NCBI RefSeq assembly: GCF_001592965.1
Contig: NZ_LRPC01000028.1
Coordinates: 186,001-250,000, forward strand
Length of the DNA stretch: 64,000 bases
Direction: 5' to 3'
Origin: Roseivirga spongicola
GTDB taxonomy: Bacteria > Bacteroidota > Bacteroidia > Cytophagales > Cyclobacteriaceae
In this document: one piece after another, positions 1-64,000 of the stretch
Numbering within the stretch: the first letter of the stretch is position 1
Layout: the number at the start of each line of letters is the position of its first letter
Program-made: the position numbers and the translations under genes
The notes under the pieces: generated by a model
What the model was told of the DNA's origin: nothing
Databases searched by the model: none
What the model saw: the letters and a program-made list of their open reading frames with translations, nothing else

Positions 1-1029
1 TGCAGAAACCTTTCTAGGCTCTTTTATCCATTCTTTGTCCGGATAGTCTTTAGTATAGTCAGGCAGATCAGTGATTCCAGGAAGTTGCATTTTGTCTAGG
101 TAGTAAACACTATCTCCTGAAACGCTATAAATTCCTATTTCAGAATAACCTTGTTCACCACCTACTTTAGATCGGGCGTTGATATCTGTGGTGTAACCCG
201 AATTCGTCACGTAATTAGGGACAATAGTGTTCTGAGCTCCATTTTCTGGTGAATTGTATACCGAAAAACTAACAAACCTACCATCAGGTGATAGTTGAAG
301 GCTTCTGATGTTGGGTAACTCTACGGCATCGCGATTGTCGTTATCACCGAAGCTACCGAAAGAACCAAAACCTCTGAAACTTCTTCTTGGTCTGTTTCTT
401 CTCTCTTTAATTATTTCTGAAGTGTTCAGTTGGTCTTCTCTCAGCCAAGAATCTTGAATTCTATTTCCTGAGTTACCATTACCTACACCTCTTCGGCTGG
501 GAGATTCATCTTCACGCCCATAGTTTACAATAAAATTGGTGAGCTGAGTGATTAATCCAGTTTCTGTATTGATTGTGAATAGATTGTCTTCAACTACAAA
601 TGAGATTACATTCTCTTTATGAAAGCTCGGATTGGTTTCTCTGTCATTGGTAGCTGTAAGGCGACTAACCTTCTCAGACTTCAATTCTTTAATGTAGATA
701 TCTCCACCTTCTGTATATACAATTTTAGTTTTGTCTTGGTTAAACTCATAGTTAGAAGGCCAGCCTTCACTAGTGTCGTCTATCTTTTCGGGTGTTCCAC
801 CGTCTTTACTTATTTGGTAGGCTGATACTTCGCCATTTCCGTCTGGATCCCAGTAAAAGAAGATGTTTTTGCTGTCTTTCGACCAGCTAACACGCGAAGG
901 AGAGGTTCCTATAAACTTTTCAGGAGCCTGCATAATCTCTTCAACAGTAAGCTGGCTTAAAGGCTTGGTTTGAGCCGAAGCATAAACAGCAAACAGTAGT
1001 AATAAACCGAATAGTCCGATCTTTCTCAT
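1..1029 (-). CDS. S9 family (DPP IV/prolyl oligopeptidase-like) peptidase, N-terminal part, cut by window edge
   Basis: Reading leftward from ATG at 1029, the frame stays open for 343 codons to the window edge, so only the N-terminal part is present. It begins with a clear signal peptide (MRKIGLFGLLLLFAVYASAQ) with an A-Q cleavage end typical of Bacteroidota. What follows looks like the beta-propeller of dipeptidyl-peptidase IV/S9 enzymes: blades with patterns such as RVSWSKDSKNIFFYWDPDG, KIVYTEGGDIY and LQLSPDGRFVSFSVYN. The region around residues 195-235 is rich in R, G, F and D. The catalytic alpha/beta-hydrolase domain would lie outside the window. A secreted or periplasmic peptidase is likely from the propeller and signal peptide; peptidase activity itself cannot be seen here. 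Confidence 0.8.
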   Translation of the reverse strand, partial: MRKIGLFGLLLLFAVYASAQTKPLSQLTVEEIMQAPEKFIGTSPSRVSWSKDSKNIFFYWDPDGNGEVSAYQISKDGGTPEKIDDTSEGWPSNYEFNQDKTKIVYTEGGDIYIKELKSEKVSRLTATNDRETNPSFHKENVISFVVEDNLFTINTETGLITQLTNFIVNYGREDESPSRRGVGNGNSGNRIQDSWLREDQLNTSEIIKERRNRPRRSFRGFGSFGSFGDNDNRDAVELPNIRSLQLSPDGRFVSFSVYNSPENGAQNTIVPNYVTNSGYTTDINARSKVGGEQGYSEIGIYSVSGDSVYYLDKMQLPGITDLPDYTKDYPDKEWIKEPRKVSA

Positions 1030-1233
1030 GTCTCTATTTAGATTTTAAGGTAATGGTCAAACATACTTAAAATGCAAATAACCTGTTTGAGAAATATGTC
1101 GAGAGGCAATAAATAATGAAGTCCCGTTTTAAGACTTTTTGTCCCGATTTGGTCTTTAGCGATGGTGTGGTAGAAAGTACATCTTACATTTTTTTGCTTA
1201 TGAGCCACTTTTATTAGGCAGAAATATTATGGC

Positions 1234-1650
1234 ATGATTAAGGTTGCTTTTGGTGCCAGAGTGAATAACGGAAGAAAAAAGATACTAATTGTAGAAGACG
1301 ATCCAGGGATGCAAAAACTGGTTAGTTTTCATTTAAAGGATCTTTACGACCTGAAAGTTGTATCTGATGGTTGGGAGGCCTTCACAATTCTTAATGAGGA
1401 TAGTGATCCTCAAGATTTAATCCTCACCGATATTGAAATGACTGAGTTAGATGGCCTTAAACTCATTGAGATGTTGGACGATATCCCAGAATACAGGCAG
1501 ATTCCGGTAATAGTGATGAGTTCTACAGTTCAAAAAAATGATGAACTCCAATTAGATTTTCAGAACTACTTTGGCTGTCTGCCGAAACCAGTAGTTCCGG
1601 CAGAATTATACCTAAAAATAGAGGAAGCCTTTTGCTCAAGAATTGGCTGA
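1234..1650 (+). CDS. Stand-alone response regulator receiver protein
   Basis: A 138-residue single receiver domain with no output domain, of CheY type. After a short basic extension it shows the acidic pair E21-D22-D23 (ILIVEDD), the phospho-acceptor D66 in LILTDIEM, the S/T signalling position at S96/S97 and the conserved lysine K118 in LPKPV. Such proteins relay phosphoryl groups or act by binding partners. No histidine kinase lies in the window. The stop codon (1648-1650) directly abuts the stop codon of the converging NtrC-type regulator, with no bases between them. The ATG at 1234 is used because the other nearby ATG (1229) is out of frame; the core domain would also fit a start a few codons later. 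Confidence 0.88.
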   Translation: MIKVAFGARVNNGRKKILIVEDDPGMQKLVSFHLKDLYDLKVVSDGWEAFTILNEDSDPQDLILTDIEMTELDGLKLIEMLDDIPEYRQIPVIVMSSTVQKNDELQLDFQNYFGCLPKPVVPAELYLKIEEAFCSRIG

Positions 1651-3012
1651 TTATTCTTCTCCTTCCATTTCTTTTAAATACCTGTAAATACTGGACTTCC
1701 CGATGTCTAGCTTTTTAGCTACCAGCAATACGTTGTTGTCATATTTATCTAAAAAGTGCCTGATTATTTTAAATGTATAGTCTCTCAAGGTCATCTCTTC
1801 AAACAAGAATTGCCCTTCTTTTTGTAAGCTGTTAAATGTAATGTCTTCAACTTCAATGAGTTTATCTTCACACATTACGGCAGCCAATTCTATTACAGAC
1901 TTCAGTTCTCTTACATTGCCAGGAAAAGGATAGGATATAAGCTTATTCTGTGCTTCTTTACTCAGCTTGATATTTCCTAGTTTGTTCTCTTTGGCAAAGT
2001 TGCCCAGTAGATGTTTCGCTATTAAAATTACGTCTTGTCCACGGTCTCTAAGAGGAGGGAGTTCGATAGGAATTCCTAAAAGCCTATAATAGAGATCTTC
2101 TCTAAAATTCCCTGCCTTTACTTCTTCAGCAAGGTTTCTATGTGTGGCTACAATTACGCGTACATCGAATTTTACCACTTCATTACCACCAATTCTAGTG
2201 AGTTCTCTTTCTTGTAATACCCTCAGTAGTTTGGCCTGAAGGTTAATATCCATTTCACCAATTTCATCTAAGAAAAGTGTACCTTGATTGGCTTCTTCAA
2301 ACTTGCCTTTTCTTCTCGCTATTGCTCCGGTAAACGCTCCTTTTTCATGTCCGAATAGCTCACTTTCTATTAGGTTCTCCGGAATTGCCGCAATATTTAC
2401 CGCTACAAAAGGCTTAGATTTTTTGTCTGAATTGTGGTGAATGGCTTTTGCTACTACCTCTTTTCCAGTTCCAGTTTCTCCAGTAATAGATACAGTAATG
2501 TTCGTTTTTACCGCTTTTTGCATCATTTTGAAAACCCGCTGTATAGCAGGGCTTTCACCAATAATGCTGTTATCGAACTCATACTTCTGATTCAATTCTT
2601 CCTTCAAAGCATTGATTTCGCTTGTCAGTGAATCGAATCTCTTGGCATTATTAATGGCGTTTAATAAGCGGTCTTTGGTTTCATTATCTTTAGTGATATA
2701 GTCATAAGCTCCGTGCTTAAGTAAAGAAACTGCCGTATTAATGCTTTCCTGAGAAGAAACTACAATTACCTGAATATCAGGGTTGTATTTCTTTATTTCC
2801 ATTAATATATCCTTGCCAGTCATGTCTGGAAGACTATAATCAAGGATTACGATTTTTGGGTTTTCATGCAGGTTTTCTAAACACGACTTTCCATTTTCGA
2901 AAGAATGTACAATATGGTCTGGATTTAACTCTGCAATGTACCGAACTAGTTTCATGTAAAGCGGGTCGTCTTCGACCACAAAAATGCGAACACTCTCAGG
3001 TACGTAATTCAT
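1651..3012 (-). CDS. Sigma-54-dependent response regulator (NtrC family)
   Basis: A full-length 453-residue NtrC-type activator. It has a receiver domain (residues ~8-125; acidic D15-D16, phospho-acceptor D58 in VILDYSLPD, lysine K108). A central AAA+ sigma-54 interaction domain carries Walker A GETGTGKE at 178-185, the sigma-54 contact loop GAFTGA at 225-230 and Walker B LFLDEIGEM near 246-254. The C-terminus is a Fis-type helix-turn-helix (LLVAKKLDIGKSSIYRYL). It should activate RpoN promoters by ATP hydrolysis when phosphorylated. It converges with the single receiver protein, stop codon against stop codon. No cognate kinase or sigma-54 gene is visible, so its targets are unknown. Confidence 0.95.
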   Translation of the reverse strand: MNYVPESVRIFVVEDDPLYMKLVRYIAELNPDHIVHSFENGKSCLENLHENPKIVILDYSLPDMTGKDILMEIKKYNPDIQVIVVSSQESINTAVSLLKHGAYDYITKDNETKDRLLNAINNAKRFDSLTSEINALKEELNQKYEFDNSIIGESPAIQRVFKMMQKAVKTNITVSITGETGTGKEVVAKAIHHNSDKKSKPFVAVNIAAIPENLIESELFGHEKGAFTGAIARRKGKFEEANQGTLFLDEIGEMDINLQAKLLRVLQERELTRIGGNEVVKFDVRVIVATHRNLAEEVKAGNFREDLYYRLLGIPIELPPLRDRGQDVILIAKHLLGNFAKENKLGNIKLSKEAQNKLISYPFPGNVRELKSVIELAAVMCEDKLIEVEDITFNSLQKEGQFLFEEMTLRDYTFKIIRHFLDKYDNNVLLVAKKLDIGKSSIYRYLKEMEGEE

Positions 3013-3132
3013 TCTTATCTATATGGTTGGAAAATGAAAAGTAAAAATTATTTAACAATCTCAATAGCGAATATACGGAGTGCCAACTTCCTTTTTGACT
3101 ATTTTTAGTGGAAAATCCCATACAGACAATAA

Positions 3133-4137
3133 ATGATAGTTGAAGTTAACCCAGCACACTTTCTCAAAACTAGAAAAGGTGAGGTCCGAATTGGTGAGAA
3201 GGCATTTTTTGCAAGTAAATCTTGGGAGTCGGAAATTGAGAAGATCAAAAAAGAAGCTCGATTTTGTATCATTGGTATTCCAGAATGTGTAGGCGTTTTA
3301 GGTAATTTAGGTAGGCCTGGTGCACAGAATGGGTGGGAAGTGTTCCTCTCTTATTTTTTAAATTCTCAAAGTAACCGATTTCTATCGGGAGAAGAGTTTG
3401 TGGTGCTAGGAGCAGTAGATGTAGAGCAGATTCAAGAAAAGGCAGAGCTGCTGAACGATAGCTCAGATTACTACATGCAGAAGCTACACTTGCTATGCGA
3501 AGAGATTGACGATTTGGTAGAGCCAGTGATAAAAAGGGTGAAGGCTCAAGGCCTCATACCAATAGTGATTGGCGGGGGGCATAATAATGCTTACCCAATT
3601 ATAAAAGGGGTTTCGGCAGTGTCTGCTAAGAAAAAAGTGAATGTGATTAACCTAGATGCGCATTGCGATTTTAGAGCGCTAGAGGGTAGGCATAGTGGTA
3701 ATCCGTTTTCATATGCTAGGCAAAAAATGTGTCTGAATAGGTATTTTGCTTTTGGCTTGCACCAGTCTTACAACAATGAGAATATGCTCAAAGCGATGGA
3801 TGCCGATGAACAGGTAAAGTATTCATTCTTAGAAAATATCACATATCTGGAAGAGAATTTAGCAGATGCTATTTCATTTGTTGAAGATGATTTGATAGAG
3901 TGTGGTGTTGAGGTAGATTTAGATGCTATTAGAATGATGCCAACTTCGGCCATTTCTCCAACCGGATTCTCTATGGAGCAAGCTCGCTTGTTTGTGCGAA
4001 AGTGCGTAAAGAGCTTAAACCCATCTTATTTGCACTTAACAGAAGGGGCTCCTACAAATGAAATGCAACGAATAATGGTAGGAAAATCACTCAGTTATTT
4101 AGTGACAGACTTTGCTAAAGCTCTTCTAGATAAATAG
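3133..4137 (+). CDS. Arginase/formimidoylglutamase-family hydrolase
   Basis: A 334-residue ureohydrolase-fold protein. The metal-ligand set of the arginase superfamily is complete: GGGHNN (His), NLDAHCDFR (Asp-x-His-x-Asp) and EVDLDAI (two Asp), which would hold a binuclear Mn centre. Bacteroidota proteins of this type are usually called formimidoylglutamase (the HutG reaction, N-formimidoyl-glutamate to glutamate plus formamide), but no other hut gene is adjacent, so the substrate is uncertain (arginine, agmatine or another guanidino compound is possible). It is followed after 43 bases by an FAD oxidoreductase on the same strand, which may be co-transcribed. Confidence 0.85.
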   Translation: MIVEVNPAHFLKTRKGEVRIGEKAFFASKSWESEIEKIKKEARFCIIGIPECVGVLGNLGRPGAQNGWEVFLSYFLNSQSNRFLSGEEFVVLGAVDVEQIQEKAELLNDSSDYYMQKLHLLCEEIDDLVEPVIKRVKAQGLIPIVIGGGHNNAYPIIKGVSAVSAKKKVNVINLDAHCDFRALEGRHSGNPFSYARQKMCLNRYFAFGLHQSYNNENMLKAMDADEQVKYSFLENITYLEENLADAISFVEDDLIECGVEVDLDAIRMMPTSAISPTGFSMEQARLFVRKCVKSLNPSYLHLTEGAPTNEMQRIMVGKSLSYLVTDFAKALLDK

Positions 4138-4180
4138 TATTTTTGCTTCGCGAAACTTTAGAGATAAATACTCTACCAAT

Positions 4181-5758
4181 ATGCAGAAGACAATTAAAGT
4201 TACCCTTCGACCAGAGGAGGCGTTCAATACCGATCTTTTACAAGAAGCCATTCTTAAGAAGTCAGGGATTAGAGAATCTGATGTCCAAGTAAGGCCTACA
4301 AAACGTTCTATCGATGCTCGTTCAAGAAATGTAAAAGTCAATATGGAAGCCTTGATTTCCATCAAGGAAGACCTGCCTCCATTAATTTCCTACAAAAGAG
4401 ACTATCCTAATGTAACTCATGCTGAGCAAGTGGTGATTGTTGGGTTTGGCCCGGCAGGAATGTTTGCAGCACTTAGGTGCATAGAGTTAGGCTATAAACC
4501 GATTGTAATTGAGCGAGGTAGCGATGTGCAAAAACGTAGGAGAGACCTTGCTGCTATCAACAAAGAGCATATTGTAAACCCTGAATCTAACTACTGCTTT
4601 GGAGAAGGAGGGGCAGGGACTTATTCTGACGGAAAACTCTATACCCGATCTAAGAAACGAGGCGATATTCAGAAATCGCTAGAGATATTGGTAGCACATG
4701 GAGCCACTGAAGAAATTCTAGTAGATGCTCATCCGCATATTGGTACCAATAAACTACCTAAAGTAGTTCAGGAGATCCGTGAGTCTGTCTTAAATGCAGG
4801 AGGTGAAATCCTTTTCGATACTAAGGTGACCGATTTTCTTCTCGAAGGAGAACGAATGAAGGGTGTAGTACTACAAGATGGTAATAAGGTGGAAGGCTTA
4901 GGGGTTGTTTTGGCTACAGGTCACTCTGCTAGGGATATCTTCGAACTGCTGCACAAGAAGAATATTTACATTGAAGCCAAACCGTTCGCTTTGGGAGTAA
5001 GGGTGGAACACCCTCAGCAGCTCATTGATAAGATTCAATATAACTGTGAAGTTGATAGAGGTCCTTGGCTACCAGCTAGTTCATATGCATTAGTTCATCA
5101 AACCTATTTTGATCAAAAGCAAAGGGGAGTTTTTAGTTTCTGCATGTGCCCAGGAGGCTTTATTGTGCCCGCGGCCACTGCACCTGGTGAGATTGTGGTG
5201 AACGGTATGAGTCCGTCTAGGCGCGATTCTAAATATGCCAATTCTGGGATTGTAACGGCAATTGAATTAGAAGATCTTGAGGCTTTTGCCAAGCATGGGC
5301 CTTTAGCTGCATTGGAGTTCCAAAAGCAGATAGAGCAAAGGGCTTTTGAGGTGGCTGGTCAAACTCAGGCTGCTCCGGCACAACGGATGATTGACTTTGT
5401 GAACAACAAAGTTTCCTCTCAACTTAATGATACTTCCTACCAACCTGGGTTGGTGAGTATCTCTATGAATGACGTGCTGCCTGACCATGTTCACGAGCGA
5501 TTGAGGACCGCTTTTAAGGCTTTTGGTAAAAAGGTGAAAGGCTATTACACTAATGAAGCGCAGATTGTGGGAGTGGAAAGTAGAACTTCATCGCCTGTCA
5601 GAATTCCTAGAGACAAAGAGACTTGTGAACATGTGCAGATTAAAGGATTTTATCCGTGCGGAGAAGGTGCTGGTTATGCAGGTGGAATACTTTCAGCAGC
5701 CATGGATGGGGAAAAATGCGCAGATATGTTGATTAAGGCTTACGGGAAGGTTGGTTAA
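4181..5758 (+). CDS. FAD-dependent dehydrogenase/oxidoreductase (COG2509-like)
   Basis: A 525-residue flavoprotein. The N-terminal ~85 residues form a small separate domain (KVTLRPEEAFNTDLL). Then comes a Rossmann dinucleotide-binding motif (VVIVGFGPAGMFAALRC) with ERG marking the end of strand 2. A glycine-rich stretch follows (NYCFGEGGAGTYSDGKLYTR), then a second FAD motif near the C-terminus (FYPCGEGAGYAGGILSAAMDG). This pattern matches a widespread family of uncharacterised FAD-dependent dehydrogenases; the physiological substrate is unknown. It lies 43 bases after the arginase-family gene. Full length, no defects seen. Confidence 0.85.
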   Translation: MQKTIKVTLRPEEAFNTDLLQEAILKKSGIRESDVQVRPTKRSIDARSRNVKVNMEALISIKEDLPPLISYKRDYPNVTHAEQVVIVGFGPAGMFAALRCIELGYKPIVIERGSDVQKRRRDLAAINKEHIVNPESNYCFGEGGAGTYSDGKLYTRSKKRGDIQKSLEILVAHGATEEILVDAHPHIGTNKLPKVVQEIRESVLNAGGEILFDTKVTDFLLEGERMKGVVLQDGNKVEGLGVVLATGHSARDIFELLHKKNIYIEAKPFALGVRVEHPQQLIDKIQYNCEVDRGPWLPASSYALVHQTYFDQKQRGVFSFCMCPGGFIVPAATAPGEIVVNGMSPSRRDSKYANSGIVTAIELEDLEAFAKHGPLAALEFQKQIEQRAFEVAGQTQAAPAQRMIDFVNNKVSSQLNDTSYQPGLVSISMNDVLPDHVHERLRTAFKAFGKKVKGYYTNEAQIVGVESRTSSPVRIPRDKETCEHVQIKGFYPCGEGAGYAGGILSAAMDGEKCADMLIKAYGKVG

Positions 5759-5761
5759 TAG

Positions 5762-5806
5762 TCAATAGTCATTAGACATTGGTTGATAGACAATAGACAT
5801 TCGAAC
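5762..5806. repeat. Degenerate ATAGACATT/GTCAATAG simple repeat just after a stop codon
   Basis: Directly after the FAD-oxidoreductase stop there are imperfect iterations of short words: TCAATAGTCATTAGACATTG, then TTGATAGACAATAGACATT. Related words occur in the hairpin after the tryptophan dioxygenase gene (21627-21669). The rest of the 5759-5970 gap also has an iterated CTTCAAGCTTCAAGCTTCG word near 5931-5949. No gene or clear terminator is visible in this gap. Confidence 0.5.
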
Positions 5807-5970
5807 ATAATTCTTGCCCCAATCCTAAAAGGTTAAGAATAAAGATTCTCGCATTTCTATTTTAAAGAGGTCTCGAATTTGTCGATATCCTGTCTTGAAG
5901 CCTCGAGAAGTGAACGAGGGTGGATTATTCTTCAAGCTTCAAGCTTCGTGCTTCCGACTTCTAGCTGTAT

Positions 5971-7176
5971 TTACTGCATCATTTTAACAGCTTCTTTAAG
6001 GTTGTCTACAAAAGCCTTTTGTTCTTCTGTTAAGGCTAGTGCTTTGGCTTTATTTAATGATTCATTAGCCTGTTTGTAGTTGGCCTGTAGACCTTTGATG
6101 TACCCGAATAAGGCATGAGTTTCAAACCTCTTTTCGTCTATATCTATGGCCTGTGAAAGGAGTGTTTCAGAAAAAGAGATAAGCTCTTCAAAGTCGTAGT
6201 TTTCAATAATCTCTACGGTGGTTGAGATAATGAAATCAGGCTTTTCATCGGTAGAAAGGTGGTTATTCATAAAGCTGTTAACCGTCAGCTTATAATTGTC
6301 TAACTCTTCTCTTTGTAAGTAGTAAATCGATTCTGTAATGTATTGAGCCATTGGTAGTTCGTCTTCTGGGACAAACTGAGGGAGAACTTCTTGAGTCAAC
6401 CTGCTCATTAGGTTTTTATCTCCATATTTTATGGCCAATATGAGGTTATCGTTATATACTCCGCTCAAATAATCGTTAAACTCACTTTGTCCATGAGTTT
6501 TAATCATTTTCTGCTTGTTGGCAGTAATGTACTTGTAGTGTTGAGAGTCTAGACCGTTCTCAAACCGAGTTAGAAACCAGATGTTTTCAACATCCAGATA
6601 ATCCTCCTCAGTAAAGTTAATGGCATAGGCAGTAGCCACCATTTCAGCTTTTTCTGGGTTGGTTCTTTCCAGTATGCCAATAAATTCTAGGTAAGACTCT
6701 CTTTCTAAAGTGCCATTGGTGTAAGACTCTTCTAGCAAAGGCAATACGGCCCAATCATTCAGTGTTTGTTCGCCATAAGCCTGTAGAGTTTTGGCTGGCA
6801 CAAAGCCTTCAATTCTATCGAAAATTTTTGCTTCTGGTGTAAGAAACAGAAGTGTTGGGTAGCTGTCTATTCCATAAAAATCGGCCAGTTGCATTCCAAA
6901 GTCCGATTCTGCATCGAACTTAACGTTGATAAAGTACTCTTCAAAGTAGCCAATAACATCTTTGTCCGTATAAACTTCCTTATCAAGTTTATGGCAATAG
7001 CCACACCAGTCGGTATATGCGTCAATAAAAAGCAATTGTCCATTTGCCGAAGCTTCTTTTAAAACTTCGTCCCACTGCTTTTGATTAGTAACCTCTGTAA
7101 ATTTGAGGCTTTCAATCTCATTGGCGCTTAACCATGAGCCTATTAAAAGCAGAAAAATAGAAAATTGAACTTTCAT
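5971..7176 (-). CDS. Secreted thioredoxin-fold protein (WCGYCH motif)
   Basis: From the ATG at 7176 the product has 401 residues and a good signal peptide (MKVQFSIFLLLIGSWLSA). The frame is open 12 codons further up, but that would bury the signal peptide, so the inner ATG is chosen. A thioredoxin_7-type domain follows at about residues 20-130: LFIDAYTDWCGYCHKLDKEV carries the CxxC redox pair, and DSYPTLLFL has the cis-proline. The remaining ~270 residues are helical and TPR-like (HALFGYIKGLQANYKQANESLNKAKAL). The likely role is a periplasmic thiol-disulfide oxidoreductase or sensor; its partner is unknown. It is divergent from the CoA-binding gene. Confidence 0.82.
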   Translation of the reverse strand: MKVQFSIFLLLIGSWLSANEIESLKFTEVTNQKQWDEVLKEASANGQLLFIDAYTDWCGYCHKLDKEVYTDKDVIGYFEEYFINVKFDAESDFGMQLADFYGIDSYPTLLFLTPEAKIFDRIEGFVPAKTLQAYGEQTLNDWAVLPLLEESYTNGTLERESYLEFIGILERTNPEKAEMVATAYAINFTEEDYLDVENIWFLTRFENGLDSQHYKYITANKQKMIKTHGQSEFNDYLSGVYNDNLILAIKYGDKNLMSRLTQEVLPQFVPEDELPMAQYITESIYYLQREELDNYKLTVNSFMNNHLSTDEKPDFIISTTVEIIENYDFEELISFSETLLSQAIDIDEKRFETHALFGYIKGLQANYKQANESLNKAKALALTEEQKAFVDNLKEAVKMMQ

Positions 7177-7273
7177 TGAATTTATAGCTGTTTCAAACAT
7201 TAACGATTGCAAAGTTAGTTATTGTTATACAATCGGCAGTGTTCTTAAGTTTCATTGGTGTTAATATTGGTTA

Positions 7274-7639
7274 ATGGGAAAGACGGTAATAATTGGCAGT
7301 ACGCCAAAGCCTTATAAGTATGCGCAACAAGCGGCTCAAATGTTGAATGAACGTGATCATGAGTTCATTCCTATGGGGATTACAGAGGGGCAAGTGCAAG
7401 GTAAGAGTATCTTAAATATTTATGATAAACCACAAATTGAAGGGGTTGAAACCATCACATTATACATCAACTCCAAACGACAGTCAGAGTGGTATGACTA
7501 CCTACTTTCTTTGAGTCCTAAGCGCATTATTTTTAATCCTGGTACTGAAAATCAGGAACTTAAAAAACTTGCTGAAGCTCAGGGTATAGAATGTCTCGAA
7601 GCCTGTACATTAGTTATGCTTTCAGTAGGCGTTTACTAG
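7274..7639 (+). CDS. CoA-binding domain protein
   Basis: A 121-residue single-domain Rossmann protein of the CoA_binding_2 type. It starts KTVIIGSTPKPYKYAQQAAQ and has VETITLYINSKRQ and IIFNPGTENQELKKLAEAQG, typical of this family. It resembles the CoA-binding portion of succinyl-CoA synthetase-like proteins without a catalytic domain. Its function is unknown. It sits about 100 bases upstream of gyrB on the same strand; no specific link is known. Confidence 0.8.
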   Translation: MGKTVIIGSTPKPYKYAQQAAQMLNERDHEFIPMGITEGQVQGKSILNIYDKPQIEGVETITLYINSKRQSEWYDYLLSLSPKRIIFNPGTENQELKKLAEAQGIECLEACTLVMLSVGVY

Positions 7640-7728
7640 CATTTTTTTGCTTATATTCGTGCTTTGTTTTGGGGCACATTTCACCCATCTTTTTTCAATC
7701 TATCTGTTTTGAATAATGTGCCCTCTAA

Positions 7729-9705
<1,977 letters not shown>

Positions 9706-9724
9706 TACTATCTAACTATAAACA

Positions 9725-9761
9725 GAAAAGCCACTCTCAGGAAACTGGAAGTGGCTTTTTC
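9725..9761 (+). terminator. Intrinsic terminator after gyrB
   Basis: A 10-bp perfect stem AAAAGCCACT (9726-9735) / AGTGGCTTTT (9750-9759) ends in a run of T. It lies 20 bases after the gyrB stop, and its A-rich left arm means it can also act on the converging minus-strand operon ending at 9793. Confidence 0.85.
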
Positions 9762-9766
9762 ATTTC

Positions 9767-9784
9767 AACTGGTCAGACCAGTAA
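9767..9784. promoter_or_regulatory. FadR/GntR-type palindrome between convergent genes
   Basis: ACTGGTC-A-GACCAGT (9768-9782) is a perfect 7+1+7 palindrome; with one more base on each side it reads AACTGGTCAGACCAGTA. The core TGGTCNGACCA is the type of operator bound by FadR-branch GntR regulators. It sits between the 3' ends of gyrB and mobA, an odd place for an operator, so it may be fortuitous or a transcript-end structure. Confidence 0.35.
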
Positions 9785-9792
9785 CTTTAGTC

Positions 9793-10338
9793 TTAACCTA
9801 GATCTTCAGGATAATTGAGGTTTCTGAATACTTCAGAATCAGTTGAATCTGACAAGTGATGTGGGAGTCTGGTGATGCACTTCTGAAGTGAAAGCTCCCT
9901 CTCGTCTAAGAGTTCGTTCAGGAGACTGGTAGCTTCCGATTTCCATAAAGATGGAAAAGGCTCAATTCGCCCATTGCGTTGAAAGCAACGCACCAGTTCA
10001 TGGTTTCCGAAGGCATCAACAAGCTTCAAAAGCAGATTTTTAGTGAGTTGAGGCATATCCACAGGGATGATCAATAAGTCTTTTCCGATGGACTTTAATC
10101 CTGTAAGAATTCCTCCTAGGGGACCAACTGCTTCAAACTGGTCAATAACAGATGGATAGTTTTCAATCAATTCCTTTTGGTTAGGATTGACAGAAAGATG
10201 AAAGTCTATATTTAACGATGCGAATAGCTCAATGGAATAGGTGAGAAGTGGCTTGCCCTGAAGCATAACACTTGTTTTATCTTGTCCCATTCTAGTGCTC
10301 TTTCCTCCACAGAGTATCAAGCCATGAACACTCTTCAT
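9793..10338 (-). CDS. mobA: Molybdenum cofactor guanylyltransferase MobA
   Basis: 181 residues. It starts with the nucleotidyltransferase signature LILCGGKSTRMGQDK and has the GPLGGILTGL and IIPVDMPQL motifs of MobA, which joins GMP to molybdopterin to make MGD for bis-MGD enzymes. Its ATG overlaps the stop of the FdhF/YdeP-type molybdoenzyme by four bases (ATGA), so it is the last gene of the formate dehydrogenase-like operon and probably supplies its cofactor. It ends facing the gyrB terminator. Confidence 0.93.
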   Translation of the reverse strand: MKSVHGLILCGGKSTRMGQDKTSVMLQGKPLLTYSIELFASLNIDFHLSVNPNQKELIENYPSVIDQFEAVGPLGGILTGLKSIGKDLLIIPVDMPQLTKNLLLKLVDAFGNHELVRCFQRNGRIEPFPSLWKSEATSLLNELLDERELSLQKCITRLPHHLSDSTDSEVFRNLNYPEDLG

Positions 10339-12635
10339 TCTCCTTTTTCAATCTTTATCCTAACCATTTTTGAGGCAGGCGTCATGCTTTTTCTAGAGAA
10401 CGAATCTATCGGTACTAATGCATTTGCCTCAGGGAAATAGGTGGCAACATTGGTTCTCGGGATTGGGTAAGGCAACACTATAAACTGGTTGGCTCTTCTT
10501 TTAACTCCGTTGAAATGACTTGTCAGATTAACCACATCAGCTTTTTTGAAGCCTTTGTCTCGCATGTCCTCTTCATTCATCATTACAACCCTGCGTTCGT
10601 TGTAAATGCCACGATATCTATCGTTCAACCCGTAAATGGTTGTATTGTACTGATCATGACTTCTGATGGTCATCATCACAAACTCATCTTCTGCCAACTC
10701 ATGTTTTGGTAGGTCAATTACGGTAAATTCGGCCTTTCCAGAAGTGGTGTTAAACTTGCCTTCTCTAGCGCCATTCGGCAGATAAAATCCACCAGGCTTT
10801 CTTACTTTCTCATTGTATTGTTCGAAGCCTGGAATCACTTTTTCAATGGCTGCGCGAATGTTGTCATAGTTAGAAGCTAAGCCTTCCCAGTCGATTTTAG
10901 AGTTTTTCAAAGTAGCCTTAGCTAACTCGGCTACAATCCTTACTTCACTCAGTAGGTGCTTAGAAGGAGGTGATAAAACCCCTTGAGAACTTTGAACCAC
11001 ACCCATTGAATTTTCGCAACTCACAAACTGCTCTTGGCCATTCTGAATATCCTTGTCTGTTCTACCTAAACAAGGAAGAATAAGGGCTTTCTTTCCGTGA
11101 ACTACATGAGATCTGTTCAGCTTGGTACTTACATGAACCGTCAGGTTACAGTTCTGGAGAGCCTTTGCAGTGAAGTCAGTGTCTGGAGTGGCTGAAAGAA
11201 AGTTTCCGCCCATGGCGAAAAACACTTTGGCCTTTCCTTCATGCATGGCGTTAATCGCAGGAACAACTGCCAAACCATGTGCTCTTGGCGATTTGATTCC
11301 GTGAACTTCATCTAGTTTATCGAGGAAAGAGTCTTTTGGAGCTTCCCAAATGCCCATAGTACGATCGCCTTGTACATTACTGTGTCCTCTAACAGGACAG
11401 GTGCCAGCACCAGGTTTACCGATGGCTCCTTTCATCAGTAGAAGGTTAACGACCTCCTTGATATTATCAACCCCATTTTCATGTTGAGTCAGCCCCATAG
11501 CCCAACAAACTATGATTTTCTCTTTTCGGGCAATCATCTTGGCAGCAGCTCTAACATCTTTTGCCTCTAGTCCACATTGCTTGAGACATGCCATATAATC
11601 AATCTGGCTGATTGCTTTTATAAAGTCTTCATAACCGTTGGTGTGTTTTTCAATGAAGTCGTAGTCAATTAAATCTCCACCTTGATCGATGTCCATCTTA
11701 TGCAACTCATACATCAACGCCTTCAAAAAAGCTACATCGCCATTAATCTTGATGGGTAAGAATAGGTCGGTGATCTTGATGCCGTTAGTAAGCATGCGCT
11801 TCGGGCTCTGCGGATCGGTATATTTTATGAGTCCTGCTTCTGGCAATGGATTTACTGAGATCACCTTGCCGCCATTCACCTTACATTTCTCAATAGCGGA
11901 AAGCATTCTGGGGTGGTTGGTGCCAGGGTTTTGCCCCATGATAATAAGTACTTCAGCTTCATGAATATCTTGAAGTGTAACCGACCCTTTGCCAATTCCT
12001 ACAGTTTCGGAAAGCGCGACTCCGCTCGATTCGTGGCACATATTGGAGCAATCTGGCAGGTTGTTGGTGCCATATGCACGAACAAAGAGCTGGTATAAAT
12101 AGGCTGCTTCATTAGAAGTTCTACCCGAAGTGTAAAAAAGAGCTTCATCTGGAGAATTCAACTGGTTTAGTTCTCTGGCAATGAGTTGAAAAGCCTCCGT
12201 CCAGCTTATTGATTTATAATGGCTAGAGCCTTCATCTAAAAACATGGGCTCAGTAAGCCGACCCGTTTTGCCCATTTCAAAATCTGAAAGCTCTGAAATT
12301 TCCTGAACTGAATATTTAGAGAAAAACTCACTGGTCAGTGCTTTCTTCTGAGCTTCTTCTGCAATGGCTTTAATACCATTTTCGCAGTATTCTCCAATGC
12401 TTGAGCGGTCATCGTCCGGATCTGGCCAAGCACAGCCTGGGCAGTCGAACCCACCTTTTTGGTTAATCTTAAGGCTCAGTTTAATAGCATCTGCAGGCTT
12501 CATGTATTTGGCCATTTGCCCCATGGCAGAACCTATTGCCGCCTTGCCAACAGATGACTCTTTTGGGCCATCGAATTTAAGACCGGTGAATTTTTCGGGT
12601 GGTTGAACCTTAATTTCTTTATTGGACTCGCTCAT
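10335..12635 (-). CDS. FdhF/YdeP family molybdopterin oxidoreductase (formate dehydrogenase-like)
   Basis: From ATG 12635 it has 766 residues. It carries GFDCPGCAWPDPDDD (Cys pair near residues 65/68), a Cys at the Mo-ligand position in SNMCHESSG (about residue 200), the MGD-binding patterns VLIIMGQNPGTNHPRML and CPVRGHSNVQGDRTMG, and a C-terminal molydop_binding domain (FVMMTIRSHDQYNTTIYGL). This is the FdhF/YdeP branch: one subunit, a Cys instead of selenocysteine, and no full ferredoxin-type N-terminus. E. coli YdeP is linked to acid resistance; formate oxidation is inferred from FdhD, MobA and nearby fhs. The frame opens 14 codons earlier, but the inner ATG gives a 17-base overlap with fdhD and a more usual N-terminus. 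Confidence 0.9.
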   Translation of the reverse strand: MSESNKEIKVQPPEKFTGLKFDGPKESSVGKAAIGSAMGQMAKYMKPADAIKLSLKINQKGGFDCPGCAWPDPDDDRSSIGEYCENGIKAIAEEAQKKALTSEFFSKYSVQEISELSDFEMGKTGRLTEPMFLDEGSSHYKSISWTEAFQLIARELNQLNSPDEALFYTSGRTSNEAAYLYQLFVRAYGTNNLPDCSNMCHESSGVALSETVGIGKGSVTLQDIHEAEVLIIMGQNPGTNHPRMLSAIEKCKVNGGKVISVNPLPEAGLIKYTDPQSPKRMLTNGIKITDLFLPIKINGDVAFLKALMYELHKMDIDQGGDLIDYDFIEKHTNGYEDFIKAISQIDYMACLKQCGLEAKDVRAAAKMIARKEKIIVCWAMGLTQHENGVDNIKEVVNLLLMKGAIGKPGAGTCPVRGHSNVQGDRTMGIWEAPKDSFLDKLDEVHGIKSPRAHGLAVVPAINAMHEGKAKVFFAMGGNFLSATPDTDFTAKALQNCNLTVHVSTKLNRSHVVHGKKALILPCLGRTDKDIQNGQEQFVSCENSMGVVQSSQGVLSPPSKHLLSEVRIVAELAKATLKNSKIDWEGLASNYDNIRAAIEKVIPGFEQYNEKVRKPGGFYLPNGAREGKFNTTSGKAEFTVIDLPKHELAEDEFVMMTIRSHDQYNTTIYGLNDRYRGIYNERRVVMMNEEDMRDKGFKKADVVNLTSHFNGVKRRANQFIVLPYPIPRTNVATYFPEANALVPIDSFSRKSMTPASKMVRIKIEKGE

Positions 12636-13419
12636 ATCGGCTGTATAAGTTAAATCTATCTTTTTTAAGAAACCCAATTAGGGTAATGGCCTGTTCTTCT
12701 GCTAAGTCTATAGCTAAACTAGAAGGTGCACCAACACAGGCAACTATTGGTATTCCTGCCATACCGGCTTTTTGCAAAAGTTCAAAACTACCTCTTCCAC
12801 TTAACAGTAGTATGTTGTTGCGGAGTGGCAATTGGCCTTTTGTAAAGGCTTCACCTATCAACTTATCTAAGGCATTATGCCTGCCTACATCTTCTTGGTA
12901 GGAAATCAAAGCGCCTTCGTTTGTAAACAAAGCTGCGGCATGAATTCCTCCTGTCTGATTAAATGTGGTCTGGTATTGTTGAAGGCTTGCAGGTAATTCA
13001 TAGAGCACCTCTTTTTTTACTGTAAGGTCGAAGTTATCGATATCGAAAGAGCTTACTGTATGAATAGCATCTATAGATGCTTTGCCACAAACGCCACAGC
13101 TAGAGGTGGTGTAGAAGTTTCTATCAATTTGCCCAACTTCAATTTGTGCACTGTCTTTTAGGGTAATTAGAATTTCATTTTCTACAAACTCACTTACGCT
13201 AATCACGTCATTGAAGTCTGTCAGAATTCCTTCGGTGAACAAAAAGCCCAGTGCTAAATCAGAGTCGTTTCCAGGTGTGCGCATGGTTATGGAGACCTTG
13301 GTGGTTGTGATTTCGCTTTCCTTTTTCATTGAAATCTCCAAAGGTTCTTCAATAGCAATTGAGTCTTCTACCACTTCGGTAAATGAGTCTACTCGTTTTA
13401 TTTTTCTTGTCTGAATCAC
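12619..13419 (-). CDS. fdhD: Formate dehydrogenase accessory sulfurtransferase FdhD
   Basis: 266 residues. FdhD moves sulfur from IscS to the molybdenum cofactor, needed for active formate dehydrogenases. The functional cysteine motif is seen in SSCGVCGKASID, together with GIHAAALF, QEDVGRHNALDKLIG and LLLSGRGSFELLQKA. The start is GTG at 13419, and GTGA overlaps the stop of the preceding gene by four bases, which fixes the start. It overlaps the downstream molybdoenzyme gene as well, consistent with translation-coupled production of enzyme and maturase. Confidence 0.95.
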   Translation of the reverse strand: MIQTRKIKRVDSFTEVVEDSIAIEEPLEISMKKESEITTTKVSITMRTPGNDSDLALGFLFTEGILTDFNDVISVSEFVENEILITLKDSAQIEVGQIDRNFYTTSSCGVCGKASIDAIHTVSSFDIDNFDLTVKKEVLYELPASLQQYQTTFNQTGGIHAAALFTNEGALISYQEDVGRHNALDKLIGEAFTKGQLPLRNNILLLSGRGSFELLQKAGMAGIPIVACVGAPSSLAIDLAEEQAITLIGFLKKDRFNLYSRYERVQ

Positions 13420-13763
13420 AACTGCTCAGGGTTAGGGTAGAGGTGATCTTCATTTTCATGATCACGCGGATGCAGGCACTGAAAGTCTTTTTCTATCAAA
13501 ACCAGTAATCCATTAGAGAAGCGATATTCAAAACCTACCTGATCATTTTCTGCCCAGCCAGAGGCTTCAGCAATAGGGAGACTTATTGATATATTCGTTC
13601 CTAAAATTTCAGCATGCCAATCTGTTTCTGGCTTCAATTCATAAGAAAAGAGTCCGTTTAAAAGCTTGCATGTTGTATGTATTCTTTCGCCTAAAGACAC
13701 TGCCTTAACCTCTTCTGGGGTTAACCTTAGTCTGATGCTATTTCCGTTTATTCTTAATTTCAT
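13416..13763 (-). CDS. DUF7009-like small protein in formate dehydrogenase operon
   Basis: 115 residues from ATG 13763 (MKLRINGNSIRLRLT), beta-rich, with no signal peptide or membrane segment; the C-terminus is acidic and His-rich (CLHPRDHENEDHLYPN). It resembles the small unassigned DUF7009 family found next to formate dehydrogenase genes in Bacteroidota; I recall this only as a family association. Its start overlaps the DUF3307 stop by four bases (ATGA) and its stop overlaps the fdhD start by four bases. The Cys-x-His-Pro-Arg-Asp-His tail could bind metal, but that is only a guess. An accessory role in molybdoenzyme maturation is inferred from position alone. Confidence 0.65.
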   Translation of the reverse strand: MKLRINGNSIRLRLTPEEVKAVSLGERIHTTCKLLNGLFSYELKPETDWHAEILGTNISISLPIAEASGWAENDQVGFEYRFSNGLLVLIEKDFQCLHPRDHENEDHLYPNPEQL

Positions 13764-14458
13764 GTAGATAAATACCATAGGCTCAAGAGGGTGGCGGTGC
13801 CAAAACTCAAGAGCGTTCCGATTAAAACGTATTCTGTCTTTAAATTGTCTGTGTCTTTGTATCTCAATATAGATTTAGCTGCTATTAAAAAGCCCACGGC
13901 CTCTAAAAGTCCTGCTAAACTCAAAGTTATAATGAGCACTCTTTCTAGGTTTCCTATCAGTTTTCCTGCATTGGGTAGGTCTTTTGCCTCTGGGGTTTTA
14001 ATGCTGTAAGCCCTAAATACTTCTCTTATTAGGATGTTGGCTGGCTTGAGCGCAATTAAATATATCAGCACTAGGTGAATGACTTTGGGGTTGAATTCGA
14101 AAACAGGGTCTAGAACCTCGTTTCTAGTAAACCAGTCAACCGCAATGGCAATAATGATGATGTGCAGAAGCTGATCGATAAAAAAGGCATAAGCCCCTAT
14201 AGGCTTTAGTGTTGTTATTGGCTTTTTGGCTAGGTCAATAAAGAAATGGGTAAAGGCTATGATGGCCGATATGTAGACAAAGTTAACTTGAAATGACAAT
14301 GCCCACGATAGTGCAAAAGTAATGATGATGTGCCAGTAGAGGTATTTACTTTTAACACCCTTCTCGAACTTCTCTTTGGTTGATTTTCCTGTTTGAAAAT
14401 AGAAGTCAGTCAGTATATGGGCTATGAGTTGAAGTAAAAAGAGTTGTCCAAAGGCCAT
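13760..14458 (-). CDS. DUF3307 integral membrane protein
   Basis: 232 residues with about six hydrophobic segments. The N-terminus LFLLQLIAHILTDFYFQT and the histidines in WHIIITFALSW, AFTHFFIDLAKK and FIDQLLHIIIIA match the DUF3307 family, whose conserved His/Asp residues lie in membrane helices. Function is unknown. Family members are often found beside SatD-type genes, as here: its ATG lies one base after the stop of the SatD-like gene. Being translationally coupled to both SatD and the formate dehydrogenase-like genes, it may be a membrane sensor, transporter or electron-transfer partner; this is inference. Confidence 0.82.
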   Translation of the reverse strand: MAFGQLFLLQLIAHILTDFYFQTGKSTKEKFEKGVKSKYLYWHIIITFALSWALSFQVNFVYISAIIAFTHFFIDLAKKPITTLKPIGAYAFFIDQLLHIIIIAIAVDWFTRNEVLDPVFEFNPKVIHLVLIYLIALKPANILIREVFRAYSIKTPEAKDLPNAGKLIGNLERVLIITLSLAGLLEAVGFLIAAKSILRYKDTDNLKTEYVLIGTLLSFGTATLLSLWYLST

Positions 14459-14459
14459 A

Positions 14460-15146
14460 TCATTCAGTTATGGTGTATTGAAAATAGTTGACAGCCGACT
14501 CTATAGCATTGTAACCTAAAGATGTAGAGTGTTGATTAACAACTGGTTGGCTAATGCTAAGGTCGGAGGCTATTTGTTCTTCAGACTTGCCTAAGAGCTT
14601 CAGATAGGCTATTTGACACTGACGGCTTGTGGCTTTGTTAATAGTAAGGTCTAATAGCATCAGCAATGGCTCAAAGCCTCGGTTCAACTTGTCATCATTA
14701 GAAAGAAATTGCAGGGTGTTTTTTACCACAATTCGTTGTTTGCTGTGGGTTGAGTTCTCAGTGATCCATCTGCCAGAGAGGTAGATGGCTTCTCCATCAA
14801 TTATGCCTTTTTGGGCATCAAATCGGCTTAATTCGCCATATCCTATAGCCAATCTGATACCGTAGGTTTTAAAGGCTTTGAATCTATTTTTTTCTTTTTC
14901 TGATAAGACTTTTTCTATAGGTAACGATTTAATGAAACACTTAATGGCTAGTGCAATCTTTAAGGCTTCTCCAGAATTAGGTACAACGCACTCAACGTAA
15001 TCACCTTTGATAATTCTACTGAAAACATCGTAATCCGCCTTCAATTGTGATAGGAATTCTTGGAGTTGGCTTTCCAGAATTCCCTTTTCCTTAGAGTCAA
15101 TACTAGAAGAGGCTATAATATCACCAGAAATAACAGTATACTTCAT
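14460..15146 (-). CDS. SatD family protein with C-terminal helix-turn-helix
   Basis: 228 residues, first gene of the minus-strand operon. Residues 1-130 match the SatD family and follow a nucleotide-cyclase-like pattern: ISGDII (D9), KGDYVECVV (48-55), GIRLAIGYGEL (97-106) and DGEAIYLSGR (118-127). The C-terminal part (about 174-214) has a helix-turn-helix pattern, SEEQIASDLSISQPVVNQHSTSLG, so it looks like a one-component regulator with a ligand- or nucleotide-binding N-terminus. Directly upstream is an array of five CTATA/TATAG half-sites, the last overlapping a TAnnTTTG box that lies so close to the ATG that the mRNA may be leaderless. Autoregulation of the operon is likely but inferred. 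Confidence 0.8.
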   Translation of the reverse strand: MKYTVISGDIIASSSIDSKEKGILESQLQEFLSQLKADYDVFSRIIKGDYVECVVPNSGEALKIALAIKCFIKSLPIEKVLSEKEKNRFKAFKTYGIRLAIGYGELSRFDAQKGIIDGEAIYLSGRWITENSTHSKQRIVVKNTLQFLSNDDKLNRGFEPLLMLLDLTINKATSRQCQIAYLKLLGKSEEQIASDLSISQPVVNQHSTSLGYNAIESAVNYFQYTITE

Positions 15147-15151
15147 AAACT

Positions 15152-15218
15152 CAAATATAGGTAAATAAGACTATATTTAGTATTTATAGGTGAAATAAGC
15201 TATAATGGCTAATTATAG
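15152..15218 (-). promoter_or_regulatory. Half-site array (CTATA/TATAG x5) with overlapping -7 box upstream of satD-like operon
   Basis: Read on the minus strand, five 5-bp half-sites alternate in orientation: CTATA (15214-15218), TATAG (15200-15204), CTATA (15185-15189), TATAG (15171-15175) and CTATA (15156-15160). The start-to-start distances are 14, 15, 14 and 15 bases. Two of the spacers share CTTATTT-AC. The last half-site overlaps TATATTTG (15152-15159), which fits the Bacteroidota -7 consensus TAnnTTTG and ends five bases before the ATG. No good -33 TTTG box is seen at the usual distance. Confidence 0.65.
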
Positions 15219-15230
15219 CCTCTTCTGACT

Positions 15231-16913
15231 TTAAGAGAGACCAGATATTACTCCATCGTCATCAATGCTCATGCCTTCAGAGGCCGGAACGGCTGGCAAA
15301 CCAGGCATACGCATCATTTGACCAAGAATAGGGATAATGAATCCGGCTCCAGCTGCAAACTCAAACTCACGAACACTAACTTCAAAGCCCTCAGGTCTGC
15401 CATGCAAACTTTCGTTGTCGCTAAGAGATTTCTGAGTTTTTGCCATACAAATCGGCATTTGGTCGAACCCAAGTTTCTCCATACGCTTCATTTGAAGTGT
15501 AGCTTTTTTAGAGAAGTCTACAGAATCTGCCCCATAAATTTCTTTAGCAATGGTCTCGATTTTCTCTTGAATCGGCTTCTTCCAGTCGTAAAGCGGTTTA
15601 AACTCATTATCGTCAGCGTTTGCGGCATCTACAACAGCCTCGGCTAAGTTAGTCATTCCAGCGCCACCTTCGGCCCAACCATTCGCCACCACAGCTTTTA
15701 CTTTGTAGTCTTGGCACTTCTCCTGAATTAGCTGAATCTCTTCTTGGGTATCGGAAGGGAAGGCGTTAATGGCTACTACTGGACTAATTCCAAACTTTTG
15801 AATGTTTTCGATATGTTTAGAAAGGTTCGCAAAACCCTTTTCTACTCTTTCAACAGAAGGTGTATTGTATTCTTCAGATTTAGCTCCGCCATGATGGCGT
15901 AATGCTCTAATAGTAGCTACAATTACAACTGCCTTCGGTTTTAAACCAGCTGAAACACATTTGATATTCAGAAATTTTTCGGCACCTAAATCTGCACCAA
16001 AGCCAGCTTCTGTTACTACATAATCTGCTAAGGAAAGCCCCATTTTAGTGGCAATAACCGTATTGGTGCCTTGAGCGATATTAGCAAATGGCCCACCATG
16101 AATAATGGCTGGGTTTCCTTCTAAGGTTTGTACCATGTTAGGCTTAATGGCGTCTTTCAGGAGAATAGCCATCGCATTTTCTGCCTTCAAGTCTTTGGCA
16201 AAAACTGGTTGTTTATCGAAAGTATAGCCAATGAAAATGTTACCTAAACGTTCTTTAAGGTCAGTAAAACTCTCGGCCATACAAAGAATAGCCATTACCT
16301 CTGAAGCAGGAGTAATGTTAAAACCATCTTCTCTTGGTACTCCATTGGCTGTACCGCCCAAACCTATTGTAATCTGGCGCAGAGAACGATCGTTCATATC
16401 CATTACGCGCTTCCAAACAATAGTTCTAGGGTCAATATTCAGGTTATTGGTTTTACTCTGAATATTGTTGTCAATTAATGCTGAAAGTAAATTATTGGCT
16501 TTTTCAATAGCCGAAAAGTCTCCTGTAAAATGGAGATTTATATCTTCCATTGGAATAACCTGAGAATAGCCACCACCAGCAGCGCCACCTTTAATTCCGA
16601 AAACAGGGCCCAAAGAAGGCTCTCGTAATACTGCTACCGTTTTCTTTCCAATCTTATTCATGCCTTCCGTAAGACCAATAGATGTAGTGGTTTTACCTTC
16701 ACCAGCAGGTGTTGGGGTCATGGCAGAAACCAAAATAAGATTGCTTTCCTTTATTTTTTCTTCATTCAATAGCGAAAGCGGAAGCTTAGCTTTGTACTTG
16801 CCGTAATGTTCTAAATGATCTTCGTTTAGGTTGAGTTTGGCTGCAATGGTGTTGATGTGTCTGATTTCTGCAGCCTGTGCGATTTCAATATCGCTCAGAT
16901 GTTTTTTCTCCAT
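15231..16913 (-). CDS. fhs: Formate-tetrahydrofolate ligase
   Basis: 560 residues, the normal length. It makes 10-formyl-THF from formate, THF and ATP. Signatures: the P-loop-like TPTPAGEGKTTTSIGL, LREPSLGPVFGIKGGAAGGG, NLHFTGDFSAIEKANNLL and TEAGFGADLGAEKFLNIKC, with the C-terminal AAGAGFIIPILGQMMRMPGLP. It lies upstream of the SatD-formate dehydrogenase operon on the same strand, but 84 bases and a regulatory array separate them, so co-transcription is uncertain. It links formate to one-carbon metabolism, in keeping with the neighbouring formate dehydrogenase-like enzyme. Confidence 0.97.
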   Translation of the reverse strand: MEKKHLSDIEIAQAAEIRHINTIAAKLNLNEDHLEHYGKYKAKLPLSLLNEEKIKESNLILVSAMTPTPAGEGKTTTSIGLTEGMNKIGKKTVAVLREPSLGPVFGIKGGAAGGGYSQVIPMEDINLHFTGDFSAIEKANNLLSALIDNNIQSKTNNLNIDPRTIVWKRVMDMNDRSLRQITIGLGGTANGVPREDGFNITPASEVMAILCMAESFTDLKERLGNIFIGYTFDKQPVFAKDLKAENAMAILLKDAIKPNMVQTLEGNPAIIHGGPFANIAQGTNTVIATKMGLSLADYVVTEAGFGADLGAEKFLNIKCVSAGLKPKAVVIVATIRALRHHGGAKSEEYNTPSVERVEKGFANLSKHIENIQKFGISPVVAINAFPSDTQEEIQLIQEKCQDYKVKAVVANGWAEGGAGMTNLAEAVVDAANADDNEFKPLYDWKKPIQEKIETIAKEIYGADSVDFSKKATLQMKRMEKLGFDQMPICMAKTQKSLSDNESLHGRPEGFEVSVREFEFAAGAGFIIPILGQMMRMPGLPAVPASEGMSIDDDGVISGLS

Positions 16914-16997
16914 AAGTTAATCATTGGTAATTGGTGCAAGACCAATTCTATTTTCTATTATAGTTGAGACAATTTACCAATGAAGGTGGACTAATGA

Positions 16998-18359
16998 CTA
17001 ACTAACCAAGGTTTTTTCTTTCCACTTGCCTCTTTTAAACCAAATAACAGTGAGAATACATGGAATTACGTAACTAACAGGAAAAGACCACCATACCCCA
17101 AACTCTTGAAAACTCTGCATTTCTGATGTAATCCATGCAAAGGGGAACTGGATGAGCCAAATGCCAATAATGGCTAACAGCATGGAGTCTACTGTGTTAC
17201 CAGAGCCTCTTAAAGTACCAACCAACGCCAATTGTGCGCCCATAAAACCAAATGCAAGCGAAGTGACTTTGAGGAAATCAACACCCATTTGAACAACATC
17301 GTCTGACGACTCTAGAAATGTTCTCACTAGCGGTTCGGCAGAAAAGAAAAAGATTACGCCAATAATTGAAAGTATAGTAAAGCCTATCCAAGCGGCATAA
17401 GTAGCCCCCTTTTCTGCTCTTTCTACCTGCTTGGCACCCATATTTTGCCCTACAAAAGTAGAGGAGGCATGCAGCAGGCCTAAGCCAAATATTACTACAA
17501 AGCTTATGAGCCTAGAGCCTACGCCATAGGCAGCTAAAACAGATGTTCCAAACTTGGCGGCAATACCAGTCATAATGGTGAGCCCGAGTGCTCTGGCCGA
17601 AATTTCTATGGAAGAAGGCGCTCCAAGCTTAAAGGCTTTTTTTAGTAATGGTATATCGAATTTAAAGTTCTTGGTAGAGAGTTTAATGTCCGTTTTACCT
17701 CTCCAGAGTATGTATATGCCAGTAAAAGCCGATAAGCTTACCGTTACCAATGTTGAAACTGCTGCCCCTGTAACACCATAAGCCGGAATAGGCCCCCATC
17801 CATAAATAAACAGTGGGTCTAGGGCGAAATTGATTGTAAGAGTGGCTGCATTGATGTACAGAGGAATTCTCACTTCGCCAATACCCCTCATGAGCGATTG
17901 AAACATGATGAAGCCAAAATTAAAGACTAAGCCAGCAAAAATGGTTCGTTGAAATATGTTGGCATCTTCAAAGATCACTTCTTCTACACCAAGTAACTTC
18001 AAAATAGAAGGAGAGAGGTTCCAGGCGATGGTAGACAAAATGATGGAGATAATGAGTACCATGGTAAGCGTTTGCGTGGCCACATGGCTTACCATTTTTA
18101 AGTTTTTGGCACCAGCATATTGCGCTACCAAAATAGTGCCTGCAAATGCGAAGCCCGAGCTCAAAGATATGAGCAAGAAGTTGACAGGAAAACTGACAGA
18201 CACCGCAGCAACAGCATTGGCACCTAACTGACCTACCCAAAATGCATCAACTAATTGATAACCAGTTTGTAATAAGTTAGCTGCAATGATGGGGAGGGCT
18301 AATGAGATTAACCCCTTCAAAATAGAGCCTTGAGTTAAATCTAACCGTTTTCTCTTCAT
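16998..18359 (-). CDS. MATE family efflux transporter
   Basis: 453 residues with about twelve membrane segments in two homologous halves. The N-terminus (KGLISLALPIIAANLLQTGYQLVDAFWVGQLG) and the second half (AFKLGAPSSIEISARALGLTIMTGI) are typical of NorM/DinF-type cation-coupled multidrug exporters. The substrate cannot be read from the sequence. It lies 84 bases upstream of fhs on the same strand, with no obvious functional tie. Divergent from the START-like secreted protein gene. Confidence 0.93.
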   Translation of the reverse strand: MKRKRLDLTQGSILKGLISLALPIIAANLLQTGYQLVDAFWVGQLGANAVAAVSVSFPVNFLLISLSSGFAFAGTILVAQYAGAKNLKMVSHVATQTLTMVLIISIILSTIAWNLSPSILKLLGVEEVIFEDANIFQRTIFAGLVFNFGFIMFQSLMRGIGEVRIPLYINAATLTINFALDPLFIYGWGPIPAYGVTGAAVSTLVTVSLSAFTGIYILWRGKTDIKLSTKNFKFDIPLLKKAFKLGAPSSIEISARALGLTIMTGIAAKFGTSVLAAYGVGSRLISFVVIFGLGLLHASSTFVGQNMGAKQVERAEKGATYAAWIGFTILSIIGVIFFFSAEPLVRTFLESSDDVVQMGVDFLKVTSLAFGFMGAQLALVGTLRGSGNTVDSMLLAIIGIWLIQFPFAWITSEMQSFQEFGVWWSFPVSYVIPCILTVIWFKRGKWKEKTLVS

Positions 18360-18575
18360 GAGTTGACAAAGCTATTCTTTACAAGGTATTTGAGGGGAAA
18401 TAGTTTCATCTTTTTGCTTTTTGAGATAAATGGTCTGCCGACTGGCTGACGATTTAACAAAATAAAAGACGTGAATGGCCATATCTTATCAAATTCATTT
18501 TAGCTTTGATGTGGCCTTGTAACAAATTGTGAATCAGTTACTAAATTGGTTTACTCAATACTTTCAACCTTAACT

Positions 18576-19241
18576 ATGAAATTTTCAGTCTTCTTTACAC
18601 TCCTTTGTTTTTTTATTTCTGGTAGTATTCAAGCTCAACAAGTTTGGGAGAATGATGGAGTAAGCATTACTCAGCTAGACACGCTAGAAGAAGGTTACGA
18701 AGCGTTGAGGGGCGATTTCATCATTGAAAATACGAGTATTTATGAGGTGATGAATCTTATTCTCAATGTAGATGGATATGATTGGGTGGAAGGGGAGAGT
18801 ACTTCCAAAATGCATTTTGTAAGTGAGGCCGATTCTTCTTTTACCTTCGATTTTTTTGTGAACATACCTTGGCTCTTTGTCAAGAAAACGGGGCGTGTTA
18901 AAGTAGATGTTCAATTTGAAGATGGTATGCTTTTCACCAAGTCTACACAAATCAAAGACTATGATAGAGATGAGGATTACGATAAGGTAGATTTCTATTC
19001 TGCCCAATGGAAGCTTAAGCAAATAGATGAACAGCATGTAAAGGTTACTTATTTAGGCGTTTATCAAGATGTAAAGTCTGTCGTGAACATTAACAGAATG
19101 ATCATTAAGCGTATTCGGAAAAGGTTGAATGGCACATTTCAAAACTTGAGAGAAATAGCTTCTAATAAGCAAAGACCTGCTAATGCGCTAGTTTGGCCGG
19201 AAAACTCTGCCAGAGGTGTATTGGTAAAAGGAAATGAATAA
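18576..19241 (+). CDS. Secreted START/SRPBCC-like protein
   Basis: 221 residues from ATG 18576, which begins a standard signal peptide (MKFSVFFTLLCFFISGSIQA, cleaved before QQ). The frame extends 10 codons further upstream, but those would spoil the signal. The mature part has the alternating strand pattern of a START/SRPBCC fold (FTFDFFVNIPWLFVKKTGRVKV, WKLKQIDEQHVKVTYLGVYQ) with a basic C-terminal helix. Eukaryotic START proteins bind lipids; here only a hydrophobic-ligand-binding fold can be suggested. No paired gene. Followed by an inverted-repeat element. Confidence 0.65.
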   Translation: MKFSVFFTLLCFFISGSIQAQQVWENDGVSITQLDTLEEGYEALRGDFIIENTSIYEVMNLILNVDGYDWVEGESTSKMHFVSEADSSFTFDFFVNIPWLFVKKTGRVKVDVQFEDGMLFTKSTQIKDYDRDEDYDKVDFYSAQWKLKQIDEQHVKVTYLGVYQDVKSVVNINRMIIKRIRKRLNGTFQNLREIASNKQRPANALVWPENSARGVLVKGNE

Positions 19242-19253
19242 GTTTTAACAAAA

Positions 19254-19348
19254 AGAGACTGTCTTAAAAGATACTATTTCCTCATTCCCAGCTCGACTGG
19301 GAATCCCTACTGGGTCGGGAATGACAGTTATCTTTCGAGACAGCCTCT
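19254..19348. repeat. Inverted-repeat element with AGAGRCTGTCT ends enclosing a GGGAAT palindrome
   Basis: The outer arms AGAGACTGTCTTAAAAGATA (19254-19273) and the complement of TATCTTTCGAGACAGCCTCT (19329-19348) match at most positions. They enclose ATTCCCAG-ctcga-CTGGGAAT (19284-19304) and a second GGGAATGAC half. No T-run follows, so a mini transposable element or REP-type palindrome is as likely as a terminator; AGAGGCTGTCTC-like ends are also found on insertion sequences. Confidence 0.6.
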
Positions 19349-19377
19349 AAAAGAATTATCTATCCGTATTTTTTTAC

Positions 19378-20592
19378 TTACTTAAAAGCAGGAATTCCAG
19401 TGATTTCAGCACCCAGAATAAGTAGGTGAATGTCGTGAGTTCCTTCGTAGGTTACCACAGATTCTAGGTTGGCCATATGGCGCATCATCGGGTATTCGCC
19501 TGTAATTCCCATTCCACCATGCATTTGTCTGGCTTCTCTAGCAATATTCAAAGCGGTTTCTACCGCATTGCGTTTGGCCATGGAGATTTGAGCAGTTGTC
19601 GCTTTACCTTCATTAAAAAGTTCTCCCAATCTGAAGTTTAGCAACTGAGCCTTAGTGATTTCGGTAAGCATTTCGGCCAACTTTTTCTGTTGTAGCTGGA
19701 ATGAGGCGATTGGCTTACCAAATTGCTCTCTTTCTAATGTATATCTTTTGGCAGATTCGTAGCAGTCCATAGCAGCACCAATGGCTCCCCATGCAATACC
19801 ATAGCGAGCAGAATCGAGACACATCATTGGTGCGCCCAAACCACTTTTTCCAGGAAGTAGATTTTCCTTTGGTACTTTTACATTATCGAAAACCAATTCA
19901 CCCGTTGCACTCGCTCTTAATGACCATTTGCCATGAGTTTCTGGAGTTGAGAAGCCTTCCATGCCTCTTTCTACTATAAGGCCATGTATTCTGCCTTCTT
20001 CATTTTTAGCCCAAACTACTGCAATATCTGCATGAGGAGAATTAGAAATCCACATTTTGGCACCGTTCAATAGATAGTGGTCGCCCATGTCTTTGAAGTT
20101 GGTAGTCATGCCAGAAGGGTTAGAGCCGTGATCTGGCTCCGTAAGCCCAAAACAACCTAACATTTCGCCAGAGGCTAATTTTGGCAAGTATTTTTGGCGT
20201 TGCTCTTCAGAACCGAATTTATAAATAGGGTACATTACCAGCGAGCCTTGCACAGAAGCGGTTGAGCGCATGCCAGAATCTCCACGCTCAATTTCTTGCA
20301 TAATTAAACCATAGGCAATGTAGTCCATACCACCACAACCATACTTTTCAGGTAGCTGAGGACCGAATGCACCTATTTCACCAAACTTCTTTACTATTTC
20401 ATAAGGGAAGTAGGCATTTTCTGCCCAGCTTTCTATGTAAGGGGATATTTCTCTCTTCACGAAATCTCTCACCGCAGAACGTACCATCTTGTGTTCTTCG
20501 GTCAGCATATCATCCATCATATAGAAATCAGGATGTTCAAACAGATCGGATTTAGAAGATTTTTGAATTTTAGAAGCTTTATTTGAGTCCAT
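19378..20592 (-). CDS. Glutaryl-CoA dehydrogenase-like acyl-CoA dehydrogenase
   Basis: 404 residues from ATG 20592; an upstream extension of 15 codons is unlikely. The acyl-CoA dehydrogenase fold is complete: GCFGLTEPDHGSNPSGM (FAD/substrate loop), AKMWISNSPHADIAVVW, RYGIAWGAIGAAMDC and the C-terminal catalytic Glu in VVTYEGTHDIHLLILG. The TEPDHGSNP and YEGTHDIH motifs are those of glutaryl-CoA dehydrogenase, which turns glutaryl-CoA into crotonyl-CoA plus CO2 in lysine and tryptophan catabolism. The divergent neighbour, tryptophan 2,3-dioxygenase, starts 65 bases away and supports this. Confidence 0.88.
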   Translation of the reverse strand: MDSNKASKIQKSSKSDLFEHPDFYMMDDMLTEEHKMVRSAVRDFVKREISPYIESWAENAYFPYEIVKKFGEIGAFGPQLPEKYGCGGMDYIAYGLIMQEIERGDSGMRSTASVQGSLVMYPIYKFGSEEQRQKYLPKLASGEMLGCFGLTEPDHGSNPSGMTTNFKDMGDHYLLNGAKMWISNSPHADIAVVWAKNEEGRIHGLIVERGMEGFSTPETHGKWSLRASATGELVFDNVKVPKENLLPGKSGLGAPMMCLDSARYGIAWGAIGAAMDCYESAKRYTLEREQFGKPIASFQLQQKKLAEMLTEITKAQLLNFRLGELFNEGKATTAQISMAKRNAVETALNIAREARQMHGGMGITGEYPMMRHMANLESVVTYEGTHDIHLLILGAEITGIPAFK

Positions 20593-20657
20593 AGGTAATT
20601 TGGTTTCTGTATGATTTGTGGTCAAATTTGCACCCACTTTTTAACCTATGCAAACGT

Positions 20658-21623
20658 ATGAGTGAATCAGATATCGACCAAAAGATACTAGATAGAATTA
20701 AGAAGCTTTCTGAAAAGTACGAAGCCATGGGCCAAGATATGACTTCTTACTTGGACGGTTTGTTGCATGCCGATTACCTCAAATACTGGGATTATATTAA
20801 TCTAGACTCTTTAATGGGGCTTCAGCAACCAAAAACGAGCTTTCCCGATGAGATGGTCTTTATTTGCTACCACCAGATTACAGAGCTCTATTTTAAGCTT
20901 TGCCTGTGGGAAATGCGCCAGATTCACGAGCATAATCATCCAGATGTTGAGTTTTTTGTAGCGCGGCTTAAGCGAATCAACAACTACTTTGAGCATCTGT
21001 GTCATTCATTTGTAATGATGACAGATGGTATGGAGAAAGAGCAATTCCTTCAATTTAGAATGTCTTTGTTGCCTTCTTCAGGCTTTCAGTCGGGACAATA
21101 TAGAATGATAGAAATTGGCTCTACAGATTTGATTAATCTAGTAAACTTAGACAAGCGAGAGAGCTTTGATGATTATTCTTCTCTAGACCAGTTGTACGAA
21201 GCCATTTACTGGAAAACTGGTGCTACAGAGTTAAAGTCTGGTAAAAAGACTTTGACTTTAGAACAGTTTGAAGAAAAATACTCAAGAGAATTTTTACAGC
21301 TAGCCGAAGATACTCGAACCACCAATTTTAATCAGCTGTATTTAAAGCATTATAAGGGAGTTGAGGGTGAAGAACTGGTAGTGGAGCAGTTAAAAAAGTT
21401 TGACTTATTGGCCAATGTAGACTGGCCGTTGGCCCATTACAGATCGGCTGTTAGATATTTGCAGAAAGACCCTGTAGATATTGCGGCAACAGGAGGTACT
21501 AACTGGCAAAAGTATCTTCCGCCCAGATTCCAGAAGGTGATTTTCTTTCCAGATCTATGGTCAGAGCAGGAGATGTCAGAGTGGGGGAAACACTGGGTAC
21601 TCAATCAACTGAATGGTAAATAG
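20658..21623 (+). CDS. kynA: Tryptophan 2,3-dioxygenase
   Basis: 321 residues from ATG 20658 (MSESDIDQKILDRIKKL). Haem enzyme opening the indole ring of L-tryptophan to N-formylkynurenine. Motifs: DYLKYWDYINLDSLMGLQ, the FICYHQITELYFKLCLWE helix with the conserved His, and RMSLLPSSGFQSGQYR with the residues that bind the tryptophan carboxylate and haem region, plus GGTNWQKYLPP. The longer frame (start 20616) reaches into the divergent promoter region and is not preferred. No other kynurenine-pathway gene lies in the window. Confidence 0.93.
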   Translation: MSESDIDQKILDRIKKLSEKYEAMGQDMTSYLDGLLHADYLKYWDYINLDSLMGLQQPKTSFPDEMVFICYHQITELYFKLCLWEMRQIHEHNHPDVEFFVARLKRINNYFEHLCHSFVMMTDGMEKEQFLQFRMSLLPSSGFQSGQYRMIEIGSTDLINLVNLDKRESFDDYSSLDQLYEAIYWKTGATELKSGKKTLTLEQFEEKYSREFLQLAEDTRTTNFNQLYLKHYKGVEGEELVVEQLKKFDLLANVDWPLAHYRSAVRYLQKDPVDIAATGGTNWQKYLPPRFQKVIFFPDLWSEQEMSEWGKHWVLNQLNGK

Positions 21624-21626
21624 ACA

Positions 21627-21669
21627 ATGGTCATTGGTCAATAGCAAAAGTCTATTGACCAATGATCAT
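21627..21669. repeat. Long hairpin between convergent kynA and cyclophilin genes
   Basis: ATGGTCATTGGTCAATAG (21627-21644) pairs with CTATTGACCAATGATCAT (21652-21669), 17 of 18 positions, around a 7-base loop. It begins 4 bases after the kynA stop and ends just before the cyclophilin stop. With no T-run it is not a classical intrinsic terminator, but it could protect 3' ends from both directions. The word content is shared with the repeat after 5758. Confidence 0.6.
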
Positions 21670-21679
21670 TATCAAATGA

Positions 21680-22114
21680 TTAATCTTCGATTACAACAAT
21701 CTTCTCGATTTTATCGCCTTGACGGATATCGTCAACTACATCAACACCTTCAACTACTTTACCGAAGCAAGTATGGTTTCTGTCTAAGTGAGCAGTGTTT
21801 TCACGGCTGTGGCAAATGAAGAACTGAGAACCACCTGTGTTTCTTCCGGCATGAGCCATAGAAAGTACACCTCTATCGTGGTATTGGTTGTCTCCGTCTA
21901 ATTCACAGTCGATAGAGTAACCTGGGCCACCGTTACCGATGCCATTAGGGCAACCTGCTTGCACTACGAAATTAGGAATGACCCTGTGGAATGTTAGGCC
22001 ATCGTAGAATCCTTTTTTAGAAAGGTCAACAAAGTTTTTCACTGTGTTTGGAGCATCTTTCTCATAAAACTCCACTTTCATCAGACCTTTTTCAGTATGT
22101 ATTTCTGCTGTCAT
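21680..22114 (-). CDS. Cyclophilin-type peptidyl-prolyl cis-trans isomerase
   Basis: 144 residues, single cyclophilin domain with no signal peptide, hence cytoplasmic. Motifs: APNTVKNFVDLSKKGFYDG, LTFHRVIPNFVVQAG (catalytic Arg in FHRVI), GSQFFICHSRENTAHLDRNHTCFGKVVEG. It speeds folding at prolyl bonds. It converges on kynA through a long hairpin. The PpiB-like assignment is likely but the gene symbol is not certain. Confidence 0.93.
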   Translation of the reverse strand: MTAEIHTEKGLMKVEFYEKDAPNTVKNFVDLSKKGFYDGLTFHRVIPNFVVQAGCPNGIGNGGPGYSIDCELDGDNQYHDRGVLSMAHAGRNTGGSQFFICHSRENTAHLDRNHTCFGKVVEGVDVVDDIRQGDKIEKIVVIED

Positions 22115-22157
22115 TCGTTATTTGTTTTATTTAGGGCAAAAGTAACCAACCCATCTT

Positions 22158-22607
22158 ATGTTTAGGCTATCCGATCGTACTAAAATCAGATTGATGAACC
22201 TTTATCCGCCATTTTTGGGTGCGGGTATTCGAGTAAATCACATTTCTCCCGACTTTAAGAAGGCTGTGGTGACCATGAAACTCAGGTGGTGGAATAGAAA
22301 TTTGGTGGGAGTTCACTTTGGAGGTTCGCTCATGTCTATGTCCGATGCTTTCTATATGTTATTGATTTTACAGAATATAGGAAAGGGATATATTGTTTGG
22401 GATAAGGCCTCAACCATTCGCTTTAAGAAACCCGGGAAAGGCAAAGTAAGCTGCGTTTTTGAGATTAATGATACGATTGTTGAGCAGCTTAGAGCAGAGG
22501 CTGATGCTCATGGGAAAACGGAAATCATTCTCCCTTTAGAAATCACCGATGAAGAGGGAGATGTGGTCTGTGAACTGGATAAGACTATTTATGTGAGGAA
22601 GAAGTAG
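22158..22607 (+). CDS. DUF4442 hotdog-fold protein (thioesterase-like)
   Basis: 149 residues. The pattern of a central helix followed by strands (NLVGVHFGGSLMSMSDAFYMLLILQ, then IVWDKASTIRFKKPGKGKVSC) matches DUF4442, a branch of the hotdog thioesterase superfamily. No active-site residues are certain. Divergent from the cyclophilin gene by 43 bases. It ends before a hairpin terminator and is followed at a distance by a second hotdog gene (MaoC-like). Confidence 0.75.
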   Translation: MFRLSDRTKIRLMNLYPPFLGAGIRVNHISPDFKKAVVTMKLRWWNRNLVGVHFGGSLMSMSDAFYMLLILQNIGKGYIVWDKASTIRFKKPGKGKVSCVFEINDTIVEQLRAEADAHGKTEIILPLEITDEEGDVVCELDKTIYVRKK

Positions 22608-22650
22608 GTTTTTTGGTGCTTAGTGCCGTGTGCCTAGTGTTTTGTATACT

Positions 22651-22677
22651 AGTCTTAGTATCTCACTAAGACTTTTC
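22651..22677 (+). terminator. Hairpin terminator after DUF4442 gene
   Basis: AGTCTTAGT (22651-22659), loop ATCTC, ACTAAGACT (22665-22673), then TTTT. A perfect 9-bp stem with a short T-run, 43 bases after the stop. Between the stop and the hairpin is a simple GTGCTTAGTGCC-type repeat (22617-22640). Confidence 0.7.
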
Positions 22678-22793
22678 TGTTCGTATAAGTGGTATCTAGA
22701 GACCTAAGATCATGGGGAGATAAAACAAAACAGTCCACGGTTTAAACCACAGGCTGTATATCTACCGATGGGGTAAGTTATAACTGAGAGGAA

Positions 22794-22817
22794 GATTCCC
22801 GCGTACGCGGCAATGAC
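22794..22817. repeat. REP-like palindrome (ATTCCCGCG...CAATGAC)
   Basis: GATTCCCGCGTACGCGGCAATGAC, a copy (reverse orientation, partly decayed) of the element at 61431-61456. The GCGTACGC core is palindromic. Confidence 0.6.
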
Positions 22818-22824
22818 CGATAGA

Positions 22825-23292
22825 TTAGCTATTAAAATGATACAAGAAGATAAACTCTCCAGTAAAGGCTGGTTTTGGGTTGTCTTTGATCTCTAGCTTT
22901 ACATTGAGCTGGCATTTGGTAATACCTCTTAAGTCGGCCAAGCTGCTGAGTTTTACTCTTAAGCGTACTTCAGAACCTACTAAAACAGGTTGGTTAAACT
23001 TGAGCTTCTCAATGCCATAGTTAATCATCATTTTGATGTTGTTGATCTCGGCAATTTGCTCCCATAAGTAGGGAAGGAGAGAAACCGTGAGGTATCCGTG
23101 AGCAATGGTTCCACCAAAGGCACCTTCACTTTTTGCTTTCTCCTCATCAATGTGAATCCACTGATGGTCTATGGTAGCTTCGGCAAAGGCATTTACTCTT
23201 TCCTGTTCTATCTTTAAATAATCAGAAACGCCTAATTCTTCACCGATATAGGCTTCAAACTCTTTGTGGCTGTTGATTACTACTTTTGACAT
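22825..23292 (-). CDS. MaoC family (R)-enoyl-CoA hydratase/dehydratase
   Basis: 155 residues with a single MaoC hotdog domain. The hydratase-2 motif is present: FAEATIDHQWIHIDEEKA, followed by FGGTIAHGYLTVSLLPYL with the catalytic Asp/His pair. The likely reaction is reversible hydration of a 2-enoyl-CoA. Stand-alone gene; the convergent hotdog DUF4442 gene is separated by a terminator. Confidence 0.85.
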   Translation of the reverse strand: MSKVVINSHKEFEAYIGEELGVSDYLKIEQERVNAFAEATIDHQWIHIDEEKAKSEGAFGGTIAHGYLTVSLLPYLWEQIAEINNIKMMINYGIEKLKFNQPVLVGSEVRLRVKLSSLADLRGITKCQLNVKLEIKDNPKPAFTGEFIFLYHFNS

Positions 23293-23350
23293 ATGCTAGT
23301 GTGATTGAGGAACGAAACTAAGTCAATTTAATGTCAAATCAAGCAAGAAA

Positions 23351-24451
23351 TTAAAACTCTAGAGTCAGCTGCTGGCCTAATTTGGGCGATTCGTTTTGCT
23401 CCCCTTCAAAATTGCTCAATGTAATGCCAAGTAAACGAACGCCTTCGGTAAAGTTGTCCCAGTCTATCTGATCCATAATTTGAAAGGTGATTTCGAGAAT
23501 TTCATCCAGACTATCTATTACGTGGTCATGCGTTTGGCTGCGGGTAATCTGCGTAAAATCGCTGAATTTGACCTTTACTGTAAGGGTTTTTCCCCATTTA
23601 TTTGCGGCCTCTAGTCTTTTGTAAACAGTTCTGGCTATAGGGTCGAGCGCCATTTTCATATCGGCCAAATCGTGAAAGTCTTCTGAAAAGGTGTTTTCTG
23701 CTCCCAGAGATTTTCTGATTCGGTTGGGGTTTACGGGCCGGTTATCATTGCCTCTTACAATTTCATAGTAGAACCCACCGCTTTTGCCAAAGGCCGAAGT
23801 GAGTCCTTCTTTGGTCCATTCCTTTAGTGTTTTTCCATCTACAATGCCGAGCCGTTTCATCTTTTCAGCAGTCACTTTTCCTACTCCAAAGAACTTTTCA
23901 ATAGCTAGCTTTTCCAGAAATAGTTCCACTTTCTCTGGTCCCACTAGGGTAATGCCATCGGGTTTGTTGTAGTCGCTGGCAATTTTTGCAATGAATTTAT
24001 TGATGGAAATTCCAGCCGAAGCCGTAAGACCAGTAGTTTCTTTAATGCGCTTTTTAATGTCTTTAGCAATGAGGGTGGCCGACTCAATGCCTTTCTTGTT
24101 GTGGGTTACATCTAGAAAAGCCTCGTCTAGAGAGAGTGGCTCAATCAGGTCGGTGTATTCGGCAAAAATGCCTCTGATCTGACTCGAAACTTCTTTGTAT
24201 CGCTCAAAACGGGGCTTCACGAAAATAATCTGAGGACACTTTCTGTAGGCTGTTGATGAAGGCATGGCCGAACGGACGCCATACTTCCTGGCCTCATAAC
24301 TTGCAGCAGCTACCACACCTCTTTCTCGGCTTCCGCCAACAGCAACGGGTTTGCCTTTCAACTCAGGGTTATCTCTTTGCTCAACTGAGGCAAAGAAGGC
24401 ATCCATGTCTACATGAATGATTTTACGAAAGGATTCTGAGGCTTTTTTCAC
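23351..24451 (-). CDS. dinB: DNA polymerase IV (Y family, DinB)
   Basis: 366 residues. Error-prone translesion polymerase. Motifs: IIHVDMDAFFASVEQRDNP (metal Asp), SYEARKYGVRSAMP, EPLSLDEAFLDVT (catalytic D-E), SAGISINKFIAKIASDYNKP, and the HhH region (VGKVTAEKMKRLGI). A C-terminal QLTLEF suits a beta-clamp binding peptide at the very end. The start is GTG at 24451; the next in-frame ATG lies inside the catalytic motif, so GTG is required. Divergent from a small membrane protein gene. No LexA-like box was identified. Confidence 0.95.
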   Translation of the reverse strand: MKKASESFRKIIHVDMDAFFASVEQRDNPELKGKPVAVGGSRERGVVAAASYEARKYGVRSAMPSSTAYRKCPQIIFVKPRFERYKEVSSQIRGIFAEYTDLIEPLSLDEAFLDVTHNKKGIESATLIAKDIKKRIKETTGLTASAGISINKFIAKIASDYNKPDGITLVGPEKVELFLEKLAIEKFFGVGKVTAEKMKRLGIVDGKTLKEWTKEGLTSAFGKSGGFYYEIVRGNDNRPVNPNRIRKSLGAENTFSEDFHDLADMKMALDPIARTVYKRLEAANKWGKTLTVKVKFSDFTQITRSQTHDHVIDSLDEILEITFQIMDQIDWDNFTEGVRLLGITLSNFEGEQNESPKLGQQLTLEF

Positions 24452-24517
24452 TGAGATGCCGAATTTAGCACTGAATTATTAAACTTTGTCTATTCCTTTA
24501 GGTTCTGTTTTCAGCAC

Positions 24518-24715
24518 ATGAAAAAGTCGAAAAAATTATTCGTTATCGTTGCCATACTTTTTGTGTTAGCCACTTTGGTTGTAGGCTACGATATTTCCAG
24601 AAGAACTTCTTTTCCCGGTTCTAAAAAGCTTTTGAAAGAGTCAATCGCGCCAACGGAAGAAGAGTCTGACAGTGTTAAAGTGGATAATGAGCAAGATAAA
24701 TTACCGAATCAGTGA
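24518..24715 (+). CDS. Small single-pass membrane protein of unknown function
   Basis: 65 residues: a basic N-terminus (MKKSKKLF), one transmembrane segment (VIVAILFVLATLVVGY), then a hydrophilic acidic tail rich in E, D and S. No known family recognised. The stop overlaps the GTG start of the DUF2452 gene (GTGA), so the two are translationally coupled, which supports it being a real gene. Confidence 0.6.
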   Translation: MKKSKKLFVIVAILFVLATLVVGYDISRRTSFPGSKKLLKESIAPTEEESDSVKVDNEQDKLPNQ

Positions 24716-25188
24716 GTAAGAAAGAATCAGGAAAAAAGGTTGATGTAGATAAAATCGATCTAGAAAGAATGGGGGAGATGACCACTGAAAACCCCGGTAT
24801 CATTCCTTTTCCTCATACGGTTGGAGGTGCTATGATTAAGCCTGAAGACAAAGGCAAAATCAAAGGGAGAGCTATTTCTGCCATGTATGATCAGACGGAA
24901 ATGGACATGAAGCAGATTTATGAGCAGATGCAGTTCTTGGCCGAACAGGCTAAAACTATTCAGAATAGAGTGTCTGTTTCTGAGCGAATCTATCAGGCTA
25001 AAATGAGCTTCGACCCTATTATTAGTCGAGTGTACCACCTTTATCAAAAAAACGATGGTACAGATACGCTTTCATTAGTTGCTCCAGAAGAGTGGGGCAA
25101 GAGCTGTCCGTTTACCTTCGTGGCCACGGTTAAGCTTTTAGCCGACCATACCTGGGAGGTAATTAAAGAAGGCGATTTGGAATTTTAA
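24712..25188 (+). CDS. DUF2452 domain protein
   Basis: 158 residues, cytoplasmic. The central part (PGIIPFPHTVGGAMIKPEDKGKIKGRAISAMYDQTEMDMKQI in pieces) and the end (YHLYQKNDGTDTLSLVAPEEWG) match DUF2452, a family of unknown function in Bacteroidota and some others. The start is GTG at 24712, four bases overlapping the preceding small membrane protein gene. Helical middle section with E/Q-rich heptads. No function can be assigned. Confidence 0.75.
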   Translation: MSKKESGKKVDVDKIDLERMGEMTTENPGIIPFPHTVGGAMIKPEDKGKIKGRAISAMYDQTEMDMKQIYEQMQFLAEQAKTIQNRVSVSERIYQAKMSFDPIISRVYHLYQKNDGTDTLSLVAPEEWGKSCPFTFVATVKLLADHTWEVIKEGDLEF

Positions 25189-25235
25189 GCCTGAACTTGG
25201 CCGCAATCAGTGGCTTAATACCTCTTCCAAATGTG

Positions 25236-25264
25236 GGAAAAAAAATGTCCTGCAATTGCAGGAC
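25236..25264 (-). terminator. Intrinsic terminator for the deoxynucleoside kinase gene (minus strand)
   Basis: A perfect 18-bp palindrome GTCCTGCAATTGCAGGAC (25247-25264) is followed on the minus strand by A then eight T (25238-25245). It lies about 190 bases past the kinase stop. It may also serve the DUF2452 transcript from the other side. The rest of 25189-25456 shows no gene. Confidence 0.75.
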
Positions 25265-25456
25265 TTGGTTAGTGTAATAAAAAAGTAGAGTCTTTTTTAG
25301 CCTACTCAAATTACGGAATTATCTATAACAACTCAAATAAGAAATTCGCAATTGGTTTTTTCTACAAGATCAATTCGTTTGCTCTGATTTTCAGTTGTTT
25401 AGTGTCTTTTATAATAGACGCTTCACCAAACACATCAACCTTTTTATCTATTTGGT

Positions 25457-26074
25457 TCAAGCAAAAAGACCGTTAATCTCTAAGTCTACTTTTTCTAGAA
25501 TGTAGGCCTTGTCTTCTACATTATTCACAAAGTCGAGTTCGTTGACATCAATCACTAATAATTTTCCAAGATCGTAAGTGCCAATCCAGTCTTCGTAATG
25601 CGAATTAAGGTTTTTGAGGTATTCAATTCTGATTAGCTCTTCATAGTCTCTGCCACGCTTTTGAATATTGGCAACTAATTTCGGAATTCCAGCCCTTAGG
25701 TAGATGAGCAGGTCAGGTGGTTGTACGTGCCTTACCATAGAATTGAAGAGCTCTAAATAGTTGTTGTAGTCTCTTTCAGAGATAAAGTTCGACTTGAAAA
25801 GGTTAGCTGCGAAAATGTGACAGTCTTCATAAATAGTTCTGTCTTGAATGGTTCCTTTTTCGGCCTCTCTAATTTTAGCTACTTGGTTGAACCTGCTATT
25901 CAGAAAGTATACTTGTAGGTGGAAAGACCAACGGGTCATGTCTTCATAGAAGTCTTTCAGGTATGGGTTGTCATCAACCGATTCTAACTGAACATTCCAA
26001 CCATAAGTTTTGCCCAACATTTTGGCTAATGTCGTTTTTCCAGACCCAATATTTCCAGCTATCGCAACGTGCAT
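25457..26074 (-). CDS. Deoxynucleoside kinase (dCK/dGK family)
   Basis: 205 residues. The P-loop IAGNIGSGKTTLA starts the protein; the family motifs are ESVDDNPYL, TIYEDCHIFA (with the acidic and DRT-like IQDRTIYED element) and the arginine-rich lid IQKRGRDYE. It phosphorylates deoxynucleosides (dA, dG or dC) in nucleotide salvage; the exact base preference is not readable. The gene stands alone with a minus-strand terminator downstream. Confidence 0.9.
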   Translation of the reverse strand: MHVAIAGNIGSGKTTLAKMLGKTYGWNVQLESVDDNPYLKDFYEDMTRWSFHLQVYFLNSRFNQVAKIREAEKGTIQDRTIYEDCHIFAANLFKSNFISERDYNNYLELFNSMVRHVQPPDLLIYLRAGIPKLVANIQKRGRDYEELIRIEYLKNLNSHYEDWIGTYDLGKLLVIDVNELDFVNNVEDKAYILEKVDLEINGLFA

Positions 26075-26593
26075 CGACTATTAAAATTTTTTCGGGTCGC
26101 AAGTTATTAAGAGTGGATGGAATAGGCATGTGATAAACGAAAAAAAGCCTGTATCGACAGACCTTTTTTACGAACACCCAATAAATATGAAGAGATATGA
26201 ATTAAGCACTAATGTACAGGTGGAGTTTATCTAAAAAGTAAACCAAAGATTAATAAAGTGTTACGATATAATCAGAATGGTTTCTTTGCAATAGCTAGTT
26301 ACGCTAGGAGCAAAATCTAAGACACTAGCACGACCATTCCCCCTTTTTCGAAAGTGATTTCCTAGAAAAAGGCATCTAACTCCCATTCAATAGAAATACC
26401 TTAAATGTACGGCCCTTCAACCTAGCAGAGTCCATTCGCCCTTTGTTGAAAATGGGGCTAGGAGAATTTGAACCAAACATATTTCATCTTCACTAAAATC
26501 CTTTGCCCTCCGAAGTCTCGGGGTGGGCATCTCCTTTTTAAAAGGAGGATTTATTCGTGCTAGATATGGTAGAATAGTCAAGGCGTTTAGAGG

Positions 26594-26640
26594 TATGCCT
26601 TTAGGTGCAAGAGATAATATGCGTTGTACCTAAAGGTATA
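26594..26640. repeat. Palindrome family D (GCCTTTAGGTRCA ... TGTACCTAAAGG)
   Basis: TATGCCTTTAGGTGCAA (26594-26610) pairs with TTGTACCTAAAGGTATA (26624-26640) around a 13-base loop. The same family, with a perfect 16-bp stem, recurs at 58047-58086, 31 kb away. Confidence 0.7.
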
Positions 26641-26772
26641 GTAAGGCTTAAGGTTGTTTTCGGAGTAATGATGAAGTGTCCATAGCGGGACAGGCATTGG
26701 CTTTCCGTCAGTATTGCAGATTAGACGGAAAGGAGTATGATAAAATTGAGAGGATAAATTTTTATTACATTT

Positions 26773-26846
26773 TCATCCTGAGCGAAGCCAAGAGATCTGC
26801 TCAATGAACTCTTTTGGCTGATCTCTCCGTAAAGTCGAGATAAAAA
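26773..26846. repeat. CATCCTGAGCGAAG-type repeat (family C)
   Basis: TTTCATCCTGAGCGAAGC followed by AGAGATCTG and, inverted, GATCTCTCCG...GTCGAGATAA. Related copies are at 48888-48915, 58391-58418, 63134-63163 and 63187-63268. This word is a common intergenic repeat in Bacteroidota genomes. Confidence 0.65.
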
Positions 26847-26868
26847 AGAGTTGTGCTTAAGCATACTT

Positions 26869-29271
26869 TTAAAAACTAGCCCTAAAGGAGATTACCGCAT
26901 TTAATCCTGGTGCGCTGATGCCAGAGGAGTAAGGTCTATAGTGAGTGTCTAGTATGTTTTCTAAGTTAAAATTGATGCTGTAATAGTCACTCAGTTTATA
27001 GGAGTTGTAGATGTTAATGGTATACCACGGAAGTACCCCATCTGCAGTATAAAGGTGTGGTTTGGCCTGTTCCGAAGGTGCTAAATCATTGAAAGCTATT
27101 CCACCATTAAACTTGATAAGAAAAGATGAAGTGAGTTTTCCTTGGGTCATACTCATACCTGCCTCTCCAAATATGGGAGGAACATGCCTGAGTGGCTCAT
27201 TATTGATTTTGTCTTCACCTTTAGTATAGGTGATTGATGCATTCATAGATAAACCTTTCTGGATATTCCAATTACCGTACAAACTAACTCCCCAGATGTA
27301 AGCCTCACCAACATTTTGTTCAGCAAAAACATTACTTAAAACATCATCATATTCAATCTGACTTTGACCATTGAAAGTGAACGGCCTTCGAACTAAAGCA
27401 TCTCTTAAGAATGAGAAGTAGTTTACAAAGTTAAAGCTGAATTTATCTTTGATACTTCTACTGATTCCATATTCCACATTGTAGCTGTATTCCGGCTTTG
27501 CTTCAGTATTAGGAACAACTACAGCACCTGGTTCGGAATCGAATACCTTGGCAACATCATCTACATTGGGTGCTCTAAAACCAGATGAAACCAATGTGTT
27601 GAATTTCCATCCGTTGCCTGGATTAAATACCAAGCCTAGGTTTCCCGTTAGGGCACCATTGCTCAGTTTAATTTCATTGTAAGGGAAGTTATATAAGGTA
27701 TCATCTTCAAACTTCGATTTAAGTTTTGTGAAGGTATACCTTACACCTGAGTTTAGGATTAAACGGCTGCTAAGGTTGTTTTTTATGCTTAGATAAGCTG
27801 CTGCAGAACTGTAGTCCGAGCCTCCATCAGGATATCGGGTGCTTAATGCTCCAATTTCTTTGGTCATAATGTTTTCGGTGAAGGCAGAAAACTCCACCTT
27901 ATTGGTAGCCATTTCTAAGCCATAGTACAGCTCGTTACTGAATCCTAGCGACTTGTAGGCATCAACATTTAGCGATAGGATATTCACCTTTTCCTTTCTG
28001 TTTCTTAGAATTTCAGATTGAAACCTTCTATCGTGTCGGCTTTCTTCTACAAACTGAATGGCTGTTGTCAGCCTTAGTCTGTCGAAAAATGTGTTTGGAT
28101 AGGTGAAGTTGCTTTGAAAGGCATGCATTTGCCACAGTTGCGGTCCGTAGTACCATTCTGCATTTTTCAGAACGTTGTTTTCTTTTTCAATCAGTCGGTC
28201 GTATCTGTGAATGTCAGACGAACCGGAATAATGAAAGGAATAAGAGAAGTCCATAAATGAACCGAGTCTCCACTTGAATTTTTGCAAGACATTATATTGG
28301 TCGTAACCAGAAGGTCGCTGAATATTTGGCTTGTCGTTTTGAACAATAATGTCAGTATTGCCCTGCCGTTCAATGTATTCCAGCCTTTTACCGAAGTCGG
28401 GAAATTCATCGGTTCTTCTTGAGCCAGTTCTTAAATCGCTAAACTTGCGATAACTCACACTCGAAAAGCTTGAAAAGTTGGGCAAGCTAAATTCAATGTT
28501 ATAGTTGCCCGAAATGGCACCGCTGGCTGAAGAATATCGACCAAACCCTCCTGATGAAATACCAAGGTATTCGGAGTCGGAAAAAGAGGGCTCTTTGGTG
28601 TGGAAATCCATCACTCCGCCCAAAGCATCGCTACCATAAACTACTGAGCTTGGCCCAAAAACTACTTCTGCCTTTTCAATACTAGCAGGGTCTAAGCTGA
28701 TTATATTTTGAAGATTTCCACTCCTGTATACAGCATTGTTCATTCGAACGCCATCAATCACAATGAGCAAACCGTTAGCCGCAAAGCCTCTGATCATCGG
28801 ACTGCCACCACCCAGTTGACTTTTCTGGACGAAAACCTGACTGTTAGAGCTTAACATATCTGCGGTGGTAGCGGGTTCGGCAAGCGCAATGTCTTCTTTT
28901 TCGAACTCAACAATTTGCTGTGGTATTTCCTCTTGATATTGTTCCCAGCGATTGGCAGAAACGACAACGCCATCCATCTCGGTAATATCTTCCTTGAGTT
29001 CAACCCTAAAGCCCATTCTGACAAGCTCTTTGTATTTGATGAGCGTTGCTCTGTAAGATGGGTGTCTGAAAATGAGTTCACCTTCGGTGGAAAAACCCTT
29101 CAGTTTAGCTCTCCCGGCTTTATCAGTGACTGCACCCTTGTCTGTTCCTCTTTCTTGAATGGTAACTAGCTCAATAGGTTTCTGTGTGGTTTTGTCAATC
29201 ACCATTATGGTTTGAGCCTTGAGTGAGAAGGTCAAAATGAAGAGGGCAAAACCGATGGTAAATCGAATCAT
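26869..29271 (-). CDS. TonB-dependent outer-membrane receptor
   Basis: 800 residues from ATG 29271, which starts a clean signal peptide (MIRFTIGFALFILTFSLKAQ); the frame is open 30 codons more but that would bury the signal and overlap the divergent hydrolase gene. Domain order: carboxypeptidase-regulatory-like N-terminus (~20-95), plug (~110-230; QVFVQKSQLGGGSPMIRGF, VYGSDALGGVMDF), then a 22-strand-type barrel ending in an aromatic residue (NAVISFRASF). It imports a ligand (siderophore, haem, vitamin B12 or sugar) using TonB energy; no SusD-type partner or substrate gene lies next to it. Confidence 0.93.
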   Translation of the reverse strand: MIRFTIGFALFILTFSLKAQTIMVIDKTTQKPIELVTIQERGTDKGAVTDKAGRAKLKGFSTEGELIFRHPSYRATLIKYKELVRMGFRVELKEDITEMDGVVVSANRWEQYQEEIPQQIVEFEKEDIALAEPATTADMLSSNSQVFVQKSQLGGGSPMIRGFAANGLLIVIDGVRMNNAVYRSGNLQNIISLDPASIEKAEVVFGPSSVVYGSDALGGVMDFHTKEPSFSDSEYLGISSGGFGRYSSASGAISGNYNIEFSLPNFSSFSSVSYRKFSDLRTGSRRTDEFPDFGKRLEYIERQGNTDIIVQNDKPNIQRPSGYDQYNVLQKFKWRLGSFMDFSYSFHYSGSSDIHRYDRLIEKENNVLKNAEWYYGPQLWQMHAFQSNFTYPNTFFDRLRLTTAIQFVEESRHDRRFQSEILRNRKEKVNILSLNVDAYKSLGFSNELYYGLEMATNKVEFSAFTENIMTKEIGALSTRYPDGGSDYSSAAAYLSIKNNLSSRLILNSGVRYTFTKLKSKFEDDTLYNFPYNEIKLSNGALTGNLGLVFNPGNGWKFNTLVSSGFRAPNVDDVAKVFDSEPGAVVVPNTEAKPEYSYNVEYGISRSIKDKFSFNFVNYFSFLRDALVRRPFTFNGQSQIEYDDVLSNVFAEQNVGEAYIWGVSLYGNWNIQKGLSMNASITYTKGEDKINNEPLRHVPPIFGEAGMSMTQGKLTSSFLIKFNGGIAFNDLAPSEQAKPHLYTADGVLPWYTINIYNSYKLSDYYSINFNLENILDTHYRPYSSGISAPGLNAVISFRASF

Positions 29272-29354
29272 AAACTGAAACTGCGAATAAACAAAAAATG
29301 GTTTTGCATTTGATGAATTAAGGTCTTGCTTGCAACAAATATAGCTGATACCGC

Positions 29355-30314
29355 ATGCCAATTGTAGAGTCTAAATACAAAGGTCCTCCTTTTTACTATT
29401 TCAATAAACACGCTGAAACCATTATTCCTAGCTTAATGCGTAAGGTTGATGTCAGTTATACCCGGGAACAAATAGACACACCAGATAATGATTTTCTAAA
29501 TGTAGACTGGGTTAGAAATGGCCATAGAAGGTTATTGGTAATTTCTCATGGATTAGAAGGTGGCTCAGACAGACACTATGTCACGGCTTTGGCGAAGCTT
29601 TTTAGTAGCAACGGTTGGGATGTTGCAGCATGGAATAACCGAACCTGCAATGGTGAAATGAATAAGACAATTAAGCTCTATCACCATGCCGCTAGCTACG
29701 ATATCAGAACGGTGGTAAATCATGCTTTAGAGACTCAAGGTTACGATGAAGTTTGTTTGGCCGGAATAAGTATGGGAGGTGGTCAGACATTGCGCTTCAT
29801 GGGACAGGGAGAAGAATTCCCTTTACCAAAGCAGGTAAAGAAGGCCGTGGCTATTTCTGTGCCTTGCTATCTTCCGCATAGTGTAGAAACCCTTTATGAT
29901 AAGTCGAACAAGCTCTATGAGCAACGTTTCCTAAAAAAGTTGATAGTCAAGATAAAGGCTAAGGCTCAGCAGTTTTCGGAGATCGATATTGAAGGGATTG
30001 ATGATATCAGAAACTTAGAAGAGTTCGATAATCGTTATTCCGCTCCACTTAATGACTTTGAGAGTGCTAAGGCCTTTTATGAGTTTTGTAATCCTTATCC
30101 CTTTATGAAGAATATAGATAGACCTACACTCATCATCAATGCATTGAACGACCCGTTGTTGAAGGGCAAGTGCTATCCGTTTGAGCTCGCTGAAACCAAT
30201 AGCAATATCTTCTTAGAAACACCCAAAAGGGGAGGTCATGTAGGTTTTGCTCTTTGGAATTCTGAATATACTTACAGTGAAAAAAGAGCTTTTGAGTTTT
30301 TGAATGAATCTTAG
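29355..30314 (+). CDS. YheT family alpha/beta hydrolase
   Basis: 319 residues. Family signatures: VISHGLEGGSDRHYV (oxyanion region), the nucleophile elbow AGISMGGGQTLRF (Ser), LNDPL (acid) and GGHVGFALWN (His), so the catalytic triad is complete. YheT/ABHD1-type proteins are esterase-like with poorly known substrates. Divergent from the TonB receptor, about 83 bases apart, and overlapping the convergent DUF779 gene end by four bases. Confidence 0.88.
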   Translation: MPIVESKYKGPPFYYFNKHAETIIPSLMRKVDVSYTREQIDTPDNDFLNVDWVRNGHRRLLVISHGLEGGSDRHYVTALAKLFSSNGWDVAAWNNRTCNGEMNKTIKLYHHAASYDIRTVVNHALETQGYDEVCLAGISMGGGQTLRFMGQGEEFPLPKQVKKAVAISVPCYLPHSVETLYDKSNKLYEQRFLKKLIVKIKAKAQQFSEIDIEGIDDIRNLEEFDNRYSAPLNDFESAKAFYEFCNPYPFMKNIDRPTLIINALNDPLLKGKCYPFELAETNSNIFLETPKRGGHVGFALWNSEYTYSEKRAFEFLNES

Positions 30315-30673
30315 ACTAGCTCTAGCTCTCTTAATTCTTCTTCTGAAAATAGCTTCGATTTGATGATAAACCTGATGCCCATCGGAATTTCTAACGAAAA
30401 ACTAGAACCTCTGCCTTTGGTGACATCAACTGTAAGTTGAGTATGCTTCCAGTATTCAAATTGATCCCTCGACATGTAGAAGGGACAATCAGCAACTTCA
30501 CCCAAAAGTATATCTGAATCATCTAGAAAGAGATCGCCTTCTGGAAAACACATAGGAGATGAGCCATCGCAACAACCCCCGCTTTGATGAAACATGAGAG
30601 AGCCATGCTGTTGCCGTAATTGGTCGACAACAGCAGCGGCTTCCATGGTTATTAAAACTCTCTGGACTGTCAT
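30311..30673 (-). CDS. DUF779 protein (aldehyde dehydrogenase partner)
   Basis: 120 residues with a cysteine-rich motif HQSGGCCDGSSPMCFP and DCPFYMSRDQFEYWKHTQL, matching DUF779. The family is regularly encoded directly downstream of NAD-dependent aldehyde dehydrogenases, as here: TAATG joins the two genes. Its cysteines suggest metal binding or a redox role; the actual function is unknown. Confidence 0.85.
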   Translation of the reverse strand: MTVQRVLITMEAAAVVDQLRQQHGSLMFHQSGGCCDGSSPMCFPEGDLFLDDSDILLGEVADCPFYMSRDQFEYWKHTQLTVDVTKGRGSSFSLEIPMGIRFIIKSKLFSEEELRELELV

Positions 30674-32196
30674 TAGAAGAATCCTAATGCTTTTTTATCG
30701 TAAGATATTAGCATGTTCTTAGTCTGTCTGTAGTGAGAAAGCATCATTTTGTGGTTCTCTCTACCAATTCCAGACTTTTTGTAGCCTCCGAATGGTGCAT
30801 GAGCAGGGTAATTATGATAACAGTTTACCCAAACTCTACCTGCTTTAATGCCTCTGGCAATTTGATATGCCTGATGCATGTCGCGAGTCCATAAACCTGC
30901 ACCTAAACCATAAAGTGTATCATTGGCTATTTCGAGTGCTTCTGCTTCATCTTTAAAAGTGGTAACGCATACTACTGGTCCGAAGATCTCTTCTTGGAAC
31001 ACTCTCATTTTATTGTTGCCCTTCAGAATGGTTGGCTGAATGTAATATCCGCCCTCTAAGCCTTCGTTGTATGCTGCTGCTCCACCAGCCAACACTTCAC
31101 AACCTTCCTCTTTTCCAATACTTATGTAGTTGAGAATCTTCTCATACTGGTCGTTTGAAGCTTGTGCTCCCATCATGGTATTTGGGTCGAGCGGGTGGCC
31201 GAGCTTAATCGCCTTTGTTCGTTCTACCACTCTTTCTATAAAGGCATCGAAAATGCTCTCCTGAACTAAAATTCTTGAAGGACAAGTACAAACTTCACCT
31301 TGATTTAGGGCGAACATTACGGCACCTTCCAAACACTTGTCGAAGAAGTCATCGTCAGCATCCATTACACTTTCAAAGAATACGTTAGGCGATTTCCCAC
31401 CTAATTCCAGTGTAACTGGCTTAATGTTTTTGGCAGCATATTGCATGATCAACTGACCTGTGGTAGTTTCTCCTGTAAAGGCTACTTTTTCAACTCTTGG
31501 GCTAGAAGCTAAAGGTTTTCCAGCTTCAACTCCGAAACCGTTAACTACATTCACAACCCCTGGAGGAAGAATGTCTTCAATCATTTCCATCAGAATCATT
31601 ATGCCCACAGGAGTTTGCTCTGCAGGTTTAATAACCACGCAATTGCCAGCAGCTAGAGCTGGAGCAAGTTTCCAAGTTGCCATTAATAGCGGGAAGTTCC
31701 ATGGAATAATTTGGCCAACCACACCGAGCGGCTCCAGAATGTTGAGAGAAACCGTATTAGCATCTAGTTCACTTGCTGAGCCTTCTTCGGCACGAATTAC
31801 CCCAGCAAAGTATCTGAAGTGATCAACTGCCAAAGGAAGATCGGCAGCTCTAGTTTCTCTAATAGCTTTTCCATTATCCCAGGTTTCAACCCTGGCCAAA
31901 GTCTCAAGATTCGCTTCAATTCTATCTGCTATTTTTAGCAGCATGTTGCTTCTTTCTGTAGCCGATGATACGTTGAAGGTTTTAGCAGCTTCCCATGCAG
32001 CGTCAAGCGCTAGTTCTACATCTTCTGCAGAAGACCTTGCTACCTTAGTAAAGGCATTGCCATCTACAGGAGAAATGCTCTCGAAGTATTCTCCATTGGT
32101 TGGTGCTACCCATTTACCTCCAATGAAATTATCGTACTGATCTTTGAATTTCGGTTTTTCAACCGCAGTAGCGGCTGTTGTTATTGCTTCACTCAT
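30673..32196 (-). CDS. NAD(P)-dependent aldehyde dehydrogenase
   Basis: 507 residues, full-length ALDH. Signatures: [22 protein letters not shown], the glycine-rich [10 protein letters not shown], catalytic Glu in [12 protein letters not shown] and catalytic Cys in [11 protein letters not shown]. It oxidises short-chain aldehydes such as acetaldehyde in the ExaC/AldA branch, an assignment supported by the DUF779 partner. It is divergent from an AraC-family regulator across 200 bases, which very likely controls it. A second Cys two residues after the catalytic one is notable but common in this branch. Confidence 0.94.
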
Positions 32197-32396
32197 AATT
32201 ATCTATGTTTTGTTTAAAATTCATTTTAATGTTTTGAGAGTAGTGCTTTTTGTAAAATTATGTACCGCTGAAATCGTTTGCTTGATGGATTCTGCCAAAA
32301 AGATGAACAATCCTTGCATTGTCTGTCAGGCGACACTAAATTTTGATGATAATTCACTTTGGCTGAGTAATTTGATGTCAAAGGAATTGAGGTGCT

Positions 32397-33314
32397 ATGG
32401 AGCTGTCAGACAAATTTTATAAAGACCGAAAACTTCAGACGTTAGTCGAAAATCAGACCACCTATACGGTTAACAGTGCAGAAATGCATGTTTTCGAAAC
32501 TCACCAAGAAGCTGATAGAGTCTTGCTCCAATTCGATCAACCAGTTTTGGCAAGTATGTTAATGGGAAAGAAGGTGATGCACCTGAGAGACTATAGTGCA
32601 TTCGATTTCCTGCCGGGCGAATCATTGATTTTGCCATCACAAGAAGTGATGTGTATTGATTTTCCTGAGGCGCAAATGAATAACCCTACCAAGTGCCTTG
32701 CCATGACCATTGATGAAGTTAGGATTAGAAAGGTAATTCAGGAAATGAATGAAGTGATGCCAAAGGCCGATGATGCAGAATGGCGCTTTACCGATTACAA
32801 TTTCCACTTTACCAATGAAGTGGCGATTAACCAGATCATCAAAAAGCTGATGTTCCTTTTTACAGAGAATCATCCTGCAAAAGACTTGTTTGTAAACATG
32901 TCTTTAAAGGAATTGATCGTTCGAATTCTACAAACTGAAACCAGAAAGATCTATTCTGAGAAGGCCATTAGTATGAGTAGCAGCAATAGGCTGGCCTTTG
33001 TTGTAGCTTATATTAGAGAGAATTTGCATGAACCTTTGACCATTGAGGACCTCAGCGAAAAGGTCTGCATGAGCCCATCGCATTTTCACAGAGTATTCAA
33101 GAATGAAATGGGAATTTCTCCTGTTAACTTCATCAATAATGAGCGAATTAAGCTTGCAGAAAGTATGTTGAAAGACCCTCAGGTAAGAGTGAAGGAAGTG
33201 TATATGGCTTGTGGGTTCAACAGTCTTTCTTACTTTAATAGAATGTTCAAGCGCCAGAATAGCCTTTCTCCAAGGGCGTATAAAAATCAGTCGAATGGTT
33301 CTCTTCTTAATTAA
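32397..33314 (+). CDS. AraC family transcriptional regulator
   Basis: 305 residues. The N-terminal ~180 residues form an AraC_N-type sensor (LLQFDQPVLASMLMGKKVMHL, PGESLILPSQEVMCIDFP). The C-terminal part holds the two helix-turn-helix units (EPLTIEDLSEKVCMSPSHFHRVFK and VKEVYMACGFNSLSYFNRMFKR). It is divergent from the ALDH-DUF779 pair and is the likely regulator of it, perhaps responding to an aldehyde or alcohol. Convergent with the EEP hydrolase gene; their stops overlap. Confidence 0.92.
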   Translation: MELSDKFYKDRKLQTLVENQTTYTVNSAEMHVFETHQEADRVLLQFDQPVLASMLMGKKVMHLRDYSAFDFLPGESLILPSQEVMCIDFPEAQMNNPTKCLAMTIDEVRIRKVIQEMNEVMPKADDAEWRFTDYNFHFTNEVAINQIIKKLMFLFTENHPAKDLFVNMSLKELIVRILQTETRKIYSEKAISMSSSNRLAFVVAYIRENLHEPLTIEDLSEKVCMSPSHFHRVFKNEMGISPVNFINNERIKLAESMLKDPQVRVKEVYMACGFNSLSYFNRMFKRQNSLSPRAYKNQSNGSLLN

Positions 33315-34144
33315 TCCTTCAACCTGAAAGTTGCTACTACTGGTAAATGATCGGAGACCCAAAGGCCATTATCTCTTTTATCGTCTAGGTGCGAATAGCT
33401 CAATACTTCTAGGTTTCTGCTAAAGATATAGTCTATTCTTCTTTCCAACTTCGAGTTTACATCGAATCCACTGAAAGTTCCGATTGGGCCGATAAGCTTA
33501 CCTTTAGATTTCTCCAAGTCATCATCCATGTATTTGACAATGTTAGCGTATGGGTCAGTATCTGGAGTAACATTGAAATCACCAGTTAGAATAACTGCAT
33601 CTCTTTTTCCAGTCATTTCTTTAATTTTATCAACAATAAGTTCAGCAGACTCAGCTCTTGCTTCTACACCTACATGATCGAAGTGAGTATTGAAATGCCA
33701 AAACCTGTTCCCGTCTTCCATTTCAAACTGAGCATAGGTGCAAACTCTTGGTAGAGCAGCATCCCATCCTTTAGAAACTTTGTCGGGAGTGGGAGATAGC
33801 CAGAAAGTTCCACTGGTAATTAGCTTTAAATCTTTCCTGTAGAAAATAGCGCTGTATTCGCCACCAGTTTTTCCATCATCTCTGCCAACACCAACATAGC
33901 TGTAGTTCTCCAAGTTGCTATCCAGATACTTCATCTGGTTTAAAACCGCTTCTTGAACACCGAATGAAATCAGATCATTGGCTTTTAATAGATCAACTGT
34001 GGCTTCTTTTCTATGGCCCCACCAGTTCTCATTGTCATGAGGATTGTTGAAACGAATGTTATAGCTAGCCACATTGATCTCTTGAGCGAAAAGGCTTAGT
34101 GGAAGGAGTAAAAGAACAGAAAGGTATAATCGATTAAATCTCAT
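33311..34144 (-). CDS. Secreted endonuclease/exonuclease/phosphatase (EEP) family protein
   Basis: 277 residues with a signal peptide (MRFNRLYLSVLLLLPLSLFA, cleaved before QE). EEP-fold motifs: VASYNIRFNN, FGVQEAVLNQMKYL (metal Glu), HFNTHFDHVG, VILTGDFNVTPDTDPY, and WVSDHLPVVATF (catalytic Asp-His). It could be a nuclease, phosphodiesterase or sphingomyelinase-like enzyme acting in the periplasm; the substrate is not readable. Confidence 0.9.
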   Translation of the reverse strand: MRFNRLYLSVLLLLPLSLFAQEINVASYNIRFNNPHDNENWWGHRKEATVDLLKANDLISFGVQEAVLNQMKYLDSNLENYSYVGVGRDDGKTGGEYSAIFYRKDLKLITSGTFWLSPTPDKVSKGWDAALPRVCTYAQFEMEDGNRFWHFNTHFDHVGVEARAESAELIVDKIKEMTGKRDAVILTGDFNVTPDTDPYANIVKYMDDDLEKSKGKLIGPIGTFSGFDVNSKLERRIDYIFSRNLEVLSYSHLDDKRDNGLWVSDHLPVVATFRLKD

Positions 34145-34204
34145 GCCGGCAAATAAAGGTTATCACTAGATAAACAGAAATACCTAGCATTAGTTAATTG
34201 TGAA

Positions 34205-35401
34205 TTAAATACGTTTTAAAGCCAAGTCGCTTACCGTGTTGCCTATAGATAGTGAGGAAGTAGCAGCAGGGCTCGGTGCATTACAAACATTAATGGCTTG
34301 TTCTGACTCAAAGATGGCAAAATCATCGAGCAAACCACCGGTCCTGTCACAGGCTTGAGCTCTTACTCCAGCACCACCATCGACCAAGTCATTTTCCTGA
34401 ATTTCGGGGATAAGTTTTTGAAGTGCTTTGGTAAAGGCTGCCTTTGAGAATGATCGATACATTTCTCCAAACCCTGTTCTCCAGTACTTCATAGCCACTT
34501 TTTGGAATCCTGGCCACATTAGAGACTCCATAAGTTCACCCAAATGAATCTGCGATTTCTTATAACCTTCTCTTCTGAATGCCAGTACTGCGTTAGGGCC
34601 AGCTTCGATACCTCCATTGATCATCCTCGTAAAATGTACTCCGAGAAACGGGAAGTTAGGATCAGGAACAGGGTAAATCAGGTGCTTTACTAAATATTCT
34701 TTTTCAGGTTTCAGCTTGAAGTATTCTCCCCGAAATGGGATGATTTTGAGGTCTACATCTTCAGATGTTTTCCTTGCAAGTTTATCCGAATAAAGTCCGC
34801 CACAATTAATTACTAAGTCGGCCTCAAGATTTTGTTTGTTAGTTTCAATGACTGAAATCTTATTGATTTCTTTAATGTCATTTACCTTTTCACCTAGAAA
34901 AATCTCACCTCCAAAGGCTCTTATTTTCTCAGCATATTTTTCTGCAACTGCCGTATAGTCAATTATTCCAGTGTAAGGCACTTTAATGGCCGCAATGCCA
35001 TTAACATGTGGTTCAATCTCTTTCAGCTCTTCAATACTAAGCTTAGAGATCTGATCGAGTCCATTTTCTAAACCTCTATTATATAGGTTTTCAAGTAGTG
35101 GTTTTTGGAAGTCGTCTGTAGCTACTACAACCTTACCGCAAAGTTCGTAAGGTACTCCTTCTTCTTTGCAGAAGTTCAGGAGCATATCGTAACCGTTTAT
35201 GCAATTCTTCGCCTTCAGGCTACCTGGTTTATAATATAGGCCTGAGTGTATTACTCCACTATTATTCCCAGTCTGATGCTTACAAATTACGGTCTCCTTT
35301 TCAACCAGAGCCAGTTTGAGTCCTGGCTTCTTTTTAAGCAATTGATAGGCAGTAGATAAGCCAACAATACCACCACCAATAACCACTACATTATATTTCA
35401 T
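34205..35401 (-). CDS. lhgO: L-2-hydroxyglutarate oxidase
   Basis: 398 residues. FAD-binding start VVVIGGGIVGLSTAYQLL; family motifs QTGNNSGVIHSGLYYKPGSLKA, DYTAVAEKYAEKI, VINCGGLYSDKLA and the C-terminal GAGVRAQACDRTGGLLDDFAI. It oxidises L-2-hydroxyglutarate to 2-oxoglutarate, clearing a metabolic by-product. It lies one base after the DUF3127 stop, so the two genes are probably one transcript. It is about 14 kb from the glutaryl-CoA dehydrogenase gene, with no direct operon link. Confidence 0.92.
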   Translation of the reverse strand: MKYNVVVIGGGIVGLSTAYQLLKKKPGLKLALVEKETVICKHQTGNNSGVIHSGLYYKPGSLKAKNCINGYDMLLNFCKEEGVPYELCGKVVVATDDFQKPLLENLYNRGLENGLDQISKLSIEELKEIEPHVNGIAAIKVPYTGIIDYTAVAEKYAEKIRAFGGEIFLGEKVNDIKEINKISVIETNKQNLEADLVINCGGLYSDKLARKTSEDVDLKIIPFRGEYFKLKPEKEYLVKHLIYPVPDPNFPFLGVHFTRMINGGIEAGPNAVLAFRREGYKKSQIHLGELMESLMWPGFQKVAMKYWRTGFGEMYRSFSKAAFTKALQKLIPEIQENDLVDGGAGVRAQACDRTGGLLDDFAIFESEQAINVCNAPSPAATSSLSIGNTVSDLALKRI

Positions 35402-35402
35402 A

Positions 35403-35789
35403 TTAGAATGGTAAGTCGTCAGAATCTTCGCTCAACCAATCTGGTTCATCATTGGCAGAGGGAGGAGGAGGTGTATTACCACCACCATTAGGAGCAGGTG
35501 CGGCAGTGCTTTCAGCATTTATTCTCCATGCTTGTAAGGTGTTGAAGTATCTGTCTTCTCCGTTCTTCGGGTCTGTCCATTTTCTTCCTTTTAGGTTGAA
35601 GCTGATGGTAACCTCTTGCCCAGTAGAGAAATTATCTAACATATCACATTTATCTTGAATGCATTCAAACTTCACATACTCAGGGTATTGAGGGTTTTCT
35701 GCAAACTCTACGACAAACTCTCTTTTTTTGAATGTGCCTGTTACTTGGTGTGTGGGAAATATCTTTTCAATCTTCGCTTTAATATCCAT
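35403..35789 (-). CDS. DUF3127 protein (OB-fold-like, SSB-type acidic tail)
   Basis: 128 residues from ATG 35789. The N-terminal ~85 residues match DUF3127 (KIEKIFPTHQVTGTFKKREF, FECIQDKCDML, VTISFNLKGRKWTD), an OB-fold-like domain. A low-complexity linker rich in A, P, G and N follows, then an acidic end SEDSDDLPF. That tail resembles the DDDIPF tip by which SSB recruits DNA-repair proteins, so a single-stranded nucleic-acid-binding hub is possible (inference). Upstream of lhgO. Confidence 0.8.
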   Translation of the reverse strand: MDIKAKIEKIFPTHQVTGTFKKREFVVEFAENPQYPEYVKFECIQDKCDMLDNFSTGQEVTISFNLKGRKWTDPKNGEDRYFNTLQAWRINAESTAAPAPNGGGNTPPPPSANDEPDWLSEDSDDLPF

Positions 35790-35792
35790 CAA

Positions 35793-35980
35793 TTCAATTT
35801 TGCTTCAAAACAATTCAATTATACCAGAATACGCAAGCTAAGGGATGTGATTATCTGAATTGTGATAAACCTATTGACCTTCAAATTGTCGAATAAGAAA
35901 TATTCTATTTCTGTTTAATGAAGTTTTATAATTATTCATATTTGAGGTTACCGTTGTAACACTACTACACAAAAAAGACT
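35793..35980. promoter_or_regulatory. Divergent intergenic region with a 7-3-7 palindrome
   Basis: AGAAATA-TTC-TATTTCT (35896-35912) is a perfect inverted repeat between the DUF3127 and first T9SS-cargo genes; a TTTATAATTATTCATATTTG stretch at 35928-35946 is promoter-like. No known box can be named with confidence. Confidence 0.35.
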
Positions 35981-38900
35981 TTGAGGAGACTAAAACTAAT
36001 TTTATTGACAAGCCTGTTGTCTGTCACAACTATGGCTCAGGTAACAACTGAGGGAAGAGAGTTTTGGTTAGGCTTCATGGAGAACGATAATCCGGCTAGT
36101 GTCGAATTAGAGATATATCTTTCATCTAGACAAGAAGCAAATGTAGTAATAACAGCGCCTAGAGGTAATTTCAGAAGAGAAATTGTTGTTCCTGCTGGTA
36201 CAGCTCGATTCGTTTCCATACCTGCTAATGAATTTATGCCTGTAGATGAAGGTGTTTATGATATGGGACTTAAGGTAACTTCAGATATACCAATTTCTGT
36301 ATATGCCTTGAATAAAAGACAATTCAGCGCTGATGCGGCAGTTATTTTGCCCACAACAGCTTTAGGTAAAGAGTACTTTGTAACCGCTCATGCCGAACCA
36401 AACTTTGATATTGTGGATAACGCTCGTGAGTCGGAGTTGTTGATTGTAGCGGTACAAGACGACACAGAAGTTGAAATTACACCTTCAGTGAGAACAGCTT
36501 CTGGAAAGCTACCAAATAACCCATTCACCGTCACTTTAAATGCTGGTGAAACTTACTTAATCAAAAGTGCTTTACGAACTGAAGACCTTTCTGGAACATA
36601 CGTAAGGTCGGTGAGTACCAACTCTGATGATTGTAAAAATATTGCAGTTTTTGGTGGGAATGTTTTTACTAATGTAGGAGGGTGTGGTGATGCAAGAGAC
36701 CACCTTTTAGAACAAATGTTCCCAATTTCTACATGGGGTAAAAGCTTTCTATATGTTCCCTACGAAACTAGATTAGGGGGAGACTATGTCAAAATCATTG
36801 CTTCGGAAGACAACACGGTAGTCAATATTTCTGGTAATAGTTCAATAAATTTAGATAGAGGTGAGGTATACAAAATAAAGGCGCTGAATGGTGTTAGAAG
36901 CGTTGAGTCAAATAAGCCAATCAGTTTCGCACAATTTAGTAGATCTCAACAGTGCGATGGGGTGCCTTCAGATCCTTTTTTCATTCTTGTAAGCCCCTTA
37001 GAGCAGAGAATAAGAGAGGTTACGTTTAATGCATTTTCTGTTGATCAGATTGACCGTTATTACCTAACAATGATAACGGAGGCAGGAGCTACAGCTGAAG
37101 TATTTTTAGATAATGTAAATGTTGGTAGTGAGTTTACAACATTTGGTAATACGGCCTATACTTCAATTGAAATAAGCCAAGGGAATCACACCATAAAGGC
37201 CCCAGAAGGGGTTATTGCTTTTGTATACGGATATGGAAATGTTGAGTCATTTGGTTATTCGGCTGGAGTTGCCTTAGAAAATTTAAACCTTCAAATTGAA
37301 GGAGATGATGAATATATCAGCATAATTGACCAACAAGCCTGTCTCGATGCTAATATTGAGTTCTCTCTCAATTTCACTTTAGAGCCAGGTGAAGTATCTC
37401 CTTATAATACGTTTGAATGGGATTTTGGTGACGGTACTACTGATAACGGAGAAGTAGTAAACCATACCTATGAAGCTCCCGGTTTTTATAATGTTATTCT
37501 GACAGCATCAGACGGTCAAGGTTCATGTGGAAATTCCGAAACAGTAGTTAAAACTATTGAAGTACAAGAAACTGAGGTCGGGCAAGTGACTGGCCCGCTG
37601 TCTGTGTGTCCTGATGTAGATGGGATAGAGTACACAGTTTCTGGCGGAGAAGGGAATAGTTACCAGTGGTTTATAGAAGGAGGAGAGTTTGACGGTCCAA
37701 GTTCTGGAGAATCTGTTATGGTAAACTGGGGGGCTGCTAGAACTGACGCTAGTATTAAAGTGCTGCCGAGTAATAGTTTGGGCTGTCTCGGAGATACTCT
37801 AATTTTACCTGTTACCATTAATAAAAGATTGGAGCCAATAGCTCCGTTTACCGAAGCAGCGGTATCTACAGACGGACTTAACTCTGAGGTTTGTGATGCT
37901 GAAAGACTAACTCAACGATATTTTCTTACCCCTACTAATGGCTCGGTTTACAAATGGTTTGTAGAAGGTGGAGATTTTATTGAAACAATGGGCACAGGAG
38001 ATACTGAAGTCTTTGTAAAGTGGGAAGAGAATGTTAGCGGGAAAATATGGTATTTGGAGTCTAATCCCTTAATAGCCGAATGCGAAGGGTATTCTGATAC
38101 CTTAAACGTACGGGTTTATCCTGCGCTTGAGTCAATAGTTAGTAATTCAGATGTTTTATGCAATGGAGGTGCTAGCGGAACTATTAGTTTAGATATTACT
38201 GGTGGTAAGCCAGGTAATTATCAGGTGGAATGGGATAATGGTAAAACAGGAAAAGAAATTTCCGACTTAAGAACGGGTAACTACACAGCAACTATAACTG
38301 ATGAATTAGGCTGCCAGATAACAACTACAGTTACAATTGGTGAGCCAGAGAGGCTTCAGATAGCCAATGTTGTTCCGCAAGGAGTAAGCTGCTTCCAAGA
38401 CAGAAATGGAGTTGCCGATTTGCAGGTAATAGGCGGAACGCCTTTACCGAATGGTGAATATACCTTTAACTGGCAATCGAATGGTTTTCAGACATCATCT
38501 ACCAGCCATGTGAACTCTCGTTTACCAGCCGGAGATTATGTAGTTTCGGTAACAGATGCCAATGGTTGTCAGGCTGTAGCCAATTTTACTATTGATGAGC
38601 CCCCACTTTTAGAGGCAGACCTTGAATCATTGATCAACGATCCTATTTGTCCTCAAGCTAGTGATGGTACAGCCTTTATAGATGCAAAGGGGGGTACACC
38701 AGATTATCAGTTCTATTGGAGCAATAAACCTACCACTGACGATGCCAATGCTTCAGATTTAAGTCAAGGTGCTTATTCGGTACGGATAGTTGATGCCAAT
38801 GGCTGTGAAACTTCGTTAGAAGTAGATGTAACAGAACGATTTCCAAAGATATTCTTCCCTACGGCCTTTAGCCCTAATGGAGATAGCGAAAACGAAACTT

Positions 38901-39124
38901 TTAAGCCAGTAGCAGACTGCCAAGTGTCATACTATATGCAGATATACAATAAATGGGGACAAGTTATTTTCTCTACCGAAGATTTATCTGAAGGTTGGGA
39001 CGGAACCTATCAGGGTGATATTGCCCCAGAAGGCAAATACTCCTATGTGGTATTTTATGCAGGTAGTCTAAATGAGGTAAGCTTTGAAGAAACCTATAGG
39101 GGAAGCTTTGACTTGATTAGATAG
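35981..39124 (+). CDS. Type IX secretion cargo, IgGFc-binding-like/PKD/SprB-repeat protein, copy 1
   Basis: 1,047 residues. Signal peptide MRRLKLILLTSLLSVTTMAQ; no upstream in-frame ATG precedes the stop at 35957, so the start is TTG at 35981. Domains: IgGFc-binding-like N-terminus (~25-440; EFWLGFMENDNP, YALNKRQFSADAAV, FGGNVFTNVGGCGDARDHL), PKD (~455-530; FEWDFGDGT), a further immunoglobulin-like segment, three SprB-type repeats (~713-790, 790-873, 873-950; NGGASGTISLDITGG, TDANGCQAVANFTI) and the gliding-motility C-terminal domain (~953-1047; FPTAFSPNGDSENETF, KWGQVIFSTEDLSEGWDGTY) that directs export by T9SS to the surface. Likely an adhesin or matrix protein. Confidence 0.9.
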   Translation: MRRLKLILLTSLLSVTTMAQVTTEGREFWLGFMENDNPASVELEIYLSSRQEANVVITAPRGNFRREIVVPAGTARFVSIPANEFMPVDEGVYDMGLKVTSDIPISVYALNKRQFSADAAVILPTTALGKEYFVTAHAEPNFDIVDNARESELLIVAVQDDTEVEITPSVRTASGKLPNNPFTVTLNAGETYLIKSALRTEDLSGTYVRSVSTNSDDCKNIAVFGGNVFTNVGGCGDARDHLLEQMFPISTWGKSFLYVPYETRLGGDYVKIIASEDNTVVNISGNSSINLDRGEVYKIKALNGVRSVESNKPISFAQFSRSQQCDGVPSDPFFILVSPLEQRIREVTFNAFSVDQIDRYYLTMITEAGATAEVFLDNVNVGSEFTTFGNTAYTSIEISQGNHTIKAPEGVIAFVYGYGNVESFGYSAGVALENLNLQIEGDDEYISIIDQQACLDANIEFSLNFTLEPGEVSPYNTFEWDFGDGTTDNGEVVNHTYEAPGFYNVILTASDGQGSCGNSETVVKTIEVQETEVGQVTGPLSVCPDVDGIEYTVSGGEGNSYQWFIEGGEFDGPSSGESVMVNWGAARTDASIKVLPSNSLGCLGDTLILPVTINKRLEPIAPFTEAAVSTDGLNSEVCDAERLTQRYFLTPTNGSVYKWFVEGGDFIETMGTGDTEVFVKWEENVSGKIWYLESNPLIAECEGYSDTLNVRVYPALESIVSNSDVLCNGGASGTISLDITGGKPGNYQVEWDNGKTGKEISDLRTGNYTATITDELGCQITTTVTIGEPERLQIANVVPQGVSCFQDRNGVADLQVIGGTPLPNGEYTFNWQSNGFQTSSTSHVNSRLPAGDYVVSVTDANGCQAVANFTIDEPPLLEADLESLINDPICPQASDGTAFIDAKGGTPDYQFYWSNKPTTDDANASDLSQGAYSVRIVDANGCETSLEVDVTERFPKIFFPTAFSPNGDSENETFKPVADCQVSYYMQIYNKWGQVIFSTEDLSEGWDGTYQGDIAPEGKYSYVVFYAGSLNEVSFEETYRGSFDLIR

Positions 39125-39227
39125 ATTCTCACTTATAGAGAGTCAGATCAATGAGTTGCTCAGTACTGGCTAAGGTAGTCTGGTTGTTTTGAGTGTATTA
39201 ATAATGCAATATCTAAGTAATCACACC

Positions 39228-42200
39228 ATGCTGAAATTGGCTCGGATCTGCTGTGCAGTATTCTTATTATTACTCGTAAATACACAACTATTTTCTCAAA
39301 CTACCACCGAAGGTAAAGAGTTCTGGTTGGGCTTTATGCAGAATGAGTTAGGTGGTCCTCCAGTTTTCTTAGAAATCTATATTTCTTCTAGGCAAACGTC
39401 ACAAGTTACAGTAGAAGCACCTTTAGGTGATTTTAAGCAAACAGTAACGGTAAGTCCGGGCTCTACTGAGAAAGTTGTTCTACCCACATCGGAGTTTATG
39501 CCTTTAAAGGAAGGTATAAGACCAATCGGGCTCCGAGTTACTTCAGATAATTTTGTTTCTGTATATGCTTTGAATAAAAGACAATCTAGTGCAGATGCAA
39601 CGGTAGTTTTGCCAACAACAGCTTTAGGGAAGGAGTATATAGTTACTGCTCATATGGAGCCTCCTGGTGATATTATACCATCTTCTAGAGAATCAAATAT
39701 GTTAATTGTAGCCACTGAAGATAATACTCAGGTAGAGGTTATAACAACTGTAGACACTTATAGAGGTCTAAAGAAAGGAGAGTCTAATAATGTTACTTTA
39801 AATGCAGGTGAGACATATCAAATCAAGTCGAGAGAAGACCTTACAGGTACAATTGTAAGGTCTGTAAGTTCGAATAATACAGATTGTAAAAAGGTAGCCG
39901 TTTTTGGAGGAAATGTTTTTACCAATGTAGGGGGGTGTGGTGATGCAAGAGACCACCTTTTTGAACAGATGTTTCCACTATCTACTTGGGGGCAAAACTT
40001 TCTTTACGTGCCTTATGAAACTCGGTTAGGTGGTGACTACATAAAAATTCTTGCGGCATTTGATAATACAAAGGTGACTTTAACTGGTGGAATAGGGACT
40101 ATTACACTAGATGCCGGAGAGTCATATATTAACAAAGCTATGGATGGGGTAAGAAAGATAACCTCAGACAAACCAATAAGCTTCTCACAGTTTAGCAGGT
40201 CTCGCTCTTGTGATAAAACCAACTCTGACCCCTTTTACATAGTGGTAAGTCCTCTTGAGCAGAGAATTCAGCAAGCTACCTTCCATGCTTTTGACGTAGA
40301 AGACATAGACCGTTATTTTTTAACTCTTATCAAGTTATCATCTGATGAAAGTGATGTTTTACTAGATGGGGTTAATATAAAAAATCGGTTTAGCTCTTTC
40401 CAAGATGCCGCTTATGCATCAATAGAAATTCAGCAAGGGAGTCATACCCTAGAAGCACCTGATGGGGTTATAGCGTTTATTTATGGATATGGAAGTCAGG
40501 AGTCTTTCGGTTATAGTGCAGGTGTAGCCTTAGAAAATCTAAATGTTAAAATTGAATTAGGAGCAGAGAATGCTAGCCCAGATTTGTCTGAGATTTGTAT
40601 TAATGAAACAATAGATTTTTCAGTATTTATCAAGGCTGGTCCAGATGTTCCAGATTATTCCATTTTTGAATGGGACCTTGGTGATGGTAATAAGGCACAT
40701 GGAGCACAAATAAATCACCAGTATAAAGAGCCGGGTGAGTATGAGGTTTTTTTGTTAGCCAGTGACGGGTTAGGTAATTGCAGTACGCAAGACTTAATAG
40801 CAAGAAAGTTTATTGTAAAAGATTCAGCTCCAGAAGAATTGGTAGGGCCTCGGTCGGTTTGTCCAGCTACAGAAGGAGTGGTGTATCAGGTTACTGGTGA
40901 TGAAGGTAACTCTTACTCATGGGGAATTGAAGGCGGTGTAATCGTTTCTTCTTCGGTGGGCAGCACAGTTACAGTGAATTGGGGAGATAGCAATGAAAAT
41001 GCAGCACTTTACGTAGTGACTACAAATAGCCTTGGTTGTGAAGGAGAGAAGGTGACTTTTCCAATCAGAGTTAATCCCAATCTTCAGCCAGCCATCCCTC
41101 AATCTGAAGGTTCTAACCACAAGGAGGTCTGTTTTTCGGATCGGCAAAGAGTAAAGTACTTTACTCCTAAAACCCCTGGCTCCAGTTATCAATGGTTTGT
41201 AAATGGTGGGAGTTTTACACCAGATACAGATATCAATTCCAACGAAGTCTTCATAGACTGGGGTAATAGTTCTTTTGGAGAGGTTTGGTATAGAGAGTTC
41301 AATGAGAAACTATCTGATTGCGAGGGCTTCTCTGATAAGCTTCAAGTAAAGGTATTGAAAGAGGTTACCGTGTCGCCAGAGGTGTTTGATGTACTGTGCA
41401 AGGGAGAATCTAATGGAAGTATTGTCCTAAACATTGCTGGAGGTAAAGGTGGTGCTTATGAGGTAACATGGGACAATGGAATGCAAGGGGAGTCAATAAG
41501 TGGTTTGAGTTCAGGGAATTATATTGCAACTGTAACCGATGAATTGGGCTGTTCTACCGTTAGTAGCATATACGTAAATGAGCCAGATCCATTGTTTGCT
41601 AATATTGAGGTTATTCCCTCATTTTGTTATCAAGAAGATAGTGGAGGAGCCAAAGTAGAAGTTCAAGGCGGTACACCGTTTCAAGCTGGCAATTACTCAT
41701 TTTTGGTAGAAGGTAATGGCGTCTCTAACGTATTTAGTAGTGGTGATATAAGTGGACTGGGGAAAGGTGAGTATACCATAACCATCACTGATAGAAATGG
41801 ATGTTCAATTTCTCAGAATATAGAAGTTTCTGAACCATCGCCTCTTCAATTCGATATGGAAGCATTTATTAAAGTTCCAGTTTGTCCTGATGAATCAAAT
41901 GGAAGAACTTTTATAGATGCTAAAGGAGGCACGCCTGATTACAGTTTCTATTGGAGTAATAATCCAAATGTTGCTTCAACCGAAGGAAGTGGGTTTGCAA
42001 AAGGAACTTACACGGTAAAACTGGTAGATAGCAATGGATGCGAGAAGAGTATGACATTTGACATTTCTGAAAGAGAACCAAGAATCTTTATTCCCAATGC
42101 GTTCAGCCCAAATAATGATGGTGAAAATGACATTTTTATGCCACAGGCTGATTGTTCTTCAGGTTTTATGATGCAGGTTTATAATAAGTGGGGTGCTGTA

Positions 42201-42359
42201 GTATACACCACTACCAACGTTGAAGAGGGATGGGACGGAACATATCTTGGAAAACCAGCAGCTGTAGGTAACTACTCCTACCTGATTTTTTATTCAGGAG
42301 TTGTAAATAATCGTCCTTTTGAAGAAACCTACAGAGGAAGCTTTAATCTTATTCGTTAA
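39228..42359 (+). CDS. Type IX secretion cargo, IgGFc-binding-like/PKD/SprB-repeat protein, copy 2
   Basis: 1,043 residues from ATG 39228 (MLKLARICCAVFLLLLVNT, cleaved near SQ). Earlier in-frame starts (39189 TTG, 39204 ATG) only lengthen the N-terminus. It is collinear with copy 1 over its whole length: same IgGFc-binding-like part (EFWLGFMQNELGG), PKD (~479; FEWDLGDGN), three SprB-type repeats and the T9SS C-terminal domain (FIPNAFSPNNDGENDIF, KWGAVVYTTTNVEEGWDGTY). It is clearly the product of a tandem duplication and has since diverged. The 103-base gap holds no terminator, so both may be on one mRNA. Confidence 0.9.
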   Translation: MLKLARICCAVFLLLLVNTQLFSQTTTEGKEFWLGFMQNELGGPPVFLEIYISSRQTSQVTVEAPLGDFKQTVTVSPGSTEKVVLPTSEFMPLKEGIRPIGLRVTSDNFVSVYALNKRQSSADATVVLPTTALGKEYIVTAHMEPPGDIIPSSRESNMLIVATEDNTQVEVITTVDTYRGLKKGESNNVTLNAGETYQIKSREDLTGTIVRSVSSNNTDCKKVAVFGGNVFTNVGGCGDARDHLFEQMFPLSTWGQNFLYVPYETRLGGDYIKILAAFDNTKVTLTGGIGTITLDAGESYINKAMDGVRKITSDKPISFSQFSRSRSCDKTNSDPFYIVVSPLEQRIQQATFHAFDVEDIDRYFLTLIKLSSDESDVLLDGVNIKNRFSSFQDAAYASIEIQQGSHTLEAPDGVIAFIYGYGSQESFGYSAGVALENLNVKIELGAENASPDLSEICINETIDFSVFIKAGPDVPDYSIFEWDLGDGNKAHGAQINHQYKEPGEYEVFLLASDGLGNCSTQDLIARKFIVKDSAPEELVGPRSVCPATEGVVYQVTGDEGNSYSWGIEGGVIVSSSVGSTVTVNWGDSNENAALYVVTTNSLGCEGEKVTFPIRVNPNLQPAIPQSEGSNHKEVCFSDRQRVKYFTPKTPGSSYQWFVNGGSFTPDTDINSNEVFIDWGNSSFGEVWYREFNEKLSDCEGFSDKLQVKVLKEVTVSPEVFDVLCKGESNGSIVLNIAGGKGGAYEVTWDNGMQGESISGLSSGNYIATVTDELGCSTVSSIYVNEPDPLFANIEVIPSFCYQEDSGGAKVEVQGGTPFQAGNYSFLVEGNGVSNVFSSGDISGLGKGEYTITITDRNGCSISQNIEVSEPSPLQFDMEAFIKVPVCPDESNGRTFIDAKGGTPDYSFYWSNNPNVASTEGSGFAKGTYTVKLVDSNGCEKSMTFDISEREPRIFIPNAFSPNNDGENDIFMPQADCSSGFMMQVYNKWGAVVYTTTNVEEGWDGTYLGKPAAVGNYSYLIFYSGVVNNRPFEETYRGSFNLIR

Positions 42360-42410
42360 TAGTACAGAGTTCCTTGTCTTTCTTTAATTTCAAGTCAAAC
42401 AAATACCCAT

Positions 42411-45400
42411 TTGGCTTTAACTGTTTACAAATCATCTGCAGGTTCAGGAAAGACCTTTACGCTAGTAAAAGAGTACATCAAACTACTGATTGCTAACCCT
42501 CAGGATTACAGGCATATTCTGGCTATTACTTTTACCAATAAGGCGACTGAGGAAATGAAATCTCGGATTCTTCGGAATCTGGAAGAACTAGCATCGGGCG
42601 AAACTTCTGATTTGGAGAAAGTCCTGATTTCTGAATTCGAAGGAAGGTTCGATGTAAGTCAGATAGCTGCCAGAGCGAATGAAGCCTACGACTTGATCAT
42701 TCACAACTACAGCCGTTTTGAGGTTTCTACCATAGATAGTTTCTTTTCCAGGGTGTTGAAGTCCTTTGCTAGGGAACTGAATTTGCCTTTAAGCTATGAG
42801 GTGGAAATGAACCAAGATCTCGCCTTGAATGAAACCATCGATAACCTGTTCCGAGAGCTGGACGATCAGCCTGAGATCAAAAACTGGCTCACTCAGTATT
42901 CTAAAGATCAGGTCGAAAATGACAAAAGCTGGAATGTAGACCAGCAGATTCAGAAGTTAGGAAAGAACCTCTTTAAAGAGGAGTTTCAAGATGGGTTCAA
43001 CGACCAGAAGGTTGAATTAGCCTCGCTGAAAAACCTGATTGAAAGCTTAAAGAAAGAAATCAAAACCTTTGAGAAAACAGCTAAATCATTTGCGAATAAA
43101 GCCTTTGAGGTGTTGAGTCAAAACGGGTTGACTGCGGCAGATTTTCATTACGGAACGTCAGGAGCCATTGCCGCTTTCTATGCGCTGGATAAAGGCGACT
43201 TTGAAATCGACACGAAGAAGAGGTTTCTTCAGACACTGGATGGAGAAATGCAGTGGGGAGCCAAAAAGAGTCCAAATTTTGAATTGGCCTGTCAGCTAGG
43301 AGAATCCGACTTGCACTATATCGGAACAGATGCTTTGGCCTTCGTCACTAAAGAACGAAAACATTATAATACGGCCAGAGCCATTCTCAAAAATATCTAT
43401 GCTTTTGGTTTGTTGGAATCGCTTCATCAAAAACTAAAGGACTATCGCGATGAGCACAATGTGATGCTCATTTCTGATACCAATATCATTCTCAAAGAAG
43501 TGCTTCGCGAAGCCGATGCTCCTTTCATCTTTGAGAAACTCGGAAGTTTCTACAAACATATCATGATCGATGAGTTTCAGGACACTTCCAACTTCCAGTG
43601 GTTCAACCTAAAACCGTTAATCATCAATGCCTTGTCTGAGGGGCATGAAGTGCTGATTGTTGGGGATGTAAAGCAGTCAATTTATCGTTTCAGGGGAGGA
43701 AACATGCGACTGCTCTTGAGTCAGATTAAAGAAGAATTGGGGCTGTTTTATCCGAATGAAGCAGATAGAAACTTATCAGACAACTATCGCAGCTTAAGCG
43801 AGATTGTCAATTTCAACAATGCACTTTTCGATCGGCTGCCTTCTGCGTTAAGGGAGAATGACTCACTGACCGAAAGCAACCTTTTTGAGTTGGCCTTCGA
43901 AGGTCATGCTCAGGATATTAAGAAGCAAAAAGGTGGCTTTGTAAATATGAAGTTCTTTGAGGCAGAGGGCTGGAAGGACTTGGCTATTGATAACTTGGTA
44001 GAGAATATCAGGCAAAATCAGGACAAAAGCTACGGACTGAAAGATATGCTGATTCTCGTGAATAGAAATAGCGAAATCTCAGACGTGGCCAACCGATTGA
44101 TGCTGGAGCAAATTCCATTCATCAATGGTGATTCGCTAAAACTACAGCAGAGCGATTTGGTCATGTTTGTGCTCGAATTGCTAGGCTATTTGCAGTCAGG
44201 AAAAGACGAAGTTCAGACACTAAGTCTAATCATCCTTTACAAGAGATTAACAGGTCAGGATTATTCAGAAGCCTTACTAACTTCCAAAAAACAAAGACTT
44301 ACCTTGGAAAAAGCTGGTTTTCCACCAGAATTTACTCAGCAGACTCATTCCCTAAAACAGCAGTCGCTTTTCGACCTGGTTTGCGTGCTCCTGATCATTT
44401 TCGACCTGAAGGAGAGCGCGGACATCTACCTTCAACAGTTGCTTGATTTAGTGTTGGAACAGACCCAGAAAGGCCGAAACTCCATCGCTAGTTTTCTCGA
44501 GTGGTGGGAGAAGGAAGGAGAAAATCAGACCGTAAGCACCAGCGAGCAAACCAATGCCATTCGGATTCTTTCAATTCACAAATCGAAAGGTCTAGAGTCG
44601 CCAATCGTTTTTATTCCATTCACCAGTTGGGATTTGCTCCCAAGGCCTACCATACATCAATTCTGGACCAAGCATGTGCCGCCAGAATATGCTGAACTGA
44701 AATACATTCCTTTAGACTTCAGTAAGGGACTCCTTACAGACTCCTATTTCGAAAACGATTATTATAAAGAGGCAGAGGAAAGCGCTTTGGATATTCTCAA
44801 CAAGACTTATGTGGCTTTTACCAGACCTAGAGAAAAGCTCTACTTATCGGCACCACAAACCAAGCCAGGAACAGCTCAAATTCATCAGTTGATGATTGGT
44901 TTGCTGGAAGAAGCAGGTTTGCAGAAGTCGGAAGAATCTGATTACATCCAGTTTTCCCTAGGTGAAGATCACGTGAAGGTTGGAAAGGCAGAAACGCATC
45001 AAGCGAGTGAGGTTTTGAAAATATATCCTGCAACCTCATTTCTCGATCAGCTGTCCATCCGAAACGACTCGGACCGATTCTTTATGCTTCAAGAAACAGA
45101 GCAGGCCAAGAATATCACCCTCGGAAATCAGGTGCATGATGTGCTGTCAGAGATCCGTGTGAGAGAAGATTTGCCTATTGTTCTCAGGCAAAGACTGCAG
45201 TCAGGTGAAATGAGTAGGGAGGTGGTAAACCAAGTGGAAGAACGGATTGAAAAATTGTTCGCGCAAGAGCAGATTGACGCTTGGTTTTCGGACGAATATG
45301 AAGTCTACAATGAAAGAAGTATTTGGTTCGAAGGGCGGGAGCACCAACCAGATCGATTGCTCTTCAAAGGAAATGAAGCAGTAGTGATAGACTACAAAAA

Positions 45401-45533
45401 GGAAATTGAAAGTGATAGCCACCATGCTCAAGTGCATCGATATATGCGAGCCATTCAAGCCATGGGCTTTGAAAAGGTTTCTGGTTATCTAATTTATGTT
45501 GAACCTGTTTTGGTGAAGGAGGTGGAGAGATGA
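42411..45533 (+). CDS. UvrD-type helicase-nuclease (AddA-like)
   Basis: 1,040 residues. Walker A is at the very N-terminus (SSAGSGKT, residues 8-15), so the TTG at 42411 is the only sensible start. Further motifs: FTNKATEEMKSRIL (Ia), IDEFQDTSNFQW (Walker B, near 387), VGDVKQSIYRFRGG (III) and ILSIHKSKGLESP (V). The C-terminal RecB-type nuclease is present: NQVHDVL, HQPDRLLFKG and VVIDYKKE with the D...D-x-K pattern. It should resect double-strand breaks with the AddB-like partner encoded 400 bases downstream. An intervening repeat block separates the pair. Confidence 0.92.
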   Translation: MALTVYKSSAGSGKTFTLVKEYIKLLIANPQDYRHILAITFTNKATEEMKSRILRNLEELASGETSDLEKVLISEFEGRFDVSQIAARANEAYDLIIHNYSRFEVSTIDSFFSRVLKSFARELNLPLSYEVEMNQDLALNETIDNLFRELDDQPEIKNWLTQYSKDQVENDKSWNVDQQIQKLGKNLFKEEFQDGFNDQKVELASLKNLIESLKKEIKTFEKTAKSFANKAFEVLSQNGLTAADFHYGTSGAIAAFYALDKGDFEIDTKKRFLQTLDGEMQWGAKKSPNFELACQLGESDLHYIGTDALAFVTKERKHYNTARAILKNIYAFGLLESLHQKLKDYRDEHNVMLISDTNIILKEVLREADAPFIFEKLGSFYKHIMIDEFQDTSNFQWFNLKPLIINALSEGHEVLIVGDVKQSIYRFRGGNMRLLLSQIKEELGLFYPNEADRNLSDNYRSLSEIVNFNNALFDRLPSALRENDSLTESNLFELAFEGHAQDIKKQKGGFVNMKFFEAEGWKDLAIDNLVENIRQNQDKSYGLKDMLILVNRNSEISDVANRLMLEQIPFINGDSLKLQQSDLVMFVLELLGYLQSGKDEVQTLSLIILYKRLTGQDYSEALLTSKKQRLTLEKAGFPPEFTQQTHSLKQQSLFDLVCVLLIIFDLKESADIYLQQLLDLVLEQTQKGRNSIASFLEWWEKEGENQTVSTSEQTNAIRILSIHKSKGLESPIVFIPFTSWDLLPRPTIHQFWTKHVPPEYAELKYIPLDFSKGLLTDSYFENDYYKEAEESALDILNKTYVAFTRPREKLYLSAPQTKPGTAQIHQLMIGLLEEAGLQKSEESDYIQFSLGEDHVKVGKAETHQASEVLKIYPATSFLDQLSIRNDSDRFFMLQETEQAKNITLGNQVHDVLSEIRVREDLPIVLRQRLQSGEMSREVVNQVEERIEKLFAQEQIDAWFSDEYEVYNERSIWFEGREHQPDRLLFKGNEAVVIDYKKEIESDSHHAQVHRYMRAIQAMGFEKVSGYLIYVEPVLVKEVER

Positions 45534-45943
45534 AGAGTTTAACTCATGCAGGTTCCTTGCCAAGGGGACAAGAGAAGTGCAAGAAGACACTTCAACAGTC
45601 TCCATTGATTGATACAGAAGCTAAAATGGCTAGCGCGAATTATTCCCCCTTTTTTGAAAAGGGGGCTAGGGGGATTAGATTCAGAAACCAATCCTCCCAA
45701 CCTCCTTCGCCAAGGAGGAGTGTCACTGCTAGAATCCGTCTGTTTAATTCCATAAGCTTGATTAATATCAATTTCAGTGCGAACCATTCCCCCTTTAGAA
45801 AGGGGGATACGGGAATTTTATCACCCCTAACCCCTCCTAAAACAGGTGGGGAATTGGAAGTGCAAGAGGGGAGTTTCTCGATCTCCAACTACATAGAAAG
45901 CTTACTAAATCAAGTACCAAGAAAGGAGGTTTTATCATGCTAA
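45530..45943 (+). CDS. Repeat-derived open frame linking the AddA- and AddB-like genes
   Basis: 137 codons. Its ATG overlaps the AddA-like stop by four bases (ATGA) and its own stop overlaps the AddB-like start by seven bases. Most of the frame is made of palindromic repeats (NYSPFFEKGARGI, NHSPFRKGDTGI are translations of TTCCCCC...GGGGG elements). It resembles no protein family I know. It may not encode a functional protein, but an unbroken frame would let ribosomes travel from one gene to the next, keeping the two coupled. Alternatively the frame is open by chance. Confidence 0.3.
   Translation: MKSLTHAGSLPRGQEKCKKTLQQSPLIDTEAKMASANYSPFFEKGARGIRFRNQSSQPPSPRRSVTARIRLFNSISLININFSANHSPFRKGDTGILSPLTPPKTGGELEVQEGSFSISNYIESLLNQVPRKEVLSC
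45643..45856. repeat. Four-element palindromic repeat block (family A) between helicase and nuclease genes
   Basis: Elements: TTCCCCC-tttttttgaaaa-GGGGGCTAGGGGGA (45643-45675); AATCCTCCCAACCTCCTT...AAGGAGGAG (45690-45721); TTCCCCCTTTAGAAAGGGGGA (45787 onward, 21 bases with the stem CCCCCTTT/AAAGGGGG); CACCCCTAACCCCTCC...GGTGGGGAATTGG (45822-45856). The same family occurs at 57777, 58255 and 58479. Such repeats are usually spread by RAYT-type transposases, none of which is in the window. Confidence 0.75.
45922..45930 (+). promoter_or_regulatory. Unusually strong Shine-Dalgarno before the AddB-like gene
   Basis: AAAGGAGGT ends six bases before the ATG at 45937, a textbook site complementary to the 16S rRNA tail. 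Strong Shine-Dalgarno sites are rare in Bacteroidota, and other genes in this window lack one. Confidence 0.65.
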
Positions 45944-48771
45944 CCTTCCACCAAAATCTTGTTGAGCAGATATCCGCAGAGCAGCTTCCTGAGTTGAAGA
46001 ACCATTGTTTTGTCTTTCCTACTAAGCGGGGAGGAGTGTTCTTCAAACGAGCATTGTTGGACAAATATGGAGATCAGAATTTCATGCTTCCTGCCATCTT
46101 CAGTGTAGAAGAATTCGTGCAGCGAATGACGGGAATGACCATCACCGATGAGTTGACACTGCTTTTCCATCTGTACAAAATCTACCAGTCGAAAGACAAA
46201 GACCTAGAGTTTGACGATTTCTATGCCTGGGGTAAAATCATCCTCAAAGATTATGATGAGATCGACAGGTATATGGCTGATGCCAAAAAGATTTATTCTG
46301 CACTACAAGACATTAAGGAAATCGATAATGTCTTCGGATATAATGATGAGTTTCGGGAGATCATTGCTCGTTACAGAACCCTAACTGAAAAGAATGAGAA
46401 GACTAAACTGCTCACTGAATTCCTGAAAATATGGAAGGAAGTAGGAGCGGTGTATGAGGTCTACCAGGAGGAACTGGCGAAAGAAGAAAAGGCCTATGGC
46501 GGAATGCTCTATCGTAATCTGGCCAATGTACTTTCACAGGAGAATTTCGATCACCATTTTGCTCAATATCATTTCTGCGGATTCAATGCATTGTCTAAAG
46601 CGGAGGAGATAATTTTCGATGCTTTGGTGAAGGCAGGAAAAGCACAGTTATACTGGGATTTAGACGGTTACTATGTAGAAGAGAAACAGGAAGAAGCCGG
46701 AGATTTCCTTCGAGATTATCTAATTAAATGGCCAAACAGTGTGCTTTTCGATGCGAACTCACTGGAAGAGCCAAAGCAAATCACTTTGCATTCTGTACCA
46801 CAGAATATGGCTCAGGCTCAGTTGGCAGCTCAGAAAGTGACTGAGCTTTTGGATGCTGGAGCTAAGCCTGAAGAAACTGCGGTTGTTCTTGCCGATGAAA
46901 AGCTGCTGATTCCGCTGCTCTATAGCATGCCGATGCAGCGACATAAAGTCAACGTTACGATGGGTTATCCCATGAAGGCCACGGTGGTATTTGACTTTGT
47001 GTTGAGTTATTTGGAACTGGTTAGAAAAGCACAGCTGAGAGATGGCGAGTTGGTTTTTCATGTCTATGATTTCCGACCTTTCCTTTCCAACGCTTATGCT
47101 GCCGTTTTTGAACCTGAAGTATATCAGCAATTGAACCAGTGGTTTTTGGTAGAGAAGCGCACTAGAGTATTAAAAAGTGAGGTAATAGAGAAATTGAATT
47201 CTCTGGAGTTGAAGTCGCTTTTAAGTTCAAAACTCGATTGGACAAGCATCTACAACTCTCTGAAGTCATATCTCACTTCTGTTTTTTACCACTTTAAGGA
47301 GACTGATAGCGGAACCACAGATCAGGAGTTTATCTACTTCTTTTTGAAGTCGTTGAATCAGCTGAATGACTATTTGCAAGACCGTCAGGATTTCAGCCTG
47401 AAGCTTATCAGGAAAATCATTCAGGAGCATTTCAGGGCAGCTAAGATTCCATTTGAAGGTGAACCAGTCAGAGGTGTTCAGGTCATGGGCTTTCTAGAAA
47501 CCAGAACGTTGGACTTTAAACATCTAATAGTGGTTTCGGCCAATGAAGGCAAATTGCCAACTGCAAGGACGCTCAACTCTTACGTGCCGTATGGACTCAG
47601 AAGAGTTTTCGAATTACCGACTTTTGAAGAGCAAGATGCCATTTATGCCTATCACTTTAAGCGATTGATTCAGAGAGCTGAAGAGATTCACTTTGTTTAT
47701 GACAATACAACTCAAGGCGATTCAACAGGGGAGAAGAGTCGGTTTATTCTGCAACGGTTAAAGCGTTATAAAAACCTGCCTCATTATACTGTTCAAAGTC
47801 AGAATTACGAGGGGTTGGTACCCAATGTGCAAACTGATGTTTCGGTTCAGGTTGAGAAAGGCGAAGATGTCATTAATCTGCTGAAGCGATTTACGGTGGA
47901 AGCTGAAGATGGTAAATTCCTTTCTCCAACATCTCTTACCAATTACATTACTTGTCCACTGAAATTCTACTTGAAGAATGTAGCCAGTTTCAAAGAATTG
48001 GAGGATGTTGGGGAAGATATTGATGCCCGAAATTTGGGGATTGTCGTTCACGAGGTGCTCGAATACCTGTATCAACAGTGGGTGGGGAGAGAAATTGGTT
48101 CTGAGCAAATCAAGCTCCTGAAATCTCAGGTTGAAAAGCAGTTGATCGATTCCTTAAAGCGCAATAAAATCGTGCAGGATAATCAGCAGCTAACAGGACG
48201 AGATTTGGTAACCAAAGAGGTAATGGAACAACTGATTCAGAAGGTGCTCGATCTGGATATAGCCGATGCACCATTCAAGGTTGTAGGCCTCGAGCAGGAA
48301 GGTTATGAGCAGTTGGTTTCAATCCCAAATGTGGGAACAGCAAGAATCAGCGGAACCATTGACCGTGTGGATGAGAAAGATGGTGTACTCAGAATTACCG
48401 ATTACAAAACCGGTAAGGTGGATTTTGTACCTAAAGGCAGACCTGCTAAATCTGACGAAGAAATTCTAGAAACCCACTTCCAAGACCCGAAATACAAGTC
48501 CGGTTTTCAGGCTTATCTGTATGCTGTTTTGGTTCGTCCACATGTAGAGAAACCAATCAAAGTCGGTATCACCACAATGAAGAGCCTGAGCCAAGGAACG
48601 CAATGGCTCAAGAATGGTCAGACGCTCGCTGATCAAGAAATAGAAGCCTTTGGCGGTCGGGTGAATAGTCTGGTTCGGGAAATATTCAATCCTGAAATTC
48701 CTTTCGCTCAAACCGATGATTTGGAGCGCTGTGGCTACTGTGAATTTGCCAAGATTTGTAAGAGGGTGTAA
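45937..48771 (+). CDS. PD-(D/E)XK nuclease family protein (AddB-like)
   Basis: 944 residues. The N-terminal half is an inactivated UvrD-like helicase fold (FVFPTKRGGVFFKRALL in the place of Walker A, no GKT). The C-terminal nuclease shows HEVLEY (H705), GTIDRVDE (D809) and ITDYKTGK (D822, K824). Cys673 (ITCPLKF) with the C932-x2-C935-x5-C941 cluster at the very end is the 4Fe-4S staple of AddB-type nucleases. Together with the AddA-like helicase it should form a break-resection complex. Preceded by a strong Shine-Dalgarno site and, further up, by the repeat block. Confidence 0.9.
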   Translation: MLTFHQNLVEQISAEQLPELKNHCFVFPTKRGGVFFKRALLDKYGDQNFMLPAIFSVEEFVQRMTGMTITDELTLLFHLYKIYQSKDKDLEFDDFYAWGKIILKDYDEIDRYMADAKKIYSALQDIKEIDNVFGYNDEFREIIARYRTLTEKNEKTKLLTEFLKIWKEVGAVYEVYQEELAKEEKAYGGMLYRNLANVLSQENFDHHFAQYHFCGFNALSKAEEIIFDALVKAGKAQLYWDLDGYYVEEKQEEAGDFLRDYLIKWPNSVLFDANSLEEPKQITLHSVPQNMAQAQLAAQKVTELLDAGAKPEETAVVLADEKLLIPLLYSMPMQRHKVNVTMGYPMKATVVFDFVLSYLELVRKAQLRDGELVFHVYDFRPFLSNAYAAVFEPEVYQQLNQWFLVEKRTRVLKSEVIEKLNSLELKSLLSSKLDWTSIYNSLKSYLTSVFYHFKETDSGTTDQEFIYFFLKSLNQLNDYLQDRQDFSLKLIRKIIQEHFRAAKIPFEGEPVRGVQVMGFLETRTLDFKHLIVVSANEGKLPTARTLNSYVPYGLRRVFELPTFEEQDAIYAYHFKRLIQRAEEIHFVYDNTTQGDSTGEKSRFILQRLKRYKNLPHYTVQSQNYEGLVPNVQTDVSVQVEKGEDVINLLKRFTVEAEDGKFLSPTSLTNYITCPLKFYLKNVASFKELEDVGEDIDARNLGIVVHEVLEYLYQQWVGREIGSEQIKLLKSQVEKQLIDSLKRNKIVQDNQQLTGRDLVTKEVMEQLIQKVLDLDIADAPFKVVGLEQEGYEQLVSIPNVGTARISGTIDRVDEKDGVLRITDYKTGKVDFVPKGRPAKSDEEILETHFQDPKYKSGFQAYLYAVLVRPHVEKPIKVGITTMKSLSQGTQWLKNGQTLADQEIEAFGGRVNSLVREIFNPEIPFAQTDDLERCGYCEFAKICKRV

Positions 48772-48887
48772 TCTCTCATTTTTTCAACCGACCATGGAGA
48801 AGGGGTTTATCTAATTACTTCTTGGCCGATTCTTCGATAAACTCAGAATGAAAAAGTAGGCTCTGAACTCCATGGTTACTACTTTTC

Positions 48888-48915
48888 CATCCCGAGCATA
48901 GTGGAGGGATCTGCC
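48888..48915. repeat. CATCCCGAGC...GGGATCTG repeat (family C)
   Basis: CATCCCGAGCATAGTGGAGG followed by GATCTGCC, a single decayed unit of the CATCCTGAGCGAAG family in the gap between the nuclease and serine hydrolase genes. Confidence 0.5.
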
Positions 48916-49002
48916 TAGTTATTTTCATATATGAGTACGATCCATAGAACGGAAGAAACTACTAGAAGCACTCAATTTATAAATTGGCGACAGCCGGGGG
49001 AT

Positions 49003-50352
49003 TTACTTCTTCACAAAAACAAACTCTCCACCACCTTGCAGTAATGTAAAACGCTTTTGATCTAAATCGAACTTCATGGTAATGCCAGCGGGAATGAATT
49101 TAAAAGTATCGTTTTCGTAACTGTCTAAATTGAAAGCTGATTGGCCATCGGCTTGGGCCATTAAACTACCATTCTCTTCCCAAACCTTAATGTTCATTTG
49201 AATTTGGCTGTTAGAATAGGTACCGCTGAAGGCTTTAAGTTCTTCGGCTGTACGTTTAACTGGTTTTTCTGAAAAATTGGGAGCGTCAAAAGGTTTGCCA
49301 AACCAATTACTCAAAACTCCCAAAGCTATGTTGTTAAAGCTGTAATCAGATAATGCATTAGCCAACATTACAACTGTTGTTTTGGAGTCTGGAAAATAAG
49401 CCAAGCTGGACTCAAAGCCGTCTATTGAACCGTTGTGTCCGAAGGCCATTTGTGAATAGAAAGGGAAAACCATCATGCCTTTTCCTAACCCATCCTTTAT
49501 TTCTTTCATCTGCTCCAAGCTTTTATCGGATATTAATTTCCCAGTGAATAAGGCGTTGATAAAAGCTGATAAATCTGCTGTGTTTGATACAATAGCTCCT
49601 GCGCCTAACGGTATTCCCATATTGGTTTCACTGGCCTTCGCCCATTTATTGTTAGAAACACTGAACTTGTAAGAATATGCCTCGTTTTTGGTAGGGTCAA
49701 TTTCACTTCCGTAGAATGTGTTTTTGAGTTTGAGAGGTGCAGTAATTCCTTGAGTAAGGAGTTGATCAAAGGTCTTTTGCGTTGTTTTTTCAAGAATTTT
49801 GCTCAGTAAATAGTAGTTTGAATTAGAGTATGAGGTTTGTGTCTTTGGTTGTATTTCAACCTTCATGCTTTTAATGATTTTTAAGACTTCTGATTCACTA
49901 AGGCCCGATTCCATTTTTGCTATATATTCTCCTGTATTAGTGAAATTGGGAATTCCACTCCTGTGTTCTAGCATGTCGGAGATGGTAATTTTCTCGGAAT
50001 TACTTATTTCTGGATAGTAATCGGATAGAGGTGTATCTAAACTTAAAAGCCCTTTTTCTATTGTTTGAAACGTAAGAACAGCGGTGAACATCTTGCTGAT
50101 AGAACCAATTCTAAATCGAGTATCGGTATTCAGCTTTTTTCCATTTTGCACGTCAGCATATCCGCTTGCTTTAATGTATTGTTGTTCGCCATTTTCATAA
50201 ATAGCCACCACGCCCATAAACTTGTTATGCTTATCTAGTGTGGTTAGAAACTCATTAATGCCGGAGACTTTTTGTGATTGACCAAAAGCCGTTACCGAAA
50301 CCAATAGAGTAAGTATAAGAGTGTAGAGCTGTTTAATAGATTGAGTTTTCAT
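49003..50352 (-). CDS. Secreted serine hydrolase (class C beta-lactamase-related)
   Basis: 449 residues with a signal peptide (start MKTQSIKQLYTLILTLLVSV, cleaved at A-F-G-Q). The beta-lactamase/D-alanyl carboxypeptidase active-site motifs are S84-I-S-K87 (RFRIGSISKMF) and Y175-S-N177 (TSYSNSNYYLL); the third motif appears as FGHNGSIDGFES (HNG). About 100 residues follow as a lipocalin-like C-terminal extension (AFSGTYSNSQIQMN). Likely a periplasmic esterase, peptidase or D-aminopeptidase rather than a true resistance lactamase. Confidence 0.88.
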   Translation of the reverse strand: MKTQSIKQLYTLILTLLVSVTAFGQSQKVSGINEFLTTLDKHNKFMGVVAIYENGEQQYIKASGYADVQNGKKLNTDTRFRIGSISKMFTAVLTFQTIEKGLLSLDTPLSDYYPEISNSEKITISDMLEHRSGIPNFTNTGEYIAKMESGLSESEVLKIIKSMKVEIQPKTQTSYSNSNYYLLSKILEKTTQKTFDQLLTQGITAPLKLKNTFYGSEIDPTKNEAYSYKFSVSNNKWAKASETNMGIPLGAGAIVSNTADLSAFINALFTGKLISDKSLEQMKEIKDGLGKGMMVFPFYSQMAFGHNGSIDGFESSLAYFPDSKTTVVMLANALSDYSFNNIALGVLSNWFGKPFDAPNFSEKPVKRTAEELKAFSGTYSNSQIQMNIKVWEENGSLMAQADGQSAFNLDSYENDTFKFIPAGITMKFDLDQKRFTLLQGGGEFVFVKK

Positions 50353-50729
50353 CGCTATAAAATTTTTAAGATAACCTGACCAAATGTATACTTTGAAGAA
50401 GTGATAATATCTTTAGAAATCACTGCTTTAAATGATGAGCTATTCATAAAAGTCAATTAGAGGTTATATATATGCCTGAGGTAGCCCAGATTCATTCTAT
50501 AAGAAAAAATCATTCAAGGGATTAAGTCATTGGGCATTACGGATTAGATGAGTCCATCTCCTAAAGGATAATTACCTATACGTCAATAATATAATTTATT
50601 CTGAATATTGTAATATAGAGCTTGTGGCTTCTCAATAGAGCCACTTACCACTTATCTAAAAGGCCTCCCGTAGGTTTGAGTTAATTGCTACTTTTTGAGT
50701 TTCGGAAATCAACCATAAAGCAATTAAAA
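50353..50729. other. Gene-free gap upstream of first beta-propeller gene
   Basis: About 375 bases, AT-rich, between divergently arranged genes, so it should carry two promoters. I see no palindrome of note, no repeat family and no RNA gene. The frame of the downstream gene extends 15 codons into it, but those codons precede the signal peptide. Confidence 0.5.
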
Positions 50730-53700
50730 ATGACTAGAAACAATTTTTTGAAGTCTTTTGGTGGCGCATTATTCGTTATGCTGTGCTTTGCAGCCTCAAC
50801 GTTATCAGCCCAAACCATCGACTTCTCCAAAATGGAGTCACTCAAGCCAAGGAACATTGGACCAGCAGGAATGAGTGGTAGAATTACATCGGTAGATGTA
50901 ATTAGAAGTAGCCCAGAGATTATATATGCAGGTTCTGCTTCAGGCGGACTTTGGAAGTCTGAAAGTGGCGGCCTAAGCTGGGAGCCTATTTTCGATTCAG
51001 AATTACCCCTTTCAATAGGAGCCGTAACACTTAGCCAGAAAAACCCAGATGTTATTTGGGTGGGAACTGGTGAAGGTAACCCAAGAAACAGTTTAACAGG
51101 CGGTTATGGAGTGTATAAAAGTATAGATGCTGGAATGACCTGGCAGCTGATGGGCTTGGAAAAGACTCGTAACATTCACAGAATAATTATTCATCCAGAC
51201 GATCCTAATACGGTTTTTGTAGGTGCTATTGGTTCGCCTTGGGGTGACCATGAGGAGCGCGGTGTGTATAAAACTACCAATGGCGGTGAGACTTGGGAGA
51301 AGATTCTCTATGTAGATCAAATGACTGGAGTGGCCGATATGGTGATGGATCCTTCTAATCCAGATAAGATTCTTGTAAACATGTGGCAACATAGAAGAGA
51401 GCCTTGGTTCTTTACTTCTGGCGGTCCAAGCTCAGGCTTGTACATGACACTTGACGGAGGTAAGACTTGGACCAAACAAACGCCAGAGAAAAATGGCTTG
51501 CCAGAAGGCGATTTGGGTAGAATGGGACTTGCCTTTGCGGAGAATAAGCCAAATAGAGTATATGCGCTTATCGAAGCAAAAAAGAACGCCCTTTATCAGT
51601 CGAACGATGGCGGTCATACATGGAAAATGGTCAACAATAAATCGGAAATTGGTAACAGACCTTTCTACTACTTCGATATTTACGTAGACCCAACCAATGA
51701 AAATAGGCTATACACTATTTTCAGCAATGTAAACGTGAGTGAAGATGGAGGGAAGTCTTTTGAAAGACTTATTCCCAATGGCCTGATTCACGTAGATAAC
51801 CATGCTTTGTACATTAATCCAGACGATCCAAAATACATGATTTTGGGTAACGATGGTGGTTTGCACATTACCAGAGATATGGGTAAAACCTGGCAGTTTG
51901 TGGAAAATCTTCCGCTTAGCCAGTACTACCATATTGCAGTAGACAATGAGCTGCCATACAATGTGTATGGAGGAATGCAAGACAACGGAACTTGGACTGG
52001 CCCAGCCTATAAATGGGTAAGCGGAGGTTTGAGAAATGATTACTATCAGCCTCTACTTGGAGGTGATGGCTTCGATGCTCTACCAGATATTGATGATTCA
52101 AGATACGGCTATGCCATGTCTCAACAAGGAAATGTGGTGCGTTACGATAAGCTGACCGGAAATACTAAGTCTGTCAAGCCAATGCATCCAGACCCAGACA
52201 TGAAGCTTCGATTTAACTGGAACTCGCCAATAGCTCAAGATCCTTTCGACAATAACGTTATCTACTTTGGTAGTCAGTTTGTGCACAGAAGCCCAGATAA
52301 GGGAGATAGTTGGGATGTTATTTCACCAGACCTAAGTACAAATGATACCACTAAGCAAAGACAAAATGAAAGCGGTGGCTTGACCATAGATGCCACAGGT
52401 GCAGAGAACCACACTACCGTTTTGGCTATTGAGCCTAGCCCTGTAGAGCAAGGTGTAATTTGGGCTGGAACCGATGACGGTAACCTTCAAATAACTAGAG
52501 ATGGTGGTCAGACTTGGACTAACGTAATTAAGAATATTAAAGGTGTGCCAGCAGGTAGCTGGATTCCTCAAATCCGTGCTTCCAAATACAATAAAGGAGA
52601 GGCAGTAGTGGTCATCAATAACTACAGAAGGTTCGATTTTAAACCGTATGTATTTATGACAAAGAACTACGGTAAATCTTGGGAGTCACTGGTAGACGAA
52701 GAAGATGTATTTGGTTATGCTTTGTCTTTCATCCAAGACCCAGTTGAACCTAATTTGATGTTCTTAGGAACAGAGCACGGTCTTTACATATCAATAGACG
52801 GTGCTAAAAACTGGACTAAGTTTAACAACGGATATCCGAACGTTTCTACAATGGATTTAGCCATTCAAGAAAGGGAGTCAGATTTGGTAATTGGTACTTT
52901 TGGTAGAGCTATTTATGTGTTAGATGACATTCAACCATTAAGAGTTCTTGCTAAAAATGGTCAGAACGATGTACTTAAAAGTTCTGTAACACTAGTGCCA
53001 ACTAAAACGGCTTATCAGGTGAGTTCAAGGGCCGGAAATGGACAGAGACACCCTGGTAGTGCTACTTTTGCAGGCGAAAATAGGCCCTACGGTTTTGCAG
53101 AGATTAAATTCTTCGCAAATACTGGAATGGATGATAACGCTAAGAAGAAGCAAAAGGCCAAAATCGAAATCCTAGATATGAATGGGAACTTGATTAGAGA
53201 TTTTGAATCCAATATTGAAAACGGTTTGAATGTAGCCAGATGGAGATTCGATGAAAATGCTCCTGAGCAAGAAGGTGCTAGTAATCAAGGTGGTATTTCA
53301 AGATTCTTAAGGCAAGGAACACCAGCATTACCCGGTACTTACAAGGTAAAGGTTACTGTTAATGGTGAGTCTGATGAAACTTCGTTGGAATACAAAACAG
53401 ATCCGAGAGAGGATATTTCAATGGAAGTTTTGGTGGCTAAAAGAGATATGTTGAAGCAGATAGGAGAGGTTTCTCGAGAGGTTGCTTCAATGTCTTCTAA
53501 GCTAGCTGAAGATTTGAAAACCGTGCAAAGTGTTCTAGATGCACTTAAAGGTAAGAATGGCGAAGAATATGCCGAGTTGAAGAAGAAAAGTAACGAAACC
53601 AAAAAAGAGCTAGAAGAGATTCAGGCACTTATAGGGAGTAGTAGTAGAGGATTTTGGGGTAGCTCAGATGGGCCAACTCCGCTTATCTCACATGTTTTCT

Positions 53701-53885
53701 CGGCAATGAGGTCTGTAAGCGGTACTAATGATATGCCTGGTAGAACTCAGAAGATGCTGATGGAAAGAATTGAAAAGCAGCAAGCCGAGGTTCAACAGAA
53801 AATGGATAGTTGGTATACTAGTAATTGGAATGCTTACCTGAATGCTGTAAAAGCAGTGAACTTCTCTCCAATAGGTAGTAAGTAG
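50730..53885 (+). CDS. Secreted BNR/VPS10-type beta-propeller protein, copy 1
   Basis: 1,051 residues from ATG 50730, which begins a signal peptide (start MTRNNFLKSFGGALFVML, cleaved at LSAQ). Two propellers made of sortilin/BNR-type Asp-box blades follow: WKSESGGLSWEPIF, YKSIDAGMTWQLMG, YKTTNGGETWEKIL, MTLDGGKTWTKQ, QITRDGGQTWTNV. C-terminal parts include a beta domain (GTYKVKVTVNGESDETSLEY) and a coiled coil (about 890-960). Often annotated as glycosyl hydrolase or VPS10-domain protein, without proof of activity. Paralogue 230 bases downstream. Confidence 0.85.
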   Translation: MTRNNFLKSFGGALFVMLCFAASTLSAQTIDFSKMESLKPRNIGPAGMSGRITSVDVIRSSPEIIYAGSASGGLWKSESGGLSWEPIFDSELPLSIGAVTLSQKNPDVIWVGTGEGNPRNSLTGGYGVYKSIDAGMTWQLMGLEKTRNIHRIIIHPDDPNTVFVGAIGSPWGDHEERGVYKTTNGGETWEKILYVDQMTGVADMVMDPSNPDKILVNMWQHRREPWFFTSGGPSSGLYMTLDGGKTWTKQTPEKNGLPEGDLGRMGLAFAENKPNRVYALIEAKKNALYQSNDGGHTWKMVNNKSEIGNRPFYYFDIYVDPTNENRLYTIFSNVNVSEDGGKSFERLIPNGLIHVDNHALYINPDDPKYMILGNDGGLHITRDMGKTWQFVENLPLSQYYHIAVDNELPYNVYGGMQDNGTWTGPAYKWVSGGLRNDYYQPLLGGDGFDALPDIDDSRYGYAMSQQGNVVRYDKLTGNTKSVKPMHPDPDMKLRFNWNSPIAQDPFDNNVIYFGSQFVHRSPDKGDSWDVISPDLSTNDTTKQRQNESGGLTIDATGAENHTTVLAIEPSPVEQGVIWAGTDDGNLQITRDGGQTWTNVIKNIKGVPAGSWIPQIRASKYNKGEAVVVINNYRRFDFKPYVFMTKNYGKSWESLVDEEDVFGYALSFIQDPVEPNLMFLGTEHGLYISIDGAKNWTKFNNGYPNVSTMDLAIQERESDLVIGTFGRAIYVLDDIQPLRVLAKNGQNDVLKSSVTLVPTKTAYQVSSRAGNGQRHPGSATFAGENRPYGFAEIKFFANTGMDDNAKKKQKAKIEILDMNGNLIRDFESNIENGLNVARWRFDENAPEQEGASNQGGISRFLRQGTPALPGTYKVKVTVNGESDETSLEYKTDPREDISMEVLVAKRDMLKQIGEVSREVASMSSKLAEDLKTVQSVLDALKGKNGEEYAELKKKSNETKKELEEIQALIGSSSRGFWGSSDGPTPLISHVFSAMRSVSGTNDMPGRTQKMLMERIEKQQAEVQQKMDSWYTSNWNAYLNAVKAVNFSPIGSK

Positions 53886-53904
53886 TTTAGTTAAGAAAAA
53901 TTGT

Positions 53905-53966
53905 AAAGAGGCTACCTCAAAACATTGTCAATTATGGCAAGTCGTTTTTGAGGGAGCCTCTTTTTT
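53905..53966 (+). terminator. Strong terminator after propeller gene 1
   Basis: Arms AAAGAGGCTACCTCAAAA (53905-53922) and TTTTTGAGGGAGCCTCTTT (from 53945) pair with one mismatch around a ~22-base loop and end in TTTTTT. The arm word GAGGCT-CCTC resembles the ends of the inverted-repeat element at 19254-19348. Confidence 0.8.
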
Positions 53967-54112
53967 GTTACCCTTAAGAAAGGGTTGATCAATCGCCTTA
54001 AACCAATAAGTGACTTGTTTTGGTCAACAATTGACCATTCATACCATTTTCCTTCAGCAGACTAAACTTTTGAATTACTTATCTGTCCAAATTCAAATCA
54101 ACCTTAATTAAA

Positions 54113-57100
54113 ATGCAAAGACTAGAAATTACTGCATTCCGAAAGATTAGCAAAATGATCTTCGGATTCGTTGTTCTGGCTGTGTCCGTTACACTTAACG
54201 CACAGCAAGTAGACTTCAGCAAAATGGAGTCGCTTAAACCAAGGAGTATAGGACCTGCCAATATGAGTGGTAGGGTTACATCAATAGATGTAGTTAGAAC
54301 ACAACCAGACGTTATTTACGCAGGTTCGGCCTCAGGTGGCCTCTGGAAGTCTGAAAGTGGTGGAATTGCTTGGGAGCCTATTTTCGATAATGAGCTTCCT
54401 CTTTCTATTGGTGCAGTGGCTGTGAGCCAAAAAAATCCAGATGTAGTATGGGTGGGAACTGGTGAAGGTAACCCAAGAAATAGTTTAACAGGTGGTTACG
54501 GTGTGTATAGAAGTTTAGACGCTGGTAAAACCTGGGAGCTGATGGGGCTAGAAAAAACCAGAAATGTTCACAGAATAATCATCCACCCAGACGATCCGAA
54601 TACAGTTTACATTGGTGCTATTGGTTCTCCCTGGGGAGATCATGAAGAAAGAGGTGTTTTTAAAACAACCGATGGTGGAGAAACTTGGAAAAAGATTCTC
54701 TATGTAGATAAAATGACAGGTGTTGGCGATATGGTGATGGATCCAGCTAACCCTAATAAGATTTTGGTGAACATGTGGCAACACAGAAGAGAACCTTGGT
54801 TCTTTACTTCTGGTGGCCCAAGTTCTGGACTTTACATGACCTTAGATGGAGGTAAAAATTGGACCAAACAGTCGGCAGAAAAGAATGGCTTGCCAGAAGG
54901 AGATCTTGGAAGAATGGGACTTGCCTTCGCAACTAACAACCCAAATAGAGTTTATGCTCTAATTGAAGCCAAGCAGAATGCACTTTATCGTTCAGACGAT
55001 GGTGGTTTCAATTGGGAAATGATCAACAAAAATAGAGACATTGGAAACAGACCTTTCTATTACTATGACATCTATGTAGACCCGAAGAACGAAAACCGTG
55101 TTTACAGCATTTTCACCAATGTTCATAGGAGTGAAGATGGTGGTAAGTCTTTTGAAAACATTATTGGCCGAAACCTCATTCACGTAGATAATCATGCCTT
55201 ATATATTCACCCAGATAACCCCAAGTATATGCTTTTGGGTAACGATGGTGGCTTAGCCATTACCCGAGATATGGGTAAAACTTGGCAGTTTATTGAGAAC
55301 CTTCCATTAGGTCAGTTCTATCATATTGAGGTAGATAATGAATTTCCTTACAATGTGTATGGAGGTTTACAAGATAATGGTACTTATACTGGGCCTGCCT
55401 ATGTATTGACTAACGAAGGAATAAGGAATGACTATTTCTTGCCAATTGGTGGCGGAGATGGTTTTGACGTAGTGTCAGATCCAGACGATTCTCGCTATGG
55501 TTATGCTATGTCTCAACAAGGATATGTGTTTAGATACGACAAAGTTACTGGTAGAAGTAGCTATATCAGACCTACCCATGAAGACCCTAAAGTAAAACTT
55601 AGGTTTAACTGGAATGCAGCTATCGCTCAAGATCCATTCGATAATAGCACCATATACTTCGGTAGTCAGTTTGTACACAAGAGTACAGATAAAGGAAGTA
55701 ACTGGAAGGTAATTTCTCCAGACCTTACTACTAATGATACCACCAAGCAGCAACAAGATAAAAGTGGTGGACTAACCATTGATGCTACTGGTGCAGAAAA
55801 CCATACAACTATATTAGCTATTGAGCCTAGCCCAACTGAAAAAGGTGTAATCTGGGCAGGAACAGATGATGGTAATATTCAGATTACTAGAGATGGTGGC
55901 ACCACTTGGACCAATGTTGGAGGCAATTTAAAAGGAGTACCTGCTGGTAGTTGGGTGGCTCAAATTAAGGCTTCTAGGTACAACAATGGTGAGGCAGTGG
56001 CAGTCATAAATAACTACAGAAGGTTCGACTTTAAACCTTACTTGTTAAGAACAAAGAACTATGGTAAAACATGGGAGCATCTAGTAGACGAAAATGATGT
56101 CTTTGGTTATTCACTTTCCTTCGTTCAAGACCCAGTTGAGCCAAACTTGATGTTCTATGGAACAGAACACGGCTTGTACATAACAATAGATGGTGCTAAA
56201 ACTTGGAGCAAATTCAATAATGGTTACCCAAGTGTTTCTACCATGGACATGGTGATTCAAGAGAGAGAAAGCGATTTAGTAATCGGAACTTTCGGAAGGT
56301 CAATCTGGATTCTTGATGATATCAACCCATTGAGAGTATTGGCTTCTAAAGGGCAGAAAGAAGTAATGGACGCCAGTGTAACTGCTATTCCGGCCGTAAC
56401 TGCCTATCAAGTGAGTACCAGATCGGCTCATGGACCTGCAAACCCGGGTAATGCCACTTTTGAAGGAGAGAATAGAAGAAACGGAATAGCATCTATCAAG
56501 TTCTTTGCTAAGAAACCAGAAACTCCTCAGAGGCCAAATAGAGAGGCTAACGCTAACGGAGCGCCTGTAAGAGGCCAGTTTGCCGAAGGCCAAGGAGGCA
56601 GAGGTGGACAAGGAAGACCTGGTGCAGCCGGTGGTAGAGCAAGAGGCCCTCAAGCTAAAATCGAAATATTTAACCAAGCTGGTGAACTTATTAAAGACTT
56701 TGAAATACCTGTAGAAGATGGTCTTAACGTGGCTACATGGAGATTCGATGAGAACATACCAGGTCAGGAAGACGAACCTCAAGGAGGAAACAACAGGTTC
56801 AGGTTTGGCGGTAGTGTACCTGCTTTGCCTGGTACTTATAAGGTGAAGATTACTGTAGGTGGAGAGTCAGATGAAACTACGCTAGAGTATAAAATGGACC
56901 CTAGGGAAGAGTATGTAATGAGCAACCTCATTGCGAGAAGAGACTTCCTAAGAGATATCTCAGTGATCAATAATGAGGTTACAAAAATGTCAGGTAAAAT
57001 CTCTGAAGATATCGAGTCGGTAGATAAAGTGATTAAAGCTTTAGAAGGCAAAAGGGGTGAAGAGTACAACCAACTCAGAACCAAAAGCAATGACATAAAA

Positions 57101-57388
57101 AAGGAGATGGAAGAACTTCAAGGGCTTATTGGCCGTGGAGGTAGAGGCTTCTTTGGTGGCGGAAGTGGCGATGGTCCAACTCCGTTGCAAACAGAGGTGT
57201 TCACGCTTTTAAGAGCCGTGAGTGGTTCTTACGATGCACCAGTGCAAGCTCAAAAAACTTCATTGAAGCAAATTGAAGACAGACGTAAAGAATTACAGCA
57301 GAAAATGGATGCTTGGTACGCTGAAAACTGGAGTGCATACCTTTCCGCTGTAAAAGATGTGAGCTTTGCTCCTATAGGTACTAATTAG
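54113..57388 (+). CDS. Secreted BNR/VPS10-type beta-propeller protein, copy 2 (Gly/Arg-rich insert)
   Basis: 1,091 residues, collinear with copy 1 and highly similar (SLKPRSIGPANMSGRVTSID vs SLKPRNIGPAGMSGRITSVD). Signal peptide in the region of MIFGFVVLAVSVTLNAQ, starting from ATG 54113. Blades include WKSESGGIAWEPIF, FKTTDGGETWKKIL and MTLDGGKNWTKQ. Between the propellers and the C-terminal beta domain it has a low-complexity insert (roughly residues 805-845; GQGGRGGQGRPGAAGGRARG) where copy 1 has only a short Lys-rich linker. Function unknown; separate terminators suggest the copies are independently regulated. Confidence 0.85.
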   Translation: MQRLEITAFRKISKMIFGFVVLAVSVTLNAQQVDFSKMESLKPRSIGPANMSGRVTSIDVVRTQPDVIYAGSASGGLWKSESGGIAWEPIFDNELPLSIGAVAVSQKNPDVVWVGTGEGNPRNSLTGGYGVYRSLDAGKTWELMGLEKTRNVHRIIIHPDDPNTVYIGAIGSPWGDHEERGVFKTTDGGETWKKILYVDKMTGVGDMVMDPANPNKILVNMWQHRREPWFFTSGGPSSGLYMTLDGGKNWTKQSAEKNGLPEGDLGRMGLAFATNNPNRVYALIEAKQNALYRSDDGGFNWEMINKNRDIGNRPFYYYDIYVDPKNENRVYSIFTNVHRSEDGGKSFENIIGRNLIHVDNHALYIHPDNPKYMLLGNDGGLAITRDMGKTWQFIENLPLGQFYHIEVDNEFPYNVYGGLQDNGTYTGPAYVLTNEGIRNDYFLPIGGGDGFDVVSDPDDSRYGYAMSQQGYVFRYDKVTGRSSYIRPTHEDPKVKLRFNWNAAIAQDPFDNSTIYFGSQFVHKSTDKGSNWKVISPDLTTNDTTKQQQDKSGGLTIDATGAENHTTILAIEPSPTEKGVIWAGTDDGNIQITRDGGTTWTNVGGNLKGVPAGSWVAQIKASRYNNGEAVAVINNYRRFDFKPYLLRTKNYGKTWEHLVDENDVFGYSLSFVQDPVEPNLMFYGTEHGLYITIDGAKTWSKFNNGYPSVSTMDMVIQERESDLVIGTFGRSIWILDDINPLRVLASKGQKEVMDASVTAIPAVTAYQVSTRSAHGPANPGNATFEGENRRNGIASIKFFAKKPETPQRPNREANANGAPVRGQFAEGQGGRGGQGRPGAAGGRARGPQAKIEIFNQAGELIKDFEIPVEDGLNVATWRFDENIPGQEDEPQGGNNRFRFGGSVPALPGTYKVKITVGGESDETTLEYKMDPREEYVMSNLIARRDFLRDISVINNEVTKMSGKISEDIESVDKVIKALEGKRGEEYNQLRTKSNDIKKEMEELQGLIGRGGRGFFGGGSGDGPTPLQTEVFTLLRAVSGSYDAPVQAQKTSLKQIEDRRKELQQKMDAWYAENWSAYLSAVKDVSFAPIGTN

Positions 57389-57413
57389 TGATTGAGAGTG
57401 TTGATTGATGATT

Positions 57414-57440
57414 AAAGAGGGGGTGCGTGCCCCTTTTTTT
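57414..57440 (+). terminator. Intrinsic terminator after propeller gene 2
   Basis: AAAGAGGGG-gtgcgtg-CCCC followed by seven T: a GC stem (57420-57423 with 57430-57433) extended by A-T and G-T pairs. Confidence 0.8.
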
Positions 57441-57511
57441 ATTGGTCGCAAAAGGAGTTAAAACTATGGACTTTAGTGCATTTCGCTTTAGCTTCTAAAA
57501 AGCCTCTTGGA

Positions 57512-57566
57512 ATTTACGATGTACTCCCCGATAGTGCTCGGGGTTTGATTGACGTCAATCGTAAAT
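57512..57566. repeat. Nested palindrome with a 12-bp perfect palindrome
   Basis: Outer arms ATTTACGAT (57512-57520) / ATCGTAAAT (57558-57566), inner arms CCCCGA (57526-57531) / TCGGGG (57538-57543), plus the perfect palindrome ATTGACGTCAAT (57548-57559). It can form a cruciform or RNA hairpin; role unknown. Confidence 0.65.
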
Positions 57567-57639
57567 CTAATCCCACAAACTTTCGGGACGTACATTTTCT
57601 AAGTCGGCCATTCAAAGCCACTTTCAGATGCTTCTAAAA

Positions 57640-58770
57640 CTATGGTGCTTTCAGTCCATATTGGTTTATTTATAGGAGTTTTTTGTCTCTTCCAATATTA
57701 TCGAGGAATCAATCCAGTTCAGTTTTTAGGTAGAAAACTCCTGATAATTCACCTATTTATAAACCCAGCAGAAGCCAATTCCCCTCCTGATTCAGGAGGG
57801 GGTAGGGGTGGTTTTTCTCCGGTCATAGCCTTCTCGCTTTTGTTGGTCTTGTGACCGACAAACCACTAACCAGTGCTCACCTGTGGTAAGTACTTTTCTT
57901 ACAGTCTTTGTTCATGTTGTAACCAACAAACCATTGAAATCAGCTAGTTGGAGACAACTTCTATGAGGGGTAAATTTTTGGGTGCATATAAAACCTGTCC
58001 CATTAGGGACAGAATTTAGGTAGCCATATAGATTGTGATATTTAGATGTGCCTTTAGGTACATCATATTTTGTACCTAAAGGCACAAAAGGGTTCGGTAT
58101 CATTCCAGTTCTACCAATATGTAGTCCCTAAAGGGACATGGGAATCAGTTTTTCTATGCCGTCAGATGGCTATCAGCAAGCTAGAGATCGGCCTAATTCC
58201 ATTACCTGTTGAGTATCGTATTTGATTTAACCATCTATAAACACAGAAGAAGCCAATTCCCCTCCTGATTCAGGAGGGGTTAGGGGTGGTGGTCGCTCCA
58301 GCCTTTGTCGGTCTTGTGACCAACAAACCATTGAAACGAACTCATTGAAGACAACTCCAACGAGGGGTAAAGAAATCTAAACTGTTGTTTTCATCCCGAG
58401 TTTACTGAGGGATCGACCCAGTTTAGTTTTATATAAAAAGCTTAAATAATTCAGAAGTCTATAAACCCAGCATAGGCTAATTCCCCTTCTGATTCAGGAA
58501 GAGTTAGTGGTGGTTTTTCTTCGAACCAGTTTCCACACTTAAGCTAGAAAATGTAGATTAGACAATTACTAAAATCTCATCATGGTACGAAGCAGACTAC
58601 TAACCGTTTTTGTATTACTTTTTTCCTTTCGACTTTCTCAGCTCAAGCCTTTGTTGATGACAATATCAACAAACATCAATACCCAGATAGCTCGTTTCGC
58701 CTTTGTTGGTCTTGTGACCAACAAACTATTGAAATTAGTTCGTTGGAGACAACTCCAACGAGGGCTAAAA
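57640..58770. repeat. Composite intergenic repeat region upstream of the GH3 gene
   Basis: The gap 57441-58581 has no believable gene. It is built from recurring modules: TATAAACCCAGCA (57759, 58236, 58461, variants), family A AATTCCCCTCCTGATTCAGG-AGGGG (57777-57811; 58255-58291; 58479-58513), family E two-hairpin units TTTGTTGGTC-TTGT-GACCAACAAA plus GTTGGAG-ACAA-CTCCAAC (57839-57862 first half only; 57907-57974; 58304-58371; 58702-58770), family D at 58047-58086 (perfect 16-bp stem), GTCCC-GGGAC hairpins (57995-58012; 58124-58137) and a family C unit at 58391-58418. Modules recur in the same order, so large composite units were duplicated and decayed. Confidence 0.7.
58582..58701 (+). pseudogene. 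Possible frameshifted signal-peptide remnant
   Basis: From ATG 58582 the frame reads MVRSRLLTVFVLLFS. After the six-T run at 58619-58624 the +1 frame reads STFSAQAFVDDNINKHQYP. One extra T would join them into a textbook Bacteroidota signal peptide (VLLFFLSTFSAQ) and the start of a mature protein, which is cut off by the repeat at 58702. No further homologous coding sequence is seen, so this looks like the dead 5' end of a secreted-protein gene. A sequencing error in the T-run would not rescue a long frame: it stops within the repeat-adjacent region at 58851. Confidence 0.35.
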
Positions 58771-58776
58771 TTATTG

Positions 58777-61410
58777 ATGCTTATTACACTATTTGCGTTC
58801 TCTCCAGCCTTGGCGCAGCAATACCCATATCAAAACGCTAAGCTTCCAGTAGAAGAACGGGTAAAAGACCTGCTTTCTCGCATGAGTCTGGAAGAAAAGG
58901 TGCGCCAGATGGATATGTATGACGGTGCCAAACTCAAGGAAAACGAAGCGCTGAAACGCTCTGCCGTAGAAACAACCTTTAGCGATGGTCTAGGTGTAGG
59001 CTCCATCCACGATCTCTACCCGAGAAATGCCAAAGACATTAACGATTTGCAGAAGTATGTAATTGAGCACAATCGCTGGGGCATTCCTGCCATCATTTTC
59101 TGTGAGTTTTTGCATGGCTATACAGGTGAAGGAAGTACAGCTTTCCCTATGAATATTGGCTTAGGTGCTACCTGGGATGCCGATTTAATGAAACGTGTGG
59201 GCGAAGTAATAGGCATGGAAGGCCGTGCGCATGGCGTGCACTTCGGTTTAGGTCCCAATTTGGATTTAGGACGCGAACCTCGTTGGGGTAGAATTGCAGA
59301 AACCTTGGGTGAAGACACGCATTTGTCAGCTACTTTAGGAACGGCATTGGTTCAGGGAATTCAAGGGGATGACCTCACTAAAAACACAGCCATGGTGGCT
59401 GAACCAAAGCACTTTGCAGTGCATGGTTCACCAGAAGCTGGAGGAAACTCAGGCCCGATTCTCTATGGTGAAAGATCGGTAAGGACAGACTTTTTGCCGG
59501 TTTTCCGAAAAGCTTTTCAGGAAGGTGGCGCCTTGGGAACCATGGCCGCTTATTCGGAGATCGATGGAGTGCCAATGGCTTCCAACCAGCATTTGCTGAC
59601 GGAGATTTTACGTAACGAATGGGGCTTTAAAGGCATTGTGGTTTCCGATCTTGGTGCTATCAAGTTTTTGCAGACTAGTCACCGATCTACTGCTTCGCCT
59701 AGAGAGTCTATCAAAGCGGCAATTTCTGCTGGTATCGATATGCAGTTCTATGATTTCCCGAACAAGCAATATCAAGAAACCATTATCGATTTGGTAAAGT
59801 CTGGTGAAATGGATGTGGCTCATGTAGATAGAGCTGCATCGGGTGTATTGCGACTGAAGTTTATGCTCGGCCTGTTCGAGAATCCATATACCGCGCAGGC
59901 TTTGATCGATGACAGACATCATTCTGAAGGTAATCAGCAGGTGGCTTTGGAAGCTGCGCTGAAGTCGATGGTGTTGCTGAAGAATGAAGATAATTTGCTG
60001 CCGCTGAACAAAGGAATGAAGAAAGTGGCGGTGCTAGGGCCGTTGGCCAATGAGTCAGTTTTAGGTGGCTATTCTGTAAAAGGAGCTAAAGCCATCACGG
60101 TATTTGACGGAGTAAAGCAGTATTTGGGAAGTACGGCTACTGTTCAATACGAAGTAGGAATTCCTCTGATCTACAAAGGGCAAACAGTGCCTTCGGCCAA
60201 TCTTCTGACTCCTGATAAATCTAAGAAAGGACTGAAAGCTACCTTCTTCAATAATCGTGATTTAGAAGGTGAGCCAGTGCTCACCAGAATCGATGAGCAA
60301 GTTGGTTTTGAATGGGAAGAATCTCCCGGTGAAGGAGTGAATGCTGACCATTTCTCCATTCGTTGGGAAGGTTGGTTGGTGCCTGATACTGACTTTGAAG
60401 GTTGGGTTGGGGTCAGTTCTGATGATGGCGTACGACTGGAAGTAGACGGCCAAATGGTGATCGACAACTGGCGCAAAGGAGCCACCAATATTGAAACCGC
60501 ACCTATGAGCTTTAAGGCAGGTCAGGAATACAAAATTGTGCTCGATATGTGGGAGGGAGGATATGGAGCTAAGGCTTTCCTACTTTGGAACAAGGAAAAG
60601 CCCGACTATTCTAAAGCCGTTAATCTGGCGAAATCCTCAGAAGTTGCCATTGTGGTGTTGGGTGAAACCCCTGAGTTGGTAGAGGAAAACAAGGATGTTT
60701 CTAGTCTAGATTTATACGGACTGCAAGAAGACTTTCTTAATGAGATCTTGGCTACAGGTACGCCTGTGGTTGCTGTGGTTTACAATGGCCGACCGCTAAG
60801 CATTACCGGACTGCAGCAAAAAGTGCCTGCTATTCTGGAAGCGTGGTTTCCGGGAGAAAAGGGTGGAATGGCTGTAGCTCAGACCTTATTCGGAGACGCT
60901 AACCCAAGTGGAAAGCTACCAGTGACTTTCCCTAGAAATGTTGGTCAGTTGCCGATGTATTACAGCTCCAAACCAACCCGTAACCACCGCTATGTCGATG
61001 AGAAAATTACTTCGCTCTATCCATTTGGCTATGGCTTAAGCTACACCACTTTTGAATACAAAAACTTGAAGATAGAAACTGTAGGTGATGCGCAAGTGAC
61101 GGTTACCGTAGAACTCACTAACACTGGAGATCGTGCCGGAGAAGAAGTAGCTCAGCTTTATGTAACGGATGTTTATAGCTCAGTAACCACAGCTGTTAAA
61201 TCACTCAAAGCCTTTGAGCGCGTGGCCCTACAGCCGGGAGAATCTAAGCTCATTACTTTTCAGTTACAGCCAGAAGACCTCGCCCTTTGGAACCGTGAAA
61301 TGAAAAGGGTAGTAGAAGCTGGCCAGTTTAGAGTGCAAGTTGGTGGCAACTCAGCAGAAGGTTTAAGAGAGAGTTTTGAAGTGAAGGAAGAGATTCAGCT
61401 AGGAAATTAG
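58777..61410 (+). CDS. GH3 beta-glucosidase-type glycoside hydrolase with PA14 domain
   Basis: 877 residues from ATG 58777 (MLITLFAFSPALAQQ). The frame is open to 58582, but those codons read through a family E repeat and a signal-peptide remnant. A TTG at 58729 would add a basic n-region (KLVRWRQLQRGLKLL), encoded by the repeat, and may be the true start. Domains: GH3 N-domain (nucleophile D291 in IVVSDLGAI), GH3 C-domain, inserted PA14 (~486-606; GLKATFFNNRD ... AKAFLLWN) and a fibronectin-III-like end. It hydrolyses terminal beta-linked sugars of oligosaccharides in the periplasm or outside; followed by a fucosidase gene. Confidence 0.9.
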   Translation: MLITLFAFSPALAQQYPYQNAKLPVEERVKDLLSRMSLEEKVRQMDMYDGAKLKENEALKRSAVETTFSDGLGVGSIHDLYPRNAKDINDLQKYVIEHNRWGIPAIIFCEFLHGYTGEGSTAFPMNIGLGATWDADLMKRVGEVIGMEGRAHGVHFGLGPNLDLGREPRWGRIAETLGEDTHLSATLGTALVQGIQGDDLTKNTAMVAEPKHFAVHGSPEAGGNSGPILYGERSVRTDFLPVFRKAFQEGGALGTMAAYSEIDGVPMASNQHLLTEILRNEWGFKGIVVSDLGAIKFLQTSHRSTASPRESIKAAISAGIDMQFYDFPNKQYQETIIDLVKSGEMDVAHVDRAASGVLRLKFMLGLFENPYTAQALIDDRHHSEGNQQVALEAALKSMVLLKNEDNLLPLNKGMKKVAVLGPLANESVLGGYSVKGAKAITVFDGVKQYLGSTATVQYEVGIPLIYKGQTVPSANLLTPDKSKKGLKATFFNNRDLEGEPVLTRIDEQVGFEWEESPGEGVNADHFSIRWEGWLVPDTDFEGWVGVSSDDGVRLEVDGQMVIDNWRKGATNIETAPMSFKAGQEYKIVLDMWEGGYGAKAFLLWNKEKPDYSKAVNLAKSSEVAIVVLGETPELVEENKDVSSLDLYGLQEDFLNEILATGTPVVAVVYNGRPLSITGLQQKVPAILEAWFPGEKGGMAVAQTLFGDANPSGKLPVTFPRNVGQLPMYYSSKPTRNHRYVDEKITSLYPFGYGLSYTTFEYKNLKIETVGDAQVTVTVELTNTGDRAGEEVAQLYVTDVYSSVTTAVKSLKAFERVALQPGESKLITFQLQPEDLALWNREMKRVVEAGQFRVQVGGNSAEGLRESFEVKEEIQLGN

Positions 61411-61428
61411 AAGTCTTCCTTTTTTTTG
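61401..61428 (+). terminator. Terminator overlapping the GH3 stop codon
   Basis: AGGAA (61401-61405) pairs with TTCCT (61416-61420), followed by T7. The TAG stop (61408-61410) lies in the loop. Weak stem but a long T-run. Confidence 0.45.
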
Positions 61429-61430
61429 CT

Positions 61431-61456
61431 GTCATTCCCGCGTAGGCGGGAATCTC
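61431..61456. repeat. GTCATTCCCGCG REP-like palindrome (family B)
   Basis: TTCCCGC-gta-GGCGGGAA (61435-61452) within GTCATTCCCGCGTAGGCG-GGAATCTC. Inverted copy at 22794-22817 and a related core at 19284-19304. Downstream, two more hairpins follow: GTCTTCC...GGAAGAC (near 61488-61509) and CCGTCC...GGACGG (near 61559-61592). Confidence 0.7.
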
Positions 61457-61667
61457 CCAAGGATGGCACCGAAGCCCCCATCTCCTGTCTTCCCCCATAG
61501 GAGGAAGACGGTACTGTGTGCATCTAAGAGCAGTATCGTTTAATTCTAGCGGAATATGCCGTCCCTCTCTCCCGAGGCTTTAGGAGGACGGAGATGGATA
61601 TTTCATGGTCAATTTTCGGTCACATTTCCGCTTTAGTACTATATTCAAGGCTCAAGCCGAAACTAAA

Positions 61668-63131
61668 ATGAAAAACTACTTCCTTGCCCTAATTCTCCTT
61701 GTTACCGTATTTTCGTGTCAGGAGCCTGCAAGTCCGCCTGCTGCGGTAGAGCCACTACCTTCGCCTGAGCAACTGGCTTGGCAAGAATTGGAGTATTACG
61801 CTTTTGTACACTTCAACATGAATACCTTCACCGATATGGAGTGGGGCTATGGCGATGAACCTGCAAGTAGTTTCAACCCAACAGAATTGGATACACGCCA
61901 ATGGGCGAGAGTGGCCAAAGAGGCCGGAATGAAGGGCATAATCCTTACAGCCAAGCATCACGATGGTTTCTCCTTATGGCCAACGGCTTATTCGGAGCAT
62001 TCCGTGAAGAACAGTCCTTGGAAAGATGGTCAAGGCGATGTGGTGGCCGAATTGGCCGAAGCTTGCAAAGAATACGGTTTGAAAATGGGGATTTACCTTT
62101 CTCCATGGGACAGAAACCATGCGCAGTATGGCAACCCTGAATATGTGACCTACTACAGAAATCAGGTGAAGGAATTGCTCACCAACTATGGTGATATCTT
62201 CGAGTTTTGGGTAGATGGAGCCAATGGTGGTGATGGCTACTATGGAGGGGCTAACGAAACCCGAAATGTAGATAGAACTACTTATTACGACTGGGATAGC
62301 ACTTTTGCCTTGGTAAAGTCGCTTCAGCCAGAGATCATCATTTTCAGTGATGGTGGCCCAGGAACCCGTTGGGTGGGCAACGAAAACGGATTTGCCGGAG
62401 AAACCAATTGGTCGAGCTTTAGAGCAGAGCAATTTGCTCCGGGAGTTGGCCCGTATCAAGAGTCACAATTCGGTCATGAAGATGGAACCTATTGGGTGCC
62501 AGCAGAGGCCGATGTTTCTATTCGTCCGGGATGGTATTACCATGAGGCTGAGGATGACAAAGTGAAGAGTTTGAGCCACCTGCTCGACATCTATTACAAG
62601 TCGGTGGGAAGAAACGCTAACCTGCTGCTCAACCTTCCAGTTGACAGAAGAGGCTTAGTGCATGAAAATGATGTTGCCGTTCTAATGGAATTCAGAAAGG
62701 TTCTGGACGAAACCTTCGATGATAATTTGGCTGTTCAAGCGAAGGCTACAGCCAGTACGGAAAGAGGGAAAGGCTTTGAAGCAACTCAAGCTATAGATAG
62801 TTCAACAGAAACCTATTGGTCAACTCCTGATGGAGAGATTCAATCTACTTTGACTATAGATTTTGATGAGGCCATCACTTTCAATCGCCTGATGCTGCAA
62901 GAGTATATTGCGCTTGGTCAAAGAGTTAAGGCTTTTGAAGTTTGGGCGAAAGAAGGAGAGGGGTACGTAAAGGTAGATACTCAAACCACAATCGGCTATA
63001 AGAGAATCCTCAGATTGGATGATATCACCACTAGCTCGATTCAAATCCGAATCCTCGATGCCAAGGCCGTTCCAACCATTTCGAATCTTGGGGTTTACTT
63101 GGCAGAGAGTGAGCCGGCTGTTGCTGAATAA
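61668..63131 (+). CDS. GH29 alpha-L-fucosidase lipoprotein
   Basis: 487 residues from ATG 61668, which starts a lipoprotein signal (MKNYFLALILLVTVFSC, lipobox FSCQ); a longer frame from 61605 would spoil it. GH29 motifs: EYYAFVHFNMNTFTDMEWG, GIILTAKHHDGFSLWPT, and the nucleophile D183 in FEFWVDGANGG. The C-terminal ~130 residues form an F5/8-type carbohydrate-binding domain (TASTERGKGFEATQAIDSS, TYWSTPDGEIQSTLTIDF). It removes alpha-L-fucose from glycans at the cell surface. With the preceding GH3 gene it suggests use of fucose-bearing polysaccharides, though no SusCD pair is present. Confidence 0.93.
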   Translation: MKNYFLALILLVTVFSCQEPASPPAAVEPLPSPEQLAWQELEYYAFVHFNMNTFTDMEWGYGDEPASSFNPTELDTRQWARVAKEAGMKGIILTAKHHDGFSLWPTAYSEHSVKNSPWKDGQGDVVAELAEACKEYGLKMGIYLSPWDRNHAQYGNPEYVTYYRNQVKELLTNYGDIFEFWVDGANGGDGYYGGANETRNVDRTTYYDWDSTFALVKSLQPEIIIFSDGGPGTRWVGNENGFAGETNWSSFRAEQFAPGVGPYQESQFGHEDGTYWVPAEADVSIRPGWYYHEAEDDKVKSLSHLLDIYYKSVGRNANLLLNLPVDRRGLVHENDVAVLMEFRKVLDETFDDNLAVQAKATASTERGKGFEATQAIDSSTETYWSTPDGEIQSTLTIDFDEAITFNRLMLQEYIALGQRVKAFEVWAKEGEGYVKVDTQTTIGYKRILRLDDITTSSIQIRILDAKAVPTISNLGVYLAESEPAVAE

Positions 63132-63186
63132 CCCGGAGATTCTTCGCTCCGCTCTGAATGGCGGTTACAGATGCATTTCCGTCTAA

Positions 63187-63268
63187 GTCATTCTGAACGC
63201 AGAGAAGAATCTTATCCACAAGCAAAGACTTGCAAGGCCTGATAAGATGCTTCGTACCTCAGTATGAC
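63187..63268. repeat. Inverted pair of GTCATTCTGA repeats (family C)
   Basis: GTCATTCTGAACGCAGAG...ATCTTATC (63187-63216) faces its partial complement GATAAGATGCTTCG...AGTATGAC (63241-63268) around a 24-base centre. A third unit (63134-63163, reversed) lies just after the fucosidase stop. The rest of 63132-63366 has CCCTAAAGGGG-type words and no gene. Confidence 0.65.
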
Positions 63269-63366
63269 CCCTAAATCCCCTAAAGGGGACTTTAGCTTTA
63301 TCAGTTCGAAATCTTCATTCTTTCACCCTTTAGGGCAGGGGTAGAATCTTCAATTGAAAACTAGGC

Positions 63367-64000
63367 CTAAACCACCTCAGCCAATTCTTCATAATTCTTA
63401 CTAATCTTATCAGCTATAGCATCCCACAGGGCAATGCGCACGCGAAGGGCATCTTTAGCAATTTCGACTACTTCATTCCACTTTTGTTCTTCATCACCGC
63501 AGAGTTCTGCAATCATTTTAAGCGCTAGTGGGCCATGGTCGCCACCATCGAGCTCAATATGTCTTTTCAGGTAGTAAGTCAACTTACTGTATGAAGCAGC
63601 TTCGTCTTTTTCTTCAGCCGCTTTCACAATTTCGAAGAACATATCTGGGATCAAATCTTCTCTGCCAAAGGTAAATGCAGAAGCAATCAGGTGTGGTTTT
63701 CCGCTTTCAATTACATCGAAGGTAAATCGGAGAAAGCGAACCACCGCATCGTTCATCTTTAGCTTTTCTTGGATTTCAGCTAGGTTGTTGCCTGAACGTA
63801 CAAACTCAATGAATTGTGAAATCTTTAAAGTGCTAGCACCCACCTGATCCATCGCATCGAGATACATCTCAAAGTGGCTCATGTAGTTACCATCTTCGTC
63901 CACATCGCTTTCTTCTTCTAATACGATTTCATTGATAAAGCGGGTCAAAGACGGATTATACTTAGGAGTCCATGGAATGGTAGTTCCTGTAAGTTCAACT
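63367..64000 (-). CDS. DUF3050 family protein, 5' end beyond window
   Basis: The frame is open to the right edge (about 210 codons visible), reading TIPWTPKYNPSLTRF before the FINEIVLEEESDVDEDGNY motif, so the true start lies outside. The family has a haem-oxygenase-like all-helical fold with HFEMYLDAMDQVG, FTFDVIESGKPHLIASAF and KRHIELDGGDHGP. Conserved acids and histidines (E...H...HIELDGGDH) suggest a metal site, as in iron-dependent relatives. Function not assigned. Confidence 0.8.
   Translation of the reverse strand, partial: VELTGTTIPWTPKYNPSLTRFINEIVLEEESDVDEDGNYMSHFEMYLDAMDQVGASTLKISQFIEFVRSGNNLAEIQEKLKMNDAVVRFLRFTFDVIESGKPHLIASAFTFGREDLIPDMFFEIVKAAEEKDEAASYSKLTYYLKRHIELDGGDHGPLALKMIAELCGDEEQKWNEVVEIAKDALRVRIALWDAIADKISKNYEELAEVV

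Follow-up and report, generated by a model that had tools for sequence, protein, structure and literature searches.

Five short half-sites of alternating orientation lie upstream of a gene for a SatD-like protein of Roseivirga spongicola, which raises the question of what binds them and to what effect. In the window, i.e., the whole stretch of 64,000 nucleotides analyzed here, five alternating CTATA/TATAG half-sites span 15156-15218, over the promoter of this gene (Table 1). Their start-to-start distances are 15, 14, 15 and 14 bases on the + strand, corresponding to 14, 15, 14 and 15 along transcription on the - strand. This is exactly the spacing given by an earlier reading made from the letters alone (the sequence-only reading), as re-reading of the window confirmed. 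Half-sites 1 and 2 together form CTATAATTAGCCATTATAG, with perfect arms of 7 bp. The proximal half-site overlaps the sequence TATATTTG at 15159-15152 (- strand), as had also been described; this sequence fits TAnnTTTG, which we take to be the promoter element at -7 in Bacteroidota. The SatD-like ORF begins with its start codon at 15146-15144.

Table 1 Features of the SatD-like locus, in coordinates of the window.
Feature	Position	Strand	Remarks
Half-site 1	15214..15218	-	CTATA on coding strand (TATAG on + strand); distal array end; identical in L004 and L005
Half-site 2	15200..15204	-	TATAG on coding strand (CTATA on + strand)
Half-site 3	15185..15189	-	CTATA on coding strand (TATAG on + strand); single change in L005
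Half-site 4	15171..15175	-	TATAG on coding strand (CTATA on + strand)
Half-site 5	15156..15160	-	CTATA on coding strand (TATAG on + strand); overlaps -7 box
-7 box TATATTTG	15152..15159	-	Fits TAnnTTTG
SatD-like regulator, 228 aa	14460..15146	-	Proposed array binder; AlphaFold2 pLDDT 94.4
N-terminal class III nucleotidyl-cyclase-like domain, residues 1-150	14697..15146	-	Assigned by fold and D9/D49
C-terminal helix-turn-helix region, residues 171-228	14463..14636	-	PF00196 E 0.00035 and model
Recognition helix, residues 199-210	14517..14552	-	Model; inside best half-site-predicting protein window
DUF3307 protein, 232 aa	13760..14458	-	PF11750 E 2.3e-25; model pLDDT 93.4
DUF7009 protein	13416..13778	-	PF22668 E 9.8e-30; overlaps DUF3307 gene end

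The sequence-only reading held that AT-richness alone would hardly produce such regularity. The longest alternating chain of CTATA/TATAG in the 64-kb window has five members, whereas the longest chain in each of 60 second-order Markov sequences of 64 kb, with every spacing from 10 to 20 allowed, had one (19/60), two (39/60) or three (2/60), in agreement with that view. In a generic de novo test for four sites, the window upstream region was matched by 0/40 shuffles in a first run and by 1/100 in a controlled run. On this generic test the window upstream region alone is not extreme; the strength comes from its relatives.

A search of its own genome for the exact three-site pattern gave three overlapping matches in this array and a single one at another place. 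The extra match lies inside a 1044-aa ORF on contig 2 (L206:3648-6782) and is therefore probably due to chance; this ORF and its neighbors look phage-like, by eye only. A genome-wide regulon was rejected. With up to three mismatches, the three-site pattern gave 71 and 83 matches, similar to 82 and 58 for the control. The two-site pattern CTATA-N9-TATAG, which the sequence-only reading had put forward for a genome scan, was searched as CTATA-N8..11-TATAG and found at 32 places, without any excess over the reversed control (also 32), so that two-site pairs carry no signal.

Orthologues of the SatD-like protein were retrieved by protein search, with identities of 71% (L004), 61-62% (L005) and 43-54% and lower. 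When the upstream regions were compared without gaps, anchored on the proximal half-site, window and L004 agreed at 25/25 half-site positions and at 21/38 spacer positions, and window and L005 at 24/25 and 19/38, respectively. Half-sites and spacing are kept and the DNA between them drifts, which indicates a footprint. Conservation of both features, which the sequence-only reading had named as a check, was thus found in these two relatives, and the period recurs in nearly all homologues analyzed. The word itself fared differently: CTATA/TATAG holds locally, but the close relatives are better described by TATAGG...CCTATA and many homologues use other words.

To follow the array across the SatD family, 185 loci were collected. 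Three of them yielded no SatD ORF (L001, L002 and L122), leaving 182 SatD-homologous ORFs; one has too little upstream sequence, so that 181 were tested, and merging of identical upstream regions gave 175 distinct ones. This homologue set leaves out G148, G093, G289, G102:C5, G227 and further matches, both strong and weak. The scan searched for sets of four alternating 7-mers in which each of the two spacings could take any value between 9 and 19, allowing periods of 18-38, and shuffles were first-order Markov copies imitating the dinucleotides of each sequence. In the first run, 148/181 SatD upstream regions beat all 40 shuffles, with periods of 29 (101), 28 (44), 27 (2) and 20 (1). In the controlled run, a period of 28 or 29 bp was chosen by 164/175 distinct SatD upstream regions in comparison to 42/300 controls, and all 100 shuffles were beaten by 131/175 and 8/300, respectively. 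The controls were upstream regions of mechanically called ORFs in the same loci (300/450 used), many of which may be coding and which are less AT-rich than the SatD upstream regions (GC 0.37 versus 0.28).

As the 175 upstream regions include many close relatives (Aequorivita), counts were also taken after clustering of the SatD proteins. At 50% identity, 40/47 clusters contain the array in at least one member, and at 35% identity the array is found in 12/16 clusters. The 28-29 bp period was not chosen in 11/175 upstream regions (L015, L029, L031, L034, L036, L063, L080, L147, L160, L165 and L173). L080, an Aequorivita MAG, is GC-rich upstream of its satD (upstream of 525), unlike its relatives, and possibly represents a chimeric contig. 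The arrays comprise 4 to 11 half-sites, most commonly 6 (64/153, under a loose extension rule), the minimum of four following from the construction of the scan.

The words within this constant frame change with the lineage. TATAGG is used in the window group, TTATTAG in Aequorivita and TTTATGT in other Flavobacteriaceae; TATCGT, TATCACC, TAGAACC, TGAAACA and AACC types were found in addition, as was TTTAGCC in Marinomonas and Psychromonas. An extra test set of 13 loci was composed of ten plasmid loci and L123-L125, the latter three also being among the 175. Twelve of the 13, including three haloarchaea, carry the array (score reached by at most 1/200 shuffles). Plasmid arrays with the same 28-29 bp period are present in Sphingomonas (TTAGCCC), Agrobacterium (GGGGTAA; one of four records covered), Enterobacter (TCAACCA) and Pseudoalteromonas (ATGTAAC), in the haloarchaea Halorientalis and Haloplanus (GTTCGCC) and Natronosalvus (TACAACC), and in plasmid loci of Salinivibrio and Segatella. 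The Salinivibrio locus is the weakest of the twelve (L221, 1/200 shuffles). The Segatella copri locus (L216) calls for caution, since no array was seen with the annotated start, and the array appeared with a start at 1366, corrected according to a second tblastn match. L220 is unannotated and its start was estimated, and L213/L215 as well as L124/L125 are pairs of close relatives. On plasmid pZXY21 of Arthrobacter (L217), a SatD-like gene without detectable 28-29 bp array was found. Outside the phylum of the window, 11/12 loci show the same period, covering alpha- and gammaproteobacteria and haloarchaea. A fixed period of 28-29 bp with lineage-specific words is thus a property of the SatD family, and a constant period under unrelated words suggests that descent of the DNA is a poor explanation for it.

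The protein encoded downstream was analyzed by structure prediction and profile searches. In the AlphaFold2 model, the N-terminal domain is folded like a class III nucleotidyl cyclase. Foldseek matched it to class III adenylyl/guanylyl cyclases with a best E-value of 3.2e-4; all 50 PDB matches listed are nucleotidyl cyclases, four of them at E≤0.001, with TM-scores of 0.27-0.41 by query length. In class III cyclases, two aspartates bind metal, and the transition-state Asn and Arg belong to a V-N-x-A-x-R motif. Residues D9 and D49 are invariant in 28 homologues, D49 being Asn in L029, and align with the mycobacterial cyclase Ma1120, although the sequence match is weak (E 0.08). The late cyclase motif reads DGEAIYLSGR, in which the Asn seems to be absent (by eye, as the HMMER alignment ends before the motif), and its Arg is absent in several homologues. 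The seemingly missing catalytic Asn leads us to guess at a role in nucleotide sensing rather than as a cyclase.

The C-terminal helix-turn-helix (HTH) noted by the sequence-only reading is seen in the AlphaFold2 model, which places the recognition helix at about residues 199/200-210. The match to PF00196 (LuxR/GerE) reaches 20.6 bits, below the curated cut-off of 23.5, and other SatD members are matched just as often by models of sigma-70 region 4; the HTH resembles both LuxR and sigma-70 region 4 domains. The family PF16264 presumably owes its name to the satD gene in the sat locus of Streptococcus mutans. No match of the window protein to PF16264 was found in Pfam at E≤1, and it is not among the 11/20 aligned members that match this family at E≤0.1. 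Comparison of its profile with PF16264-type SatDs gave an hhalign probability of 98.2 and an E-value of 2.9e-14.

The position of the arrays relative to the promoter was analyzed next to their geometry. A TAnnTTTG box at most 80 nt from the start is present in 72/153 arrays of relatives, a frequency given without a control; the box closest to the end of the array was used. In 64/72 boxed relatives, the positions 19-26 nt upstream of this box, i.e., the -33 zone, fall within the array, and in 45/72 the array reaches or passes the start of the box. The median distance between the array end and the start codon is 25 nt.

With a probability of roughly 0.8, we consider the array to be the self-operator of SatD, which would act as a one-component regulator whose chain assembly represses the satD-DUF3307 operon until a signal releases it. 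We infer that one HTH would read each half-site and that the alternating orientation at 14-15 bp, with its period of 28-29 bp, would guide the cooperative assembly of SatD dimers, arranged back to back, into a chain that covers the core promoter. This chain would repress SatD's own operon until broken by a signal, possibly a nucleotide that binds to the cyclase-like domain, whereupon the operon would be released. Steps of 14-15 bp place successive HTHs about 137 degrees apart (arithmetic, at 10.5 bp per turn). Judging from this spacing, which puts the half-sites off one face of the helix, the assembly would wrap the DNA.

An array over the -33/-7 region fits repression by occlusion and is also compatible with activation. 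LuxR-type HTH proteins are often activators, and SatD could likewise bind the array and activate the operon, or only switch it between states. We regard this as the most serious of the alternatives, though an unlikely one, since the array of most boxed relatives extends into the -33/-7 region and stops shortly before the start codon, which is typical of repression.

The array could also be bound by another regulator, such as a host factor or a global regulator. SatD had been named as the natural candidate because it carries the HTH and is encoded immediately downstream, and its binding is a prediction. Four genomes with two called SatD arrays (G464, G577, G606 and G614) are informative in this respect: the words differ between the paralogues, which are only about 20% identical, as expected if each SatD reads its own array rather than both being read by one shared factor. 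In three more genomes with two SatDs, an array was called at one locus only. All ten loci checked with a partner other than DUF3307 have a 28-29 bp array beating all 100 shuffles, and arrays persist on plasmids of archaea and proteobacteria. Arrays thus accompany SatD irrespective of a DUF3307 partner, which again points to SatD as the binder. In the two genomes scanned no second full array was found, and the array word is confined to the SatD promoter apart from the coding-region match in the window's genome, so that the regulator looks local.

Covariation between the words and the protein was assessed by sliding a window of residues along the whole SatD for related pairs, with the identity of the N-terminal domain partialled out. 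In three clustering settings, half-site similarity was best predicted by residues 201-212 (partial r 0.31-0.33). In a fourth, residues 197-208 were best (0.24), with 209-220 a near tie (0.239), and in the fifth (50% clustering) residues 209-220 were best (0.306 versus 0.219 for 197-208). The family-wise p of 0.0033 is the lowest possible with 300 permutations, which do not preserve phylogeny. Columns 205 and 202 ranked top, and 209 and 199 were also in the top eight, beside 65, 69, 217 and 180. Among related SatDs, the recognition helix is thus the part of the protein that tracks the words best in four of five settings, which argues for SatD as the binder. Over all pairs at 70% clustering, however, overall SatD relatedness predicts the half-sites at least as well as the helix does (Spearman 0.43 versus 0.38; partial 0.26 versus 0.15), as another regulator would allow. 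Weighing these points, we consider binding by another regulator improbable. It is very likely the SatD-like product of the gene itself that binds the array, and conservation, spread across phyla and covariation of word and recognition helix all support the candidate originally named.

A further alternative is that the palindromes act as RNA, forming tandem leader hairpins, e.g., of an attenuator. Every pair of half-sites is an inverted repeat that could fold into a hairpin, and in 15/72 boxed relatives the box lies at least 15 nt inside the array, so that part of it could be transcribed. The other 57/72 arrays, however, are located for the most part ahead of the -7 box or on top of it and would mostly remain untranscribed from that promoter. 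Moreover, a fixed period of 28-29 bp, one repeated word and covariation with the HTH helix are unexpected for hairpins, leaving very little room for this explanation. A chance pattern is refuted by conservation and deserves next to no weight: the upstream region is AT-rich and the window array alone was matched by 1/100 shuffles in the generic test, yet the specific chain test, the footprint in relatives, the family-wide period and the occurrence of GC-rich words (GTTCGCC in haloarchaea, for example) all speak against it.

If SatD is the repressor of its own operon, the DUF3307 partner would be the output. The DUF3307 gene starts 1 nt past the satD stop, and its product is all-helical in the model. 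DUF3307 is encoded by the next ORF in at least 88/121 SatD homologue loci scanned (121/171 downstream ORFs were scanned, and 88 is a lower bound because a few were mispicked or cut). The DUF7009 gene possibly belongs to the same operon. The upstream neighbor encodes a formate-tetrahydrofolate ligase, and the satD-DUF3307-DUF7009 genes are located between it and genes for FdhD and a formate dehydrogenase-like molybdopterin oxidoreductase, in a C1/formate setting; all of these genes lie on the - strand (10335-16913). In ten loci (L052, L053, L054, L055, L059, L061, L064, L146, L149 and L155), the next ORF encodes 105-115 aa without DUF3307 match and with sub-threshold Pfam matches; loci with this partner mostly have TGAAACA-type words. 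Alignment of DUF3307 proteins revealed near-invariant His, Asp and Gln residues (H14, D18, Q22, H43, H71, D75, D95, Q96 and H99). Going by these residues and the model, DUF3307 is possibly a membrane metal enzyme; comparison with the PDB gave no matching fold (best E 0.8).

A role in defense was considered and rejected. DUF3307 had no match in the PADLOC defense library, and SatDs gave only weak PADLOC matches, to HTH parts of CARF/Csa3 (E 0.009-0.018). The N-terminal part of L123 weakly matched PDC-S23 (E 0.022). In phage records, tblastn found no relative of the window DUF3307 or of the L044 SatD, and viral contigs contained no relative of the window SatD. A 134-aa DUF3307-like ORF is listed for a Ralstonia jumbo phage in the portion of PMC8504454 consulted, and phages may thus carry the DUF3307 partner.

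A more far-reaching picture, which we consider doubtful, is that SatD forms a nucleotide-gated, DNA-templated polymer that silences a potentially harmful membrane partner. In such a polymer, two alternating two-fold contacts, one between HTHs and one between cyclase domains, would extend along the available half-sites, and SatD would wrap the DNA like a filament. The partner, DUF3307 or the protein of roughly 110 aa, would stay silent until a nucleotide signal arrives, and lineage-specific words would avoid cross-talk. The operon might then be an addiction-type or signaling module of bacteria and archaea. 

For the self-operator reading itself, a report on S. pyogenes is of interest: according to the sections seen of PMC11323703, satD is essential in transposon screens yet present in only 178/249 genomes. 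Essentiality of an accessory gene would be expected if loss of satD derepresses something harmful, such as a membrane-active partner, and other causes are possible.

In the open-licence literature, no description of a SatD operator or of DNA binding by SatD was found, most subscription papers being outside this coverage. The text sampled from PMC11323703 links the sat genes of S. mutans to acid stress and describes satD as unstudied in other streptococci; Fusobacterium SatD carries an acid-resistance label in the excerpt from PMC10326533. Our analysis suggests a previously undescribed, self-regulating switch that makes use of a nucleotide-cyclase-like fold. A named but uncharacterized family found in bacteria and archaea thereby gains a concrete proposed job, that of a self-specific regulator with fixed operator geometry, and the DUF3307 partner is pointed to as the real output. 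The data suggest that a cyclase fold has been reused as sensor and assembly part of a transcription factor, and they could explain how satD, reported as essential in one streptococcus, can be accessory there. In addition, with its many natural pairs of HTH recognition helix and half-site, the family is useful for learning a recognition code.

The proposed switch can be compared with several known systems. Members of PF16264 share profile similarity and the DUF3307 neighbor with the window protein, which itself does not reach this family in Pfam. Class III cyclases such as CyaB (3r5g) and Ma1120 (4wp8) share the fold, with the D9/D49 positions aligned to Ma1120; SatD differs from them by the late-motif Asn, which by eye seems absent, and by the added HTH. 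Proteins such as Rv0386 likewise join a cyclase homology domain to a LuxR-type HTH, and the parts seen of PMC3466318 mention no self-operator array; the SatDs described here have about 200-235 aa and only these two domains. Type II antitoxin operators, i.e., the alternating palindrome of mazEF and those of phd-doc and kis-kid, are repeated sites through which a small operon is repressed by its own product, often cooperatively, as outlined in the passages available from PMC4803016. The proposed SatD self-operator shares with them the small operon and the repeated half-sites, repression by SatD being a prediction, and the likeness concerns the operator layout alone, not toxin, antitoxin or conditional cooperativity. 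Unlike type II antitoxins, SatD has a cyclase-like fold, and its operators keep one period in bacteria and archaea alike, under changing words.
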